Shown one piece after another: positions 1 to 51,147 of a DNA stretch of 51,147 bases. This DNA comes from Flavobacteriales bacterium (lineage in GTDB: Bacteria > Bacteroidota > Bacteroidia > Flavobacteriales_C > GCA-002722245), in assembly GCA_023251075.1 (NCBI GenBank), contig JAHEZM010000024.1:1-51147 (forward strand). The letters run 5' to 3'. Under the pieces are notes generated by a model. It saw nothing but the letters and a program-made list of their open reading frames with translations. It was not told the DNA's origin and searched no databases. Numbering within the stretch: position 1 is the first letter of the stretch; every line of letters starts with the position of its first letter. Position numbers and translations under genes: made by a program.

Positions 1-99
1 TATCTTGATGAAATGGCCTTCAAGTATAACCACAGAAAAATAAAAGATAAAGGGTTTAATATCCTCTTGAAAAGAATGGTAGATATGAATTTGCCTTAA
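1..99 (+). CDS. IS1595/ISXO2-type transposase, C-terminal fragment
   Basis: The frame is open from base 1 to a TAA at 97-99 and encodes 32 residues beginning YLDEMAFKYNHRK. This matches the conserved C-terminal end of ISXO2-like (IS1595 family) DDE transposases, where a [YH]LDEF-x-[FW]-[KR]-[YF]-N-R motif is followed by a short helix and the stop. The rest of the gene lies outside the window, so it is not possible to say whether the element is intact. A small palindrome (GGGT at 103-106 and ACCC at 111-114) and a CCGAG/CTCGG hairpin at about 116-139 follow the stop and could be the element end, but this is a guess. The call rests on one short motif. Confidence 0.6.
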   Translation, partial: YLDEMAFKYNHRKIKDKGFNILLKRMVDMNLP

Positions 100-168
100 T
101 ATGGGTCATTACCCTCCGAGAGGGAATCCCACACTCGGAAGTACAAACCTGAAAAATGAGAAAAAAAA

Positions 169-1107
169 TTATTTGATAATCTCCATCGCCACTCTAAATC
201 CTCTATCTTCTGAAGTAGCATTAGTAGAATCGTAAGTTTGACAAACAAAATTTTGTAAATAATAACCGGTGTCTTTCCAACCTCCGCCTTTGGTGATTCC
301 TTTTTCTGCCACGTATTCTTCAACGTTGCCAGCGAGATTGTATATATTGAAATGGTTGGGAGAATAGGTTAATGTAGGATAGACGTAATCAACATATGAC
401 CCTACAATATCGCCATTTATTATATATACATGTTTATATGTATGATTAATAGTCGTTTTTTCTTTTTCCATTTTAATATTTTCTTGTTCAATAATTTTAA
501 AAGTTGCTTGATATTCACCTTTTTTATTCATCAATTTTCCATTTTTAAATGGAAATTGTGCTTCAACTCTCCCCTTTGCAGCATAAGTCCATTGATTCAG
601 TTTGGGGAGTTTAAAAACCACATTCTTGTATTTTCTTTTTTCAGTGCTCATATATTTTTTCGTAAGCCATTCGCAATAATCTTTTGCTTGTTCATAGCTT
701 ACACCAACTACAGGGTAATTGTTATAAGCAGGGTGACGGAAATACCACTGAATGTATTCCTCATTGTATGCTAATTCATCTCTCCAGATAAGAGTGTCGG
801 GAAGAAATTTTTTGTAAAGTTCGCCACTGTCTTTTGCGATTGCGTTTACGAATTCTCGGTATTCTAAATTCGTCACTTCATGATTGGAAAGATAAAAACT
901 ATCGATATATATTTTAGGACAAACTATCGTTATGTGACATCCTGTAGAAGGTTTGCATAAACTGTCATTATCCATCATTCCCCCCGGTATCAAACACATA
1001 CTCTTCTCAATATTCTTATAATAAAAGGGATCTTCTTTTTCCTTTTTAGAAAAAGAAATAAATAGCAAAGCCGAAGCAAAAATGAGTAATGCTAATCTCA
1101 TATCCAT
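169..1107 (-). CDS. Formylglycine-generating-enzyme-fold (SUMF1) exported protein
   Basis: The protein has the FGE-sulfatase/SUMF1 fold signature in order: an N-terminal NHEVTNLEYREF block, PVVGVSYEQAKDYCEWL in the middle, FKLPKLNQWTYAAKG, then YNLAGNVEEYV, KGGGW and a final RGFRVAM. In Bacteroidota this fold is used by gliding/T9SS proteins GldJ and GldK as well as by many lipoproteins without catalytic role. A hydrophobic export segment (LALLIFASALLFISF) starts right after the chosen ATG. There is no lipobox cysteine, so a lipoprotein is not supported. The frame also opens at an upstream TTG (1128), but ATG at 1107 places the signal peptide at the N-terminus. It is the last gene of the minus-strand run and follows yitT closely. 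The specific function is unknown. Confidence 0.75.
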   Translation of the reverse strand: MDMRLALLIFASALLFISFSKKEKEDPFYYKNIEKSMCLIPGGMMDNDSLCKPSTGCHITIVCPKIYIDSFYLSNHEVTNLEYREFVNAIAKDSGELYKKFLPDTLIWRDELAYNEEYIQWYFRHPAYNNYPVVGVSYEQAKDYCEWLTKKYMSTEKRKYKNVVFKLPKLNQWTYAAKGRVEAQFPFKNGKLMNKKGEYQATFKIIEQENIKMEKEKTTINHTYKHVYIINGDIVGSYVDYVYPTLTYSPNHFNIYNLAGNVEEYVAEKGITKGGGWKDTGYYLQNFVCQTYDSTNATSEDRGFRVAMEIIK

Positions 1108-1141
1108 TTGTTTTTTGGTATAATGCAATTTTCCAGAAATG

Positions 1142-2116
1142 TTACTTAATTGCCCTCTTCTTGATCATTCCTCCCTTTATGTCTTTCACGCCTGTGGTGA
1201 CCATGAAAGCATTTGGATCAATTTCATCGATTTCTTTCCTTAAGCGCGCCATTTCCAAGCGAGTGATGATGGTATATACGATGGTGTAGCTGCGTGGTGG
1301 TCCGCTCGTATTGTAGCCTCCGCTGCCCTGATATAAAGTAACCCCTCTTCCCATTTGGTTGATCAACATAGCGCGAATTTCTTCGTGTTTGGCGGAAATG
1401 ATAGTTACGCCTAAATATTCTTCCATTCCTTCCACAATAAAATCAACGGTTTTGGAAGCAATAAAATAAGTGAGCATAGAGTAGAGGGCGTATTCAATTT
1501 TAAGCACGTAAGCAGCCACCAAAAAAATAACTACGTTGAAAAGGATAATGACATCGCCAATAGTTAAACCAATTTTACGACTCAAATAAATAGCTAAAAT
1601 TTCTGTGCCATCCAGCACTGCACCACCTCTCATAGACAAGCCAATTCCTGCTCCCAAAAAAAATCCGCCAAAAACAGAAACCAACAATTTATCTTTTGTG
1701 ATTTCAGGAAAATCAACAGTGGCAAGTACTATCGCTAAACCCACAATGGAAGTGATACTGCGAATAGCAAATCTTTTCCCTACTTGTGTAAAGGCCAAAA
1801 GAATAAATGGAATATTGATAAAAATTAAAAACCACGACAATGAAATTCCTGTTTTTGCTTTTAGTAAAAGTGAAATTCCGGTAACCCCTCCATCAATAAA
1901 TTTACTGGGCAATAAAAAACTTTCTAAGCCAAAGGCTGCTGCGAAAATTCCCATGGAGATTAATAAAAAACCTTTGATGATATAAGTGATAGAAACTACA
2001 CGATGCAATGCTTGTTTCTTAACATCGAAATCTGCTGTGTTCCCTGATCTTCGCTTGATTTTTTTTACCAACCGCGCCGACTCCCTAACTATAACTCTCT
2101 GTAAAAAAGGCAACAT
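1142..2116 (-). CDS. YitT family membrane protein
   Basis: The 324-residue protein has about five hydrophobic segments between residues 45 and 215 (for example FLLISMGIFAAAFGLESFLLP, then WFLIFINIPFILLA). The YitT signature GGVTGISLLL and the motif RGGAVLDGTEILA are present. A C-terminal soluble DUF2179-type domain (about residues 230-320) contains GRGVTLYQGSGGY and VTTGVKDIKGG. YitT proteins are inner membrane proteins whose transport or sensing function is poorly defined. The N-terminal cytoplasmic stretch of about 45 basic residues is longer than in Bacillus members. It starts 4 nt after the stop of the upstream ompA-like gene, so it is likely co-transcribed with it. Confidence 0.88.
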   Translation of the reverse strand: MLPFLQRVIVRESARLVKKIKRRSGNTADFDVKKQALHRVVSITYIIKGFLLISMGIFAAAFGLESFLLPSKFIDGGVTGISLLLKAKTGISLSWFLIFINIPFILLAFTQVGKRFAIRSITSIVGLAIVLATVDFPEITKDKLLVSVFGGFFLGAGIGLSMRGGAVLDGTEILAIYLSRKIGLTIGDVIILFNVVIFLVAAYVLKIEYALYSMLTYFIASKTVDFIVEGMEEYLGVTIISAKHEEIRAMLINQMGRGVTLYQGSGGYNTSGPPRSYTIVYTIITRLEMARLRKEIDEIDPNAFMVTTGVKDIKGGMIKKRAIK

Positions 2117-2120
2117 AATT

Positions 2121-2969
2121 TTAAAGTATCAAAATCTCCACTCGTCGGTTCACTTTCATTTCCATCTCTGTTTTTGCTTTTGGAAAAATCATTTGAGTAT
2201 TGCCAAAACCTTTGTAGCTCAATCGACTCGCATCGATGCCATTTTTAATGAGGTAATCGTAAATTGCTTTGGCTCTTCCTTCCGATAATTTTTGATTGTT
2301 CTCCGAATTTTTTTCTCCAGGATCGTTCACATGTCCGTCGATTTCAATAGTCAAATTCGGATTGTTTTTTAACAGATAAGCCAAACTTGCCAACTCTGTT
2401 TTAGATCTGCTGATTAACGAGGTTGAATTGGCTTGAAAGAGAATATTGTTCAACACCAATTTGTCGCCTTTCTTGTATTTTTTTTGGTACCATTTTAGTT
2501 TTTGTTCTTTAGCGTAAGCCAGAATATCATCGGTGATACGAGTATCGATTTGAATACTATCGCAATCGGTTTTCATACCCACCACATAACGTTGTTTGTG
2601 TTTCAATTGAATTCTGTGGTTGCGTGAACAGGATTCGCAAAAACATTGTCCGTTAGAAATCTCCTCCGTTGATAAAACCCTATCATAAGTGGTGATTCCA
2701 GCTTTCGGAATAATAGAATCTTTGGCAGAGCAAAAATTGTTGTATTCGTAAAAATCGTATTCAATATGACAAGCAGAATCTACCATGAAGCGAGTGTCAT
2801 AAAAAGAAGTATCTACATCAAACCAATAATATTGCATCACATTGGGAGTGCAAGGTATAGGTTCTTCTGCCAGTATTTTTAAGGGTTTTAATTGAGCACA
2901 CGGAACTTTTTGTGCAGGCAATAGCAAAGCACAAAAAACAAAAATGAATATGGAAAATAAAGCTCTCAT
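2121..2969 (-). CDS. OmpA-family outer membrane protein, paralogue 1
   Basis: A signal peptide (residues 1-19, ending LLPAQ) is followed by a unique N-terminal domain and a C-terminal OmpA peptidoglycan-binding domain (about residues 170-282). The OmpA domain shows ILFQANSTSL, IEIDGHVND, LSEGRAKAIYDYL and the terminal NRRVEI. The N-terminal domain holds several cysteines, including a CxCxxC cluster at residues 109, 111 and 114, which is also present in the next gene upstream. The two genes are clearly tandem paralogues: same length class, same GNTQMIFP and NRRVEI endings. The product presumably links the outer membrane to peptidoglycan in the periplasm. What the cysteine-rich domain binds is not known. 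Confidence 0.85.
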   Translation of the reverse strand: MRALFSIFIFVFCALLLPAQKVPCAQLKPLKILAEEPIPCTPNVMQYYWFDVDTSFYDTRFMVDSACHIEYDFYEYNNFCSAKDSIIPKAGITTYDRVLSTEEISNGQCFCESCSRNHRIQLKHKQRYVVGMKTDCDSIQIDTRITDDILAYAKEQKLKWYQKKYKKGDKLVLNNILFQANSTSLISRSKTELASLAYLLKNNPNLTIEIDGHVNDPGEKNSENNQKLSEGRAKAIYDYLIKNGIDASRLSYKGFGNTQMIFPKAKTEMEMKVNRRVEILIL

Positions 2970-3014
2970 GTGTTGTTGGCTAATATAAGAAAATTAAGAC
3001 GAAGAAGGCGAGAT

Positions 3015-3959
3015 TTACTTCGCAATAATCACAATCTCTACTCGTCTATTTGCTTCTGCTTCAGGTTCGTTGGTGGGAGCTGGAAAAATCATTTGTGTAT
3101 TTCCAAAACCTTTGGTATTCATACGTCTTCCGTTGATTCCTTTTTTCATTAAGAACATGTAAACGGCATGACAACGATCTTCTGATAAGGTTTGATAATA
3201 ATTGTTGTTAGGAATTCCGGGGCCGTTCACGTGTCCGTTGATGCTAATTTTTACCGTTGGATTTTTAACTAAAAATTGAGCTAATCCGTTCAATTCTTCT
3301 ACACCGCTATAATTTAAAAAATCAGCTTTTTCGGCAACAAATCGAACATGTTTTAAAATATAAACTTGTCCGGAATCTAAGTTCTTCACATCATCAGTAA
3401 AACTAAAACTGGTTTTCTTTTCGGGAACAATGACACTGTCTTTTGTAGGTGGAGTAATTTTTGGCGCTTGATTAATGATTGATAGATCAACAGTAGCATT
3501 TCCCTCAATATGCAATAGGTAGTAAGAGTTCACACGCACTTTAATTTCTTTATTGGAAGGATAGAATTTTTTCAAGCACGATTCGCACAAACATCGTCCA
3601 CTATTTTTTGCTTCTTCTAACATAGCAGGAGTAATAGTTTCGCTTTGTTCATTGGTCAATAAAATTTTTGCTTTCCCTTCAGTAATATCAGAACAAGAAT
3701 TTGATTTTTCATACAAATGATAATGAAAATCAGGATTGTTTTTTGTATTAAAATCCAATTGCAATTTATCGCCTAGCGCTTTAAAATAATACCATCCAGC
3801 AGTTAATGAAGTGCTATTAAAATCAATGATTTTAGGCGATGAACAAGAATTTTGAGAGAAAGAGTTTAAACCACAAAAAACAAAAAGCAAGATGAAAATG
3901 CGAGTGCATTTTTTTCCGGAAGGAAAAATACTTGCGATTTTTTTTTTGTAGTTTATCAT
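3015..3959 (-). CDS. OmpA-family outer membrane protein, paralogue 2
   Basis: The 314-residue protein starts with a basic stretch, then a hydrophobic signal segment (IFILLFVFCGLNSFSQ, about residues 21-36). The C-terminal OmpA domain (about 205-314) contains ISINGHVNGPG, LSEDRCHAVYMFL, GFGNTQMIFP and NRRVEI. It carries the same CxCxxC cluster as its neighbour (cysteines 123, 125, 128) and a similar upstream cysteine (C89) in an ENS/NNFCS context. Its ATG is one base from the stop of the methionine synthase C-terminal gene, so it is almost certainly translated from the same transcript. This places a cell-envelope protein under the SAM riboswitch unless there is an unseen internal promoter. Confidence 0.85.
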   Translation of the reverse strand: MINYKKKIASIFPSGKKCTRIFILLFVFCGLNSFSQNSCSSPKIIDFNSTSLTAGWYYFKALGDKLQLDFNTKNNPDFHYHLYEKSNSCSDITEGKAKILLTNEQSETITPAMLEEAKNSGRCLCESCLKKFYPSNKEIKVRVNSYYLLHIEGNATVDLSIINQAPKITPPTKDSVIVPEKKTSFSFTDDVKNLDSGQVYILKHVRFVAEKADFLNYSGVEELNGLAQFLVKNPTVKISINGHVNGPGIPNNNYYQTLSEDRCHAVYMFLMKKGINGRRMNTKGFGNTQMIFPAPTNEPEAEANRRVEIVIIAK

Positions 3960-3960
3960 A

Positions 3961-6681
3961 CTAATAATTTAAGTTGGGCGACAACCATTTTTCAATGTAA
4001 GCAATCGATTGTTTTTTACGTTTGGCATAGCTTTCCACCTGATCTCTTTCGATTCTTCCTATCCCAAAATATTTACTTTGATGATGTGCAAAATACCAAC
4101 CGCTTACAGAGGATGCAGGATACATTGCTAAACTATCGGTTAATGCAATACCTGCATTTTTTTCTGCATCTAATAATTTAAAGAGGGTATGTTTTTCGGT
4201 GTGGTCGGGACAAGCAGGATAGCCTGGTGCCGGACGAATTCCTTTGTATTCCTCTTTGATTAAATCGTCGTTGCACAATTGTTCTGTGGCAGCGTATCCC
4301 CAAATTTGTTTACGTACTTTTTCGTGCATCAATTCAGTAAATGCTTCGGCTAATCTGTCGGCTAAAGCTTTTATTAAAATGCTATTGAAATCATCGTGGT
4401 CTTTTTCAAAACGTTCGATGTGTTCTTCAATTCCCAATCCGGTTGTTACTGCAAAACCGCCCATATAATCTTTCAATCCTGTTTCTTTGGGGGCAACGAA
4501 ATCGGCTAAAGACATGTTGTGCTCGCCTCCTGCTTTTTTGCTTTGCTGACGAATCATGTGAAATTTATCGAGCACTGTTGTTCTGCTTTCGTCGGTGTAC
4601 AATTCAATATCATCACCTACTGCGTTAGCAGGCCAGATACCAATTACCGCTTTATTTTTCAACCACTTTTCTCTCACGAGTTGTTGCAACATTTTTTGAG
4701 CATCACTAAATAATTCCTTTGCTTGAGCACCTACTACTTCGTCTTCTAAAATTCTAGGGAACTTACCATGCAATTCCCAGGTTTGAAAGAAGGGTGTCCA
4801 ATCTATATAAGGCACAATTTCCTCTAACGTTACATCTTCGATCACTTTTATTCCCACAAATTTTGGTTTGTGAATGTCTTCAGCTTTCCATTCAATAGGA
4901 AATTTATTGGCTTGTGCATCTTCTAAAGAGATAGTATCTTTTTGTGCTTTTTTCTTCGCGTGATTTTCTCTCATGCGAATATATTCCTGCTGAATATCTT
5001 CTACATATTTTTGTTTACCATCGCCCAACAATGAATTGGCAACGGTTACAGCGCGTGATGCATCGAGCACGTGCACCGCTTGTCCGTTGGTGTAATTCTG
5101 TTCAATTTTTACAGCAGTATGTAATTTAGAAGTAGTCGCACCACCAATCAATAAAGGAATAGAGAATCCTTCACGTTGCATTTCTTTAGCCACATAAACC
5201 ATTTCGTCTAATGACGGAGTGATTAATCCGCTTAAGCCAATAATATCTACATCGTGTTTTTTTGCTTCCGCTAAAATTTTATCACAGGAAACCATCACAC
5301 CGATATCGATGATCTCGTAGTTGTTACAGGCCAATACAACACCCACAATATTTTTTCCGATATCGTGTACGTCGCCTTTCACTGTAGCCATTAATATTTT
5401 ACCTTGTTTCTTGGCTGCTTCCGATTTATCGGCTTCTAAGAAAGGAAGTAGATACGCCACTGCTTTTTTCATCACACGCGCACTTTTTACCACCTGAGGC
5501 AAGAACATTTTACCGCTTCCGAATAAATCTCCTACTACATTCATACCGTCCATTAAGGGACCTTCGATGATATGTAACGGACGCTTGTAATTGTGTCGGG
5601 CTTCTTCTACATCTATCTCTACGAAATCGGCAATACCTTTTACCAATGCATGTTCCAAACGTTTTTCTACCGTGTCGCTTCTCCATGCATCGTCGGCTTT
5701 TTTCTCTTTGGCTCCACCTTTTACCGATTCGGCAAATTCCATCAAACGTTCTGTGGCATCGTCTCTTCTATCGAGTAAAACATCTTCAACACGTTCCAAT
5801 AAATCTTTATTGATATCGTCGTACACTTCAATCATGGCAGGATTAACGATACCCATATCCATACCTTCATTGATGGCGTGATACAAGAAGGCCGAGTGCA
5901 TCGCTTCACGCACCGGATTGTTACCGCGGAACGAGAACGATACGTTACTTACACCACCGCTAACGTGCGCTGCCGGCAGGTTTTCGCGCACCCAACGTGT
6001 AGCTTTAAAGAAGTCGATGGCATTTTTTCTATGCTCATCCATCCCTGTTGCTACCGGAAAAATATTTAAGTCGAAGATGATATCTTGCGGCGCAAATTTT
6101 ACTTTGGGCCCCACTAAAATATCGTATGATCGCTGTACAATTTCTACTCTACGTTCGTAGTTGTCGGCTTGTCCCACTTCATCAAAAGCCATTACAATTA
6201 CTGCTCCGCCGTATTTTTTAATTTGTTTGGCTTCCCAAATGAAACGTTCTTCACCCGCTTTTAGAGAGATGGAGTTGACGATACATTTTCCCTGCACACA
6301 CTTCAAACCTTCTTCAATGATCTCCCATTTAGAGGAGTCGATCATGATAGGCACTTTAGAAATATCGGGTTCGGCTGCAATCAAATTCAAAAAGCGTTTC
6401 ATACTTTCTACACCATCGATCATCCCTTCATCCATGTTGATATCGATAACTTGCGCACCACCTTCTACCTGGTCGCGGGCAACGGTTAACGCTTCATCAA
6501 ATTTTTCTTCTTTGATGAGACGCAAGAAAGCTTTAGAACCGGTAACGTTGGTACGTTCACCGATGTTTACAAAAAGCAGATCAGGTGTAACCACCAAAGG
6601 TTCTAATCCGCTCAAACGTAGAGGTGGATAGTTGTGCCATTTGTATTGGTATTTGCCTTTGTAATCGGGATGGATGGACAT
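3961..6681 (-). CDS. metH: Methionine synthase, C-terminal part (folate-, B12- and AdoMet-binding modules)
   Basis: This 906-residue protein is the second part of cobalamin-dependent methionine synthase. In order it has the methyltetrahydrofolate (pterin) domain (about 1-330; [23 protein letters not shown]), the B12 cap (about 340-420; [19 protein letters not shown]), the B12-binding domain with the cobalt-ligand motif [11 protein letters not shown] (about 430-440) and [11 protein letters not shown], and the reactivation domain with [15 protein letters not shown] and SGWYFAH. It lacks the homocysteine-binding module, which is encoded separately at 7245-8264. Split metH genes are common in Bacteroidota. 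The two parts are normally adjacent, but here a GxxExxY cassette sits between them. No metF is seen nearby. Confidence 0.96.
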
Positions 6682-6698
6682 ATGTTTACTTTTTTATT

Positions 6699-6725
6699 TT
6701 TTAACCACAGAGACACAGAGGTCAC
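6699..6725 (+). repeat. Left inverted repeat of the GxxExxY cassette
   Basis: This 27-bp arm has the core ACCACAGAGACACAGAG and pairs with 7217-7243, with a single mismatch (G at 6721 against the A-type base of the other arm). Degenerate copies of the CACAGAG unit follow at 6724-6730 and 6752-6787. Confidence 0.85.
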
Positions 6726-6809
6726 GGAGGTTGTATTTGTTATTTTTTTGTTCGCAGAGGCACTTTGTTTAACAGAGGTCACAGAGGGTAGGACTCGAAA
6801 TGATTACTG

Positions 6810-7205
6810 TTAAGCAGGAGTAGCTACTGGGGTATTTATTATTCTTTTAATTCCTTGTTTTAGTAATGCGACATTAAAGTTTATTATTAATCCAAGTTTA
6901 CAGTTACTAAGTTTTAAATAAGTTAAGGTCTGAGCCAAATGAACATCATTCAATTCATCGACGGCTTTTAACTCTACAATTAGTTTATTTTCAACGATCA
7001 AATCAATTCTCAATCCGCTTTCCAATTCAATTCCATCATAGCGTATTGGTAACATGAATTCTTTATGTGTTGACAGACCAGATTTTTTTAATTCATAAAA
7101 TAAACATTCGTGATAGACTTTCTCGAGCAATCCTGGGCCTAGGGCTCTGTGAACTCTAATTGCGCAAGCAATCACCTCTGTGGCTATTTTATTTTCTTCG
7201 TCCAT
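6810..7205 (-). CDS. GxxExxY protein (PD-(D/E)XK-like family)
   Basis: The 131-residue protein carries the family signature GLLEKVY (G25, E28, Y31) and the conserved region RIDLIVENKLIVELKAV (about residues 66-82), followed by HLAQTLTYLKL. The E-x-K inside the latter resembles a PD-(D/E)XK nuclease core, and the family is often placed in that clan. The biochemical function is unknown. The family is found scattered in environmental genomes. The gene interrupts the metH operon on the same strand and fills a cassette flanked by CACAGAG inverted repeats. It may be transcribed from the upstream SAM-riboswitch promoter. Confidence 0.9.
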   Translation of the reverse strand: MDEENKIATEVIACAIRVHRALGPGLLEKVYHECLFYELKKSGLSTHKEFMLPIRYDGIELESGLRIDLIVENKLIVELKAVDELNDVHLAQTLTYLKLSNCKLGLIINFNVALLKQGIKRIINTPVATPA

Positions 7206-7216
7206 TTATAATCTCT

Positions 7217-7243
7217 GTGATCTCTGTGTCTCTGTGGTTAAAA
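7217..7243 (-). repeat. Right inverted repeat of the GxxExxY cassette
   Basis: This arm reads CTCTGTGTCTCTGTGGTT on the plus strand and is the reverse complement of 6699-6725 with one mismatch. It ends one base before the stop codon of the N-terminal methionine synthase gene (7245-7247), so the insertion falls exactly in the intergenic space. Confidence 0.85.
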
Positions 7244-7244
7244 T

Positions 7245-8264
7245 TTACACTACCTCAGCATTCAACTGAATTACTTTTCGTGGTTTGTACTGCGCGGCAA
7301 TTTCTGCAATGGCCTTAATATGCGCAGGGGTGGTACCGCAACAACCACCAATGATATTCATTAAGCCTTTATCTAAAAACTCTTTGATTTGCTTTTGCAT
7401 GTCGGATGGAGATTCATCATATTCCCCCATTTCATTAGGTAAACCCGCATTCGGATGTGCACTGATTCCGAAAGGAGTGTTGGCTGACAATACTTCCAAA
7501 TACGGTCTCATCATACTGGCTCCTAAAGCGCAGTTGAATCCAACGCTCAATAAATCCATGTGAGAAACCGATGCTAAAAATGCTTCTGCTGTTTGTCCCG
7601 ATAGTGTTCTTCCCGATGCATCGGTAATGGTACCAGAGATCATCACCGGAAGATTGGTTCCTAATGCTTCCTGCACTTCACTAATGGCAAACATTGCTGC
7701 CTTTGCATTTAATGTATCAAAGATGGTTTCTACTAATAAAATATCTACTCCGCCTTCTATTAATGCTTTTACTTGTTCGCTGTAAGCATTTACCAATTGA
7801 TCGAAAGTAACTGCTCTATACCCAGGGTCGTTCACATCGGGCGACATAGACGCTGTTCTATTTGTGGGACCGATAGAACCTGCTACATAGCGTGGTTTAT
7901 TAGGATTTTTAAGCGTGAATTCATCGCAAGCTTCTTTGGCAATTTTGGCCGATTGGAAGTTGATATCGTATACTGCATGTTCCAATTTATAATCGGCTTG
8001 GGCAATCCATGTACCACTAAAAGTATTGGTTTCCAGAATATCGGCACCTGCTTCTAAATACTGGCAATGAATTTCCTTTAATACATCGGGACGCGATATG
8101 CCCACCAAGTCATTATTCCCTTTTAAGGAATGCGGATGATCTTTAAATTTTTCACCACGAAAATCTTCTTCGGTCAATTGATAGGTTTGTATCAAACTTC
8201 CCATAGCACCATCAAGAACAAGAATGCGTTCTTTCAGTACTTCTCTTACGTCTGGTTTATTCAT
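7245..8264 (-). CDS. metH: Methionine synthase, N-terminal homocysteine-binding module
   Basis: The protein is a homocysteine S-methyltransferase domain of 339 residues, matching the first module of MetH. It starts with [14 protein letters not shown]. The three zinc-binding cysteines are present: one in GFNCALGA (about residue 244) and two in [11 protein letters not shown] (about 309-310). The frame also opens 7 codons earlier (8285), but that start lies in the T-run of the intrinsic terminator, so ATG at 8264 is chosen. The gene is the first of the run and is directly controlled by the SAM-I riboswitch at 8357-8456. It works with the C-terminal protein encoded at 3961-6681 to make methionine from homocysteine. 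Confidence 0.95.
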
Positions 8265-8283
8265 AATCTTAAAGTATAAAAAC

Positions 8284-8315
8284 AAAAAAGCCCTTCCTGA
8301 ATCTCAAGAAGGGCT
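8284..8315 (-). terminator. Intrinsic terminator of the SAM riboswitch
   Basis: Read on the minus strand, AGCCCTTC (8315-8308) pairs with GAAGGGCT (8296-8289). The stem can extend by four more pairs to a 3-nt loop, and it is followed by a run of six T (8289-8284). It lies between the riboswitch aptamer and the metH start codon, which is the arrangement expected for transcription control of an S-box riboswitch. Confidence 0.9.
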
Positions 8316-8356
8316 GTATAAGTTAATGCGATAAATCTTTTTAAAATTTACTGTAT

Positions 8357-8456
8357 CTTATTTTGCCCTTTGCAGGGTTGGATTTAGCACCTGTTCCAAT
8401 TAAGGAGTGGTTGCCAAGACATCGTAGGGCCAAATCCCTCCGTCTTTCTTAATAAG
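8357..8456 (-). promoter_or_regulatory. SAM-I (S-box) riboswitch aptamer
   Basis: The minus strand reads CTTATTAAGA, then GGAGGGATTTGGCCCTACGA, TCTTGGCAACC, GGTGCTAAATCC and finally AAAATAAG. These match the S-box landmarks: P1 strands at both ends (CTTATT with AATAAG), the AAGA kink-turn start, the GGAGGGA-TGGCCC P2/P3 segment, the conserved GGCAACC and the GGTGCTAAATCC of P3/P4. The aptamer is followed by an intrinsic terminator and the first methionine synthase gene. SAM binding should favour termination and switch off methionine synthesis. The distance from aptamer to terminator leaves about 40 nt for an anti-terminator. Confidence 0.95.
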
Positions 8457-8479
8457 TATAGTGTAAAAGAACGATGACG

Positions 8480-8487
8480 CAAATGTA
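8480..8487 (-). promoter_or_regulatory. Promoter -10 box (TACATTTG) of the riboswitch transcript
   Basis: The minus strand has TACATTTG, an exact fit to the Bacteroidota -10 consensus TAnnTTTG. It lies 8 nt downstream of the stop of the previous gene and about 23 nt upstream of the riboswitch P1, so transcription would start near 8474. No clear -33 element was recognised. Confidence 0.65.
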
Positions 8488-8495
8488 ATGAATTT

Positions 8496-8729
8496 CTACT
8501 TGCGATGTAAAAAAGTTTTTAATTTTTCGATGATTTTTTTTCTAAAAAAGATAAAAACAATAGCACTCAATAAAATGTAAGGCACAATCATTAAAAATAA
8601 GATTCCTGGATTGTAGCCATCTTCACTTTTGGTACTGGTTTCTAAGGCAATTTTACATTGTGAGCATTGTGCGAAACCAAGCACAGAGTTTGCAATCAAT
8701 AGGAGTGTTATGACAATTCTTTTTTTCAA
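8496..8729 (-). CDS. Small CxxC membrane protein of the oxidase cluster
   Basis: The 77-residue protein has a signal peptide (MKKRIVITLLLIANSVLGFA), then an exported CSQC motif at residues 22-25 and one C-terminal membrane segment (ILFLMIVPYILLSAIVFIFF), ending in a basic tail. Similar short proteins of the form AQC-x-x-C plus one helix are known to follow the DUF420 gene in Bacteroidota oxidase clusters. A role in copper handling or redox assembly can be proposed from the CxxC and the context, but is not shown. Its start overlaps the end of the DUF420 gene by 4 nt, which supports it as a real, translationally coupled gene. Confidence 0.75.
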   Translation of the reverse strand: MKKRIVITLLLIANSVLGFAQCSQCKIALETSTKSEDGYNPGILFLMIVPYILLSAIVFIFFRKKIIEKLKTFLHRK

Positions 8730-9253
8730 GAATAATAAGGAGCTAAAAACAGATAAACTAAAACGCCTGTAAGTGTTACATACAACCAGATAGGATAAGT
8801 TGTTTTTACTAATTTACGATGTCCTTCAATGTTGCCTGTCCAAGCACGGTAGTAAGCAAAAAGTATCATCGGAAGGGAAACTGCAGCCAATATAATATGT
8901 GTGGCCAATATGAATTTATAAATTCCTGAATATTCTCCTCCATATTTGGTGTCGGGATTGAAAGTATGGTTAGCTACATACGACAAAAGAAAAAGTACAG
9001 AAAGAAACATTGCTGTGGTGTTCAGTTTCTGGTGCAATGAAATTTTCTTTTGCTTTATTGCAATCAATGAAGAAATTAATAAAACAAAACAAGTTCCGTT
9101 GATGAACGCATTTACTTTAGGTAAAGCTTTAAGAAAAGCAATATCATTACTGCCTTTTGGCAATTCATGCAATATAACTACCAATAAAAAAACAACGATA
9201 GTAAACGCCCAAATTCCGTATTCAATTTTTTTATTCGCTTGAATGTATTTCAT
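8726..9253 (-). CDS. DUF420 membrane protein (CtaM-like oxidase assembly factor)
   Basis: The 175-residue protein has five predicted membrane helices and the conserved DUF420 histidines in LHQKLN, VANHTF, ATHIIL and GHRKL. DUF420 proteins include CtaM of Staphylococcus and Bacillus, which is needed for activity of heme-copper oxidases. It sits after SCO in the oxidase cluster, overlapping the SCO gene by 23 nt (9231-9253) and the next gene by 4 nt. Position and sequence agree with a role in oxidase maturation in the inner membrane. Confidence 0.88.
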   Translation of the reverse strand: MKYIQANKKIEYGIWAFTIVVFLLVVILHELPKGSNDIAFLKALPKVNAFINGTCFVLLISSLIAIKQKKISLHQKLNTTAMFLSVLFLLSYVANHTFNPDTKYGGEYSGIYKFILATHIILAAVSLPMILFAYYRAWTGNIEGHRKLVKTTYPIWLYVTLTGVLVYLFLAPYYS

Positions 9254-9866
9254 CTTTTAAAATTTTAATGTCGTTAATTAGTTTTTCTATTTCAGCGGAG
9301 TCTGTGCCTATGTATGATCCCCTGATTCTCCCTTTCGGGTCCACTAAATTAAATCTTTCATCGTGAATAAATTGTGAAGAATCGTTAACGTCAACTTCTG
9401 GTGAAATCAACAGAAATCCTTTCTGTGCCAAACGATAAATTTTATATTTTTCTCCGGTACAAAAATTCCATTTACCATCGATGGCTTTGTATTTTTGGGC
9501 ATATGCTTTTAATACTTTAGCAGAATCCATTTTAGGGTTTACTGTAAAAGAAAGCAAGGCTATTTCTGAGTCATCTTTAAATTCTTCTTGTATTTTGGAG
9601 AGGTTGGAAGTCATCATCGGACAAATACTTCCGCAGCTGGTGAAGAAGAAATCGGCAACATAAATCTTACCTTCGTAATCTTTATTGGTGATTGTTTTTC
9701 CGTTTTGATTTTCGAAAGAAAATGCAGGAATACTGTGCTGAATAGTATCGCCTTTCTCATCAAAATCAACTTCTCCAATAAAGGGTAGAGGTGGATTCTT
9801 AGTGGTGCAAGAGAAAGCAAAAAGCACAGCAAAGGCAGCTAACTTTAAACATTGAATATTAAACAT
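9231..9866 (-). CDS. SCO1/SenC copper chaperone lipoprotein
   Basis: The protein has the SCO thioredoxin fold with the copper-binding CxxxC motif (C78 and C82 in FTSCGSICPMM) and the distal histidine (H168 in FIHDERFNLVD). A signal peptide ends in the lipobox FAFSC (C20), so it should be anchored as a lipoprotein. SCO proteins deliver copper to the CuA site of cytochrome oxidase subunit II. No subunit II gene is present in this window, so its client must be encoded elsewhere. It is followed by the overlapping DUF420 gene. Confidence 0.93.
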   Translation of the reverse strand: MFNIQCLKLAAFAVLFAFSCTTKNPPLPFIGEVDFDEKGDTIQHSIPAFSFENQNGKTITNKDYEGKIYVADFFFTSCGSICPMMTSNLSKIQEEFKDDSEIALLSFTVNPKMDSAKVLKAYAQKYKAIDGKWNFCTGEKYKIYRLAQKGFLLISPEVDVNDSSQFIHDERFNLVDPKGRIRGSYIGTDSAEIEKLINDIKILKDEIHSSE

Positions 9867-9877
9867 TGAACTAAATT

Positions 9878-10537
9878 TTATTGCTTTCTTTCAATCACTT
9901 TCTTTTCTGAAGCATATTCATTACTCAATCTTTTCAACCGGGAAACTACTTCACGTGTAGCTTTTAAATCAGTAACAGTAACCATGGCTCTAATAATTTG
10001 AGAGCGGTCTATAATTACATAAGGAGGAAAGTGCATAGTATTCACTTCTTTTCTGGTGAGTTTGAAATCAGCATAGAGTTGATCTAGAGTAGAATCTGCT
10101 ACCTGATAATTTTCCCAATTGTTAAAGGATTTAATAAATTTTTCCGGACTATCACTGGTCCATTTTACAACTCCACTGCTGTCTTCCTCAAAGAAACATG
10201 CTGCTTTGGCTCCTTTGTGCTGATCTAAAATTTTGCTGATAAAAAGAATTTGTTCAGCCCACATTTTTCTTTTTTCCTTGGTGAAAAAAACAACGATGTA
10301 AGTGCTGGAATTGCTCATTTTTTGAGTTTTTCCTGTAAATATGTTTTTGTAGGGTTTTAGAGGAACACTATAAAATACGCTTACTTTTTCCCCCTTGGCA
10401 TTCGTAATTTTTTTTTCGAAGTATTTAGGAAGAGGATGTATGGTTTTGCCATAAAAAATAAGTGCCATTGCAATTAAGAATGGCACTATAAATAATCCAA
10501 TAAATAAAAGTCTTTTTTTTCCTCCTTTGAGTTCCAT
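9878..10537 (-). CDS. SCO-like protein lacking the CxxxC copper site
   Basis: This 219-residue protein has one N-terminal membrane anchor (LLFIGLFIVPFLIAMALIFY) and a periplasmic thioredoxin-like domain. Recognisable features are YIVVFFTKEK where the SCO active site should be, and PPYVIIDRSQIIRAM near the end, equivalent to the SCO VDPxGxIR segment. The CxxxC is absent; the only cysteine is in KAACFFEED. It overlaps the subunit IV stop by one base (TAATG) and precedes the true SCO. A non-catalytic assembly role is likely but inferred. Paired SCO-like genes are common in Bacteroidota oxidase clusters. Confidence 0.7.
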   Translation of the reverse strand: MELKGGKKRLLFIGLFIVPFLIAMALIFYGKTIHPLPKYFEKKITNAKGEKVSVFYSVPLKPYKNIFTGKTQKMSNSSTYIVVFFTKEKRKMWAEQILFISKILDQHKGAKAACFFEEDSSGVVKWTSDSPEKFIKSFNNWENYQVADSTLDQLYADFKLTRKEVNTMHFPPYVIIDRSQIIRAMVTVTDLKATREVVSRLKRLSNEYASEKKVIERKQ

Positions 10538-10905
10538 TACATTGCTTGCCCTACCGCTACCGCTTCATCTAAAGCAATGAAAATCAAGTATAGCACAAAT
10601 GCAATATAAGGTGCTAAAATCATCCATCTGATGTTTTTACGTTCATCACCTAAGTGCATAAACACCATCACAATGTATCCGGCTTTAAGTAAAGTTAAAC
10701 CTAAATACATGTATTTAATAGCCATCCAGGTTCCAGTGCCATCAAACTCATAACGAGAGAAGAACACACCAACCAATACTTCAACAACAGTGATAATAGA
10801 CAACAGAACTGTTACGAAAACAATTTTTTTTCTTATTTTTTTTCCTTCTTCTTCAGAATGGTGAGCATGTAATGAATACTCAATAATATCGTCTCTTTCC
10901 AGCAT
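10537..10905 (-). CDS. coxD: Cytochrome c oxidase subunit IV
   Basis: The 122-residue protein has three membrane helices. The motif LLKAGYIVMVFMHLGDE is typical of the small subunit IV of caa3-type and related bacterial oxidases (COX4_pro family), and it follows subunit III as in other Bacteroidota. A histidine-rich N-terminus (HAHHSEEE) precedes the first helix. The product stabilises the oxidase in the inner membrane. Confidence 0.88.
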   Translation of the reverse strand: MLERDDIIEYSLHAHHSEEEGKKIRKKIVFVTVLLSIITVVEVLVGVFFSRYEFDGTGTWMAIKYMYLGLTLLKAGYIVMVFMHLGDERKNIRWMILAPYIAFVLYLIFIALDEAVAVGQAM

Positions 10906-10942
10906 AATAATTTATTTTATCAGTTTATTAATAATATTAAAA

Positions 10943-11710
10943 TTAAAGAAGATAGTAGAAGGTAAATACGAATACCCATACTAAATCGACAAAGTGCCAG
11001 TACAAACCAACTTTCTCTACCATTTCATAGTGACCACGTTTTTCGTAAGTGCCTTTCATTACATTTAATAATATAATGAAATTGATTACAACCCCAGAGA
11101 ATACGTGGAATCCGTGGAATCCTGTAATAAAGAAGAAGAACATTGCATAAGCCTGAGGACCTTCAGTACCCAATAAGATGTGTCCATCTTTAGTGATTGC
11201 ATTTCCGGCAGAGTCTAATAGTGGTAAAAAGAAGTTTTGTTTTAAAGTAGCATTGTCATCCCAGGTAAAGATGTTACCATCTGGTCCGGCAATGAAAGTA
11301 CTCCATTCCCAAACCTGAGATCCAACGAAGATTAAACCACCTACTACAGTAAGGGCTAACCAAAAAGTAACTTTCTTTTTATCCATACGGTGCCCGGCTT
11401 CAACAGCCAATACCATGGTAACAGAAGAGATGATTAATATGAAGGTCATGAAAGCTACATAAAGTAGCGGTAAGCTTGCGTGAGTTCCGGGAAAGTGAGT
11501 AAACACCTGATCGGATGATGGCCAAGACCACTCGTTCTCCATGGCTGCGTGACGTGCAAATCCTAACGAAACCAACAAACCACCAAAGGTTAGGGCATCG
11601 GAAATAAGGAAAAACCACATCATCATTTTTCCATAACTCAAACTGAAAGGAGATCTTCCGCCTCCCCAGAGAACCTTAGGTTCAATAGCTTTTGTTGCTT
11701 CTGCTGACAT
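10943..11710 (-). CDS. coxC: Cytochrome c oxidase subunit III (second copy)
   Basis: The 255-residue protein has the COX3 pattern: PFSLSYGKMMMWFFLISDALTFGG at the N-terminus, ITGFHGFHVFSG and YWHFVDLVWVFVFTFYYL at the C-terminus. The glutamate of the family helix region is seen in the VLAVEAGHRM segment. It has five or more membrane helices, with a soluble insert of about 40 residues (GPDGNIFTWDD to LGTEGPQ) between them. It lies 9 nt downstream of another COX3-family gene; two adjacent subunit III-type genes are usual in Bacteroidota. Confidence 0.93.
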   Translation of the reverse strand: MSAEATKAIEPKVLWGGGRSPFSLSYGKMMMWFFLISDALTFGGLLVSLGFARHAAMENEWSWPSSDQVFTHFPGTHASLPLLYVAFMTFILIISSVTMVLAVEAGHRMDKKKVTFWLALTVVGGLIFVGSQVWEWSTFIAGPDGNIFTWDDNATLKQNFFLPLLDSAGNAITKDGHILLGTEGPQAYAMFFFFITGFHGFHVFSGVVINFIILLNVMKGTYEKRGHYEMVEKVGLYWHFVDLVWVFVFTFYYLL

Positions 11711-11719
11711 ATATATTCT

Positions 11720-12448
11720 TTAAAAAAATGTTAAAAAGACGAACAAATATAACCACAAAAAATCTAAAAAATGCCAATAAATTGAAGATACTTGCATGCC
11801 AATATAATTTTCTGAACTGTACTTATTTCGTAAGGTCTTGATAAACACAAATATAAGTGAAAGTAGGCCCCCTAATAAATGTATTACGTGAATACCACAA
11901 AGTGCCACCAACCAGCTTGCCGACCGGTTTGACTTCTCAAAATCGAGCTCTTCATTAAGCGGTTTTAGAAATCCTCTGTCGGCCGGATCATAAAAATATC
12001 CGTCTTTCATTACCAGCTCAATTTCGTTTTGATAAAGCACATAATCCACGCCGTATTTTCCATTTTTAATTACCTTATCTATATTCCCAAAAGTGAAGTA
12101 ATTTCCTTTTTTATTTAATTCTAAATATCCTTCATATTGAGATTTCACAAATAAAATTCCAAGAATCAGGGTGGAAAAAATAAATAAGTTGGAAAACATT
12201 CTTTTATTTTTTTTCATGAAAAGAGTAGCAAGAAAAAAAGTGACGCTGCTTCCTATTATATAGTAATTGCTGGTATAAAAAGCCTCAGGCAAGGTGATTT
12301 TAACCCATAGGCTATCGGTTTGTGAAACGATATAACCGCTTGAAAAACCTGCAAAAAGCATAACGATGGATAGAATGCCCAACCATATTAATGGTTTGTA
12401 GGTTTTTTTGTTGATTTCGAGTCTTTCCTCCTTAGTTATTGCGCTCAT
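11720..12448 (-). CDS. Cytochrome c oxidase subunit III-family protein (first copy)
   Basis: The 242-residue COX3-family protein has five or six membrane helices and the C-terminal YWHFLDFLWLYLFVFLTFF, plus GIHVIHLLGG in the previous helix. A soluble insert of about 60 residues (about 110-170, LELNKKGNYFTFGN to LDFEKSN) replaces a short loop, as in the second copy. It overlaps the end of the heme O synthase gene by 4 nt. It is less conserved than the next gene and could be a structural or assembly subunit rather than the main subunit III. Confidence 0.88.
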   Translation of the reverse strand: MSAITKEERLEINKKTYKPLIWLGILSIVMLFAGFSSGYIVSQTDSLWVKITLPEAFYTSNYYIIGSSVTFFLATLFMKKNKRMFSNLFIFSTLILGILFVKSQYEGYLELNKKGNYFTFGNIDKVIKNGKYGVDYVLYQNEIELVMKDGYFYDPADRGFLKPLNEELDFEKSNRSASWLVALCGIHVIHLLGGLLSLIFVFIKTLRNKYSSENYIGMQVSSIYWHFLDFLWLYLFVFLTFF

Positions 12449-13350
12449 TTTAAATAGAAGTCGATTAATAAAGCCAATTGAACAATAGGTAAATATAAAA
12501 AGGAACCAAACATTAATTTGGTAGCCGATGCATCATCACATTTCATTAGAAGAACATACGATTGCCAAGCAAAAACAGCTCCTGAAAGAAGGGCTATGAT
12601 AGCGTAAACCCACCCTGATTCCATAAATATTCCGGGTAGTAAGCTAATAGGAATTAGAAACATTGCGTAGATAAAAATCTGCATTGCACTTTTTTTGTCT
12701 TTGCCTCCGGCAGAGGGCAACATTTTGAATCCTGCTTTTTGATAGTCTTCGTGCAGTCTCCAGGCAATTGCCCAGAAATGAGGAAATTGCCACATGAACT
12801 GAATGGTAAAAACGGTTAATGCAGAAACATCTATTTGACCAGAATAACCCACCCATCCAATTAAGGGAGGCATAGCTCCGGGGAAAGCGCCCACGAAAAC
12901 GGCCAAAGGAGTTTTTCTTTTTAAGGGAGTATAAACTATAGAGTAAAGCAACATGGCGATGAAGCCCAGTATTCCTGTGAGGGGATTAAGAAATTTATAT
13001 AAAATAATAACTCCGCTAATACCCATTACTGAAGCCACAATTAATCCTTCCATTACCGACATCCGGTTTTGAGGAAGTGGGCGATTCATGGTTCGCGTCA
13101 TTAATTTATCCAAATCTTTTTCAATAACTTGATTGAAGCCGTTAGATCCAGCAGTTACTAAAAAGCCACCTAAAGTTAACCAACCAATAATATTCCAGGT
13201 GAAATCTCCTTTTGATGCAATGATATAGCAAATTACAGCGGAAAAAACCACCAATGAAGCCAAGCGCAATTTAGCGAATTGAATATAGTCGGAAATCTTT
13301 GAAGGACTTGCTGTTTCAGCAGATGATATATCAATTTTTTCAGCCAACAA
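12445..13350 (-). CDS. ctaB: Heme O synthase (protoheme IX farnesyltransferase)
   Basis: The protein has the UbiA-type prenyltransferase motif NQVIEKDLDKLMTRT (N-x-x-x-x-x-D-x-x-D) with RPLPQNR, and about eight membrane helices. It converts heme B to heme O for the heme-copper oxidase. The frame stays open up to a TTG at 13368, but that codon overlaps the -10 box TACTTTTG (13373-13366), so it would not be in the transcript. No ATG occurs in the N-terminal part. TTG at 13350 (or the next TTG at 13347) is the best start, giving about 302 residues. The start is uncertain; the function is not. Confidence 0.92.
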   Translation of the reverse strand: MLAEKIDISSAETASPSKISDYIQFAKLRLASLVVFSAVICYIIASKGDFTWNIIGWLTLGGFLVTAGSNGFNQVIEKDLDKLMTRTMNRPLPQNRMSVMEGLIVASVMGISGVIILYKFLNPLTGILGFIAMLLYSIVYTPLKRKTPLAVFVGAFPGAMPPLIGWVGYSGQIDVSALTVFTIQFMWQFPHFWAIAWRLHEDYQKAGFKMLPSAGGKDKKSAMQIFIYAMFLIPISLLPGIFMESGWVYAIIALLSGAVFAWQSYVLLMKCDDASATKLMFGSFLYLPIVQLALLIDFYLK

Positions 13351-13365
13351 ATAAAATGATTTGCG

Positions 13366-13373
13366 CAAAAGTA
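13366..13373 (-). promoter_or_regulatory. Promoter -10 box (TACTTTTG) of the oxidase cluster
   Basis: TACTTTTG on the minus strand fits the Bacteroidota -10 consensus exactly. It lies in the 45-nt gap after the wzi-like gene, and transcription would start near 13360. This suggests that the oxidase genes have their own promoter, separate from the polysaccharide genes. Confidence 0.55.
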
Positions 13374-13413
13374 ACCATAATTGTTAGAACTTAGGTACGC
13401 TGAAATGTTAAAC

Positions 13414-15042
13414 TCAAAAATCAGTGTAATAATTAAAGAGAGCTGTTTTTAATCCAATATAAAAATAGTTGGTTAAAGCAACGGTGTTGTAGGTTCTCTG
13501 ATCTCTTTTCATCCAACCCATCTCAAAGCGCATATTATTGTTTGGATTTACCAAATAAGCCACCTTCACATCCGAATACCAAAGCGTATTCACTAAGCCT
13601 TGTCCGATTTGATGTCCGAATTCCGGTTCTGCCCCAGGTATCTGTGCTTTATTGGTATTGTATGATAAGAAAATATTTCCGCCCCAATTCACCCCATTGA
13701 TATCGGCACCATACTGTGCCCAACTTCCTTTTATTTCAAGGAATATACGTTTATGATTGTAGCGAATAAACCCTACTCCTTCCATAAAGTTTGCTCCAAG
13801 CGGATGAGCCAGTGCTTGGTTGAAATGACTGTAATTACTTAGTGAGTCGCTATGAGAATAAGTATATGGCCGCACTGCATTGAATTCTAACTGAGTAGAT
13901 AAATTTTTGATTTTAAAAAGATCATAGCATTTCGTTCCAGCCTGGATTCCCCATTTATTGCCCCACCATCCTGAAGCTTGCTTAACTTTTTGAAAATTGA
14001 ATTCATCTACCAATAGCTGACCATATAAATGCCATTTATTGGTGATTTTAATTTTTCCGGTTGCCCCTAATAAGGCATTATCGGAAGAGCCATTGTTGAA
14101 TTCAACCGGACGTAAGAAAATGATAGGATTTAAATATTGAAAGTCGAAGCCTCTGCCATTGGCACCACTCCAAATAATAGATTCAAACAAGCCAATATTC
14201 AACCATTTTGTTGCATTCCAGCTTAAGTAGTGGAAGGTTCCGTATTTTTTTGGAAATAGTTGATCGTTGGCAGTTACAGCCGATGTCAACTGAGCATAAA
14301 TACTGCTGTATTGTACTTTCCAGAACTTGGCACTTACTTTAACAAAAGGGTAATTGAATGAATTATCACTTAATAAAAGTGAACGATATCCGTCGCCAAT
14401 AAACAACTTATCTTGTCCGAATTGAAAATTAAAAGTTTTATTGGGAGAATAAGATATCAAAGCTGAAGAACGGTTATAGTCGTATCCTTGATTGTTTTTA
14501 AAAATCTTATATCTCCCTTGTCCAGGTACCACTAAAGAGTTTGTCATTTGGGCATCTACATAGGGTAGAAAATCAGCCTGACTCTCAATGAAACTTGTAC
14601 TGAAATATATTTTTTTCCCAAAAGTACCCTCTACCCAAACTCCTCTTGAGTTTGAGTAAGTTACTTTTTTACTTACACTATCTCGGCCATAACCGAAATC
14701 ACATAAGGGGTGTAATCGTAGGGTTAATTCATCTTTTTTGAGTGTAATAAAAGGTTCGTCGAATATTTTTCTTTCTCCCCAAAGTGCAGCTTTGCTCCAC
14801 CAAGAAACTCCTAATAAGTAAAGTTTCTTGCTTCTTTTAAATTGTGCAAAAGCGGAATCTATAATAGTTGAATCTTTCTCTTCAAAAATAAAGGGGCGCA
14901 TAGCCGTGTGGTAATTTGCCGATTTACTTTGCATTTGCTTTTCTATAATATTGCTATAGCTGTGGTTAAGCGGGTATATAGATTTTTGTCCTAGTACACT
15001 TGAGCTGAGAAGAACCAGGAAAAAAGCAAACTTTAATTTCAT
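13414..15042 (-). CDS. Wzi/RemB-type outer membrane beta-barrel protein
   Basis: The 542-residue protein has a signal peptide (FAFFLVLLSSSVLGQ) and a beta-barrel-like sequence of alternating hydrophobic strands ending in an aromatic residue (NYYTDF). The block FNFQFGQDKLFIGDGYRSLLLS resembles the capsule-assembly protein Wzi and the Flavobacterium gliding-related protein RemB. Wzi proteins bind surface polysaccharide at the outer membrane. It lies 6 nt after the WecA-type transferase gene and downstream of a glycosyltransferase and a heparinase-like gene, which agrees with a surface-polysaccharide role. The choice between Wzi and RemB cannot be made by eye. Confidence 0.75.
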   Translation of the reverse strand: MKLKFAFFLVLLSSSVLGQKSIYPLNHSYSNIIEKQMQSKSANYHTAMRPFIFEEKDSTIIDSAFAQFKRSKKLYLLGVSWWSKAALWGERKIFDEPFITLKKDELTLRLHPLCDFGYGRDSVSKKVTYSNSRGVWVEGTFGKKIYFSTSFIESQADFLPYVDAQMTNSLVVPGQGRYKIFKNNQGYDYNRSSALISYSPNKTFNFQFGQDKLFIGDGYRSLLLSDNSFNYPFVKVSAKFWKVQYSSIYAQLTSAVTANDQLFPKKYGTFHYLSWNATKWLNIGLFESIIWSGANGRGFDFQYLNPIIFLRPVEFNNGSSDNALLGATGKIKITNKWHLYGQLLVDEFNFQKVKQASGWWGNKWGIQAGTKCYDLFKIKNLSTQLEFNAVRPYTYSHSDSLSNYSHFNQALAHPLGANFMEGVGFIRYNHKRIFLEIKGSWAQYGADINGVNWGGNIFLSYNTNKAQIPGAEPEFGHQIGQGLVNTLWYSDVKVAYLVNPNNNMRFEMGWMKRDQRTYNTVALTNYFYIGLKTALFNYYTDF

Positions 15043-15048
15043 AAAAAA

Positions 15049-16125
15049 TTATTGAGTATTAACAGAGGAGCGTTTCTTAAGTATCATGGAAGGAATGTAA
15101 CATAAGAAGCTACAAATGCTGATCAGTATAATTAACATAAGAATTGCGTTTACAAAAGGCTGCATTAAATAAACCAGACCAATGATCACAATATTGGCGA
15201 AAACGATAATACCAGTTGCTTTTAAGTGGGTCATTCCCAAGGCAAGTAAACGATGGTGAATATGATTTTTATCGGGGTGAAGTGGAGATTTACCACTTAA
15301 TACTCTAATGGTAAATACGCGTAAGGTATCAAACAGTGGTACAATCAAAATTCCAAAGGCTACTACTGGCATAGAATTAAACTGCAATCTTGTAGCATCA
15401 GGGTTTTCGTCAATAAACTTAACGGTAAGTATTCCCAGTAAAAGCCCTGTAATTAAAGAACCAGTATCACCCATGAATATTTTTGCAGGAGTTACATTAT
15501 AATAGAGAAATGCAAGTAATACCGAAGCCAAGAGAAAGGCCAACATAGCCCATTCTTTATGGTACTCCGGACCATTTATAAAAAACCAAAAACCAAAAAA
15601 TGCAGATACCACTAACCCAACCGAAGCGGCTAAACCATCAATACCGTCAATCAGGTTAAATCCATTCATGATAACCAAAATGGTGAAAATGGAAAGTAGA
15701 ATGGAGATAGAATCATGAACTTCATGAATTCCCATAAACCCGTAAAATCCCGTTAATCTTACTTTTCCTAATATTACAACGATCATTACCGCAATGAGCT
15801 GACCAATCATTTTCTTTAATGGCGCGATCATGATAATGTCGTCTTTCATTCCAATGAAGAACACAATGATTAGGGCACAGGTAATAAATCTTCTTTCCGT
15901 AAATACTGGTTCAGAGAAAAGAGTTAATGCGATCATAATTCCAGCGAACATAGCCAATCCACCAAGAGTAGGAACGTTGGTTTTATGAGCTTTGCGAGAA
16001 TTGGGTTCATCGTACAAGTGCTTCATATCCGATACTCTAATAATAGAGGGGATAGAAAATAAGCATACCAAAAAGGCCGTAAGGGCAGCTAATAAAATAT
16101 ATTCTGTAGAACTGATTTGATACAT
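15049..16125 (-). CDS. WecA/MraY-type undecaprenyl-phosphate sugar-phosphate transferase
   Basis: The 358-residue polytopic membrane protein has the motifs of the MraY/WecA family: GMKDDIIMIAPLKK, NLIDGIDGLAAS, FMGDTGSLITG and a C-terminal HPDKNHIHHRLLALG. It transfers a sugar-1-phosphate (probably an N-acetylhexosamine) to undecaprenyl phosphate, the first step of O-antigen or exopolysaccharide synthesis. The HIHHRL motif favours the WecA/TagO group over MraY. A -10 box (TATTTTTG, 16149-16142) and a GGAG ribosome binding site lie just upstream. Confidence 0.92.
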   Translation of the reverse strand: MYQISSTEYILLAALTAFLVCLFSIPSIIRVSDMKHLYDEPNSRKAHKTNVPTLGGLAMFAGIMIALTLFSEPVFTERRFITCALIIVFFIGMKDDIIMIAPLKKMIGQLIAVMIVVILGKVRLTGFYGFMGIHEVHDSISILLSIFTILVIMNGFNLIDGIDGLAASVGLVVSAFFGFWFFINGPEYHKEWAMLAFLLASVLLAFLYYNVTPAKIFMGDTGSLITGLLLGILTVKFIDENPDATRLQFNSMPVVAFGILIVPLFDTLRVFTIRVLSGKSPLHPDKNHIHHRLLALGMTHLKATGIIVFANIVIIGLVYLMQPFVNAILMLIILISICSFLCYIPSMILKKRSSVNTQ

Positions 16126-16141
16126 ATACTCCTAAGTGCTG

Positions 16142-16149
16142 CAAAAATA
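16142..16149 (-). promoter_or_regulatory. Promoter -10 box (TATTTTTG) before the WecA-type gene
   Basis: The minus strand reads TATTTTTG followed after 16 nt by the ATG at 16125; the spacer includes TTAGGAG, a good Shine-Dalgarno sequence. The box fits TAnnTTTG. It lies in the 76-nt gap after the glycosyltransferase gene, which suggests an internal promoter in the polysaccharide group. Confidence 0.5.
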
Positions 16150-16201
16150 TCAATTTTAAGCAGACCGCAAAATAAGTGATAGGGGGGTAAAAGGGTAGTT
16201 T

Positions 16202-17413
16202 TTAGTTCAGTTCACTGAGGTATTCCAACATTTTGTTGGCCAGTTTTTCCCTGTCGAACTCCTTAACCAATTCATCGCATCCTTTCTGAAACTCTTGATA
16301 GAGTAGTGTGTCATCTTTCATTTCGTAAAGGCAGTTTAGAAACGATTCTTTATCTTCAGGGATAAAACATAAGCCTGCATTAAAGTTTTCAATTATTTCT
16401 TTGGATTCTCCTTCAACTCCTAATAAAATGGGCTTTCTCATTGCAGCCGACTCGAATATTTTAGAAGGAATTACGGTTTTGAATGTATCGGAACGTTTTA
16501 GGTGAACCAGGGCAACATCAATCACAGATACGTAATCAATTACTTTGTTTTTGGAGACGTTATCCAAAAAGGTAATATTTTCAATAGATTGTTCTTGGGC
16601 TATTTTCAATAGTTTCAGTTTTTCTGCCCCTTCACCCATGAAGAGAAAATGAATATTATCGGCAGAGGTTTCTTTAACAAAGTGTAAGAAAAAATCAAGT
16701 TTATGTGCCATTCCGTGTGTACCTATGTAGCCTACTATAAACTTGTTATGCAGCCCTAATTCTTTCAATATTTCAGCACATTTTTCTTTGGGTTGAAACA
16801 GCCCCAGGTTTGCACCATTCTTAATAACATGAATTTTCTTTCCATCAATGCCTCTTCCTTCAATATTCTTTTTAAAGGCTTCTGTTACTGTTATAATTTG
16901 ATCGGCTCTTCGGTATAAAAACAACTCTAGTTTCTCCAGCCATTTAAAGATTCTGCTGTTTTCATTCATAGCACTTACGGCTTTAATAGATTCAGGCCAT
17001 AAATCTCTTACTTCAAAAACCCATGGTTTTCTTTTGAATACCGATAAAAGCCAAGCACTTGGAGTAGTAAAAAATTGAGGAGAAGTTGCAATAATTACAT
17101 CTGTTTTGATGAAGAGGCCAGCCCAAAACGCCGTAAATCCAAAGCTCATGAAATCCAATATTCTCTTAAAAAAACCTTCATTAGCGGTGATATACGACCA
17201 AACCCGAATAACCCGAATACCATTCATCATTTCTTCTTTGCGAAGCCTGTTTTTGTATCCATCGTAAACTTTTCCTTTAGGGAAATTGGGTGCGCAGGTT
17301 ATCACAGTAACTTCGGCTCCATTCTTGAGCCATTCCATACAATGCTCATAAGTTCGCGTTGCAGGAGCATTCACCTCCGGGGGGAAATTATCTGTGATAA
17401 ATAATATTTTCAT
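16202..17413 (-). CDS. Glycosyltransferase family 4 protein (WbuB-like)
   Basis: The 403-residue protein has a GT-B fold. The N-terminal half begins MKILFITDNFPPEVNAPA and contains the loop around RTYEHCMEWLKNGAEVTV. The C-terminal Glycos_transf_1 domain shows FIVGYIGTHGMAHKLD, FLFMGEGAEK and VIPSKIFESAAMRKPILL, with the E-x7-E-like motif near FESAAMRKP. Similar sequences are annotated as WbuB and act in O-antigen or capsule synthesis in the cytoplasm. The donor sugar cannot be told. It is 9 nt from the upstream heparinase-like gene. Confidence 0.9.
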   Translation of the reverse strand: MKILFITDNFPPEVNAPATRTYEHCMEWLKNGAEVTVITCAPNFPKGKVYDGYKNRLRKEEMMNGIRVIRVWSYITANEGFFKRILDFMSFGFTAFWAGLFIKTDVIIATSPQFFTTPSAWLLSVFKRKPWVFEVRDLWPESIKAVSAMNENSRIFKWLEKLELFLYRRADQIITVTEAFKKNIEGRGIDGKKIHVIKNGANLGLFQPKEKCAEILKELGLHNKFIVGYIGTHGMAHKLDFFLHFVKETSADNIHFLFMGEGAEKLKLLKIAQEQSIENITFLDNVSKNKVIDYVSVIDVALVHLKRSDTFKTVIPSKIFESAAMRKPILLGVEGESKEIIENFNAGLCFIPEDKESFLNCLYEMKDDTLLYQEFQKGCDELVKEFDREKLANKMLEYLSELN

Positions 17414-17422
17414 TGCTCTTCA

Positions 17423-18988
17423 TTAACCTTTATTGAAGTAGCTTATAAGGGAGCTTTTAAAGTTAATAACAGCAACAATTCCTTCCTTAGTTCCATTATA
17501 CTCTTCGGTGTAAAGGTATGGCTGCAAATATAGGGTATTTACTTTATCGAATTGAATGATCCAGTTATTCACCTTGATCTTTTCCTCTACTATTTTTACT
17601 TCACAGGAAGGGTGAAAATGAATATAGGCTCTTGCAGTGCTATTGTTTCCAAAGATATGATCTTCTATAATAAATGAAGCAATGGAAGGATTGGCAATTT
17701 TCCAGCTTCTTTGGTGTATGCTGTTTTCACTCCGGTATCCATTGTGTGAAGCTGTTGTTTCTTTTATTTCATCTTTAAGTATTTCTATTCTTGCCCTTTT
17801 CCCTACTCTAAATCCGTCCCAAACATCTACCTGATTTTTGTGGTTTATTTCAACTGTATTATGACTAAAGGTAGATCGCTCCTCTTGTCGGCGTTGATTC
17901 TTCTCATAGGTAGAAATACCAGTATCTACCACAATAGGAAGACCATTATCGGAAAGCACAAAATTGAATATATCGGCGTGTGCATGTCCGGGAATATAGC
18001 TCGGACCAATTTTTCCAATGTCGAAAATCAATTCAGCTTCACCCAGCTTATATTTTCTATAGCCCGAATCTTTTAATTCTCTCGGAGATGGATTAATTCC
18101 CAATTTTTCAGCATAGCGTAAAAGTGTTGTGGTAGTGGGAGCAATATTTTTTGCAGAATCATTGAGCAAAGGAATTTCACCATTGTTGAAGGAAATGGCT
18201 TTGAGCCAGCCACACATTTTTTGCGCATAATTTTTCATTAAAGGAAGATGCTCACTGTTGCCAATGCTAATACAATCGAGCAATCGACTCAATAATATTT
18301 GATGATACATCGGGCTCAATTCATAGTGAGCACCATCCAATAAAATTTGTTCTTTTAATTCTTTTTTAAGGATGGAAAAGCCCTTGTTGATTAATTTTTC
18401 ATTTTTAAAATAACATCCACCTATATACAAAGAGAAGCCATTTTCCAAGAGATGATTTCCCAATAAATGGTATTCTAAATTATTGAGTAGAATAAGGTAC
18501 TGACTGTATAAACTCTGATCAATTTCTTTATTACTAATGTTGTGTTTCGATAAAAATTTTACCCAATTGATTCCCCGTAACGAAATAGGGTAGGGCTCAT
18601 TGGCATTTTTAAGTTGAGGCAATTGCGGAATAAAATCGTTGATCAATACCAAACCTTGTTCTTTCGTGATGGATGTTTGATTTAAAAAATCAAAATAGTT
18701 GAGGTTGTAAGTCCATAATTTCCCGTAAGTACTATAATCCCAATCGATTTTTATAAAAGATTCACTCAAATTCAGAAAGGTAAACTGATGCTTTTCATCA
18801 AAACGGTAACTCTCGTAGGAAGCAGGCATGGCTTCATTTACAGCAAGTGTTTGTCCTTGCTGATAACTATGGTAGGAGTATTTGAATTTTGTAAAATTCC
18901 TGAATATTCTTCTGAGTTTGTAAAACAGTTGATAATACACCTGAGTAGGTTTAAGAAAACGAAGTGTATGGAAGTATCTCATCAACAT
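17423..18988 (-). CDS. Heparinase II/III-family protein in a polysaccharide gene group
   Basis: The 521-residue protein has an N-terminal alpha-helical region and a C-terminal heparinase II/III domain with the motifs PGHAHADIFNF, PIVVDTGISTY, RSTFSHNTVEI and FHPSCEVKIV. Proteins of this type within capsule and O-antigen clusters are thought to cleave or modify uronate-containing polysaccharide. No clear signal peptide is present, and the N-terminus (MRYFHTLRFLKPTQVYYQLFYK) is typical of the cluster-associated form. A -10-like box TATCTTCG (19000-18993) ends 4 nt before ATG 18988. An in-frame ATG also exists at 18982. Confidence 0.85.
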   Translation of the reverse strand: MLMRYFHTLRFLKPTQVYYQLFYKLRRIFRNFTKFKYSYHSYQQGQTLAVNEAMPASYESYRFDEKHQFTFLNLSESFIKIDWDYSTYGKLWTYNLNYFDFLNQTSITKEQGLVLINDFIPQLPQLKNANEPYPISLRGINWVKFLSKHNISNKEIDQSLYSQYLILLNNLEYHLLGNHLLENGFSLYIGGCYFKNEKLINKGFSILKKELKEQILLDGAHYELSPMYHQILLSRLLDCISIGNSEHLPLMKNYAQKMCGWLKAISFNNGEIPLLNDSAKNIAPTTTTLLRYAEKLGINPSPRELKDSGYRKYKLGEAELIFDIGKIGPSYIPGHAHADIFNFVLSDNGLPIVVDTGISTYEKNQRRQEERSTFSHNTVEINHKNQVDVWDGFRVGKRARIEILKDEIKETTASHNGYRSENSIHQRSWKIANPSIASFIIEDHIFGNNSTARAYIHFHPSCEVKIVEEKIKVNNWIIQFDKVNTLYLQPYLYTEEYNGTKEGIVAVINFKSSLISYFNKG

Positions 18989-18992
18989 TCAG

Positions 18993-19000
18993 CGAAGATA
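18993..19000 (-). promoter_or_regulatory. Promoter -10-like box (TATCTTCG), leaderless spacing
   Basis: TATCTTCG on the minus strand is one base from TAnnTTTG and is followed by CTGA and then the ATG at 18988. The transcript would begin at or next to the start codon. The box is divergent from the tRNA-Phe promoter. Confidence 0.4.
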
Positions 19001-19038
19001 CAATCTTCTTTAAAATTTCATTATTTCAAAAATAGTTA

Positions 19039-19046
19039 TACTTTTG
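19039..19046 (+). promoter_or_regulatory. Promoter -10 box (TACTTTTG) of tRNA-Phe
   Basis: TACTTTTG fits the Bacteroidota -10 consensus exactly and lies 22 nt upstream of the mature tRNA 5' end, leaving a short 5' leader for RNase P to remove. Confidence 0.65.
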
Positions 19047-19067
19047 CCCTCCGCTCTTAAAAAAAAT

Positions 19068-19140
19068 GGTGCCTTAGCTCAGTTGGTAGAGCGTCGGACT
19101 GAAAATCCGTGCGTCACTGGTTCAAATCCAGTAGGCACCA
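19068..19140 (+). tRNA. tRNA-Phe (GAA)
   Basis: The 73-nt sequence folds as a cloverleaf: the acceptor GGTGCCT pairs with AGGCACC, the D arm is GCTC/GAGC, the anticodon loop CTGAAAA has GAA at 19101-19103, and the T arm is ACTGG-TTCAAAT-CCAGT. The discriminator base is A. The CCA end is not encoded (CTA follows). A palindrome cluster begins 2 nt downstream. Confidence 0.97.
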
Positions 19141-19142
19141 CT

Positions 19143-19247
19143 AAAATCGGAGTGAGAGTGAGAAGCGAGAGCGATCACACTCACTCCGATTTTCTCAAAA
19201 CTCACTCTTCACACTCACTCTAATTTTGTATGAGTGTGAAGAATGAG
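19143..19247. repeat. Palindrome cluster (GTGAGTGTGA type) after tRNA-Phe
   Basis: Two imperfect hairpins lie side by side. In the first, AAAATCGGAGTGAG (19143-19156) pairs perfectly with 19180-19193. In the second, 19201-19217 pairs with 19231-19247 at 16 of 17 positions. Both share the unit TCACACTCACTC followed two bases later by ATTTT (19175-19193 and 19209-19227), so they also form direct repeats. The first hairpin is flanked by A and T runs and could terminate the tRNA transcript. The cluster resembles REP-type elements and stands directly before the four-helix-bundle gene. Confidence 0.8.
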
Positions 19248-19282
19248 GGCGAGAAAACCAAACCTAACTAAGATTTATTTAC

Positions 19283-19645
19283 GTGTTCGATTTCCAAAAA
19301 CTTGATGTTTATCAAAAAGCTAAGTCATTTTGCAAAGACATCACCATCGCTATTAATACTCAGAAATTTGATCGCACTACCAATGACCAACTTCGTAGAG
19401 CATCATTTAGCGTTATGTTGAATATTGCAGAAGGAGCTTCTCGTTTTAGCAATAAAGACAGAAGAAATTTCCTGGTAATTTCCAGAGGAAGTGTTTTAGA
19501 ATGTGTTGCTATTCTTGAATATTTGAGAGAAGTAAATGCGATAACATTAGAATCTTTTCAATTTTATTATTGTAGATTGGAAGAACTTTCGAAAATGCTT
19601 TTTGCGCTAATTAGAAAATTAGAAGAAAAGCAAAATGCTGTTTAA
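19283..19645 (+). CDS. Four-helix-bundle protein (23S rRNA intervening-sequence type)
   Basis: The 120-residue protein begins with FDFQKLDVYQKAKSF and has the family motifs QLRRASFSVMLNIAEG (about residues 36-51), FLVISRGSVLECVAIL and a C-terminal LEELSKMLFALIRKLE. These match the TIGR02436/IVP four-helix-bundle family, first seen in intervening sequences of 23S rRNA genes and structurally like the Avd protein of diversity-generating retroelements. Function is unknown. It starts at GTG 19283. It is not in an rRNA gene here; it sits 35 nt after the palindrome cluster that follows tRNA-Phe, which suggests that it arrived as a cassette. Confidence 0.9.
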   Translation: MFDFQKLDVYQKAKSFCKDITIAINTQKFDRTTNDQLRRASFSVMLNIAEGASRFSNKDRRNFLVISRGSVLECVAILEYLREVNAITLESFQFYYCRLEELSKMLFALIRKLEEKQNAV

Positions 19646-19651
19646 TTCCTT

Positions 19652-19888
19652 ATGAAAAAATTTGATTTCCAAAATGGCAAAGAAACAATCTCAGTGAAAA
19701 TTGAACCTTTCGGTAATTGGTTTGAGTTGGCTCCTAACAGCATTTTTTGCATTGAGTGGGATGACCATGAAATGGAAGCAGAGGTGCTTTCCGACGATGA
19801 TGAATTGCGACTTCTTTTGGAGTTTGACGACGACACTCGCTTTTTTATCGATGGAAAGAAAGTGGATGAGAATGGAATTCCTTGCTAA
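19652..19888 (+). CDS. Small acidic hypothetical protein
   Basis: The 78-residue protein begins MKKFDFQNGKETISV and is strongly acidic (DDHEMEAEVLSDDDELRLL, FDDDTRFFID). No signal peptide, membrane segment or known motif was recognised. It starts 7 nt after the four-helix-bundle gene, in the same direction, but its codon use and position just before purL do not tell whether it belongs to that cassette or to the host chromosome. Its function is unknown. Confidence 0.55.
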   Translation: MKKFDFQNGKETISVKIEPFGNWFELAPNSIFCIEWDDHEMEAEVLSDDDELRLLLEFDDDTRFFIDGKKVDENGIPC

Positions 19889-19955
19889 TTATTGATTCTT
19901 CATCACTGTTGAAAAGCCTTAATAAATCCTCCATCACCTTTCTACAAAAAAATAG

Positions 19956-19963
19956 TACTTTCG
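19956..19963 (+). promoter_or_regulatory. Promoter -10 box (TACTTTCG) of purL
   Basis: TACTTTCG is one base from the Bacteroidota consensus TAnnTTTG and lies 22 nt upstream of the purL ATG. It follows an A-rich stretch (CAAAAAAATAG). The leader would be about 15 nt long. Confidence 0.5.
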
Positions 19964-19985
19964 CGCACATATAAATAAGTGTAAA

Positions 19986-22900
19986 ATGATTTCATTTTTT
20001 GGTGATAGTGCTACTAAAGTTTTCGCGGTGCAAACCAATGGAAAGCTCTCTGATTTAGACCTAACAAAGTTGAATTGGCTTTTTGGCGATGTGCAATTGA
20101 TTGCCGGTGAAAATATCAATAAAACTTTTGTTGGTCCACGTGCTGCTATGGTTACTCCCTGGAGCACTAACGCGGTAGAAATCACCCAAAACATGGGTGT
20201 TTCAGGAATTATCAGAATTGAAGAATTTGATGCAGTAGCTGCAGATTTTTCTGCTTTCGATCCTATGTTGCAACACAAGTTTCCGGCATTGACTCAAACT
20301 CTTTTCGATATCAACATCAAGCCCGAAGCTATTTTAGAAATTGAGGATATTGCTGACTACAACAAAAAAGAAGGTTTGGCTTTGAGCGCTGAAGAAGTGG
20401 AATATTTAAACGGACTCTCAAAAAAACTAAATAGAAAATTAACCGATTCTGAAGTGTTCGGTTTTTCACAAGTGAATTCAGAACATTGTCGCCATAAAAT
20501 ATTCAATGGTACTTTCGTGATCGATGGTGTGGAAAAAGAAACTTCCTTATTTAAGTTAATCAAGAAAACCTCACAGGAAAATCCTAATTCTATTGTTTCT
20601 GCTTACAAAGATAATGTGGCATTTGTTGACGGTCCGAAAATCGATCAATTTGCTCCAAAAACTGCCGATAAACCTGATTTCTACCAAATTCAAAAAATAA
20701 ATTCTGTTATTTCTTTAAAAGCAGAAACACATAATTTCCCTACTACTGTTGAACCTTTCAATGGTGCTGCAACAGGTTCGGGTGGTGAAATTCGCGATAG
20801 ACTGGCAGGTGGTAAAGGTTCGTTGCCTTTGGCGGGAACAGCGGTGTATATGACTTCTTACTCACGTTTGAAAAATGATCGCAGCTGGGAAAATGGAATG
20901 GCCGAAAGAAAATGGTTGTACCAAACTCCAATGGATATTTTAATCAAAGCATCGAATGGTGCGAGTGATTTTGGAAATAAATTCGGACAACCTCTCATCA
21001 CCGGTTCTGTTTTTACTTTCGAGCACGAAGAAGAAGGTAGAAAATTAGGTTTCGATAAAGTGATTATGCAAGCCGGAGGAATTGGTTTCGGTAAAAAGGA
21101 AGAGGCTTTGAAAGAATCTCCAGAAGTAAGCGATAAAGTGGTGATTTTGGGTGGAGAAAATTATAGAATTGGAATGGGAGGTGCGGCTGTATCTTCTGCA
21201 GATACTGGTGCTTTCAGCAATGCTATTGAATTGAATGCCATCCAACGTTCTAATCCTGAAATGCAAAAAAGAGCGATGAATGCCATTCGCGGAATGATTG
21301 AAAGTGGTAACAATCCTATTGTTTCTATTCACGATCATGGTGCAGGTGGACATTTAAATTGCCTTTCTGAATTGGTGGAAGCAACTGGTGGAAAAATCGA
21401 TTTGGATAAATTGCCAGTGGGCGATCCAACTCTTTCTGCAAAAGAAATTATTGGTAACGAGTCGCAAGAAAGAATGGGCTTAGTGATTAAAGCAAAAGAT
21501 GTAGATGCTTTGTTGAAAGTTGCCGAACGTGAGCGTGCACCGATGTATGTGGTGGGCGAAGTTACGGGCGATCATCGTTTTACTTTTCAATCGTCGAGCA
21601 AGGGCATTAAACCCATGGATTTAGAATTGGATGATATGTTTGGTTCTTCTCCAAAAACAGTGATGAATGATGTTAGTGTGAAGAGAGAATACAAAGATGT
21701 GGCTTACGATCAAAATAAAATTCAAGAATATGTTCAACAGGTTTTAAAGCTGGAAGCGGTAGCTTGTAAAGATTGGCTGACCAATAAAGTCGATCGTTGT
21801 GTTACAGGTAAAGTAGCTAAACAACAGGCTGCCGGATCGCTTCAATTGCCTTTGAATAACGTTGGGGTAATGGCATTGGATTACAATGGTAAAGAAGGCA
21901 TTGCAACATCTATTGGTCATGCTCCCTTAAGTGCAGTGATTGATGCAGCCGCAGGCTCTAAAAATGCCATTGCAGAGGCATTAACCAATATCGTTTGGGC
22001 TCCTTTGCAAGATGATTTAAAATCGGTTTCTCTTTCTGCCAACTGGATGTGGCCTTGCAAAAATGAAGGTGAAGATGCTCGTTTGTATACAGCGGTGGAA
22101 GCAGTTTCTCAATTTGCCATCAACTTAGGAATTAATATTCCAACAGGAAAAGATTCTTTAAGCATGAAACAGAAATACAAAGATCAGGAAGTGATTTCTC
22201 CAGGTACAGTGGTTATTTCTGCGGTAGGACATTGCAACGATATTCAAAAAGTAGTAGAACCTGTATTCACTAAAAAAGCAGGCAACAAAATTTTCTACAT
22301 TAACTTCTCTAACGATTCTTACAAATTGGGCGGATCTTCTTTCGCACAAGTAAACAATAAAATTGGTAAAGAAACACCAACGATTAAAGATGATGCAGCG
22401 TTTAAAAATGCATTCAACGCTTTACAAACATTAATTAAAAAAGGATTAATCACTGCCGGACATGATATTTCTTCGGGTGGATTAATCACTACACTTTTAG
22501 AAATGTGTTTTGCCGATGTTAATCTTTCTGCATCTTTTGATTTAAGCGGATTAAATGAAAGTGATTCTGTAAAATTATTGTTTGCAGAAAATAGTGGGGT
22601 AGTGTTTCAAACCATACAAACTGCGCAAGTAGAAGAGATTCTTAAAGCAGCTAAAATCGATTATCAAATTATTGGTGAAGCCAAAGAAGGTTCATCTTTG
22701 GAAGTGAAAAATGGCAATGATAAATTGAATTTCAACATCGTACAATTGCGTGATGTTTGGTATGAAACTTCTTTCCTGTTAGATCAAAAACAATCGGGAG
22801 TAAAAAAAGCTACCGAGCGTTTCAACAACTATAAAAATCAACCATTACAATTTAAATTCTTGCCTTCATTCACAGGTAAAAAACCGGTGGTGGATGCGAA

Positions 22901-23654
22901 GAAAGTTCGTCCGATAGCAGCAGTAATTCGCGAAAAAGGATCGAACTCAGAAAGAGAAATGGCCAATGCATTATATCTCTCCGGATTTGATGTTAAGGAT
23001 GTTCACATGACCGATTTAATTAGTGGAAGAGAGACCTTAGAAGATATTCAAATGATTGTTGCAGTGGGCGGATTTTCTAATTCTGATGTGTTGGGTTCTG
23101 CCAAAGGATGGGCGGGCGCTTTCCTGTACAATGAGAAAGCAAAAAATGCTTTGCAAAAATTCTTTGCACGTAAAGATACTTTGTCGCTGGGTGTTTGTAA
23201 TGGTTGTCAGTTGTTCATCGAATTAGGATTGATTAATCCTGATCATGAACAAAAACCAAAAATGCTGCATAATGATTCACATAAATTTGAATGTGTGTTT
23301 ACCAGTGTTACGATTCAAAAAAATAACTCTATAATGCTTTCAACCTTAGAAGGAAGCACCTTGGGAATTTGGTCGGCACATGGCGAAGGGAAATTCTATT
23401 TTCCTTATGCAGAAGAGAAATACAATATTGTAGGTAAATATGGGTATGCTGTATATCCAGCCAATCCAAACGGTTCCGATTTCAATACCGCAGTTTTAAC
23501 TTCTAATGATGGCCGTCATCTAGTGATGATGCCGCATTTAGAACGTTCTACTTTCCCTTGGAATTGGGCGAATTATCCTGATAGAAAAGATGAGGTAACG
23601 CCGTGGGTTGAAGCGTTTGTGAATGCAAGGGAGTGGTGTTTGAAAACGGTGTAA
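19986..23654 (+). CDS. purL: Phosphoribosylformylglycinamidine synthase, large single-chain form
   Basis: The 1222-residue enzyme converts FGAR, glutamine and ATP to FGAM in purine synthesis. The N-terminal PurS-like domain is followed by the linker motif FGFSQVNSEHCRHKIFNG (about residues 158-175), the catalytic synthase domains with LKAETHNFPTTVEPFNGAATG (about 243-263) and SIHDHGAGGHLN, and the C-terminal glutaminase domain. The glutaminase nucleophile is C1071 in LGVCNGCQLF, with the later H in WSAHGEGKFYF. It is the long form typical of Bacteroidota and Proteobacteria (Escherichia coli, 1295 residues) and not the PurL/PurQ/PurS set. It stands as a single gene behind its own promoter. Confidence 0.97.
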   Translation: MISFFGDSATKVFAVQTNGKLSDLDLTKLNWLFGDVQLIAGENINKTFVGPRAAMVTPWSTNAVEITQNMGVSGIIRIEEFDAVAADFSAFDPMLQHKFPALTQTLFDINIKPEAILEIEDIADYNKKEGLALSAEEVEYLNGLSKKLNRKLTDSEVFGFSQVNSEHCRHKIFNGTFVIDGVEKETSLFKLIKKTSQENPNSIVSAYKDNVAFVDGPKIDQFAPKTADKPDFYQIQKINSVISLKAETHNFPTTVEPFNGAATGSGGEIRDRLAGGKGSLPLAGTAVYMTSYSRLKNDRSWENGMAERKWLYQTPMDILIKASNGASDFGNKFGQPLITGSVFTFEHEEEGRKLGFDKVIMQAGGIGFGKKEEALKESPEVSDKVVILGGENYRIGMGGAAVSSADTGAFSNAIELNAIQRSNPEMQKRAMNAIRGMIESGNNPIVSIHDHGAGGHLNCLSELVEATGGKIDLDKLPVGDPTLSAKEIIGNESQERMGLVIKAKDVDALLKVAERERAPMYVVGEVTGDHRFTFQSSSKGIKPMDLELDDMFGSSPKTVMNDVSVKREYKDVAYDQNKIQEYVQQVLKLEAVACKDWLTNKVDRCVTGKVAKQQAAGSLQLPLNNVGVMALDYNGKEGIATSIGHAPLSAVIDAAAGSKNAIAEALTNIVWAPLQDDLKSVSLSANWMWPCKNEGEDARLYTAVEAVSQFAINLGINIPTGKDSLSMKQKYKDQEVISPGTVVISAVGHCNDIQKVVEPVFTKKAGNKIFYINFSNDSYKLGGSSFAQVNNKIGKETPTIKDDAAFKNAFNALQTLIKKGLITAGHDISSGGLITTLLEMCFADVNLSASFDLSGLNESDSVKLLFAENSGVVFQTIQTAQVEEILKAAKIDYQIIGEAKEGSSLEVKNGNDKLNFNIVQLRDVWYETSFLLDQKQSGVKKATERFNNYKNQPLQFKFLPSFTGKKPVVDAKKVRPIAAVIREKGSNSEREMANALYLSGFDVKDVHMTDLISGRETLEDIQMIVAVGGFSNSDVLGSAKGWAGAFLYNEKAKNALQKFFARKDTLSLGVCNGCQLFIELGLINPDHEQKPKMLHNDSHKFECVFTSVTIQKNNSIMLSTLEGSTLGIWSAHGEGKFYFPYAEEKYNIVGKYGYAVYPANPNGSDFNTAVLTSNDGRHLVMMPHLERSTFPWNWANYPDRKDEVTPWVEAFVNAREWCLKTV

Positions 23655-23675
23655 TCTCATATGCATAATACATCT

Positions 23676-23736
23676 CTCTGCTAAGTTTAGCACAGCGTAA
23701 CTTTGCTGAATCTTTTCTTGAAGCTTTCAGCTTCCT
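23676..23736 (+). repeat. Left inverted repeat of the RAYT unit
   Basis: This 61-bp arm begins CTCTGCTAAGTTTAGC and ends AAGCTTTCAGCTTCCT. It pairs with 24323-24383 with two adjacent mismatches. Its last base overlaps the stop codon of the transposase gene. Confidence 0.9.
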
Positions 23737-24281
23737 TATTCCATCAAAGTAATTCTCACCAATCCTCTTTCCCCACAGTAATCAATCGCGCTGCTGTAAA
23801 CATAATGTTCGGGTGAACTAACAATTCCATTCGTCACAGGATTTTGATGTATATATTCTATTTTTTGGTCGATCATTTCATTGCTCGACAATTCAACTGG
23901 GTGATTATCTTGCTGCCAAAATTGAAAATCTTTGTTGTTACTATTGCGTGCTCCTGCCTCTTTAAAAAGAAACAACATCCATCTACTTCTGCTTTCCCCA
24001 ACTTTATTAATATTTTTCAAAATGGTTTTAGATGTATGTCGTTTTAAATCTCGCATAATATCTGATAAATTTCCTTTTTCTGCTCTTGCTACTAAGTGAA
24101 CGTGATTGCTCATTAGAACCCAACTATAAACACTTAGACCTTTCTTTTCAATGCAATAATTTAAACTGTCAACAAAAATTTCTCGATACCTGTTTCTTGT
24201 GAAAATGTCAATCCAGCCAATGACAGAAAAGGTTATAAAGTAAATGCCTTCTGGGTTAGAGAATTTGTGTTTGCCTTCCAT
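23736..24281 (-). CDS. REP-associated tyrosine transposase (RAYT, Y1/IS200-like)
   Basis: The 181-residue protein has the HUH motif H60-V-H62 in SNHVHLV and the catalytic tyrosine Y143 in IEYIHQNPV. The N-terminal YFITFSVIGWIDIFTR and the SRWMLFLFKEAG segment complete the Y1-transposase pattern. RAYTs cut single-stranded DNA at REP hairpins and are usually vertically inherited single-copy genes. It is intact and flanked by 61-bp inverted repeats. It is on the strand opposite to purL and coaX. Confidence 0.93.
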   Translation of the reverse strand: MEGKHKFSNPEGIYFITFSVIGWIDIFTRNRYREIFVDSLNYCIEKKGLSVYSWVLMSNHVHLVARAEKGNLSDIMRDLKRHTSKTILKNINKVGESRSRWMLFLFKEAGARNSNNKDFQFWQQDNHPVELSSNEMIDQKIEYIHQNPVTNGIVSSPEHYVYSSAIDYCGERGLVRITLME

Positions 24282-24322
24282 GATGTTAGTTTAGTTAGTG
24301 GGGTGAAATTATAAAAATTTGG

Positions 24323-24383
24323 AGGAAGCTGAAAGCTTCAAGAAAAGATTCAGCAAAGTTACGCTTCGCTAAACTTAGCAGAG
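24323..24383 (-). repeat. Right inverted repeat of the RAYT unit
   Basis: This 61-bp arm reads AGGAAGCTGAAAGCTTC at the inner end and GCTAAACTTAGCAGAG at the outer end on the plus strand, and is the reverse complement of 23676-23736 with two mismatches. Confidence 0.9.
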
Positions 24384-24432
24384 GGGAGATAAACTTAGCA
24401 GAAGGACAGTTTTTCTTTTAGAAAAAGAAAAA

Positions 24433-24440
24433 TACCTTTA
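24433..24440 (+). promoter_or_regulatory. Promoter -10-like box (TACCTTTA) before coaX, leaderless spacing
   Basis: TACCTTTA is one base from TAnnTTTG. Its last base is 4 nt before the GTG start, the same spacing as at three other genes here, so the transcript may start at the initiation codon. Confidence 0.4.
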
Positions 24441-24444
24441 CTAC

Positions 24445-25167
24445 GTGAACCTCATCATCGACATAGGCAATACAGCAACAAAAATCGCTTTTTTCAAAGA
24501 GAGAGAATTGGTGCAAAGCAAAACGTTAGAAGGCTTTCCTGAGCAAGAAGTGTTGTCAACGATCAATGATGGGCAGTTCAAGAGGGTAATTATTTCCTCT
24601 GTAAAAAATTTCAGCAATGATTTTACAGCAGCATTGCCGATAGATAAAGTGCTTGTTCTTAACAAGAACACAAAACTACCCATCGCCATCAACTACGCAA
24701 CTCCGAGTACTTTGGGCGTCGATAGAATTGCGGCCGCAGTAGGCGCAACAGTACTTTTTCCTAAAGAGAGTGTTGTTTGTTTCGATTTGGGCTCATGCAT
24801 CACCAGCGAGTTGATTAGCGCCGATGGTGTTTACCACGGCGGAAGTATTTCGCCGGGCATGAATATGCGCTTTAAGGCCATGCACACTTTTACCGATAAG
24901 TTGCCGTTAGTTAGCGCAGGCGATAAAAATCTGACTTTTCCTGGCGATAGCACCGACTCCTGCATGAGGGCGGGAGTAGTGCTTGGAATCACTAATGAAA
25001 TTAAGGGTATGATAGCTTCTTACAGCGAAAAACACCCCTCTTTAAAAGTGATTTTTACGGGCGGAGATGCCTCTTATTTTGAAAGCCTCTTAAATATGAA
25101 CATATTTGTACAACCCAATTTGGTTTTGATGGGCTTAAATGAAATTTTAATTTGTCATGAATTTTAA
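24445..25167 (+). CDS. coaX: Type III pantothenate kinase
   Basis: The 240-residue protein phosphorylates pantothenate, the first step of CoA synthesis. The ASKHA-fold motifs are present: DIGNTATK (phosphate 1, residues 5-12), PSTLGVDRIAAAVGA, CFDLGSCITSELI (phosphate 2, with S-C where many members have T-A) and GGSISPGMNMRFKAMH. Family members begin at M-x-L-x-I-D-x-G-N, so GTG at 24445 is the start. A -10-like box TACCTTTA (24433-24440) ends 4 nt before it. The following gene overlaps its end by 11 nt. Confidence 0.95.
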   Translation: MNLIIDIGNTATKIAFFKERELVQSKTLEGFPEQEVLSTINDGQFKRVIISSVKNFSNDFTAALPIDKVLVLNKNTKLPIAINYATPSTLGVDRIAAAVGATVLFPKESVVCFDLGSCITSELISADGVYHGGSISPGMNMRFKAMHTFTDKLPLVSAGDKNLTFPGDSTDSCMRAGVVLGITNEIKGMIASYSEKHPSLKVIFTGGDASYFESLLNMNIFVQPNLVLMGLNEILICHEF

Positions 25168-26476
25168 AAAAATATTTTCTCTATTTATCGCTCTCACTCC
25201 CGCACTTACTCTCTTCTCTCAGGGAGGTTCGAATTCAGTTTACTCCCAATATGGTTTAGGAATGTTGTATCCCCATCAATTTGGAAGAAGTTTTGCGATG
25301 GGAAATACGGGTATTGCAATAAGTGACCCTCTGCATTTGAATTTGGCTAATCCTGCTTCATTGAGTGATTTGAAGTTTGTTACTGTAGATTTTAATGCGG
25401 TGAGCAATACTATCTTTTCAAAAGATGCAAGTGGCGCTAATGGTATGGTTAATGACGGTTCTTTGGGATCGGTAGCCATTGGTGTTCCTTTATTGAAAAA
25501 CTGGGGCGCAATGTTGGGGATGACTCCCTATTCCTCTATGGGATATCAATATCGAATTCAAGGTAGCGACAACTTTGGAAATGATTATACCGATCAGTAT
25601 AAGGGCTCCGGCGGATTAAATAATTTGTTTTTTGCAACGGGATATCGCTACAAAAATTTATCTATTGGAGCAAAATCCAATTACATTTTTGGAGTGGTTA
25701 GTCATGAAAAATTACGTGCTTTTAGTTCTAAAAATAACTTCAATGTTTTTGAAGAAAAGCAATATGGCATTTATGATTTTGCTTTTGATTTTAGTGCACA
25801 ATACAAACTTAACTTAAATGATAATTTACAATTTGTTGTGGGAGCCATTTATGGCTTACAACAAAATTTAAAAACGAAATACTCAGTACTTTCAAAAATA
25901 ACCAGCGTTACGGAATTGAATGATAATCTTAAAGAAACGGTGGTTCCTAATGCTTATGCATGGCAAGTTGAAAATACTATTGACAATCCTACACTCACTA
26001 CTTTAACGTTGCCTGTGTATTATGGGGGTGGTTTATCGGCAAAATATAAAGATAGATTAGTGATTACAGCCGATTATAAACAACAGAACTGGCGTGCTTT
26101 TCAATTAACCAATTCAAGCAATTATGCTTTAAGCAGAATGATTGCTTTGGGTGCAGAATATATTCCGAATAAAAATTCTGTAGGGATGGAAAATTATCAT
26201 AAACGAATTGCTTATCGCGTTGGATTGAATTACAATCAAACGCCTATTTACATTAATAGCAACAACATTAGCGAGTATAGTGCAAGTATTGGTGCTTCTT
26301 TCCCCCTGAAAAAATACAAATTCGAAAGAGAATTATTTGGCACTTATCTGAATGTAGCGGTACAAGCCGGAAGAAGAGGAACTACACAAAATGGTTTGGT
26401 ACAAGAAGATTTTATCAAGTTAAATGTTGGATTTACTTTCAACGATAAATGGTTTATCAAACGTAAATTTGATTAA
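25157..26476 (+). CDS. Outer membrane beta-barrel protein (FadL/PorV-like)
   Basis: The 439-residue protein has a signal peptide (IFSLFIALTPALTLFSQ) and then YSQYGLGMLYPHQFGRSFAMGNTGIAISDPLHLNLANPASL, an N-terminal block typical of FadL-like Bacteroidota outer membrane proteins. The remainder shows many alternating aromatic strands. It is often placed between coaX and lptC in Bacteroidota, as here. Its cargo or function is unknown. Its start overlaps coaX by 11 nt and its stop is followed by lptC after 1 nt. Confidence 0.8.
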   Translation: MNFKKIFSLFIALTPALTLFSQGGSNSVYSQYGLGMLYPHQFGRSFAMGNTGIAISDPLHLNLANPASLSDLKFVTVDFNAVSNTIFSKDASGANGMVNDGSLGSVAIGVPLLKNWGAMLGMTPYSSMGYQYRIQGSDNFGNDYTDQYKGSGGLNNLFFATGYRYKNLSIGAKSNYIFGVVSHEKLRAFSSKNNFNVFEEKQYGIYDFAFDFSAQYKLNLNDNLQFVVGAIYGLQQNLKTKYSVLSKITSVTELNDNLKETVVPNAYAWQVENTIDNPTLTTLTLPVYYGGGLSAKYKDRLVITADYKQQNWRAFQLTNSSNYALSRMIALGAEYIPNKNSVGMENYHKRIAYRVGLNYNQTPIYINSNNISEYSASIGASFPLKKYKFERELFGTYLNVAVQAGRRGTTQNGLVQEDFIKLNVGFTFNDKWFIKRKFD

Positions 26477-26477
26477 C

Positions 26478-27017
26478 ATGAAATTTGCTCCAATTTCTGT
26501 TTTTTCATTTTCCATTTTTCTGCTTTTTTCTTCGTGTGAAAACGATATTAAAAAAGTAGAAGAAGAAACTAAAGAATTCAAATTTCCCTCTGCCACTTAC
26601 AAAGATTACGATGCTTTATATAGCGATTCCAATCTGGTGAGAATACGAATCACCGGAAAAATAATGGAACAATATTCTGAAGGTATTGCGCACGATGAAT
26701 TTAAGGAAGGTGTTCATATTTGGTTTTATGATAAGGAAGGTAAGGTGGAATCGGAACTTACCGCAAATACTGCCACTCGCGAGCGCTTGAACAATAAAAT
26801 GTATGCCAATGGAAATGTAATTGTGTTCAATAAAAAAGGAGACAAATTAAATACCGAACATTTAATTTGGGATGGTAATACACATAAAGTTCACACTGAA
26901 GATTTCGTGAAAATTACTACCAAAGAAAAAATAATCATGGGTAAAGGTTTAGAATCTGACGAAACTTTTACCAACTACAAAGTGAGAAATATCAGAGGTA
27001 CGGTGATGCTACATTAG
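26478..27017 (+). CDS. lptC: LPS export ABC transporter periplasmic protein LptC
   Basis: The 179-residue protein has a lipoprotein signal with the lipobox LFSSC and the OstA/LptC-type beta strands: VRIRITGKIMEQYSEG, IWFYDKEGKVESELTANTATRE, NKMYANGNVIVFNKKGDKLNTEHLIWD and IMGKGLESDETFTNYKV. In LPS transport it sits on the LptB2FG complex and passes LPS to LptA. The frame is open from 26424, but ATG 26478 gives the signal peptide at the N-terminus and lies one base after the stop of the previous gene. Confidence 0.92.
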   Translation: MKFAPISVFSFSIFLLFSSCENDIKKVEEETKEFKFPSATYKDYDALYSDSNLVRIRITGKIMEQYSEGIAHDEFKEGVHIWFYDKEGKVESELTANTATRERLNNKMYANGNVIVFNKKGDKLNTEHLIWDGNTHKVHTEDFVKITTKEKIIMGKGLESDETFTNYKVRNIRGTVMLH

Positions 27018-27023
27018 AATAAC

Positions 27024-28055
27024 TTACTTTGAAAACCTTACTTCAAACAATTCTTTAGGGATTCCAAAATAATCTAAATAGCCAGTTACAATAATTGAAT
27101 TGATTTTCGATGTGATAGTGAAATCATTTTCATTGAAAATGAAACTCTGGTTGATGATCAATGAACCTAATGACTCTCTTGACACGGTTTGTTGTACTAC
27201 CTTCGGAATGATTTCTCCATTTTCATCACTTACAAAAAGTGTATCACTAGAAGTTAATCGCTCATTGAGTTCTAATGCATCTAGTTTTTTTCCTGTTTGA
27301 GGATGATACACTTCTATGTTTTGGTTTTTAGCTTCTGTGAACAGAATATCGGCCAATTCCATATTGAATAGCTTTTTAATATTAGAAACATCTCTGTTCA
27401 TTAAACTAGCATGTTTTTCTTTGTAGGTAAGAGGCATTTGAAACCTGATTTGTTGTGCCCATGAAATAGAAGTATCGGCAATGATTCTCGCTCCATTTGA
27501 ATAGGATACCGGTTGGTGGAGTTTGTTCCAGTACATGGGCATAAGTCCCTTATATTCATTAAGTTCACTGTAAACAGCAAAAACAGGAGCATAACCATTC
27601 ACCACAACATTTAGTTGATTGGTGTTTTTATGGTAATACCATTCTTCAGTAAAACGAAGAAGTGAAGAAGTAGAGTAATCTTTTATGTTTTTTATTGCTT
27701 TAGCTTTTTCTTTACCTTTTTTGTCAATGGTAAAGACGGTATCGATACTAAATTGACTATTGTCGATGTCTGTTTCATCTAATGGAATTTCGAATTCATC
27801 AGAAATGCAGCTGTATGCAATTGTTTTTTTTGTTTTTACTCTTTCATTATTTTTTACAATAAAATCAAGAATTTTCTTTTCATCTGTTGCGTTTGGTTTT
27901 TCGATGATAGTATCATACTCACTGTAAAAATTAGAACATTCATAATCAATGCATCGTCCTAATATTGCAGTGTATTTATATTTAACCTCAAATGAGTTTT
28001 GCGCTGTAGCATTCAATGAAAAAAGTAAAATAAAAATGGCCAGAATTTTTCGCAT
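27024..28055 (-). CDS. Secreted protein of unknown function, weakly GldN-like
   Basis: The 343-residue protein has a signal peptide (ILAIFILLFSLNATAQ) and no further membrane segment. The region from about 195 to 255 (DTSISWAQQIRFQMPL, LFNMELADILFTEAKNQNIEVYHP) recalls GldN-type periplasmic gliding proteins, which place short LxxLIxxAVKxGxIxAY units in similar settings, but the likeness is weak. It is convergent with lptC, with 6 nt between the stops, and lies downstream of mfd on the same strand (21 nt). Without a search no function can be given. Confidence 0.6.
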   Translation of the reverse strand: MRKILAIFILLFSLNATAQNSFEVKYKYTAILGRCIDYECSNFYSEYDTIIEKPNATDEKKILDFIVKNNERVKTKKTIAYSCISDEFEIPLDETDIDNSQFSIDTVFTIDKKGKEKAKAIKNIKDYSTSSLLRFTEEWYYHKNTNQLNVVVNGYAPVFAVYSELNEYKGLMPMYWNKLHQPVSYSNGARIIADTSISWAQQIRFQMPLTYKEKHASLMNRDVSNIKKLFNMELADILFTEAKNQNIEVYHPQTGKKLDALELNERLTSSDTLFVSDENGEIIPKVVQQTVSRESLGSLIINQSFIFNENDFTITSKINSIIVTGYLDYFGIPKELFEVRFSK

Positions 28056-28076
28056 AGTTTTTTGTTTGATATAAAG

Positions 28077-31000
28077 TTAAGTTAATCTTACCAATTCCTT
28101 CATCGCTTCATCAATTCCTTTTACATACTCAAATCCAATACTTAATTTTTCTTTCACTTGTTTGAGTGTGCAGCGTTGTGGATTATCTTGAATGTATTTT
28201 AAAATTTGTCCGAATTTGTCCGATTTAAAAAATCTATTTTCCTGGTTGCTGATAAAATTGCAACGCATTTTTCCGCCTTTGATGGTGATTTTTTCGAAGC
28301 CTAATTTTTCTCCCAACCATCGTAAACGCATAGCGTTTAAAAGTTCTATACTTGCTTTAGGTAGTGCACCAAATCTATCAATCAAATGTTTCTCGAAGTT
28401 CAATAATTCCTCTTCTGTTTTTACTTCGTTGAGATCTTTGTAGAGAGCTAATCTTTCTGAAACAGTGTTTACATAATTTGTTGGAATAAGAATTTCCACG
28501 TCGGTATCAATAATACAATCATCACCAAACATACGTTCTTTAGGTTCTTCATCGGCGTACAAATCTTTAAATTCTGTTTCGCGCAATTCGTGTAAAGCTT
28601 CATCTAAAATTCGTTGGTACATATCGTAGCCTACATCGGTGATGAATCCCGATTGTTCGGCACCGAGTAAATCTCCTGCGCCACGTATATCTAAATCGCG
28701 CATAGCAATATTGAATCCACTGCCCAGATCAGAAAATTCTTCAATGGCGCGCAATCGTTTTCTCGATTCATCACTCAGCGTTGAAAGAGGGGGAGTAATT
28801 AAATAACAAAATGCTTTTTTGTTTGATCGCCCAACTCTACCGCGCATTTGATGTAAATCGCTCAATCCAAAATTTTGTGCATTGTTGATGATAATGGTGT
28901 TGGCATTTGGAATATCTAAGCCCGATTCAATGATGGTGGTGGCTACTAAAATATCGAACTGACCTTCGATGAAATCCAACATCACTTCTTCTAATTTTTT
29001 TCCATCCATTTGTCCGTGACCAATAGCAACACGTGCACTGGGCAATAAACGCTGCAATCTTCCTGCAACTTCCATGATGTTGCCCACTTTGTTATGCACG
29101 AAATAAACTTGTCCGCCTCGTTCTAATTCATAACGAATAGCATCACGAATCGCTTCTTCGCTAAATCCAATCACGCTTGTTTCTACAGGATATCTGTTGG
29201 GTGGCGGAGTATTGATGACACTTAAGTCGCGGGCGCCCATGAGCGAGAATTGTAGTGTTCTCGGAATAGGAGTAGCGGTAAGTGTAAGTGTATCTACATT
29301 GGCCTTAATTGTTTTCAATTTATCTTTAATGGCTACACCAAATTTTTGTTCTTCATCGATAATCAGTAATCCTAAATCTTTGAATTGAACATCTTTTCCA
29401 ACGATGCGATGTGTGCCAATAATAATATCCACTTTCCCCTCTTTTAGTGCTGCAACTGTTTCGCTTTGTGCTTTGGTAGAACGAAAGCGATTGATGTAAT
29501 CCACCTTCACCGGAAAATCTTTCATGCGTTCGCTAAACGATCGGTAATGCTGTAATGCCAAAATAGTAGTAGGCACTAAAACAGCTACTTGTTTTCCATC
29601 GCATACTGCTTTAAATGCAGCCCGCATGGCAATTTCTGTTTTACCAAAACCAACATCACCACACACCAGGCGATCCATTGGAAAATCTTTTTCCATATCG
29701 GCTTTTACTGAAGCGGTAGATGTTTCCTGGTCGGGAGTATCTTCATAAATAAAAGAGGCTTCCAGTTCTTGCTGCAAATAACTGTCGTGAGCAAATGCAA
29801 ATCCTTTTTGTGCTTTTCTTTTCGCGTAGAGTTTAATTAAATCGTAGGCAATTTCTTTAACCTTACGTTTGGTATTTTCTTTTTTAGTTTTCCAGGTAGA
29901 AGTTCCCAATTTGTTTACGGAAGGCTCTTTTCCTTCTTTACCAGAGTAACGGGAAATTTTGTGTAGCGACTGAATATTTACATACAATAAGTCGCTGTCT
30001 TTGTATAAAATTCTTACTGCTTCGTGTTTTTTTCCATCGTTCTCAATAGTTTCCAAGCCATCAAAAACACCAATACCATAATCGCTGTGTACTACATAAT
30101 CACCTTTATTCAAGCCAGTGAGCTCTTTCATGGTGATGGCTTGCTTACTTTTTTTGTAGCGTTCTTTTAATTTGAAACGATGGTAGCGATTGAAAATTTG
30201 GTGATCGGTATAACAAACTACTTTCGCATCGTGATCAATAAATCCGCTGTGCAGGGCTAAGGTTAAAAGCTCATATTTTAAAGGACTCGGCTGCGGATGA
30301 TGATCCACAATTTCTTTGAGTCGCGCTAATTCTTTTAAGTTATCCGAAACTAAAAATATATCATAATTCTTTTCCTGATACTCATGTAAATGCTGTAGCA
30401 ATAAATCGAAATTCTTGTTGAAATTAGGTTGAGGTGATGAATTTACTTTTATTCCTTCGGCCGCATTTTCAAAATAAATTTGAGGATGATTTTTCAATTC
30501 GGCAATCACATCAAATTCAGTGATGAATATCTCTTCCGGTTTAGCTTTTTTAAGTGTTGATTCTCCTGATTTTTCAAATAGTTTTTCTGTTTTTTTAAAA
30601 ACCTTATCAATTTGTTCAATAAAAAGTGAAGGGTTGGAAACCCATAAAACACAGTTGTTTCCAAGAAATGACAAAAGAGATTCTCGTTGAGTAATTCCTT
30701 CCTGACGAATCATATCGGGAACCACGGTGATGCTTTCTAGCGGATCAACAGAAAGCTGAGTGGAAGGATCGAAAGAACGAATGGTCTCTATTTCATCGCC
30801 AAAAAATTCAACGCGATAAGGGTAATCGTTCGAGTAAGAAAAAATATCTATGATTCCTCCACGAACGGCAAATTGTCCGGGTTCCACAACAAAATCGGTT
30901 CTTTCAAAATGATATTCAAAAAGCATATCGATCACAAATTGTACCGATAAACTTTCTCCTTTTCTGATTTGCAAAGAGTGCTGATGAAACACTTTTTCAT

Positions 31001-31400
31001 TCACTACTTTCTCCGCAATGGCTTCGGGGTAGGAAACAATAAATTTATTTTTGTTATTGCTCAATGCCGTGAGAATTTCTGTTCTGGTGAGCACATTGGC
31101 ATTTTGAATTTCTTCGGGTTCGTAAGGATTTCTGAAGGATGCTGGAAAAAACAACACCTCCTCTTTCGCAATAAATTGTTGTAAATCGTTGTAAAAATAA
31201 GCCGCCTCTTCGTTGTCGTTCAGCAAAAAAATATGTGGTGCATGTAATTTGTTCCAAACTCCCGCAGCGAGCAATGCAGGCAATGAACCTTTGGCTCCAG
31301 AAAGGTTTTTTGGAGTATTGGTTTTTTGACTCAGATGTTTGCCCAATTCAGATATAGCGCTATTGATGCGGTATTTCTCTAACAGCAACTGTGCTTGCAT
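28077..31400 (-). CDS. mfd: Transcription-repair coupling factor
   Basis: The 1107-residue protein removes stalled RNA polymerase at DNA damage and recruits UvrABC. In order: an UvrB-like N-terminal region (LFFPASFRNPYEPEE, GIIDIFSYSNDYPYRVEFFGDEIE), the CarD-like RNA polymerase interaction domain (about 430; GDYVVHSDYGIGVFDGLE), the helicase/translocase with Walker A GDVGFGKT (about 580) and DEEQ (about 683), the TRG motif, and GRVGRSNKKAFCYL. It is close to the usual 1100-1150 length. Its -10-like box TATCTTTA (31412-31405) ends 4 nt before the ATG, and a terminator separates it from the lipoprotein gene. Confidence 0.96.
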   Translation of the reverse strand: MQAQLLLEKYRINSAISELGKHLSQKTNTPKNLSGAKGSLPALLAAGVWNKLHAPHIFLLNDNEEAAYFYNDLQQFIAKEEVLFFPASFRNPYEPEEIQNANVLTRTEILTALSNNKNKFIVSYPEAIAEKVVNEKVFHQHSLQIRKGESLSVQFVIDMLFEYHFERTDFVVEPGQFAVRGGIIDIFSYSNDYPYRVEFFGDEIETIRSFDPSTQLSVDPLESITVVPDMIRQEGITQRESLLSFLGNNCVLWVSNPSLFIEQIDKVFKKTEKLFEKSGESTLKKAKPEEIFITEFDVIAELKNHPQIYFENAAEGIKVNSSPQPNFNKNFDLLLQHLHEYQEKNYDIFLVSDNLKELARLKEIVDHHPQPSPLKYELLTLALHSGFIDHDAKVVCYTDHQIFNRYHRFKLKERYKKSKQAITMKELTGLNKGDYVVHSDYGIGVFDGLETIENDGKKHEAVRILYKDSDLLYVNIQSLHKISRYSGKEGKEPSVNKLGTSTWKTKKENTKRKVKEIAYDLIKLYAKRKAQKGFAFAHDSYLQQELEASFIYEDTPDQETSTASVKADMEKDFPMDRLVCGDVGFGKTEIAMRAAFKAVCDGKQVAVLVPTTILALQHYRSFSERMKDFPVKVDYINRFRSTKAQSETVAALKEGKVDIIIGTHRIVGKDVQFKDLGLLIIDEEQKFGVAIKDKLKTIKANVDTLTLTATPIPRTLQFSLMGARDLSVINTPPPNRYPVETSVIGFSEEAIRDAIRYELERGGQVYFVHNKVGNIMEVAGRLQRLLPSARVAIGHGQMDGKKLEEVMLDFIEGQFDILVATTIIESGLDIPNANTIIINNAQNFGLSDLHQMRGRVGRSNKKAFCYLITPPLSTLSDESRKRLRAIEEFSDLGSGFNIAMRDLDIRGAGDLLGAEQSGFITDVGYDMYQRILDEALHELRETEFKDLYADEEPKERMFGDDCIIDTDVEILIPTNYVNTVSERLALYKDLNEVKTEEELLNFEKHLIDRFGALPKASIELLNAMRLRWLGEKLGFEKITIKGGKMRCNFISNQENRFFKSDKFGQILKYIQDNPQRCTLKQVKEKLSIGFEYVKGIDEAMKELVRLT

Positions 31401-31404
31401 TGGC

Positions 31405-31412
31405 TAAAGATA
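31405..31412 (-). promoter_or_regulatory. Promoter -10-like box (TATCTTTA) before mfd, leaderless spacing
   Basis: TATCTTTA on the minus strand is followed by GCCA and the mfd ATG. It lies directly after the terminator at 31421-31447, which requires a new promoter for mfd. Confidence 0.45.
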
Positions 31413-31420
31413 GAAAGAAA

Positions 31421-31447
31421 AAGCCCTTTGAAAAATTTCAAAGGGCT
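31421..31447 (-). terminator. Intrinsic terminator after the lipoprotein gene
   Basis: On the minus strand AGCCCTTTGAAA (31447-31436) pairs with TTTCAAAGGGCT (31433-31422), followed by TTTTTCTTTC. It ends the TonB receptor and lipoprotein transcript before mfd. Confidence 0.85.
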
Positions 31448-31467
31448 CTACTTAAGAAATGTTTTAC

Positions 31468-31890
31468 TTAAGGTGTAACAGTTACTTTTATTTTTTTGGT
31501 GGTAATATTTCCATCGCGATCGGTAATGCTAAACGACCATTCTTCAGTACCCGCAGTGTTGCGCAGCACAAAAGTATATTCTTTAGTATAATCTTTCTTC
31601 TCAGAAGAACTGCTAATGGTATAGGTGTCTTTTGTAGTGGTGGTGGTTGCACCATCGTAGGCGTACGACGCATTAAATGTTTTTAATTCATCTTCTGTTT
31701 TTTTTGCATGGGCTTTAACCTTCAAAGTGGTTCCCACCATAAACGTAGTGTCGGTGCTTACAAAACCTGTTCCTGTTTCCAATGTTAAATCGGGTGGAGT
31801 TCTTTTGTCTTTTTCACAAGAGAAAATAGATACTGATAAAAGAGTGATAAAACTTAACACTGCAATTTTTTTAGTTGTTTTCATTTTCAT
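31468..31890 (-). CDS. Lipoprotein of unknown function
   Basis: The 140-residue protein has a lipoprotein signal with lipobox SIFSC (C25) and a single threonine-rich beta domain (about 30-140) of Ig-like appearance, for example KEYTFVLRNTAGTEEWSFSITDRDGN. It lies 13 nt after the TonB receptor gene on the same strand and is followed by a terminator, so it is the last gene of the receptor operon. A role in binding the receptor's substrate is only a guess. Confidence 0.75.
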   Translation of the reverse strand: MKMKTTKKIAVLSFITLLSVSIFSCEKDKRTPPDLTLETGTGFVSTDTTFMVGTTLKVKAHAKKTEDELKTFNASYAYDGATTTTTKDTYTISSSSEKKDYTKEYTFVLRNTAGTEEWSFSITDRDGNITTKKIKVTVTP

Positions 31891-31903
31891 AATTTTTAAT
31901 TGT

Positions 31904-34132
31904 TTAAAAAGGTAAATTCATGTTCAATTGGATATTTCTACCCATGTTGTAAAATCCGTAATATTTTAAGCGCGATAGGTGATCTACATATTTTTCATCG
32001 CAGATATTGCTCACTACCAAATTGAAATTGATAAGTTTGTTTTTTAGCTGTAAGTGGGAGCCAATCGCTAAATTGAAAAGAGAATAGGAGGGAGTGGTGC
32101 TTTCAAATTCAGCGGCATTGCTTTGAGCAAACACTAAGTTGTTGGAGATTTTCACAAAAGTATTTTTCCATTTTTTTCCATCCTTCAAAATAAATTTCAA
32201 TGAACTATTTAAACGATTGGCAGGAATAAAAGGAAGAAAAGAACCATCTTCTTTGCGTGCTTCTATGTAGGCGTAATTCACATTGAAATCAAGCCATTTG
32301 GCATTTTTTGGGTGAATATCTATACTGGCTTCCCCACCTTTTAAAACAGCATTGCTTTGCACATAGTTGTAAATATTAAATCCATAATATTCTTTACCTG
32401 TAGGTGCTAAATAAATGTAGTTGTAAAAGCGATTGTAAAAAGTTGAAATAGAAAATTCAATACTTTTTTCATTATCCCAAATCAAAGAACATTCTGAATT
32501 GATATTTTGTTCTACTTTCAAATTCGGATTTCCAATTTCCCAGCGGGAGGTTCCTTCGTGCAACCCGTTACTACTTAATTCAGCCAGATTTCCCGGACGA
32601 TAACCCGACCCTGCATTGCTTTTAAAAGTGAGTTCTTCACTTAAGAAATATGAAAAGCCTGCACATCCGTTGAATGCCGTAAATTCTTTGCCGAAAGCTT
32701 CTACATCTTCTCCCGGAGCATTTAAATTTTCAGTAGTGAGGGTTTTGATTTGTTTTAAATCTAAACGCAAACCACTTTCCCATATCCATCGTTTTTGTTT
32801 TTGTTTGAGGTAAGTGAAAATAGCTTCTTCTCCTAAAAATGCATCGGGAATAATTATTCTTGCGCCAAAATTATTGTTGCTTTGAAACATTAACGATACA
32901 CCATTAGTCCATTCTAATTGATGCGCCAAAGGCGTTGTTATTTGCGCTAAAACAGATGCGGTATTCAGCAACATATTTAAGCTGATTTTATTTCCACCTT
33001 CTTGTTCCTGACGGTTATTGGTAATTAATCCACCATTGATTTTTATTTTGTGATTTTTCAAAAACAAGGTGTTCTCCGAAGTGTACATTCCAAAGAGTAC
33101 TCGGTGGTGCGGGCCATCATAGGTTCTACTAATTCTGGAATCCAATTCTTTGTAGCTGATGCTATCGAATACAAAACCAAACTGACTAAATGAAGCATAA
33201 AAATTATTGGTGCTGCTCCAGTTGTTTTTTTGAAAACCACTGCTGTATTTTAAATTGTAGTTGGCGAAACGTGAATTCAGTACTCTGTAGTTTTGTGCAC
33301 TGCTGTAATCACCATTATTTTCAATGCCTATTCTTAATCTTTTCCAGTGGTTATTTATACTTTTTTTGTAACCATAATCGGCACCTATTCCATAAGTGTT
33401 GCTCAGTAATTTTATATTTAATTCCTGTTCGCTTTTATTTTGTGCTGCTGGTTTTTCTTCAATCACATTAATTACACCACCTAATGCTTCGCTTCCATAC
33501 ATCAATGTTGCCGGACCTTTTATTACTTCAACCCTGCTGATGCCCATATCACTTAATCCTAATCCGTGTTCATCTTGCCACTGTTGATTATCGAATTTAA
33601 TCCCCATCGTATTTACCTGAATTCTGTTGCCGTACAACCCTCTTATTACTGGTTTAGAGATCCCTGCACCGGTGCTAATCTGACTCACACCAGGAAGTTT
33701 GGCAACACCATCGCTAATACTTAAAGAACCATTTTCTGTCATTTCTTTTTTCGAAATAGCATCGATAGAAAAGGAAGTATTTTTAGGAGATTGAATTTGT
33801 GTTCCTATGATTTTTACCTCTTTCAATTCTTCTATTGCCACCTTCATTTTAATCCTAAAAAATGAAGTGCTGTCTTGCGTATTTAATTCGAAAAAAAATG
33901 TTTCGTATCCTATTCTGGAAAATTGCATTACAAATTTTCCTTGTGGTAAATTGGAAAACGAAAATTTTCCTTGTTCATCTGTATTTTCCAGAATTTTTAA
34001 TTCATGAATGTAAATCTCCACAAAGGCTACGGGCTCTTGTGTTTCTTCATCTTTTATTTGTCCGCTTATGTTCTGCGCACAAATGATGGAAGTCCATACA
34101 ACTTGAAATACGATAATGAAAAAATATTTCAT
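31904..34132 (-). CDS. TonB-dependent receptor with carboxypeptidase-like N-terminal domain
   Basis: The 742-residue protein has a signal peptide (YFFIIVFQVVWTSIICAQ), a carboxypeptidase-regulatory-like domain (GQIKDEETQEPVAFVEIYI to FFRIKM), then the plug domain (SISDGVAKLPGVSQ, GNRIQVNTMGIKFDNQQWQDEHGLG, VIKGPATLMYGSEALGGVINV) and a long beta-barrel ending in MNLPF. It imports an unknown substrate across the outer membrane with TonB energy. The frame also opens at ATG 34168, but the signal peptide begins at ATG 34132. It is preceded by a small membrane-anchored partner and followed by a lipoprotein. Confidence 0.92.
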   Translation of the reverse strand: MKYFFIIVFQVVWTSIICAQNISGQIKDEETQEPVAFVEIYIHELKILENTDEQGKFSFSNLPQGKFVMQFSRIGYETFFFELNTQDSTSFFRIKMKVAIEELKEVKIIGTQIQSPKNTSFSIDAISKKEMTENGSLSISDGVAKLPGVSQISTGAGISKPVIRGLYGNRIQVNTMGIKFDNQQWQDEHGLGLSDMGISRVEVIKGPATLMYGSEALGGVINVIEEKPAAQNKSEQELNIKLLSNTYGIGADYGYKKSINNHWKRLRIGIENNGDYSSAQNYRVLNSRFANYNLKYSSGFQKNNWSSTNNFYASFSQFGFVFDSISYKELDSRISRTYDGPHHRVLFGMYTSENTLFLKNHKIKINGGLITNNRQEQEGGNKISLNMLLNTASVLAQITTPLAHQLEWTNGVSLMFQSNNNFGARIIIPDAFLGEEAIFTYLKQKQKRWIWESGLRLDLKQIKTLTTENLNAPGEDVEAFGKEFTAFNGCAGFSYFLSEELTFKSNAGSGYRPGNLAELSSNGLHEGTSRWEIGNPNLKVEQNINSECSLIWDNEKSIEFSISTFYNRFYNYIYLAPTGKEYYGFNIYNYVQSNAVLKGGEASIDIHPKNAKWLDFNVNYAYIEARKEDGSFLPFIPANRLNSSLKFILKDGKKWKNTFVKISNNLVFAQSNAAEFESTTPSYSLFNLAIGSHLQLKNKLINFNLVVSNICDEKYVDHLSRLKYYGFYNMGRNIQLNMNLPF

Positions 34133-34216
34133 TTTTAATGAATGCTTTTGACAATGGCATAATACCATTGTAAATAATATCTACTTTGAAAAAATGTAAG
34201 GGGGGAGTTTGAGATA

Positions 34217-34726
34217 TTATGCCTTTGGTGGCTTTTTCATTTTCGCTTGAAAATGAAAAGTGTTGGTAGGATTAGAATAGGAAATTAATTTTTTTTCTTT
34301 TTTTGTAGACTGCAATTCAAATATAAATGATGAATTATTTTGTACGCATTGAAATTCAAAAACTCCCTTCAATAAAATAATTTTTTTGTTGCTTTCTTGA
34401 GAAGTCTGTTTTTCTACTTTTGTGTATAAATCTTTTTCTTTTTCATCATTTAAGCACAGGTAAATCACTTCTCCATGATGATCTGTTTTTTGTTGAACGA
34501 TGTCATACATTTTTCCTTCGAATATCAATTCATTCTCATCAAACCACTGTATTGTTTTTACCTTTGATGCTGGAATTTCCTCTAATTCATTTGCCGATAA
34601 ACTATTCTTAATTTTCGTTTCAATTTCCGATTTAATGATCCATTGATTAACACAAAAATAGAGATTGATGCCTACCGTTTGGAAGACCATGATGATCAAA
34701 AATGCTATAGAAATAAGTTTATTCAA
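34217..34726 (-). CDS. Small membrane-anchored protein next to the TonB receptor
   Basis: The 169-residue protein has an N-terminal hydrophobic segment (LISIAFLIIMVFQTVGINLYF) and then KSEIETKIKNSL, WFDENELIFEGKMYDIVQQKT and YLCLNDEKEKDL. Proteins of this pattern occur beside TonB receptors in Bacteroidota, where they remain uncharacterised. The start appears to be TTG at 34726 with an ATG-ATT-GAA-TAA stretch in another frame just upstream. It is transcribed in the same direction as the receptor, with a gap of about 85 nt. Confidence 0.6.
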   Translation of the reverse strand: MNKLISIAFLIIMVFQTVGINLYFCVNQWIIKSEIETKIKNSLSANELEEIPASKVKTIQWFDENELIFEGKMYDIVQQKTDHHGEVIYLCLNDEKEKDLYTKVEKQTSQESNKKIILLKGVFEFQCVQNNSSFIFELQSTKKEKKLISYSNPTNTFHFQAKMKKPPKA

Positions 34727-34795
34727 TCATTTAATATTAGTGAATATTATTGCTAACTGGAAAATAAAATTGCTCAGAAATTATGATGTAAATAA

Positions 34796-34825
34796 AGAAA
34801 GGGTTAATTTAAATCAACCCTTTCT
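34796..34825 (-). terminator. Intrinsic terminator after the large T9SS gene
   Basis: AGAAAGGGTT (34825-34816 on the minus strand) pairs with AACCCTTTCT (34805-34796). The following minus-strand sequence TTATTTAC is only moderately T-rich, so it is a plausible but not strong terminator. It lies 9 nt after the stop of the 1456-residue gene. Confidence 0.7.
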
Positions 34826-34834
34826 CTTACTTAT

Positions 34835-37800
34835 TTAATTCTTTTTCTTTGGTTTTATACCTTGTTGTATTTGTAATTTGTGGGTGCTGCGGTAAGTGTC
34901 ATTGTAAATAGTTACAATATACATTCCGTCGGAAACATTTGCCAAATCAATGTTTTCGGTATGAATGCCATTATTCACAATTCCATTTTTTTCATAAACC
35001 AATTTACCTTCCATCGATTGTATAGAAATATTGGAAGCACTTCCTTGAATATCTTGTAACGAAATATTGAAATTACCTACAGAAGGATTTGGGTAAATAT
35101 TTACTTTTTCAATATTTACTTTTTCCACTCCGGTTACACAACTATTGGGATTGAGCACAGGTGTTAGCCCTGTTGTACCACCTGCACATGTTCCGCATGA
35201 ATCTAAGAATGCTGTACCACCGGTTACATTGTAACAGTCTATGCTTTGTACAATTACAGTTACGGCAGAAGAAGTAGTGCTGGTTCCGGAATTATCTGTT
35301 GCTACAGCTATAATTTGGTAAGTTCCAATGGCAACATTAGTCCAGTTGAAAGTGAACGGACTGGCATTATCGGTGCTTAACAAAGTTGTTCCATTGTAGA
35401 ATTTAACCGATGCAATGGTTCCGTCTCCATCTGTTGCAGTAGCATTAATAGTGATGCTTGCAGGTGCGCCAAATGTTGCGTTGTTCAAAGGGGAAGTAAT
35501 GCTTACGGTTGGTGATTGATTGCCTGTGGCGCACGGACCGTTATCTGTCCATTGACCAATATTTTGATCGGGTTGGTTGCCTTGCGACCACCAGTTAGCA
35601 GTGTAGATGTGTCCGTTATAAGATGCTTGCATTCCTACAGTATAAATTGAACTTGAGTTCCATGCCGCTGCGGCACAACTTGTGCTTACTGTAACGGTGA
35701 TGGAAGATGATGTTGTTGTTCCATTCAAATTGTCATAAGCTTTTGCAGTAATAGTATATGTTCCAACAGCTACATTCATCCATGAGTAAGTGAATGGATT
35801 TCCACTATTTCCTGTTCCAATTAAATTCGCTCCATTGTAAAATTCTACTTTAGAAATCGTTCCGTCAGGGTCGCTTGCCAACGCTGCTAAATTAATGCTT
35901 GCAGGAGCGGTGTAAGAACTATTGTTCGCAGGTGTGGTAATGAAAACTGTTGGATTTTGATTGCCCACCGTTACATTAATTACACTGGATGTTGTAATGC
36001 CTGTAGAATTATCGTAAGCCTTCGCAGTAATTTGATAATTTCCTGCCACCACATTACTCCATACAAAACTATAGGCTGCAGAATTATCTGTGCCCAATAA
36101 AGTATTTCCATTGTAGAATTCTACTTTTGAAATGGTGCCATCGGGATCGCTGGCTGTAGCATTGATAGTAATAGTAGCGGGTTGAGAGAACATGGCATTG
36201 TTTGATGGGGAAGTAATAGTAACTACCGGACTTTGATTTCCAACAATGATGGTATCTAAATTAGATGTTTTAGTACCGCCTAAATTATCGTATGCTTTTG
36301 CAGAAAGATAATAAGTTCCGGCAGCTACGTTGGTCCATGAATAAGCGTACGGACTAGTATTGTCTGTTCCCAATAAAGTGTTGCCCTGGTAAAATTCTAC
36401 ATAACTAATCGTTCCATCGGCATCGGCTGCAGTAGCTGTTAAATTAACGGTTGCAGGAACACTAGGGTAGAGTGCATGATTGGCAGGAGCAGTTAATGTT
36501 ACTGTGGGTAAAATATTACTTAGCCCACAAAATTCCATTTCAGCAATATTGCAATATCCACCGTTGGGAGAAAGATATCTAACGTATCTGAAAGTATTGC
36601 TGCTTAAGCTGCTCACTTCATTCCAACCCGATGCAGGATTTGCAGAAATCACATATAAATCACTTACTCCAGATGCAAAATTTGAAACATTAGAACCTTG
36701 AAATTTCCCACCGTTCATTCTTGCTTCTTGTCCGGCACGCGGGTAAAAACGAATTGCACTTACTGTTTTTGCTGTTGCTAAATCCAATCCTGTATAACCT
36801 CCGTTTGCTGTACTACAATCAAAGAAAGTACTCGTATTTCCATCGCTTGCTTTGTCGTATTCACTTCCTGCAGCATAAGCGGGTGAGGTACCAAATGTAC
36901 TTCCTGTAAGTTTGGTACAAACTAAATTTACAGTGATGTTTGCTACGGTTGATGTTTTGGAAGCCCCTGTATTGTCGTAAGCTTTTGCGGTAATGCTGTA
37001 AGTTCCAAAAGGTACATTGTTCCAGGTATAAGTATAAGGAGCAGTAGTTGCTGTGTACAATAATGTTGCTCCGTTATAGAATTCAACTTTAGTAATATTT
37101 CCTGTGTTAACAGTTGCTGTTGCCGTTAAATTAATAGTTGCAGGATCGTTGTAGCTGGCACCGTTTGTTGGATTGGTTAGTGTAACTGTTATGTTTTGGT
37201 AAGTGCTCACCAATGGCGATTCCCACATCCCTCTTCCATAAAATGCAACTCTTAATAAACCCTGATTTTGTGCATTGTTATAGATCATCAAATCGGTAAT
37301 GTCGCTAATGATAGGTAATCCCTGTGCATAGTTTACCCACGACGATAAAGTGTTGTCTTTGTAATAAACACCTAAATTGTAAGAAGCGTAAATTGCTTCT
37401 GTAGTGCTGAATCTATCGGCCACTAAACCGTTCACTACCGACGAAGGAAATCCTGTTGTTAAAGTCCAGTTTGCACCCTTATCTGTTGAGCGGTAAATTT
37501 TATTGTAAGCGGCAGCGTAAACAATATTTGAACTTTTTATAGGAGCAATAAATCCGTTACTTGAAGTTGATTGCGGTAAAGTTAAAGTAGTGAAAGTAGC
37601 AGATGAAGTGGCATTATCAGAACGATAAACATTCGATCCGCTGTTGATGATGTACAACACATCGGCATTACCCGGATCTACTTCAATATCTTCTACAGTT
37701 CCTGTTGGGAGAGTGTAAATTTGAGTCCATGTTAAAGTAGAAGCCGACAAATTACTACATCTGTAAACCACACCTCCTGCAGTGCAATATCCTGTTGCGG

Positions 37801-39205
37801 TATTGGCTGCAGTAAATGCATATTTTGTTTTGTTGGTGTTGGATGGAGTAAAAGGTAAATTCAAATTTTTAGAATTTACGGTGATTGTTTTTCTGTTGGC
37901 TGATTCGTCATCGTAAACGGTATTTGCTAAGTAATCAAAAAATTCTTCCGGCCCCCAGTCACCTCCTCTGTCGTTGTACCATGTTCCGGTTTTGTAATAA
38001 AATCCACCGTTATCTTGTGTGCCTATATAAGCGTAATCCGGACTAATATTACTTATTGCAGCTCTATAAATTTCTGTGCAGGCTAGTCCATCCGAATTGT
38101 TAGTCCATGCTCCTGTTCCTTGCACAGTATTTGAGAAAACACCACCGTCGTTACAGTTCCATAATTTACCAGAAACATAAGGATCGAAAACCAATTGATG
38201 TTGATCGGTATGTAAATCGTAAGCCCATGAAGTTTGTTGATTGTTCCATGTTATACCACCATCGGTTGTTCTCCAAATGATGTGTGCGCAGAGGTACAAT
38301 TCGTTGGCGTTAGTTGGACTCGCTTCAATATCAAAACCGTAATTTCCTTGTCCGGTAGAGCTGGCATCATACCCTGTTAATTTTTTAGTGTATTCAGATC
38401 GTTGTGCAGTAAAAGTTGATCCGCCGTCGGTTGATTTGTAAACTTCGGTTGCATCGCTAGCACCCATGTTTACCACATAAACCACATTGGTGCTTGCAGC
38501 AGTAGTAGCTACCCTGGTTCCGTTGGCACCAAACACAAAAGCAGGAGAACTTATTTTAGTCCATGTGCTTCCTGCATCTGTTGAACGATAAAATGCTTTT
38601 GATGCGGTGGCATAAACTGTTTGTCCGTTGGTACCCGGTTTAAAACATATATCCTGAAATGCATCAGAAGCAGATTTCAAACTCCAGTTCGCACCGGCAT
38701 CTGTTGATTTATAAATGCCACTGTTGGTAGCAGCGATAATGGTATTGTGATCGGTAGGTAAAAAAATTATATCAATCACCAACTTATTTCCCATGCCTGT
38801 GTTCGATACGGTAAAAGTTTGTCCGCCATCACTTGATTTGTAAACACCCACACCACTGCTGTAATAATTGGCATCGCCTGTTCCCCAATAAATAATTTGA
38901 TCATTGGTGGGATCAACAGCTACCGATGCACTTTGATAACTGTATTTATCGGTTCCTAAAACATTCCAGCTAACACCTTTATTGGCGCTGTACCATAATC
39001 CTCCGGAAGGAGAAGCACAATACATTTTATTGGCATCAGTGGCGTGAAATTTAAATTGAGAAATTCTTCCTATTCCATGTACTTGTCCGATAGTTTTTAC
39101 AGGAAATAAAGTAGGTCCTGTAATGGTCCATGTGGGTGTTTGAGCATTGAGAGTGCCTACTGTAAGCAATAACAAGGCAAGTAAAAAGTGTATATATTTT
39201 TTCAT
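34835..39205 (-). CDS. Large T9SS-secreted protein with BNR repeats, Ig-like repeats and a chitin-binding module
   Basis: The 1456-residue protein has a signal peptide (IHFLLALLLLTVGTLNAQ) and a sortilin/GH74-like region (about 25-670) with BNR Asp-box repeats such as YKSTDAGANW, YRSTDAGSTW and YRSTDKGANW. Then follow five Ig-like domains of Big_7 type (about 671-765, 898-988, 991-1082, 1083-1175, 1227-1321), with a discoidin-like domain between the first and second (about 768-892) and a CBM5/12-type chitin-binding module (WNSSSIYTVGMQASYNG, about 1175-1225) between the fourth and fifth. A cysteine motif (GTAFLDSCGTCAGG) precedes the type A sorting domain (VNIYPNPSVGNFNI). It is probably a secreted or surface-attached polysaccharide-degrading or -binding protein; no catalytic residue was identified. 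Confidence 0.9.
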   Translation of the reverse strand: MKKYIHFLLALLLLTVGTLNAQTPTWTITGPTLFPVKTIGQVHGIGRISQFKFHATDANKMYCASPSGGLWYSANKGVSWNVLGTDKYSYQSASVAVDPTNDQIIYWGTGDANYYSSGVGVYKSSDGGQTFTVSNTGMGNKLVIDIIFLPTDHNTIIAATNSGIYKSTDAGANWSLKSASDAFQDICFKPGTNGQTVYATASKAFYRSTDAGSTWTKISSPAFVFGANGTRVATTAASTNVVYVVNMGASDATEVYKSTDGGSTFTAQRSEYTKKLTGYDASSTGQGNYGFDIEASPTNANELYLCAHIIWRTTDGGITWNNQQTSWAYDLHTDQHQLVFDPYVSGKLWNCNDGGVFSNTVQGTGAWTNNSDGLACTEIYRAAISNISPDYAYIGTQDNGGFYYKTGTWYNDRGGDWGPEEFFDYLANTVYDDESANRKTITVNSKNLNLPFTPSNTNKTKYAFTAANTATGYCTAGGVVYRCSNLSASTLTWTQIYTLPTGTVEDIEVDPGNADVLYIINSGSNVYRSDNATSSATFTTLTLPQSTSSNGFIAPIKSSNIVYAAAYNKIYRSTDKGANWTLTTGFPSSVVNGLVADRFSTTEAIYASYNLGVYYKDNTLSSWVNYAQGLPIISDITDLMIYNNAQNQGLLRVAFYGRGMWESPLVSTYQNITVTLTNPTNGASYNDPATINLTATATVNTGNITKVEFYNGATLLYTATTAPYTYTWNNVPFGTYSITAKAYDNTGASKTSTVANITVNLVCTKLTGSTFGTSPAYAAGSEYDKASDGNTSTFFDCSTANGGYTGLDLATAKTVSAIRFYPRAGQEARMNGGKFQGSNVSNFASGVSDLYVISANPASGWNEVSSLSSNTFRYVRYLSPNGGYCNIAEMEFCGLSNILPTVTLTAPANHALYPSVPATVNLTATAADADGTISYVEFYQGNTLLGTDNTSPYAYSWTNVAAGTYYLSAKAYDNLGGTKTSNLDTIIVGNQSPVVTITSPSNNAMFSQPATITINATASDPDGTISKVEFYNGNTLLGTDNSAAYSFVWSNVVAGNYQITAKAYDNSTGITTSSVINVTVGNQNPTVFITTPANNSSYTAPASINLAALASDPDGTISKVEFYNGANLIGTGNSGNPFTYSWMNVAVGTYTITAKAYDNLNGTTTSSSITVTVSTSCAAAAWNSSSIYTVGMQASYNGHIYTANWWSQGNQPDQNIGQWTDNGPCATGNQSPTVSITSPLNNATFGAPASITINATATDGDGTIASVKFYNGTTLLSTDNASPFTFNWTNVAIGTYQIIAVATDNSGTSTTSSAVTVIVQSIDCYNVTGGTAFLDSCGTCAGGTTGLTPVLNPNSCVTGVEKVNIEKVNIYPNPSVGNFNISLQDIQGSASNISIQSMEGKLVYEKNGIVNNGIHTENIDLANVSDGMYIVTIYNDTYRSTHKLQIQQGIKPKKKN

Positions 39206-39211
39206 TGTTTT

Positions 39212-39694
39212 TTATTTTGAAGGTGTTGCTGTTTTTCTGTTGTTGAGTTCTTGTTGAACCATAGCTTCTCTTTCATCTTGCGACATAATGCTTCCATCTT
39301 CTTTTACATAAGGAGCATTTTCGCGCAGCCAAAACACAAATTTTTTGTGCTCAACAGAGTACTGAAGAATTTCAGCATTGTAAGTTTTTTCGCTTTTGGT
39401 TAAACGAGAAAGTAAAGAGCGTTTTTCACCTCCTTCTTCTTTTTCACCTTCCATGATGCTTTCCGGATTAGGTTTTCCTTTCCAATATTCTTCGAAAGCA
39501 GCTTTAGCCTGAAAATAATTCACGTTGGAATCATTCATCATGTTTATCCAATGAGGGTGATTGCGGTATTCGCGCAATTGTTTTTTGCTTACATTTTGTG
39601 CAAAAGCAGAAGATGAAAAGCAAATAAGAATAAATAAAATTTTGGTTTTAAGAAAAGCACGCAGGCCTTCCTTCAATGAAAAAGTGTTGTTCAT
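39212..39694 (-). CDS. Secreted protein paired with the large T9SS protein
   Basis: The 160-residue protein has a signal segment (KTKILFILICFSSSAFAQ) after a 16-residue N-terminal extension. The mature part has NHPHWINMMNDSNVNYFQAKAAFEEYWKGKP and a highly charged C-terminal half. I remember similar proteins (DPNVNYF..FE.YWKGR) next to T9SS cargo genes in Bacteroidota but know no function. Its stop is 7 nt from the start of the large T9SS gene, so the two are one operon. The minus-strand sequence AAAGGGGACAAAC stands directly before its ATG. Confidence 0.75.
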   Translation of the reverse strand: MNNTFSLKEGLRAFLKTKILFILICFSSSAFAQNVSKKQLREYRNHPHWINMMNDSNVNYFQAKAAFEEYWKGKPNPESIMEGEKEEGGEKRSLLSRLTKSEKTYNAEILQYSVEHKKFVFWLRENAPYVKEDGSIMSQDEREAMVQQELNNRKTATPSK

Positions 39695-40187
39695 GTTTGT
39701 CCCCTTTAAGTAGTATTAAATGCAAGTAGTAAAGTGTAAGATAGGGAGAATATTAATTTATACAAGTCCCTTGCATAAAAATGCAGGAATGTACGTATCC
39801 ACTGTCTTTTTTGAATAAAGGAAATGGAGAAAATAAAGCGATACAAAGAATATTGAATTTAATGGGGATTAGGGAAACACAAAATTATTGCACTATAATT
39901 TTTGTAGTAATTATTTCTTTTTCATTTATTTTTTTGAGCTGAATAGGATAGAGAATGTCAAACACGAAATTGAGAAAAGTAAGCTTGCCCTCTATAAATT
40001 GTAGTTGTGTTTTTGATCGACGGTAAATCGTCTTCATTTACCGTCAATCCCCCTTTATGATAGTGTCCCCTATAATGCCTGCCCAAGATAGATTTAATTT
40101 TATTATTCCATATTGATTTATGTTGTAAGAAGCTTAATGTCCATAGGTTTTACAGAAAAAATCAAGTTAATTACAATAAAGATCAAA
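39695..40187. other. Intergenic region of 493 nt with a palindrome
   Basis: No convincing gene was found. The region should hold the promoter of the T9SS operon on the minus strand. It contains a perfect 10-bp inverted repeat GACGGTAAAT (40019-40028) and ATTTACCGTC (40036-40045) with a 7-nt loop and no adjacent T run on the minus strand. Two GTCCCCT sequences (at about 39698 and 40065) occur near its ends. The palindrome could be a binding site for the AraC regulator encoded next door, but that is speculation. Confidence 0.5.
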
Positions 40188-41303
40188 CTAATAGGCGTCT
40201 CTTTTATCTCTAAATTCTTTGGGTGATAATCCTGTCTCTTTTTTAAACACCCGATTAAAATGTGGAATTTGATTGTAACCACATTTATAGGCGATTTCTG
40301 AAACGGGGGAATCACTCTCTTTAAGTAGGCGTTTCACTTCACTAATGCGTACCATGTTAATATATATACTAAAAGAGCTGTTGAGTTCTGATTTAATAAG
40401 TTGTCCGATTTCCCGGGAAGAGATCCCTAAATCATTTTGGAGATCGCTCACCGACAGGTCGGGGTTAGAGAAATATTGACCAATATAATTTTTGATTTTA
40501 TCGATTTTCTTTTCGTTATCTCCTGTTTCTATTTGCACGGCATGAATAGGTATGATGATCTGTTCTTTTTTATTTGTTTTTTTCTGTTTAAGATACCATA
40601 AAAAAGTACCCATATAAATAAGTAAAGCAACCATTAAAAGAGAGAAAAGAGTGGTGCTATTGTCGTGATAAAAGTAAATACTGCTTACATTGATCTCATC
40701 GTTGATATTAGGTTTAAGTGCCTCACAACTTCCTACAATGAAATATTTCAGGTTTTGGTGATTCGTAATAGGTTCGTTGGTTTTATTTAGTCCATAATAT
40801 CGTAACCACCAGCTACGTATTTCAAATTCATCCAAAGAAATGTTGTAATCTTTTTCTCCGTCATAGTCTATTACTTTGGTAAAAGGAATTTCGGGATATT
40901 TTTGTTTATGGTAACTGGGATAGTCAAATTTTAGTGTGACAGGAATTCGTTTTCCTTCCTTACATTTCAAATGGATAGATACAGCATTAAATGTTTGGGT
41001 GTTGAGTAAAAACTTTTCCTTGATTTTGTTCTCTAAGAACAGGGCCACAAAAGGTTCGTCTTTGGCAGAAGTGAGTTGGTAATTTAATTTTAAAGTTTGC
41101 TCATCAACATAAATTTTCGAAGTAGAATAATGTTCGATTTCTTCATGATAAGTATCTATATGAAGATTTTTTAAATTGTTGGAAGGAAATAGGTATTCTT
41201 TATCGAAAGAAATAACGAACGAAGCAATAATCGCTAATAATAAAGTGAACGATAATAGAAATATAAAATACCTTGATTTGATCAGGTCCTTCCTTATAAA
41301 CAT
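40188..41303 (-). CDS. Membrane-anchored AraC-family transcription regulator
   Basis: The 371-residue protein has an N-terminal membrane helix (YFIFLLSFTLLLAIIASFVI, about 12-31), an extracytoplasmic domain of about 185 residues, a second helix (LFSLLMVALLIYMGTFLWYL, about 217-236), a cytoplasmic linker and a C-terminal AraC HTH domain (about 270-371; LGISSREIGQLIKSEL, SPVSEIAYKCGYNQIPHFNRVFKKETGLSPKEFR). It can therefore sense an outside signal and bind DNA at the membrane. The neighbour downstream on the same strand is the chitin-binding T9SS operon, a possible target. The sensed ligand is unknown. Confidence 0.88.
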   Translation of the reverse strand: MFIRKDLIKSRYFIFLLSFTLLLAIIASFVISFDKEYLFPSNNLKNLHIDTYHEEIEHYSTSKIYVDEQTLKLNYQLTSAKDEPFVALFLENKIKEKFLLNTQTFNAVSIHLKCKEGKRIPVTLKFDYPSYHKQKYPEIPFTKVIDYDGEKDYNISLDEFEIRSWWLRYYGLNKTNEPITNHQNLKYFIVGSCEALKPNINDEINVSSIYFYHDNSTTLFSLLMVALLIYMGTFLWYLKQKKTNKKEQIIIPIHAVQIETGDNEKKIDKIKNYIGQYFSNPDLSVSDLQNDLGISSREIGQLIKSELNSSFSIYINMVRISEVKRLLKESDSPVSEIAYKCGYNQIPHFNRVFKKETGLSPKEFRDKRDAY

Positions 41304-41389
41304 AGCGTGCCTCAGTAGTTAAATGCTTTGGTAAGTTCAAGAAAAGAAATTAAGTACGCAAGGCTCTCGGGAAAAATACGGAGAACTAC

Positions 41390-42319
41390 CTATAGATGAT
41401 ATTTAGCTTTTATTTTATCGGCCAAAAAAATTGATAACTTTTCATATGATTCGTAAGTCCATCCGGCTATGTGTGGCGATAAAATAACTTTTTCAGATTG
41501 TATTAAATATTGAAAAGCTTCAGGTAGATTTTTGGCATCCAGATTTTCAAAAGAAGTGGCTTCATATTCTAAAACATCTAAACAAGCACCGCGAACTTTC
41601 CCTCTTTTTAAAGCATCCACCAAGTCTTCTGTTTGCAAACATTTTCCGCGTGCTGTATTGATGAAAAAAATATTTTTCTTGAATTGATTAAACCATTTTT
41701 CGTTAGCGATATTTTTGGTTTCTTCAGTTAAAGGAAGATGCAAACTTACAAAATCGGCGTGTTCAAAAATCTCTTCCATTGAAGCTTGATGATCGTGATC
41801 CATTTTGTATTTATCGTAAGCCAATATTTTTACATCAAAACCTTGTAAACGTTGTGCTACTGCAGAACCCATTTGTCCGTATCCCATTAGGGCAAAGGTT
41901 TTTCCTTTTAATTCAATGCCTCTGTTTTCTGCTCTTTTCCAAATACCTTTACACACTTCTGCATTGGCAATTTTAAGTTTGTTGATGAGCATTAAGATCA
42001 TTCCCAACACGTGTTCGGCAACAGCGTCTCTATTCCCTTCAGGAGAATTAAAGCATTCAATGTTTTTTGATTTGGCATAAACTAAATCAATGTTTTCCAT
42101 ACCTGACCCTGAGCGTGCAATGAATTTTAAATTCGGACAAGCATCAATGATTTCCTTAGTGATCTTAAATTTCGAGCGAATGATTAAGCCTTCGTATTGG
42201 GGCAAGATTTTTAAAAGTTCTTCTCCTTTCAAATGCGAACATTCATCTACCACGCAGCCATACGAACGCAATTGCTCGTAGAGAATAGGATGTACGCTAT
42301 CTATGGCGATGACTTTCAT
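41390..42319 (-). CDS. D-isomer 2-hydroxyacid dehydrogenase (SerA-like, no ACT domain)
   Basis: The 309-residue protein has the NAD-binding GxGxxG-type motif LMGYGQMGSAVAQRL (about 143-157), INTARG with the catalytic arginine, the glutamate region around LDVLEYEA, and the catalytic histidine in SPHIAGWT. It resembles phosphoglycerate dehydrogenase but lacks the C-terminal ACT domain, so its role may be in serine synthesis or another hydroxyacid. A -10-like box TACTTTTA ends 4 nt before the ATG. It is divergent from the FG-GAP operon. Confidence 0.88.
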   Translation of the reverse strand: MKVIAIDSVHPILYEQLRSYGCVVDECSHLKGEELLKILPQYEGLIIRSKFKITKEIIDACPNLKFIARSGSGMENIDLVYAKSKNIECFNSPEGNRDAVAEHVLGMILMLINKLKIANAEVCKGIWKRAENRGIELKGKTFALMGYGQMGSAVAQRLQGFDVKILAYDKYKMDHDHQASMEEIFEHADFVSLHLPLTEETKNIANEKWFNQFKKNIFFINTARGKCLQTEDLVDALKRGKVRGACLDVLEYEATSFENLDAKNLPEAFQYLIQSEKVILSPHIAGWTYESYEKLSIFLADKIKAKYHL

Positions 42320-42323
42320 GTGA

Positions 42324-42331
42324 TAAAAGTA
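42324..42331 (-). promoter_or_regulatory. Promoter -10-like box (TACTTTTA), leaderless spacing
   Basis: TACTTTTA on the minus strand is followed by TCAC and then the ATG at 42319. It is one base from TAnnTTTG. This gene may be transcribed without a leader. Confidence 0.45.
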
Positions 42332-42380
42332 GCGAATTAACTCCTTATTTGTTGGGGCAAAAAATATTTTTTAAAAATCG

Positions 42381-42410
42381 TGGGGACGTTTTAACTCTTT
42401 CACCATTAAT
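42381..42410 (+). promoter_or_regulatory. Putative ECF-type promoter, copy A (TGGGGAC-N14-ACCAT)
   Basis: TGGGGAC (42381-42387) is followed after 14 nt by ACCATTAAT (42402-42410), 24 nt before the FG-GAP gene's ATG. The same pair with the same spacing occurs at 45481-45510. The downstream operon encodes an ECF sigma factor, so this is a candidate for the promoter that the sigma factor recognises. No TAnnTTTG box is seen here. Confidence 0.45.
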
Positions 42411-42433
42411 AGATATAATCAATTCTAAAACGT

Positions 42434-44029
42434 ATGAAACATTTTTTAATTTTATTTCTTCTTTTTTGTTCTGTAGTGGCTACTCATGGCCAGACCAATT
42501 TTTTGCAAAAAGTGGTTGCTGTCGACCGTTTCTCTTCAGAATATTTTGGTATGACCACTACTATTTCGGGAAATATTGCTGTGGTAGCTTCTCCTGAAAA
42601 TGTGAGCGATGAGAACAACTCAAATTTATTAAGTAAGGCCGGTGCAGCATATGTCTATGAAAGAGTAAATAATGTATGGGTACAAAAGCAAAAGCTTGTA
42701 GCCAGCGACAGAGCCGAACAAGATTATTTTGGCTATTCTTTAGATGTTGAAGGCAATTACATTATTGTTGGTGCTAAACAATACAGAGAAGATGCCAACG
42801 GAAATGAATTGAATAATGCCCCGGGTGCGGCTTATATTTTTGAAAAGATCAATAATAGTTGGATGCAAGTAAAAAAATTAATTCCTGCCGATGCTAAGAA
42901 TGGAGATTGGATAGGAAGCTCGGTTAAGTTGAGCGGTAATTTTGCTTTTGTAGCTGCCATTGGTTCTGATTTTAATGCTCAGGGAACCGATTCTATTTAT
43001 AGTGCCGGCGCTATTTATGTTTTTGAAAATACAGGAAATGATTGGGTAGAACGACAAAAATTAGTGGCTAACGATCGTCATATATCCGCTGGCTTAGGTT
43101 GGACAATGGATGTTTCAGGAGATTATTTAATTACAGGATTGCCTTTTACAGAATACCCTGAAAATAATTCGAATAAATTGATCGATGGAGGGGCTGCATA
43201 TGTTTTTAAAAAGGTAAATGGTACATGGGTTCAGGATGTAAAATTGTGCGCACCTATTTTAGAATTGGGAATGCAATATGGTTCTATAGTAATTATTGAG
43301 GGTGATGATTTGTTTGTTGCGGCAACAAGCGAAAATGGTGATAATTATTCTCCTGCCCAATTGGCTTATGAAGGAGGAGCTGTTTATCATTACAAAAATG
43401 TAAACGGTGCCTGGACCTTTCAGCAAAGAGTTGTAGCTCCCGACAGAGCTGAGGACGATGTTTTTGGATTTGGAATGGCCGTAGAAGATGACTATTTACT
43501 TGTGGGATCATTGACATCAACAGATACAAGTAACCAAAATTCTATCACCATGGCAGGAGGAGTTTATTTGTATTCACGTATTAACGGAACATGGAATTTC
43601 ACAAAAAAAATAGTTGCTCCCGATCGGGTACAATATGGTCTTTTCGGATTTTCAATTGCTGTTTCCGATAGTAATGTTGTGGTGGGTGCTCCCTACAATA
43701 GTTTTGATGAAAATGGTTTGAATGAAATTCCATTAGCCGGGGCTGCATATTTTAATAATTTAAATTATCTCACTTCTACCATTGAAATTTCTAATCCATC
43801 GTTATCAGTATTCCCTAATCCTTCTAGCGGAATGGTTTCAATTAATTTTTCGAAAAAAATTGGAAATAACTCTACAGTAAAAATTTATGACATCACGGGT
43901 GCACTTATCAACGTATATGAAGTAAAAAATAATGTGCCTTTAGATTTGACGACACTTGCCAATGGATTATATTTGATTGAAATAAATAATGGCGTTGAGC
44001 GCTATCAAACGAAATGGATTAAAGAGTAG
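42434..44029 (+). CDS. T9SS-secreted FG-GAP (integrin-type) repeat protein
   Basis: The 531-residue protein has a signal peptide (FLILFLLFCSVVATHGQ) and about seven repeats of the FG-GAP_2 type: Y-F-G, then a GNIAVVA strand, then GAAYVYE and a V-W-VQKQKLVA strand. These should fold as a beta-propeller. The C-terminal T9SS type A sorting domain starts at SVFPNPSSGMVSINF (about 457) and ends RYQTKWIKE. It should be exported to the surface by T9SS. It is the first gene of an operon with an ECF sigma factor and an anti-sigma-like protein. Confidence 0.9.
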   Translation: MKHFLILFLLFCSVVATHGQTNFLQKVVAVDRFSSEYFGMTTTISGNIAVVASPENVSDENNSNLLSKAGAAYVYERVNNVWVQKQKLVASDRAEQDYFGYSLDVEGNYIIVGAKQYREDANGNELNNAPGAAYIFEKINNSWMQVKKLIPADAKNGDWIGSSVKLSGNFAFVAAIGSDFNAQGTDSIYSAGAIYVFENTGNDWVERQKLVANDRHISAGLGWTMDVSGDYLITGLPFTEYPENNSNKLIDGGAAYVFKKVNGTWVQDVKLCAPILELGMQYGSIVIIEGDDLFVAATSENGDNYSPAQLAYEGGAVYHYKNVNGAWTFQQRVVAPDRAEDDVFGFGMAVEDDYLLVGSLTSTDTSNQNSITMAGGVYLYSRINGTWNFTKKIVAPDRVQYGLFGFSIAVSDSNVVVGAPYNSFDENGLNEIPLAGAAYFNNLNYLTSTIEISNPSLSVFPNPSSGMVSINFSKKIGNNSTVKIYDITGALINVYEVKNNVPLDLTTLANGLYLIEINNGVERYQTKWIKE

Positions 44030-44049
44030 TATTGTACCGAATTTTACCC

Positions 44050-44586
44050 ATGACCGACCAAGAAATAATAAACATACTCAGAGATGGAAAAGAAGATAAA
44101 GCTTTGCTGAAGTTGTATAAATTTTATCCATCAGTAGAGTATTTTTTAAAGATGAATGGTGCTTCAAAAGAAGAGGCATTAGACGTGTACCAAGATGCCT
44201 TGTATATTCTTTGTAAAAAGGCAAAAGAAAAAGATTTTAAGTTGAGTGCACAGCTCAGTACTTATCTTTTTAGCGTAAGCAAATATATTTGGAAAGAGTC
44301 GTTGATAAAGAAGAATAGGATGGTGCCTTTCACTATGGAAGCACATGAGATAGTGGATGAAACTTTGATTGTTGAAGAAGAAAAAGCATCGGTAGCAGAA
44401 AAAGCATTGGCAAGTATTGGCGAGAAATGTTTTGAAATTCTTAAAGCCTTTTATCATGAAAAACTGAACATGAATTTGATAGCAGAGGCTTTCGGATTTG
44501 CAAATGAAAAATCTGCCAGAAATCAGAAATATAAATGTCTTGAAAAAGCGAAATCAGAATACTCAGAATTAAGCAAAAGTAAATGA
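44050..44586 (+). CDS. ECF-type RNA polymerase sigma factor
   Basis: The 178-residue protein has sigma region 2 (about 25-90; ALDVYQDALYILCKKA, LSTYLFSVSKYIWKE) and region 4 (about 120-170; CFEILKAFYHEKLNMNLIAEAFGFANEKSARNQ). The frame opens at TTG 44032, but ATG 44050 gives the normal beginning MTDQEIINIL. It lies 20 nt after the FG-GAP gene and overlaps the next gene by 4 nt, so the sigma and anti-sigma-like genes are coupled. It is a candidate for driving the TGGGGAC-N14-ACCAT promoters. Confidence 0.88.
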   Translation: MTDQEIINILRDGKEDKALLKLYKFYPSVEYFLKMNGASKEEALDVYQDALYILCKKAKEKDFKLSAQLSTYLFSVSKYIWKESLIKKNRMVPFTMEAHEIVDETLIVEEEKASVAEKALASIGEKCFEILKAFYHEKLNMNLIAEAFGFANEKSARNQKYKCLEKAKSEYSELSKSK

Positions 44587-45473
44587 GACCTGTATTAGTT
44601 GAAATAGAACAAATTGAAAGATATCTTTTGCAAGAGATGTCTTCTGATGAGCTATTGCTTTTTGAGCAGGAGCTGAAAGGTTCTGTGGATTTGCAAGAGA
44701 AGGTTGAAGTGCAAAAAATAGTGTTAAGAGGTATCGATAGAAAAGTATTCAAAGTAGCAGCTTCTGCTGCTTTTGCGAAAGGTTTATGGATAAAAAAAAT
44801 GTGGTGGGGTGGAGCGGTTGTTGCTACATCTTTTTTGATTGTGTTGGTAGTTGTTTTATTGATTAACAAAACAAAAGAAACCAAGACACACCAGCCTCAA
44901 AACAATTTGAAAAATGAACAACAAATTCAAGACAGTATACCACCTTTAAAACTTCATCTTTCACCTAACAATAAACCGCATCCACCGCATTCTTCGATAC
45001 GTGATTCTGAGCCTTCGTCAGATTCAATTCCAATCAATAATTGGCAAGAGGGAAAACCCAAAACGGAACAGAATTTTCAAGAAGAGATCAAACAAAATCC
45101 AAGACCAACTAACACTTACAAGAAAAAATACGATACGTTATGGTCGGGACAAAGCATCAAAGATGAATCGATCAATATTGTTGTCGCCAAGTTCAATGCG
45201 AGCATTAAAAACACAATGATTTTATTGGCCGATGGCACCATTCAATCTGATCTGGAAGGCTTTAACGCAAAGCTTTGGTCTATCAACGACAAAAAAACAA
45301 AGATCACTATTAACAATCAGGTTTATTTTATGAAATGGGATAGCGCTAATAAAACCTTTAAAGTGAAATTGAAAGAACAAAATACATCTTATCATTTTGT
45401 TTTCAGCGCAGGAGGAAATGCTTCTGTAAGTAGCGGTGTCGAACTTAATCTTAACATTAAAGAAAAAAAATAA
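44583..45473 (+). CDS. Anti-sigma-like membrane protein
   Basis: The 296-residue protein has an N-terminal cytoplasmic part (IEQIERYLLQEMSSDELLLFEQEL) typical of Bacteroidota anti-sigma-like proteins, a membrane helix (GGAVVATSFLIVLVVVLLI, about 76-94) and an exported C-terminal part with a proline-rich linker and a beta domain (about 195-296; IVVAKFNASIKNTMILLADGTIQSDLEGF). The 4-nt overlap with the sigma gene supports a pair. It likely holds the sigma factor at the membrane until a periplasmic signal arrives. Confidence 0.75.
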   Translation: MRPVLVEIEQIERYLLQEMSSDELLLFEQELKGSVDLQEKVEVQKIVLRGIDRKVFKVAASAAFAKGLWIKKMWWGGAVVATSFLIVLVVVLLINKTKETKTHQPQNNLKNEQQIQDSIPPLKLHLSPNNKPHPPHSSIRDSEPSSDSIPINNWQEGKPKTEQNFQEEIKQNPRPTNTYKKKYDTLWSGQSIKDESINIVVAKFNASIKNTMILLADGTIQSDLEGFNAKLWSINDKKTKITINNQVYFMKWDSANKTFKVKLKEQNTSYHFVFSAGGNASVSSGVELNLNIKEKK

Positions 45474-45480
45474 AAAAGTG

Positions 45481-45510
45481 TGGGGACATTTGAATCATTT
45501 TACCATCAAT
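45481..45510 (+). promoter_or_regulatory. Putative ECF-type promoter, copy B (TGGGGAC-N14-ACCAT)
   Basis: TGGGGAC (45481-45487) and ACCATCAAT (45502-45510) repeat the arrangement of copy A with exactly the same spacing; the two copies are 3100 bp apart. It lies 8 nt after the anti-sigma-like gene. The next large gene starts at 45697, and two tiny frames lie in between. Confidence 0.45.
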
Positions 45511-45550
45511 TAGAAAATGATACACAATTCAACTTCTAATTTAATGCTGT

Positions 45551-45687
45551 ATGAAAAATATACGATTTGCCAACCACCGATTTTTAGCGCAAAATATCGT
45601 TCAAAGCGGAAGTTTACTTTTTTAATGATTGATATGAGCAATCAAATTAAGACCAGTGAAGACTTAAAGAATTTTTTAAATCTGTAA
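45551..45687 (+). other. Two tiny overlapping frames after promoter copy B
   Basis: A 24-codon frame begins ATG at 45551 (MKNIRFANHRF) and ends TAA at 45623-45625. A 20-codon frame (MIDMSNQIKTSEDLK) starts in the TAATG overlap at 45625 and ends at 45687, 9 nt before the next gene. They may be small translated ORFs or remains of a broken gene. Neither matches a family I know. Confidence 0.25.
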
Positions 45688-45696
45688 TTTAAGTCT

Positions 45697-46920
45697 ATGA
45701 AAACATCTTGTTTTATTTTATTCAATTTAGTCTCATTGTACATATATTCTCAAGTCAGTATTCTTGATTATTACGATGACGGTACAATAAAAGAATCTTA
45801 TAGCAAAAAGGGAAATGGATTTGTAGGTGATTATAAATTCTATTATCCCAGCGGACAGTTGATGCTTTTCTCTCATTCCGATTCTGTTTGTGAATTTGAT
45901 CCACATTTTCAACCTGAGATCTACCCTTGCGAATTTTCGGTAGTTTACCACGTTGACCATAAAACTAAACGACTAGTTAATATTTGCAATCGTGCAGACG
46001 AAACAGCAATGTGGATAATTTATAATTGTAATATTCCCATCAAGAATCCATTTACAATGTATCATCAAAATGGAAATATTTTAGGAAATTTCAGTAATTA
46101 CGATCAAAATAGTAAATATGAACTTTGTTTCGATACTCTTTTTAATCCCGCCGGTGATCCTGCGGTTAGCAAATATAATTTGACAGATACATTGTCGAAA
46201 AAAAGATTTCTACTTACAAAATATCATGCTAAAAAACCTTACGCAAAAGAATTTTATATTCAAGATAGTTTAGGAAATTATAATTTATATGAGGAACAAT
46301 ATTGTGATGGGCATTCTCCCTGGGTAGTTGTTAATTCTAATTATTCATTTTTGCATAGCAGAATCTCTGGCAAAGATAGTTTGATGTTATTATCCGTTCA
46401 ATATTGCTATGGAAAGATTGATTCCTCCTTTTATTATCCTGCGCATCCTAAAATTAATTTCAAAACCTGCACCGATCCTAATACGAAATATAGAATTCAT
46501 TTTAGAATAGTAAGAAAAGGACCAATATGGTATTATGAAAAAATAGGAGTGTTCGACAATATAGAAGTTCATGGTTTTTATCATTACAATGAAAATGAGG
46601 CTCATTATGATTTTAAAAAATTAGATAGTTGCAGCTTAAGCAGAATGACAGGTATAGATTTTCTTGATGCTGTACTTTTAAAAGTGGACGGAAGGCTATA
46701 TACCGGACAAGTTAAAATAATAAGAGGACGAGGAAAAAAACCTTTTTACTTTAAAGAAGGTGTTTTTTATTTTGACATGAGTGCTGCACTTGGCACTTTG
46801 GATATGAAATACGTAACAAAGCAAGAAACGGTAATGACTGCAGAATTTAAAGATGGGTATCCTGTCCATATAAACGATTATCAAGATTCTAAAATTATTC
46901 AAGATTGTTATCAAAAATAA
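45697..46920 (+). CDS. Secreted hypothetical protein with a MORN-like N-terminal repeat
   Basis: The 407-residue protein has a signal peptide (CFILFNLVSLYIYSQ) and begins with YYDDGTIKESYSKKGNGFVGDYKFYYPSGQLM, a MORN_2-like pattern seen in YwqK-type proteins. A second unit (FTMYHQNGNILGNFSNY) is at about 120-140. The rest is cysteine- and aromatic-rich and unrecognised. Its position after copy B of the putative ECF promoter suggests co-regulation with the sigma factor operon. Function is unknown. Confidence 0.65.
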   Translation: MKTSCFILFNLVSLYIYSQVSILDYYDDGTIKESYSKKGNGFVGDYKFYYPSGQLMLFSHSDSVCEFDPHFQPEIYPCEFSVVYHVDHKTKRLVNICNRADETAMWIIYNCNIPIKNPFTMYHQNGNILGNFSNYDQNSKYELCFDTLFNPAGDPAVSKYNLTDTLSKKRFLLTKYHAKKPYAKEFYIQDSLGNYNLYEEQYCDGHSPWVVVNSNYSFLHSRISGKDSLMLLSVQYCYGKIDSSFYYPAHPKINFKTCTDPNTKYRIHFRIVRKGPIWYYEKIGVFDNIEVHGFYHYNENEAHYDFKKLDSCSLSRMTGIDFLDAVLLKVDGRLYTGQVKIIRGRGKKPFYFKEGVFYFDMSAALGTLDMKYVTKQETVMTAEFKDGYPVHINDYQDSKIIQDCYQK

Positions 46921-47045
46921 AAGATTGAAAATCGTGGGCTTCTCAGCCAGTTAGTGGACCGACTTTCAGGGAAGCTATCACCTTCATCTGAAAAAATATT
47001 TTTTTAAAATTAGAAAGAATAATGAACTAAAGGTATTTTTAAGCC
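46921..47045. other. Intergenic segment, locally GC-richer, nothing recognised
   Basis: The 125-nt gap contains a locally more GC-rich block (about 46933-46990) with GGGCTTCTCAGCC, a short palindrome-like core. No RNA family, terminator or promoter was recognised. It could be a relic of a deleted gene. Confidence 0.3.
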
Positions 47046-48443
47046 ATGACAAAAACGTTTTATCCCTTTTTATTTTTGGTATTCAGCATTTTTCTACTAC
47101 TGTGTTCTCCCTATTTGCTTTCAGAAGGAATGTTTATGGATGGATTAATGTATGCTACTGTTTCAAGAAATTTAGCAGAGGGGGAGGGCTCTTTTTGGGC
47201 ATTGAAATTCTCGGATGTTTATTTGAATTCTTTTCATGAACATCCGCCTTTGGCTTATGGCTTACAAAGTATTTGTTATTCTGTTTTTGGAGATTCGATC
47301 TACGTAGATCGTTTGTATTCATGGGTAATGTGCCTGCTGTCGGCATGGGTCATTATTTTGATTTGGAAGAAAATTACAATAGAAAAATATCATTCTTATG
47401 CTTGGTTTCCATTGTTATTGTGGGTTGTAATGCCTTTAACCACCTGGGGGGCAGTGAATAATATGCTTGAAAACACAATGTTGTTTTTCGTTTTATGGTG
47501 CGTGTATTTTATCATTAAAAATGTACAGGAGAGAAAAGTGTTTTTTCTTCTCGCTGCAAGTTTTTCTTTGGCAGCAGCATTTTTTTCCAAAGGATTTACG
47601 GGTTTATTTCCTCTTTCATTTCCTTTTTTCATTTTTTGTTTTAAAAAAGATTATCCTTTAAATCGTGCCTTTATTGACACTCTGCTGTTGTTGTTGTTTT
47701 GCACATTGATTTTTTCCGCAGTATTAATATTACAGGAAGACAGTTGGAATAGTTTGCTGGCCTATTATGAAACGCAGGTATTGAATAGTTTGGCGAATGT
47801 GCAAACCGTAGAGACGCGATTTTTTATTTTGGGTAAACTTTTTACCGAATCGTTGATTCCTCTGGCTATCATCATAATACTTGCTATCATTAATCGAAAA
47901 CAAAAAAAGGAGAGCAATTCCAATGAATGGTTATTTATATTGTTATGCTTGGGCTTAAGCGGTGTTCTTCCTATTATGCTGAGTTTAAAACAAAACGGAC
48001 ATTATTTGCTTACTACCTTACCTCTATTTGCAATGGTTTTAGCTCTTCTTGCTTTACCATCGTTATCAGCTTTAATAGATAAAATTCAATGGACTGAAAA
48101 GAAAGCAAAGCTTTTTTTATATTTCAGTATTGTGGTACTGATTGTGTCGCTGAGCTTAGTGTTTGTCCAAAAAGGGGAATACAGCCGCGATGAACAATTA
48201 ATTGCCGATATAAAACAACTAAAGGAGATTCTTCCCTCAAAAACGATTTGCAGTACCAGTATTTCTGATTTTAACAATTGGGGAATGCAGGCCTATTTGT
48301 ATCGTTACCATCATATTAGCTTGGATATTCAGCAACCTTCTACTCAAAAATATTTCCTTACAGAAGGCTCTAAAGCTTGTCCGGAGGGATATTCAGCAGT
48401 TTCTAGTCCCCTTAAAAGGCTTCGTTTATTTCAAAAAAAATAA
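47046..48443 (+). CDS. GT39/ArnT-type membrane glycosyltransferase
   Basis: The 465-residue protein has about ten membrane helices. The N-terminal loop has FMDGLMYATVSRNLAEGEG, with the acidic catalytic-type residue, and FHEHPPLAYGLQS, as in ArnT and PMT-like (GT-C) enzymes. A soluble C-terminal part of about 80 residues follows the last helix. It likely transfers a sugar from a polyprenyl-phosphate donor on the periplasmic face; the acceptor is unknown. It stands alone and is followed by a strong terminator. Confidence 0.85.
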   Translation: MTKTFYPFLFLVFSIFLLLCSPYLLSEGMFMDGLMYATVSRNLAEGEGSFWALKFSDVYLNSFHEHPPLAYGLQSICYSVFGDSIYVDRLYSWVMCLLSAWVIILIWKKITIEKYHSYAWFPLLLWVVMPLTTWGAVNNMLENTMLFFVLWCVYFIIKNVQERKVFFLLAASFSLAAAFFSKGFTGLFPLSFPFFIFCFKKDYPLNRAFIDTLLLLLFCTLIFSAVLILQEDSWNSLLAYYETQVLNSLANVQTVETRFFILGKLFTESLIPLAIIIILAIINRKQKKESNSNEWLFILLCLGLSGVLPIMLSLKQNGHYLLTTLPLFAMVLALLALPSLSALIDKIQWTEKKAKLFLYFSIVVLIVSLSLVFVQKGEYSRDEQLIADIKQLKEILPSKTICSTSISDFNNWGMQAYLYRYHHISLDIQQPSTQKYFLTEGSKACPEGYSAVSSPLKRLRLFQKK

Positions 48444-48540
48444 AACGAAAGCAACCATTAAAATTTCCTGCGTCTTCTATACACACAATCACCAACATAA
48501 ATAATTTCAGGCGATCCCCCGTTTTGCCTGAGATACCCCT

Positions 48541-48580
48541 AAAAAGGAGGAAGTGCCAAACACTTTCTCCTTTTTCTTTT
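48541..48580 (+). terminator. Intrinsic terminator after the GT39-type gene
   Basis: A stem of about 15 bp, AAAAAGGAGGAAGTG (48541-48555) with CACTTTCTCCTTTTT (48561-48575), has a 5-nt loop and is followed by a T run. A second small hairpin, CAGGC (48508-48512) with GCCTG (48526-48530), precedes it. Confidence 0.85.
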
Positions 48581-48601
48581 TGGGAATCACAATTATTTAA
48601 G

Positions 48602-48609
48602 TACATTTG
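48602..48609 (+). promoter_or_regulatory. Promoter -10 box (TACATTTG) of the rimP-nusA-infB operon
   Basis: TACATTTG fits the Bacteroidota consensus exactly and follows the terminator of the upstream gene. Transcription should start near 48616, giving a leader of about 60 nt before rimP. Confidence 0.65.
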
Positions 48610-48620
48610 CGCACCAACAT

Positions 48621-48659
48621 ATGGATTTTGAACTGCAGGGGACCCAATAAGTCCCCTGC
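48621..48659 (+). promoter_or_regulatory. rimP leader: nine-codon uORF overlapping a GC-rich hairpin
   Basis: A small frame ATG 48621 to TAA 48648-48650 encodes MDFELQGTQ. It overlaps a perfect 9-bp hairpin, GCAGGGGAC (48635-48643) with GTCCCCTGC (48651-48659), whose 7-nt loop holds the stop codon. No T run follows, so it is not a standard terminator. It lies 16 nt before the rimP start codon and could affect translation or elongation of the operon. Confidence 0.5.
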
Positions 48660-48675
48660 TTCATTCAGGAAAACT

Positions 48676-49158
48676 ATGATTACAGAAACGAAGATTCGAC
48701 AATTAGTGCAAGAGAAAATTGAGGGAACGAATCAGTTTTTGGTGGAAGCTAAGGTGGCAGGTGGTAATCGCATTAGTGTTTTGGTGGACAGTCCGGAGGG
48801 AATGCCTATCAAAGAGGTAGTAAGCATCAGCCGTCATATTGAAAGTTCTTTTGATCGTGAACAAGAAGATTTTGAATTGGTGGTTTCATCACCCGGATTA
48901 GATCAACCTTTTAAAGTTTTGCAACAGTATTTAAAATATGTGGGCAAAACAGTAGAGGTGAAAGCAGGAAATGGTAAGCGAATAGAAGGTTTACTGTTGA
49001 GTGTAGATGAACAGGGGATAGTGCTTGAAACCAGTGAAAAGAAAAAAATCGAAGGGAAGAAGAAAAAGGAAGTGGTGGTGACCCAACATGTATTCAAGTT
49101 TGAAGGTGCTGAACCTTCACAGAAAATAAATGAATGTAAAGTAGTTATTACGTTTTAA
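48676..49158 (+). CDS. rimP: Ribosome maturation factor RimP
   Basis: The 160-residue protein begins MITETKIRQLVQEKI and has the RimP motifs GGNRISVLVDSPEGMPIKEVVSISRHIE and FELVVSSPGLDQPFK, with a C-terminal SH3-like domain containing a lysine-rich loop (EKKKIEGKKKKE). RimP helps 30S subunit maturation. The frame is open from 48607, but ATG 48676 lies after a CAGGA ribosome binding site, and the longer form would include the leader hairpin. It heads the operon with nusA 11 nt downstream. Confidence 0.94.
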   Translation: MITETKIRQLVQEKIEGTNQFLVEAKVAGGNRISVLVDSPEGMPIKEVVSISRHIESSFDREQEDFELVVSSPGLDQPFKVLQQYLKYVGKTVEVKAGNGKRIEGLLLSVDEQGIVLETSEKKKIEGKKKKEVVVTQHVFKFEGAEPSQKINECKVVITF

Positions 49159-49169
49159 ATTGTGATGAT

Positions 49170-50414
49170 ATGGAACAACAAATTGGTTTGATAGACTCGT
49201 TTCAGGAGTTTAAAGAATTTAAAAACATCGATCGTGAGACGATGATGAGTATTTTGGAAGACGTGTTTAGAAACATGCTTCAAAAGAAATATGGCAGCGA
49301 TAATAATTATGATATTATCGTTAACATCGACAAAGGTGACTTAGAGGTTTGGAGAAACCGAGTGATCGTTGAAGATGGTGAAGTGGAAGATGATAACAGA
49401 GAGATTGCCTATTCTCAAGCGGTTAAAATTGAACCCGATTTTGAAGTGGGCGAAGAGGTTTCTGAAGAGGTGAAACTGGAAGATTTTGGTCGTCGTGCGG
49501 TTTTGGCGGTTCGTCAAAACTTAATTTCCAGAGTTTTGGATCTTGAAAAGGACGATTTATATAAAAAATATAAAGATAAAGTAGGAACTATCGTTGCCGG
49601 TGAGGTTTACCAAGTTTGGAAACGTGAAATCCTTATTTTAGATGACGAAGAAAATGAATTAATTCTTCCTAAATCTGAACAAATTCCTACCGACTACTTC
49701 AAAAAAGGCGACACTGTACGTGCCGTGGTTTTGAAAGTAGATATGAAAAATAACAATCCTGTAATTATCTTGTCTAGAACCTCTAGCGTGTTCTTGGAAA
49801 GATTATTCGAACAAGAGGTTCCTGAGATTTACGATGGTTTAATTACGGTGAAACGTATTGTGCGTGTTCCGGGTGAAAGAGCTAAAGTGGCTGTTGAATC
49901 TTATGATGACAGAATTGACCCGGTAGGTGCCTGTGTAGGTATGAAAGGTTCTAGAATTCATGGTATCGTTCGTGAATTAGGAAATGAAAATATCGACGTA
50001 ATCAACTTCTCTGATAATGATGCTATTTTTATTCAAAGAGCATTGAGTCCTGCAAAAATTACTTCTATTCAATTGCGTCCTGAAGAAAAACGTGCGGAGG
50101 TTTACCTAAAACCCGATCAGGTTTCTTTAGCGATTGGAAAAGGTGGTTTCAATATTAAATTGGCTGGTAAATTGGTGGGTTATGAAATCGACGTTTACAG
50201 AGATACCGATCAGGATATTGAAGATGTTAGATTAATTGAGTTTAAAGATGAGATTGAAGACTGGGTATTGGCCGAATTGAAAGGTATTGGTTGCGATACA
50301 GCCAGAAGCGTTCTTGATTTATCAGTGGAAGATTTGGTGAAAAGAACCGATTTGGAAGAAGAAACTGTATTGGAGGTAATGAGAATTCTTAAATCTGAAT
50401 TTGAAGAGCAATAA
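49170..50414 (+). CDS. nusA: Transcription termination/antitermination factor NusA
   Basis: The 414-residue protein has the NusA N-terminal domain (about 1-130), the S1 domain (about 135-205; VGTIVAGEVYQVWKREILIL), and two KH domains (VGACVGMKGSRIHGIVREL and LAIGKGGFNIKLAGKLVGYEIDVY). A C-terminal helix-hairpin-helix-like tail (DWVLAELKGIGCDTARSVLDLSVEDL) is shorter than the two acidic repeats of the E. coli protein (495 residues). It binds RNA polymerase and nascent RNA. Confidence 0.96.
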   Translation: MEQQIGLIDSFQEFKEFKNIDRETMMSILEDVFRNMLQKKYGSDNNYDIIVNIDKGDLEVWRNRVIVEDGEVEDDNREIAYSQAVKIEPDFEVGEEVSEEVKLEDFGRRAVLAVRQNLISRVLDLEKDDLYKKYKDKVGTIVAGEVYQVWKREILILDDEENELILPKSEQIPTDYFKKGDTVRAVVLKVDMKNNNPVIILSRTSSVFLERLFEQEVPEIYDGLITVKRIVRVPGERAKVAVESYDDRIDPVGACVGMKGSRIHGIVRELGNENIDVINFSDNDAIFIQRALSPAKITSIQLRPEEKRAEVYLKPDQVSLAIGKGGFNIKLAGKLVGYEIDVYRDTDQDIEDVRLIEFKDEIEDWVLAELKGIGCDTARSVLDLSVEDLVKRTDLEEETVLEVMRILKSEFEEQ

Positions 50415-50427
50415 AATTTGTTTAAAA

Positions 50428-50460
50428 TTAAAGCAGAGGATAAAACATTCTCTGCTTTAA
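50428..50460 (+). terminator. Hairpin between nusA and infB
   Basis: TTAAAGCAGAG (50428-50438) pairs with CTCTGCTTTAA (50450-50460) in an 11-bp stem. It is followed by GTTTTAAAT, a weak T run. It could reduce readthrough from nusA to infB or only protect the mRNA; it is not a clear full terminator. Confidence 0.5.
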
Positions 50461-50499
50461 GTTTTAAATCATAAAAATTAGAATATTTTATTTCATAAC

Positions 50500-51147
50500 A
50501 TGAGCGACACGGCACAGCCAAAAAGATTAAGTAAAGTAGCACGGGAATTTAACCTGGGCTTGCAAACTATTGTTGAATTTCTTTCCACTAAAGGAATAAC
50601 AATCGATTCTAACCCGAATTCGAAAATTTCTGGAGATGAATATCGTTTGTTAGTAGAAGAATTTCAATCAGAAAAGTCTCTTAAAGAGCGCTCTGAAAAA
50701 GTAGTGGTTGGAAAAGAAAAGAAGGAAACCATCACTTTGGCTCCTAAAGAAACGCCGCCCGCTCCTGAATTGAAAGAAGAACAACTTTTCAAAACACGTC
50801 AGAAAGAAAATATTGAAGTAAAAGTGGTGGGAAAAATTGCTCTTGAAAAAGAAGAACTTGCCCCTGCTCCAAAAGAAATTCCTGCTCCAAAAGAAGTAAG
50901 TCCGGTTAAAGAAAAGCCTGTTGCCAAAAAAGAGGAAATTGTTGAAGAATCTCCTGCTGCTATTGAATCAGAAATTCCTGCTGCTCCTGCTGAACCGATT
51001 GATGAATTGATTCGCGCAAAAGCCGATAAAATTGACGGTCCGAAAGTAGTTGGTAGAATTGAATTGCCGGTTGAACAGAAAAAAACCTCTGGCCATTCTC
51101 AAAATGATTTCCACAAAAAGAAAAGAGAGAGAATTAAAAAGGGTCCC
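50500..51147 (+). CDS. infB: Translation initiation factor IF-2, N-terminal part (cut by window end)
   Basis: The frame runs from ATG 50500 to the last base (216 codons) without a stop. The N-terminal domain MSDTAQPKRLSKVAREFNLGLQTIVEFL matches the IF-2 N-terminal domain of Bacteroidota, followed by a long lysine-, glutamate- and proline-rich linker (APAPKEIPAPKEV). The GTPase domain lies beyond the window. Order after nusA is the classical one. Confidence 0.92.
   Translation, partial: MSDTAQPKRLSKVAREFNLGLQTIVEFLSTKGITIDSNPNSKISGDEYRLLVEEFQSEKSLKERSEKVVVGKEKKETITLAPKETPPAPELKEEQLFKTRQKENIEVKVVGKIALEKEELAPAPKEIPAPKEVSPVKEKPVAKKEEIVEESPAAIESEIPAAPAEPIDELIRAKADKIDGPKVVGRIELPVEQKKTSGHSQNDFHKKKRERIKKGP

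Follow-up and report, generated by a model that had tools for sequence, protein, structure and literature searches.

A GxxExxY gene enclosed by inverted iteron arrays between the metH halves of a Flavobacteriales bacterium: a candidate minimal mobile unit

GxxExxY proteins form a very common family without known function. In the window, as we call the whole 51,147-nucleotide stretch of Flavobacteriales DNA analysed here, a single gene of this family is enclosed by inverted repeats in a 545-bp unit (6699-7243) between the two halves of metH. The repeats are built from short iterons, which accompany GxxExxY genes widely and covary with residues of the encoded proteins. Recognition of the iterons by the GxxExxY protein is strongly supported by this covariation, from which we infer the binding itself. 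We give an even chance to the reading that the unit is a minimal single-gene element, defined by the protein and its own recognition repeats and copied in a REPtron-like manner.

The unit and its place between the metH halves

The inverted repeats (6699-6735 and 7207-7243) are 37 nt long, 89% complementary and 471 nt apart. An earlier note on this DNA had described them as 27-bp repeats; they are real, but slightly longer than was claimed. The window contains exactly two copies of CACAGAGACACAGAG, inverted relative to each other, whereas shuffled sequences have 0.06 on average. Each arm contains three 7-bp iterons of the CACAGAG type, separated by spacers of 1 and 2 nt in both arms. The features of the unit and of the adjoining host genes are as follows:

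3961-6681, minus strand: C-terminal part of metH (metH-C), host gene, 906 aa, downstream of the unit
6699-6735, plus strand: outer arm 3' of the gene, TTTTAACC with iterons CACAGAG (6706-6712), CACAGAG (6714-6720) and CACGGAG (6723-6729)
6737-6802, plus strand: inner segment (GTTCGCAGAGGCACTTTGTTTAACAGAGGTCACAGAGGGTAGGACTCGAAA), like both halves of the gene-less hairpins by local alignment scores against shuffles
6810-7205, minus strand: GxxExxY gene, 131 aa, with a predicted Cas4-like PD-(D/E)XK fold; E28, D68, E78 and K80 catalytic, T9 and I123 putatively iteron-reading
7207-7243, minus strand: outer arm 5' of the gene, in inverted orientation, with minus-strand CACAGAG iterons at 7230-7236, 7222-7228 and 7213-7219
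7245-8285, minus strand: N-terminal part of metH (metH-N; homocysteine S-methyltransferase, S-methyl_trans), host gene, 346 aa, upstream of the unit

The unit takes up the space between metH-N and metH-C except for 17 bp at one end and 1 bp at the other, and the strand is the same throughout. The fit to the intergenic space and the preserved operon polarity described in the earlier note were thus borne out, as was the GxxExxY gene being the only gene of the cassette: a single ORF lies between the arms, and its product matches PF13366 and TIGR04256. No DDE, HUH, serine or tyrosine recombinase was found within the unit, the PF13366 gene being its sole one. A SAM riboswitch (Rfam RF00162, 74.8 bits; 8355-8458, minus strand) lies upstream of metH-N, and the GxxExxY gene is therefore probably part of a SAM-controlled transcript. 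This riboswitch was the only Rfam match; the unit and the tested hairpins gave none, and a known RNA element was accordingly rejected as an explanation of either.

The metH junction of close relatives was compared for an empty site, as the earlier note had suggested. The GxxExxY gene was absent from the metH gap in 9/9 sequenced relatives of the genus and family, and in seven of these (congeners G002 and G004 and all five family members, G005-G009) the halves abut or overlap. The closest congener, G001 (metH-C identity 92%), likewise has no GxxExxY gene in the gap and carries an unrelated GC-rich palindrome there instead (CCCGTAGGGGCGTGCCCTTGCGGCCGCCC.../...GGGCGGCCGCAAGGGCACGCCCCTAC, L134); a similar palindrome, GTAGGGGCG, was observed in L167. 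In G003 and G018 the gap is occupied by a four-helix-bundle (TIGR02436) gene, and in G017, from another family, by a GxxExxY unit, which marks the metH gap as a recurrent landing place. Both G001 and G003 possess GxxExxY genes at loci other than metH. Within our preferred explanation, the unit would have reached the metH gap after the species split from the sequenced congeners. No clear target-site duplication was present at the unit or at eight gene-less hairpins, excision was not seen either, and no movement of the unit was seen in the compared genomes.

Flanking repeats and gene-less hairpins

GxxExxY genes were present in 37/60 relatives, with up to 20 per genome, and a strong match was found in 120/247 genomes sampled from the phylum. 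To see how such genes are flanked, 79 loci from the relatives and several phyla were analysed with a cut-off of z>3 for inverted repeats. Significant repeats flanked 57/79 GxxExxY loci, compared to 0/78 positions about 1 kb away, so the kind of repeat that the earlier note proposed to look for at other members of the family does occur there. Insertion of the window's gene as a unit, which that note had tied to these repeats and to the absence of the gene at the metH junction of close relatives, is supported on both counts.

An arm comprises 2-4 iterons, each about 7 bp long, of the types CACAGAG, CGCAAAG, CACAAAG, CGCAGAG and their kin, or of other classes. In the CACAGAG-like class the orientation of the arms relative to the gene was the same in 63 cases and reversed in 6. 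The pattern CACAGAG-N1-4-CACAGAG was matched 207 times in the 37 gene-bearing genomes and 3 times in the 23 that lack the gene (reversed control: 0), while the corresponding CGCAAAG composite pattern gave 313 and 27 matches, respectively, 23 of the latter 27 in G036. Several of the 23 CGCAAAG-N-CGCAAAG repeats of G036, in which no GxxExxY gene was detected, stand in same-strand arrays. CACAGAG-like arms were found for 0/18 GxxExxY proteins of the GxGF type and for 67/101 of the remainder (p=5e-8), and 6/18 of the GxGF type have GTCTGAAC...GATT arms. Judged from these arm sequences, the iteron class is set by the protein subfamily.

Among 76 units or genes, 58 are co-directional with both neighbours, which suggests that the units lie within operons, with the host operon probably providing their expression. 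Some units in Flavobacteriaceae occupy one locus in several species with their iterons kept (hemW-cyclase, map-methyltransferase and BatD-like-TPR; names read from ORFs), and long vertical persistence is therefore possible. Carriage by phages or plasmids was rejected, with matches in 0/50,697 phage records and 8/72,556 plasmid records.

The source genome (G000) contains one GxxExxY gene, together with gene-less elements that have the same ends, eight of them complete and one a half copy. These elements are about 200-224 bp long and all extragenic. Two of them were folded and gave extreme hairpins (z -16 to -20); the stems are near-perfect, with 63/63 bp in one copy. Inside the unit, the segment from 6737 to about 6802-6809 is homologous to both hairpin halves, with local scores of 16-39 in eight copies and a shuffle maximum of 15.5, and the unit and the hairpins are therefore related. 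This half-hairpin (6737-6802) had been overlooked in the earlier note. The source genome thus displays the REPtron type of arrangement, in which a gene is flanked by repeats that recur as gene-less extragenic hairpins. At the orthologous flanks in four congeners the hairpin was not present, the matches being one-sided only; exact two-sided empty sites were not found there. Just beyond one hairpin end, the left flanks of L002, L006, L008, L018 and L019 share a conserved TTTTACCACTAATATAA-like sequence, which may mark either an end that is longer and asymmetric or a preferred target.

The hairpins might instead be the older partner, as host-borne targets at other sites that the nuclease cuts, in the manner of homing endonucleases, and into which recombination repair copies the gene. 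Such a homing-type spread would go with the excess of gene-less hairpins over genes in G000, with the make-up of the gene-bearing unit, which looks like half a hairpin followed by the gene and an outer arm, giving the impression of a gene lodged in a hairpin, and with the residue-letter code described below. We nevertheless consider it unlikely, since repair normally restores both target flanks and only one inner half is present here, and since gene-less hairpins are largely limited to genomes with the gene.

In G034, most CGCAAAG hairpins sit inside a larger MITE, whose ends are GTAACTACTCAG/CTGAGTAGTTAC, and the copy number in this genome may therefore be due to another transposase. This MITE family (L265-L283) is about 200 bp long, and the enclosed hairpin is of the same type as the arms that flank the GxxExxY gene of that genome.

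The GxxExxY protein and its iterons

The 131-aa protein matches TIGR04256 (GxxExxY; E=1.3e-44, 151.3 bits, cut-off 35) and PF13366 (PDDEXK_3; E=1e-42, 145.6 bits, cut-off 22). No relative with a solved structure was found by sequence. An AlphaFold2 model (pLDDT 94.5) had Sulfolobus Cas4 SSO0001 (4ic1) as its nearest fold (Foldseek E 1e-3; VIA Z 10.1 over 98 residues). E28, D68 and K80 are present in 119/119 loci and E78 in 118/119. With these catalytic residues and the modelled fold, the protein is assigned to the PD-(D/E)XK nuclease superfamily. Cas4 and solo-Cas4 proteins (PMC5704561) provide the nearest solved fold and have the same D..ExK..QxxxY motif order, but the unit carries no cas genes between its arms, and its short protein lacks their four conserved iron-sulphur cysteines: in an alignment of 30 sequences, no cysteine stood at an invariant or almost invariant position. 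Without a conserved Fe-S cysteine set, the protein is not Cas4 proper. PADLOC returned weak, marginal matches to Cas4b (E 0.028) and PDC-M36A (E 0.006).

To relate the protein to its repeats, a mutual-information scan of protein residues against iteron letters was run on 63 loci with CACAGAG-like arms. The scan coupled I or V at residue 123 to A or G, respectively, at iteron letter 2, and E or K/R at residue 9 to G or A, respectively, at letter 5. Both pairings were recorded before new loci were fetched and, after near-duplicates had been dropped, were tested on 66 new loci. They recurred, with counts of 25:1 / 4:20 for residue 123 and letter 2 (p=5e-9) and of 5:1 / 5:18 for residue 9 and letter 5 (p=0.011), while the crossed pairings were null (p=0.66 and 0.58). 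The association was specific to these columns: p=4e-16 for residue 123 vs 7e-5 for the next I/V column, and p=4e-10 for residue 9 vs 0.01 for the next E/KR column. Pairs on supported tree branches agree in direction, at a number too small for significance. In the window protein, I123 with CACAGAG fits the code, and T9 gives no prediction. GC bias was rejected as the source of the code, both pairings holding in each GC half and standing out from all like columns.

The two arms of a locus were also compared with each other. Their iterons agree (90%), and spacer length agrees in 36/45 (14.8 expected), while spacer letters agree in 41% vs 36% by chance. Matched iterons and spacer lengths together with unmatched spacer letters argue for protein binding rather than a paired stem; an RNA or single-stranded DNA stem was rejected as the constraint on the gene-bearing arms, as the spacers do not pair across them. 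Very probably, by the pattern of residues and letters, the GxxExxY protein reads its own repeats.

The earlier note saw in the unit something transposon-like without a transposase. There is indeed no known transposase; the protein, however, is better regarded as a candidate mobility enzyme than as cargo, because it tracks its own iterons and its nuclease site is invariant, and the gene is probably not a passenger. In a passenger scenario, an unrelated transposase or host process would move the repeats and carry the gene along, and the repeats would persist because their RNA stem loops the insert out of the operon transcript, as for rRNA intervening sequences. The G034 hairpins within a MITE are compatible with this, as are the parallel cassettes built on a four-helix-bundle protein without a nuclease and the capacity of the unit RNA to fold with its arms paired (z -4.2). 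It leaves unexplained, though, that protein residues predict iteron letters, that the catalytic residues are invariant and that the spacers are unpaired between the arms where an RNA stem would favour pairing, and we judge it very improbable.

Alternatively, the gene could be autoregulated or of a defence type, with the iterons serving as operators or as a nicking target for gene control and any mobility being incidental. Vertical persistence with arms kept in Flavobacteriaceae, the strong co-direction with operons and the PADLOC matches point this way. The matches are marginal, however, and no second gene lies between the arms; gene control also gives no account of the inverted two-sided arms, the gene-less copies or the differing sites in congeners, which makes this explanation quite improbable.

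A proposed mechanism, known systems and parallel cassettes

Returning to the minimal-element reading, we propose that a stand-alone Cas4-like nuclease binds the 7-bp iteron arrays flanking its own gene. It would probably bring the two arrays together in synapsis and probably cut or nick the DNA at them. The gene-bearing unit, as well as gene-less hairpins with the same ends, would be copied to other intergenic sites, where the unit would settle between genes of its own direction, with expression probably from the host operon. By analogy, GxxExxY may move the unit as RAYT/REP systems do. Only tentatively, with confidence just short of even, do we extend this to the family as a whole, in which GxxExxY proteins would mobilise a large class of minimal bacterial elements not yet described, recognising their own iteron arrays by a simple code with residue 123 reading base 2 and residue 9 base 5, and with TIGR02436 as a parallel. 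Counting against our best explanation are the lack of an observed target duplication or excision, the vertical persistence, the G034 MITE, the sparse tree pairs, the nuclease-free TIGR02436 cassettes and the G036 repeats.

Several known systems are comparable. REPtrons (RAYT/TnpA-REP with REP/REPIN; PMC3116915, PMC8266576) similarly combine few genes with flanking repeats and many gene-less extragenic hairpins, and their repeat type matches the gene type. RAYT, however, is a HUH tyrosine transposase (Y1 family), whereas the unit's protein has a modelled PD-(D/E)XK fold and PF13366/TIGR04256 matches only; REPs are palindromes of 20-40 bp, whereas the arms are inverted 7-bp iteron arrays about 0.5 kb apart. 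Because the enzyme is unrelated, the GxxExxY unit may work like a REPtron but is not one. Rpn/Transposase_31 proteins (PMC5350276) likewise belong to the PD-(D/E)XK proteins and have been proposed to promote the mobilisation of DNA, but they form a different family. Like the unit, MITEs and minimal insertion sequences are short, end in inverted repeats and have gene-less relatives that are shortened internally; the unit differs from them in having no DDE or HUH transposase, and no clear target-site duplication was found for it. Rpn/Transposase_31 genes are not known to be flanked by iteron repeats. Intervening sequences of 23S rRNA, which are cut out by RNase III (PMC4990558), resemble the unit in their single small ORF, complementary ends, sporadic distribution and lack of a transposase; they lie in rRNA helices with an S23p ORF, whereas the unit encodes a nuclease, differs in iteron class and is located in an operon of protein-coding genes.

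In the literature searched, from which subscription papers and preprints were mostly absent, we found no mention of the CACAGAGACACAGAG repeat, few mentions of GxxExxY and PF13366 (one in passing) and no description of such a small self-recognising mobile unit. If GxxExxY proteins do act on their own flanking repeats, this would explain their multiple copies at changing places, and both the origin of the CACAGAG/CGCAAAG-type repeats in many genomes and the role of the protein would be accounted for. The protein would also offer a nuclease of small size whose apparent recognition code can be tested.

Inverted iterons are as common around TIGR02436 genes as around GxxExxY genes, flanking 20/27 near and 0/27 at the far positions. 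Their iteron class differs, with CACAGAG-like arms in 0/27 loci; one example among L187-L215 from various genomes, L196, has GTTCAATGTTTAATGTTCAAAGTTCAATGTTAGC (34/34). As these cassettes share the architecture but lack a nuclease, nuclease activity is not a general requirement of it, and we regard them as a parallel class built on another protein. The rRNA intervening sequences (PMC4990558) are their closest known relatives, and in G003 and G018 it is TIGR02436 relatives that occupy the metH gap. Two small, mutually unrelated gene families thus travel or persist in one kind of cassette and reach the same operon gap. The window itself contains a TIGR02436 gene (19307-19624, plus strand) with short GAGTGTGA-like repeats upstream, although no significant inverted repeat was found in its flanks (z 0.1). 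Elsewhere, a rhuM-like gene adjoins the GxxExxY unit of L051, and a KilA-N-like gene in G003 (L164, C132) has GCCTGAAC..CACAGATTAACTAAGATT repeats upstream; judged from these two cases, further gene families may use such cassettes.
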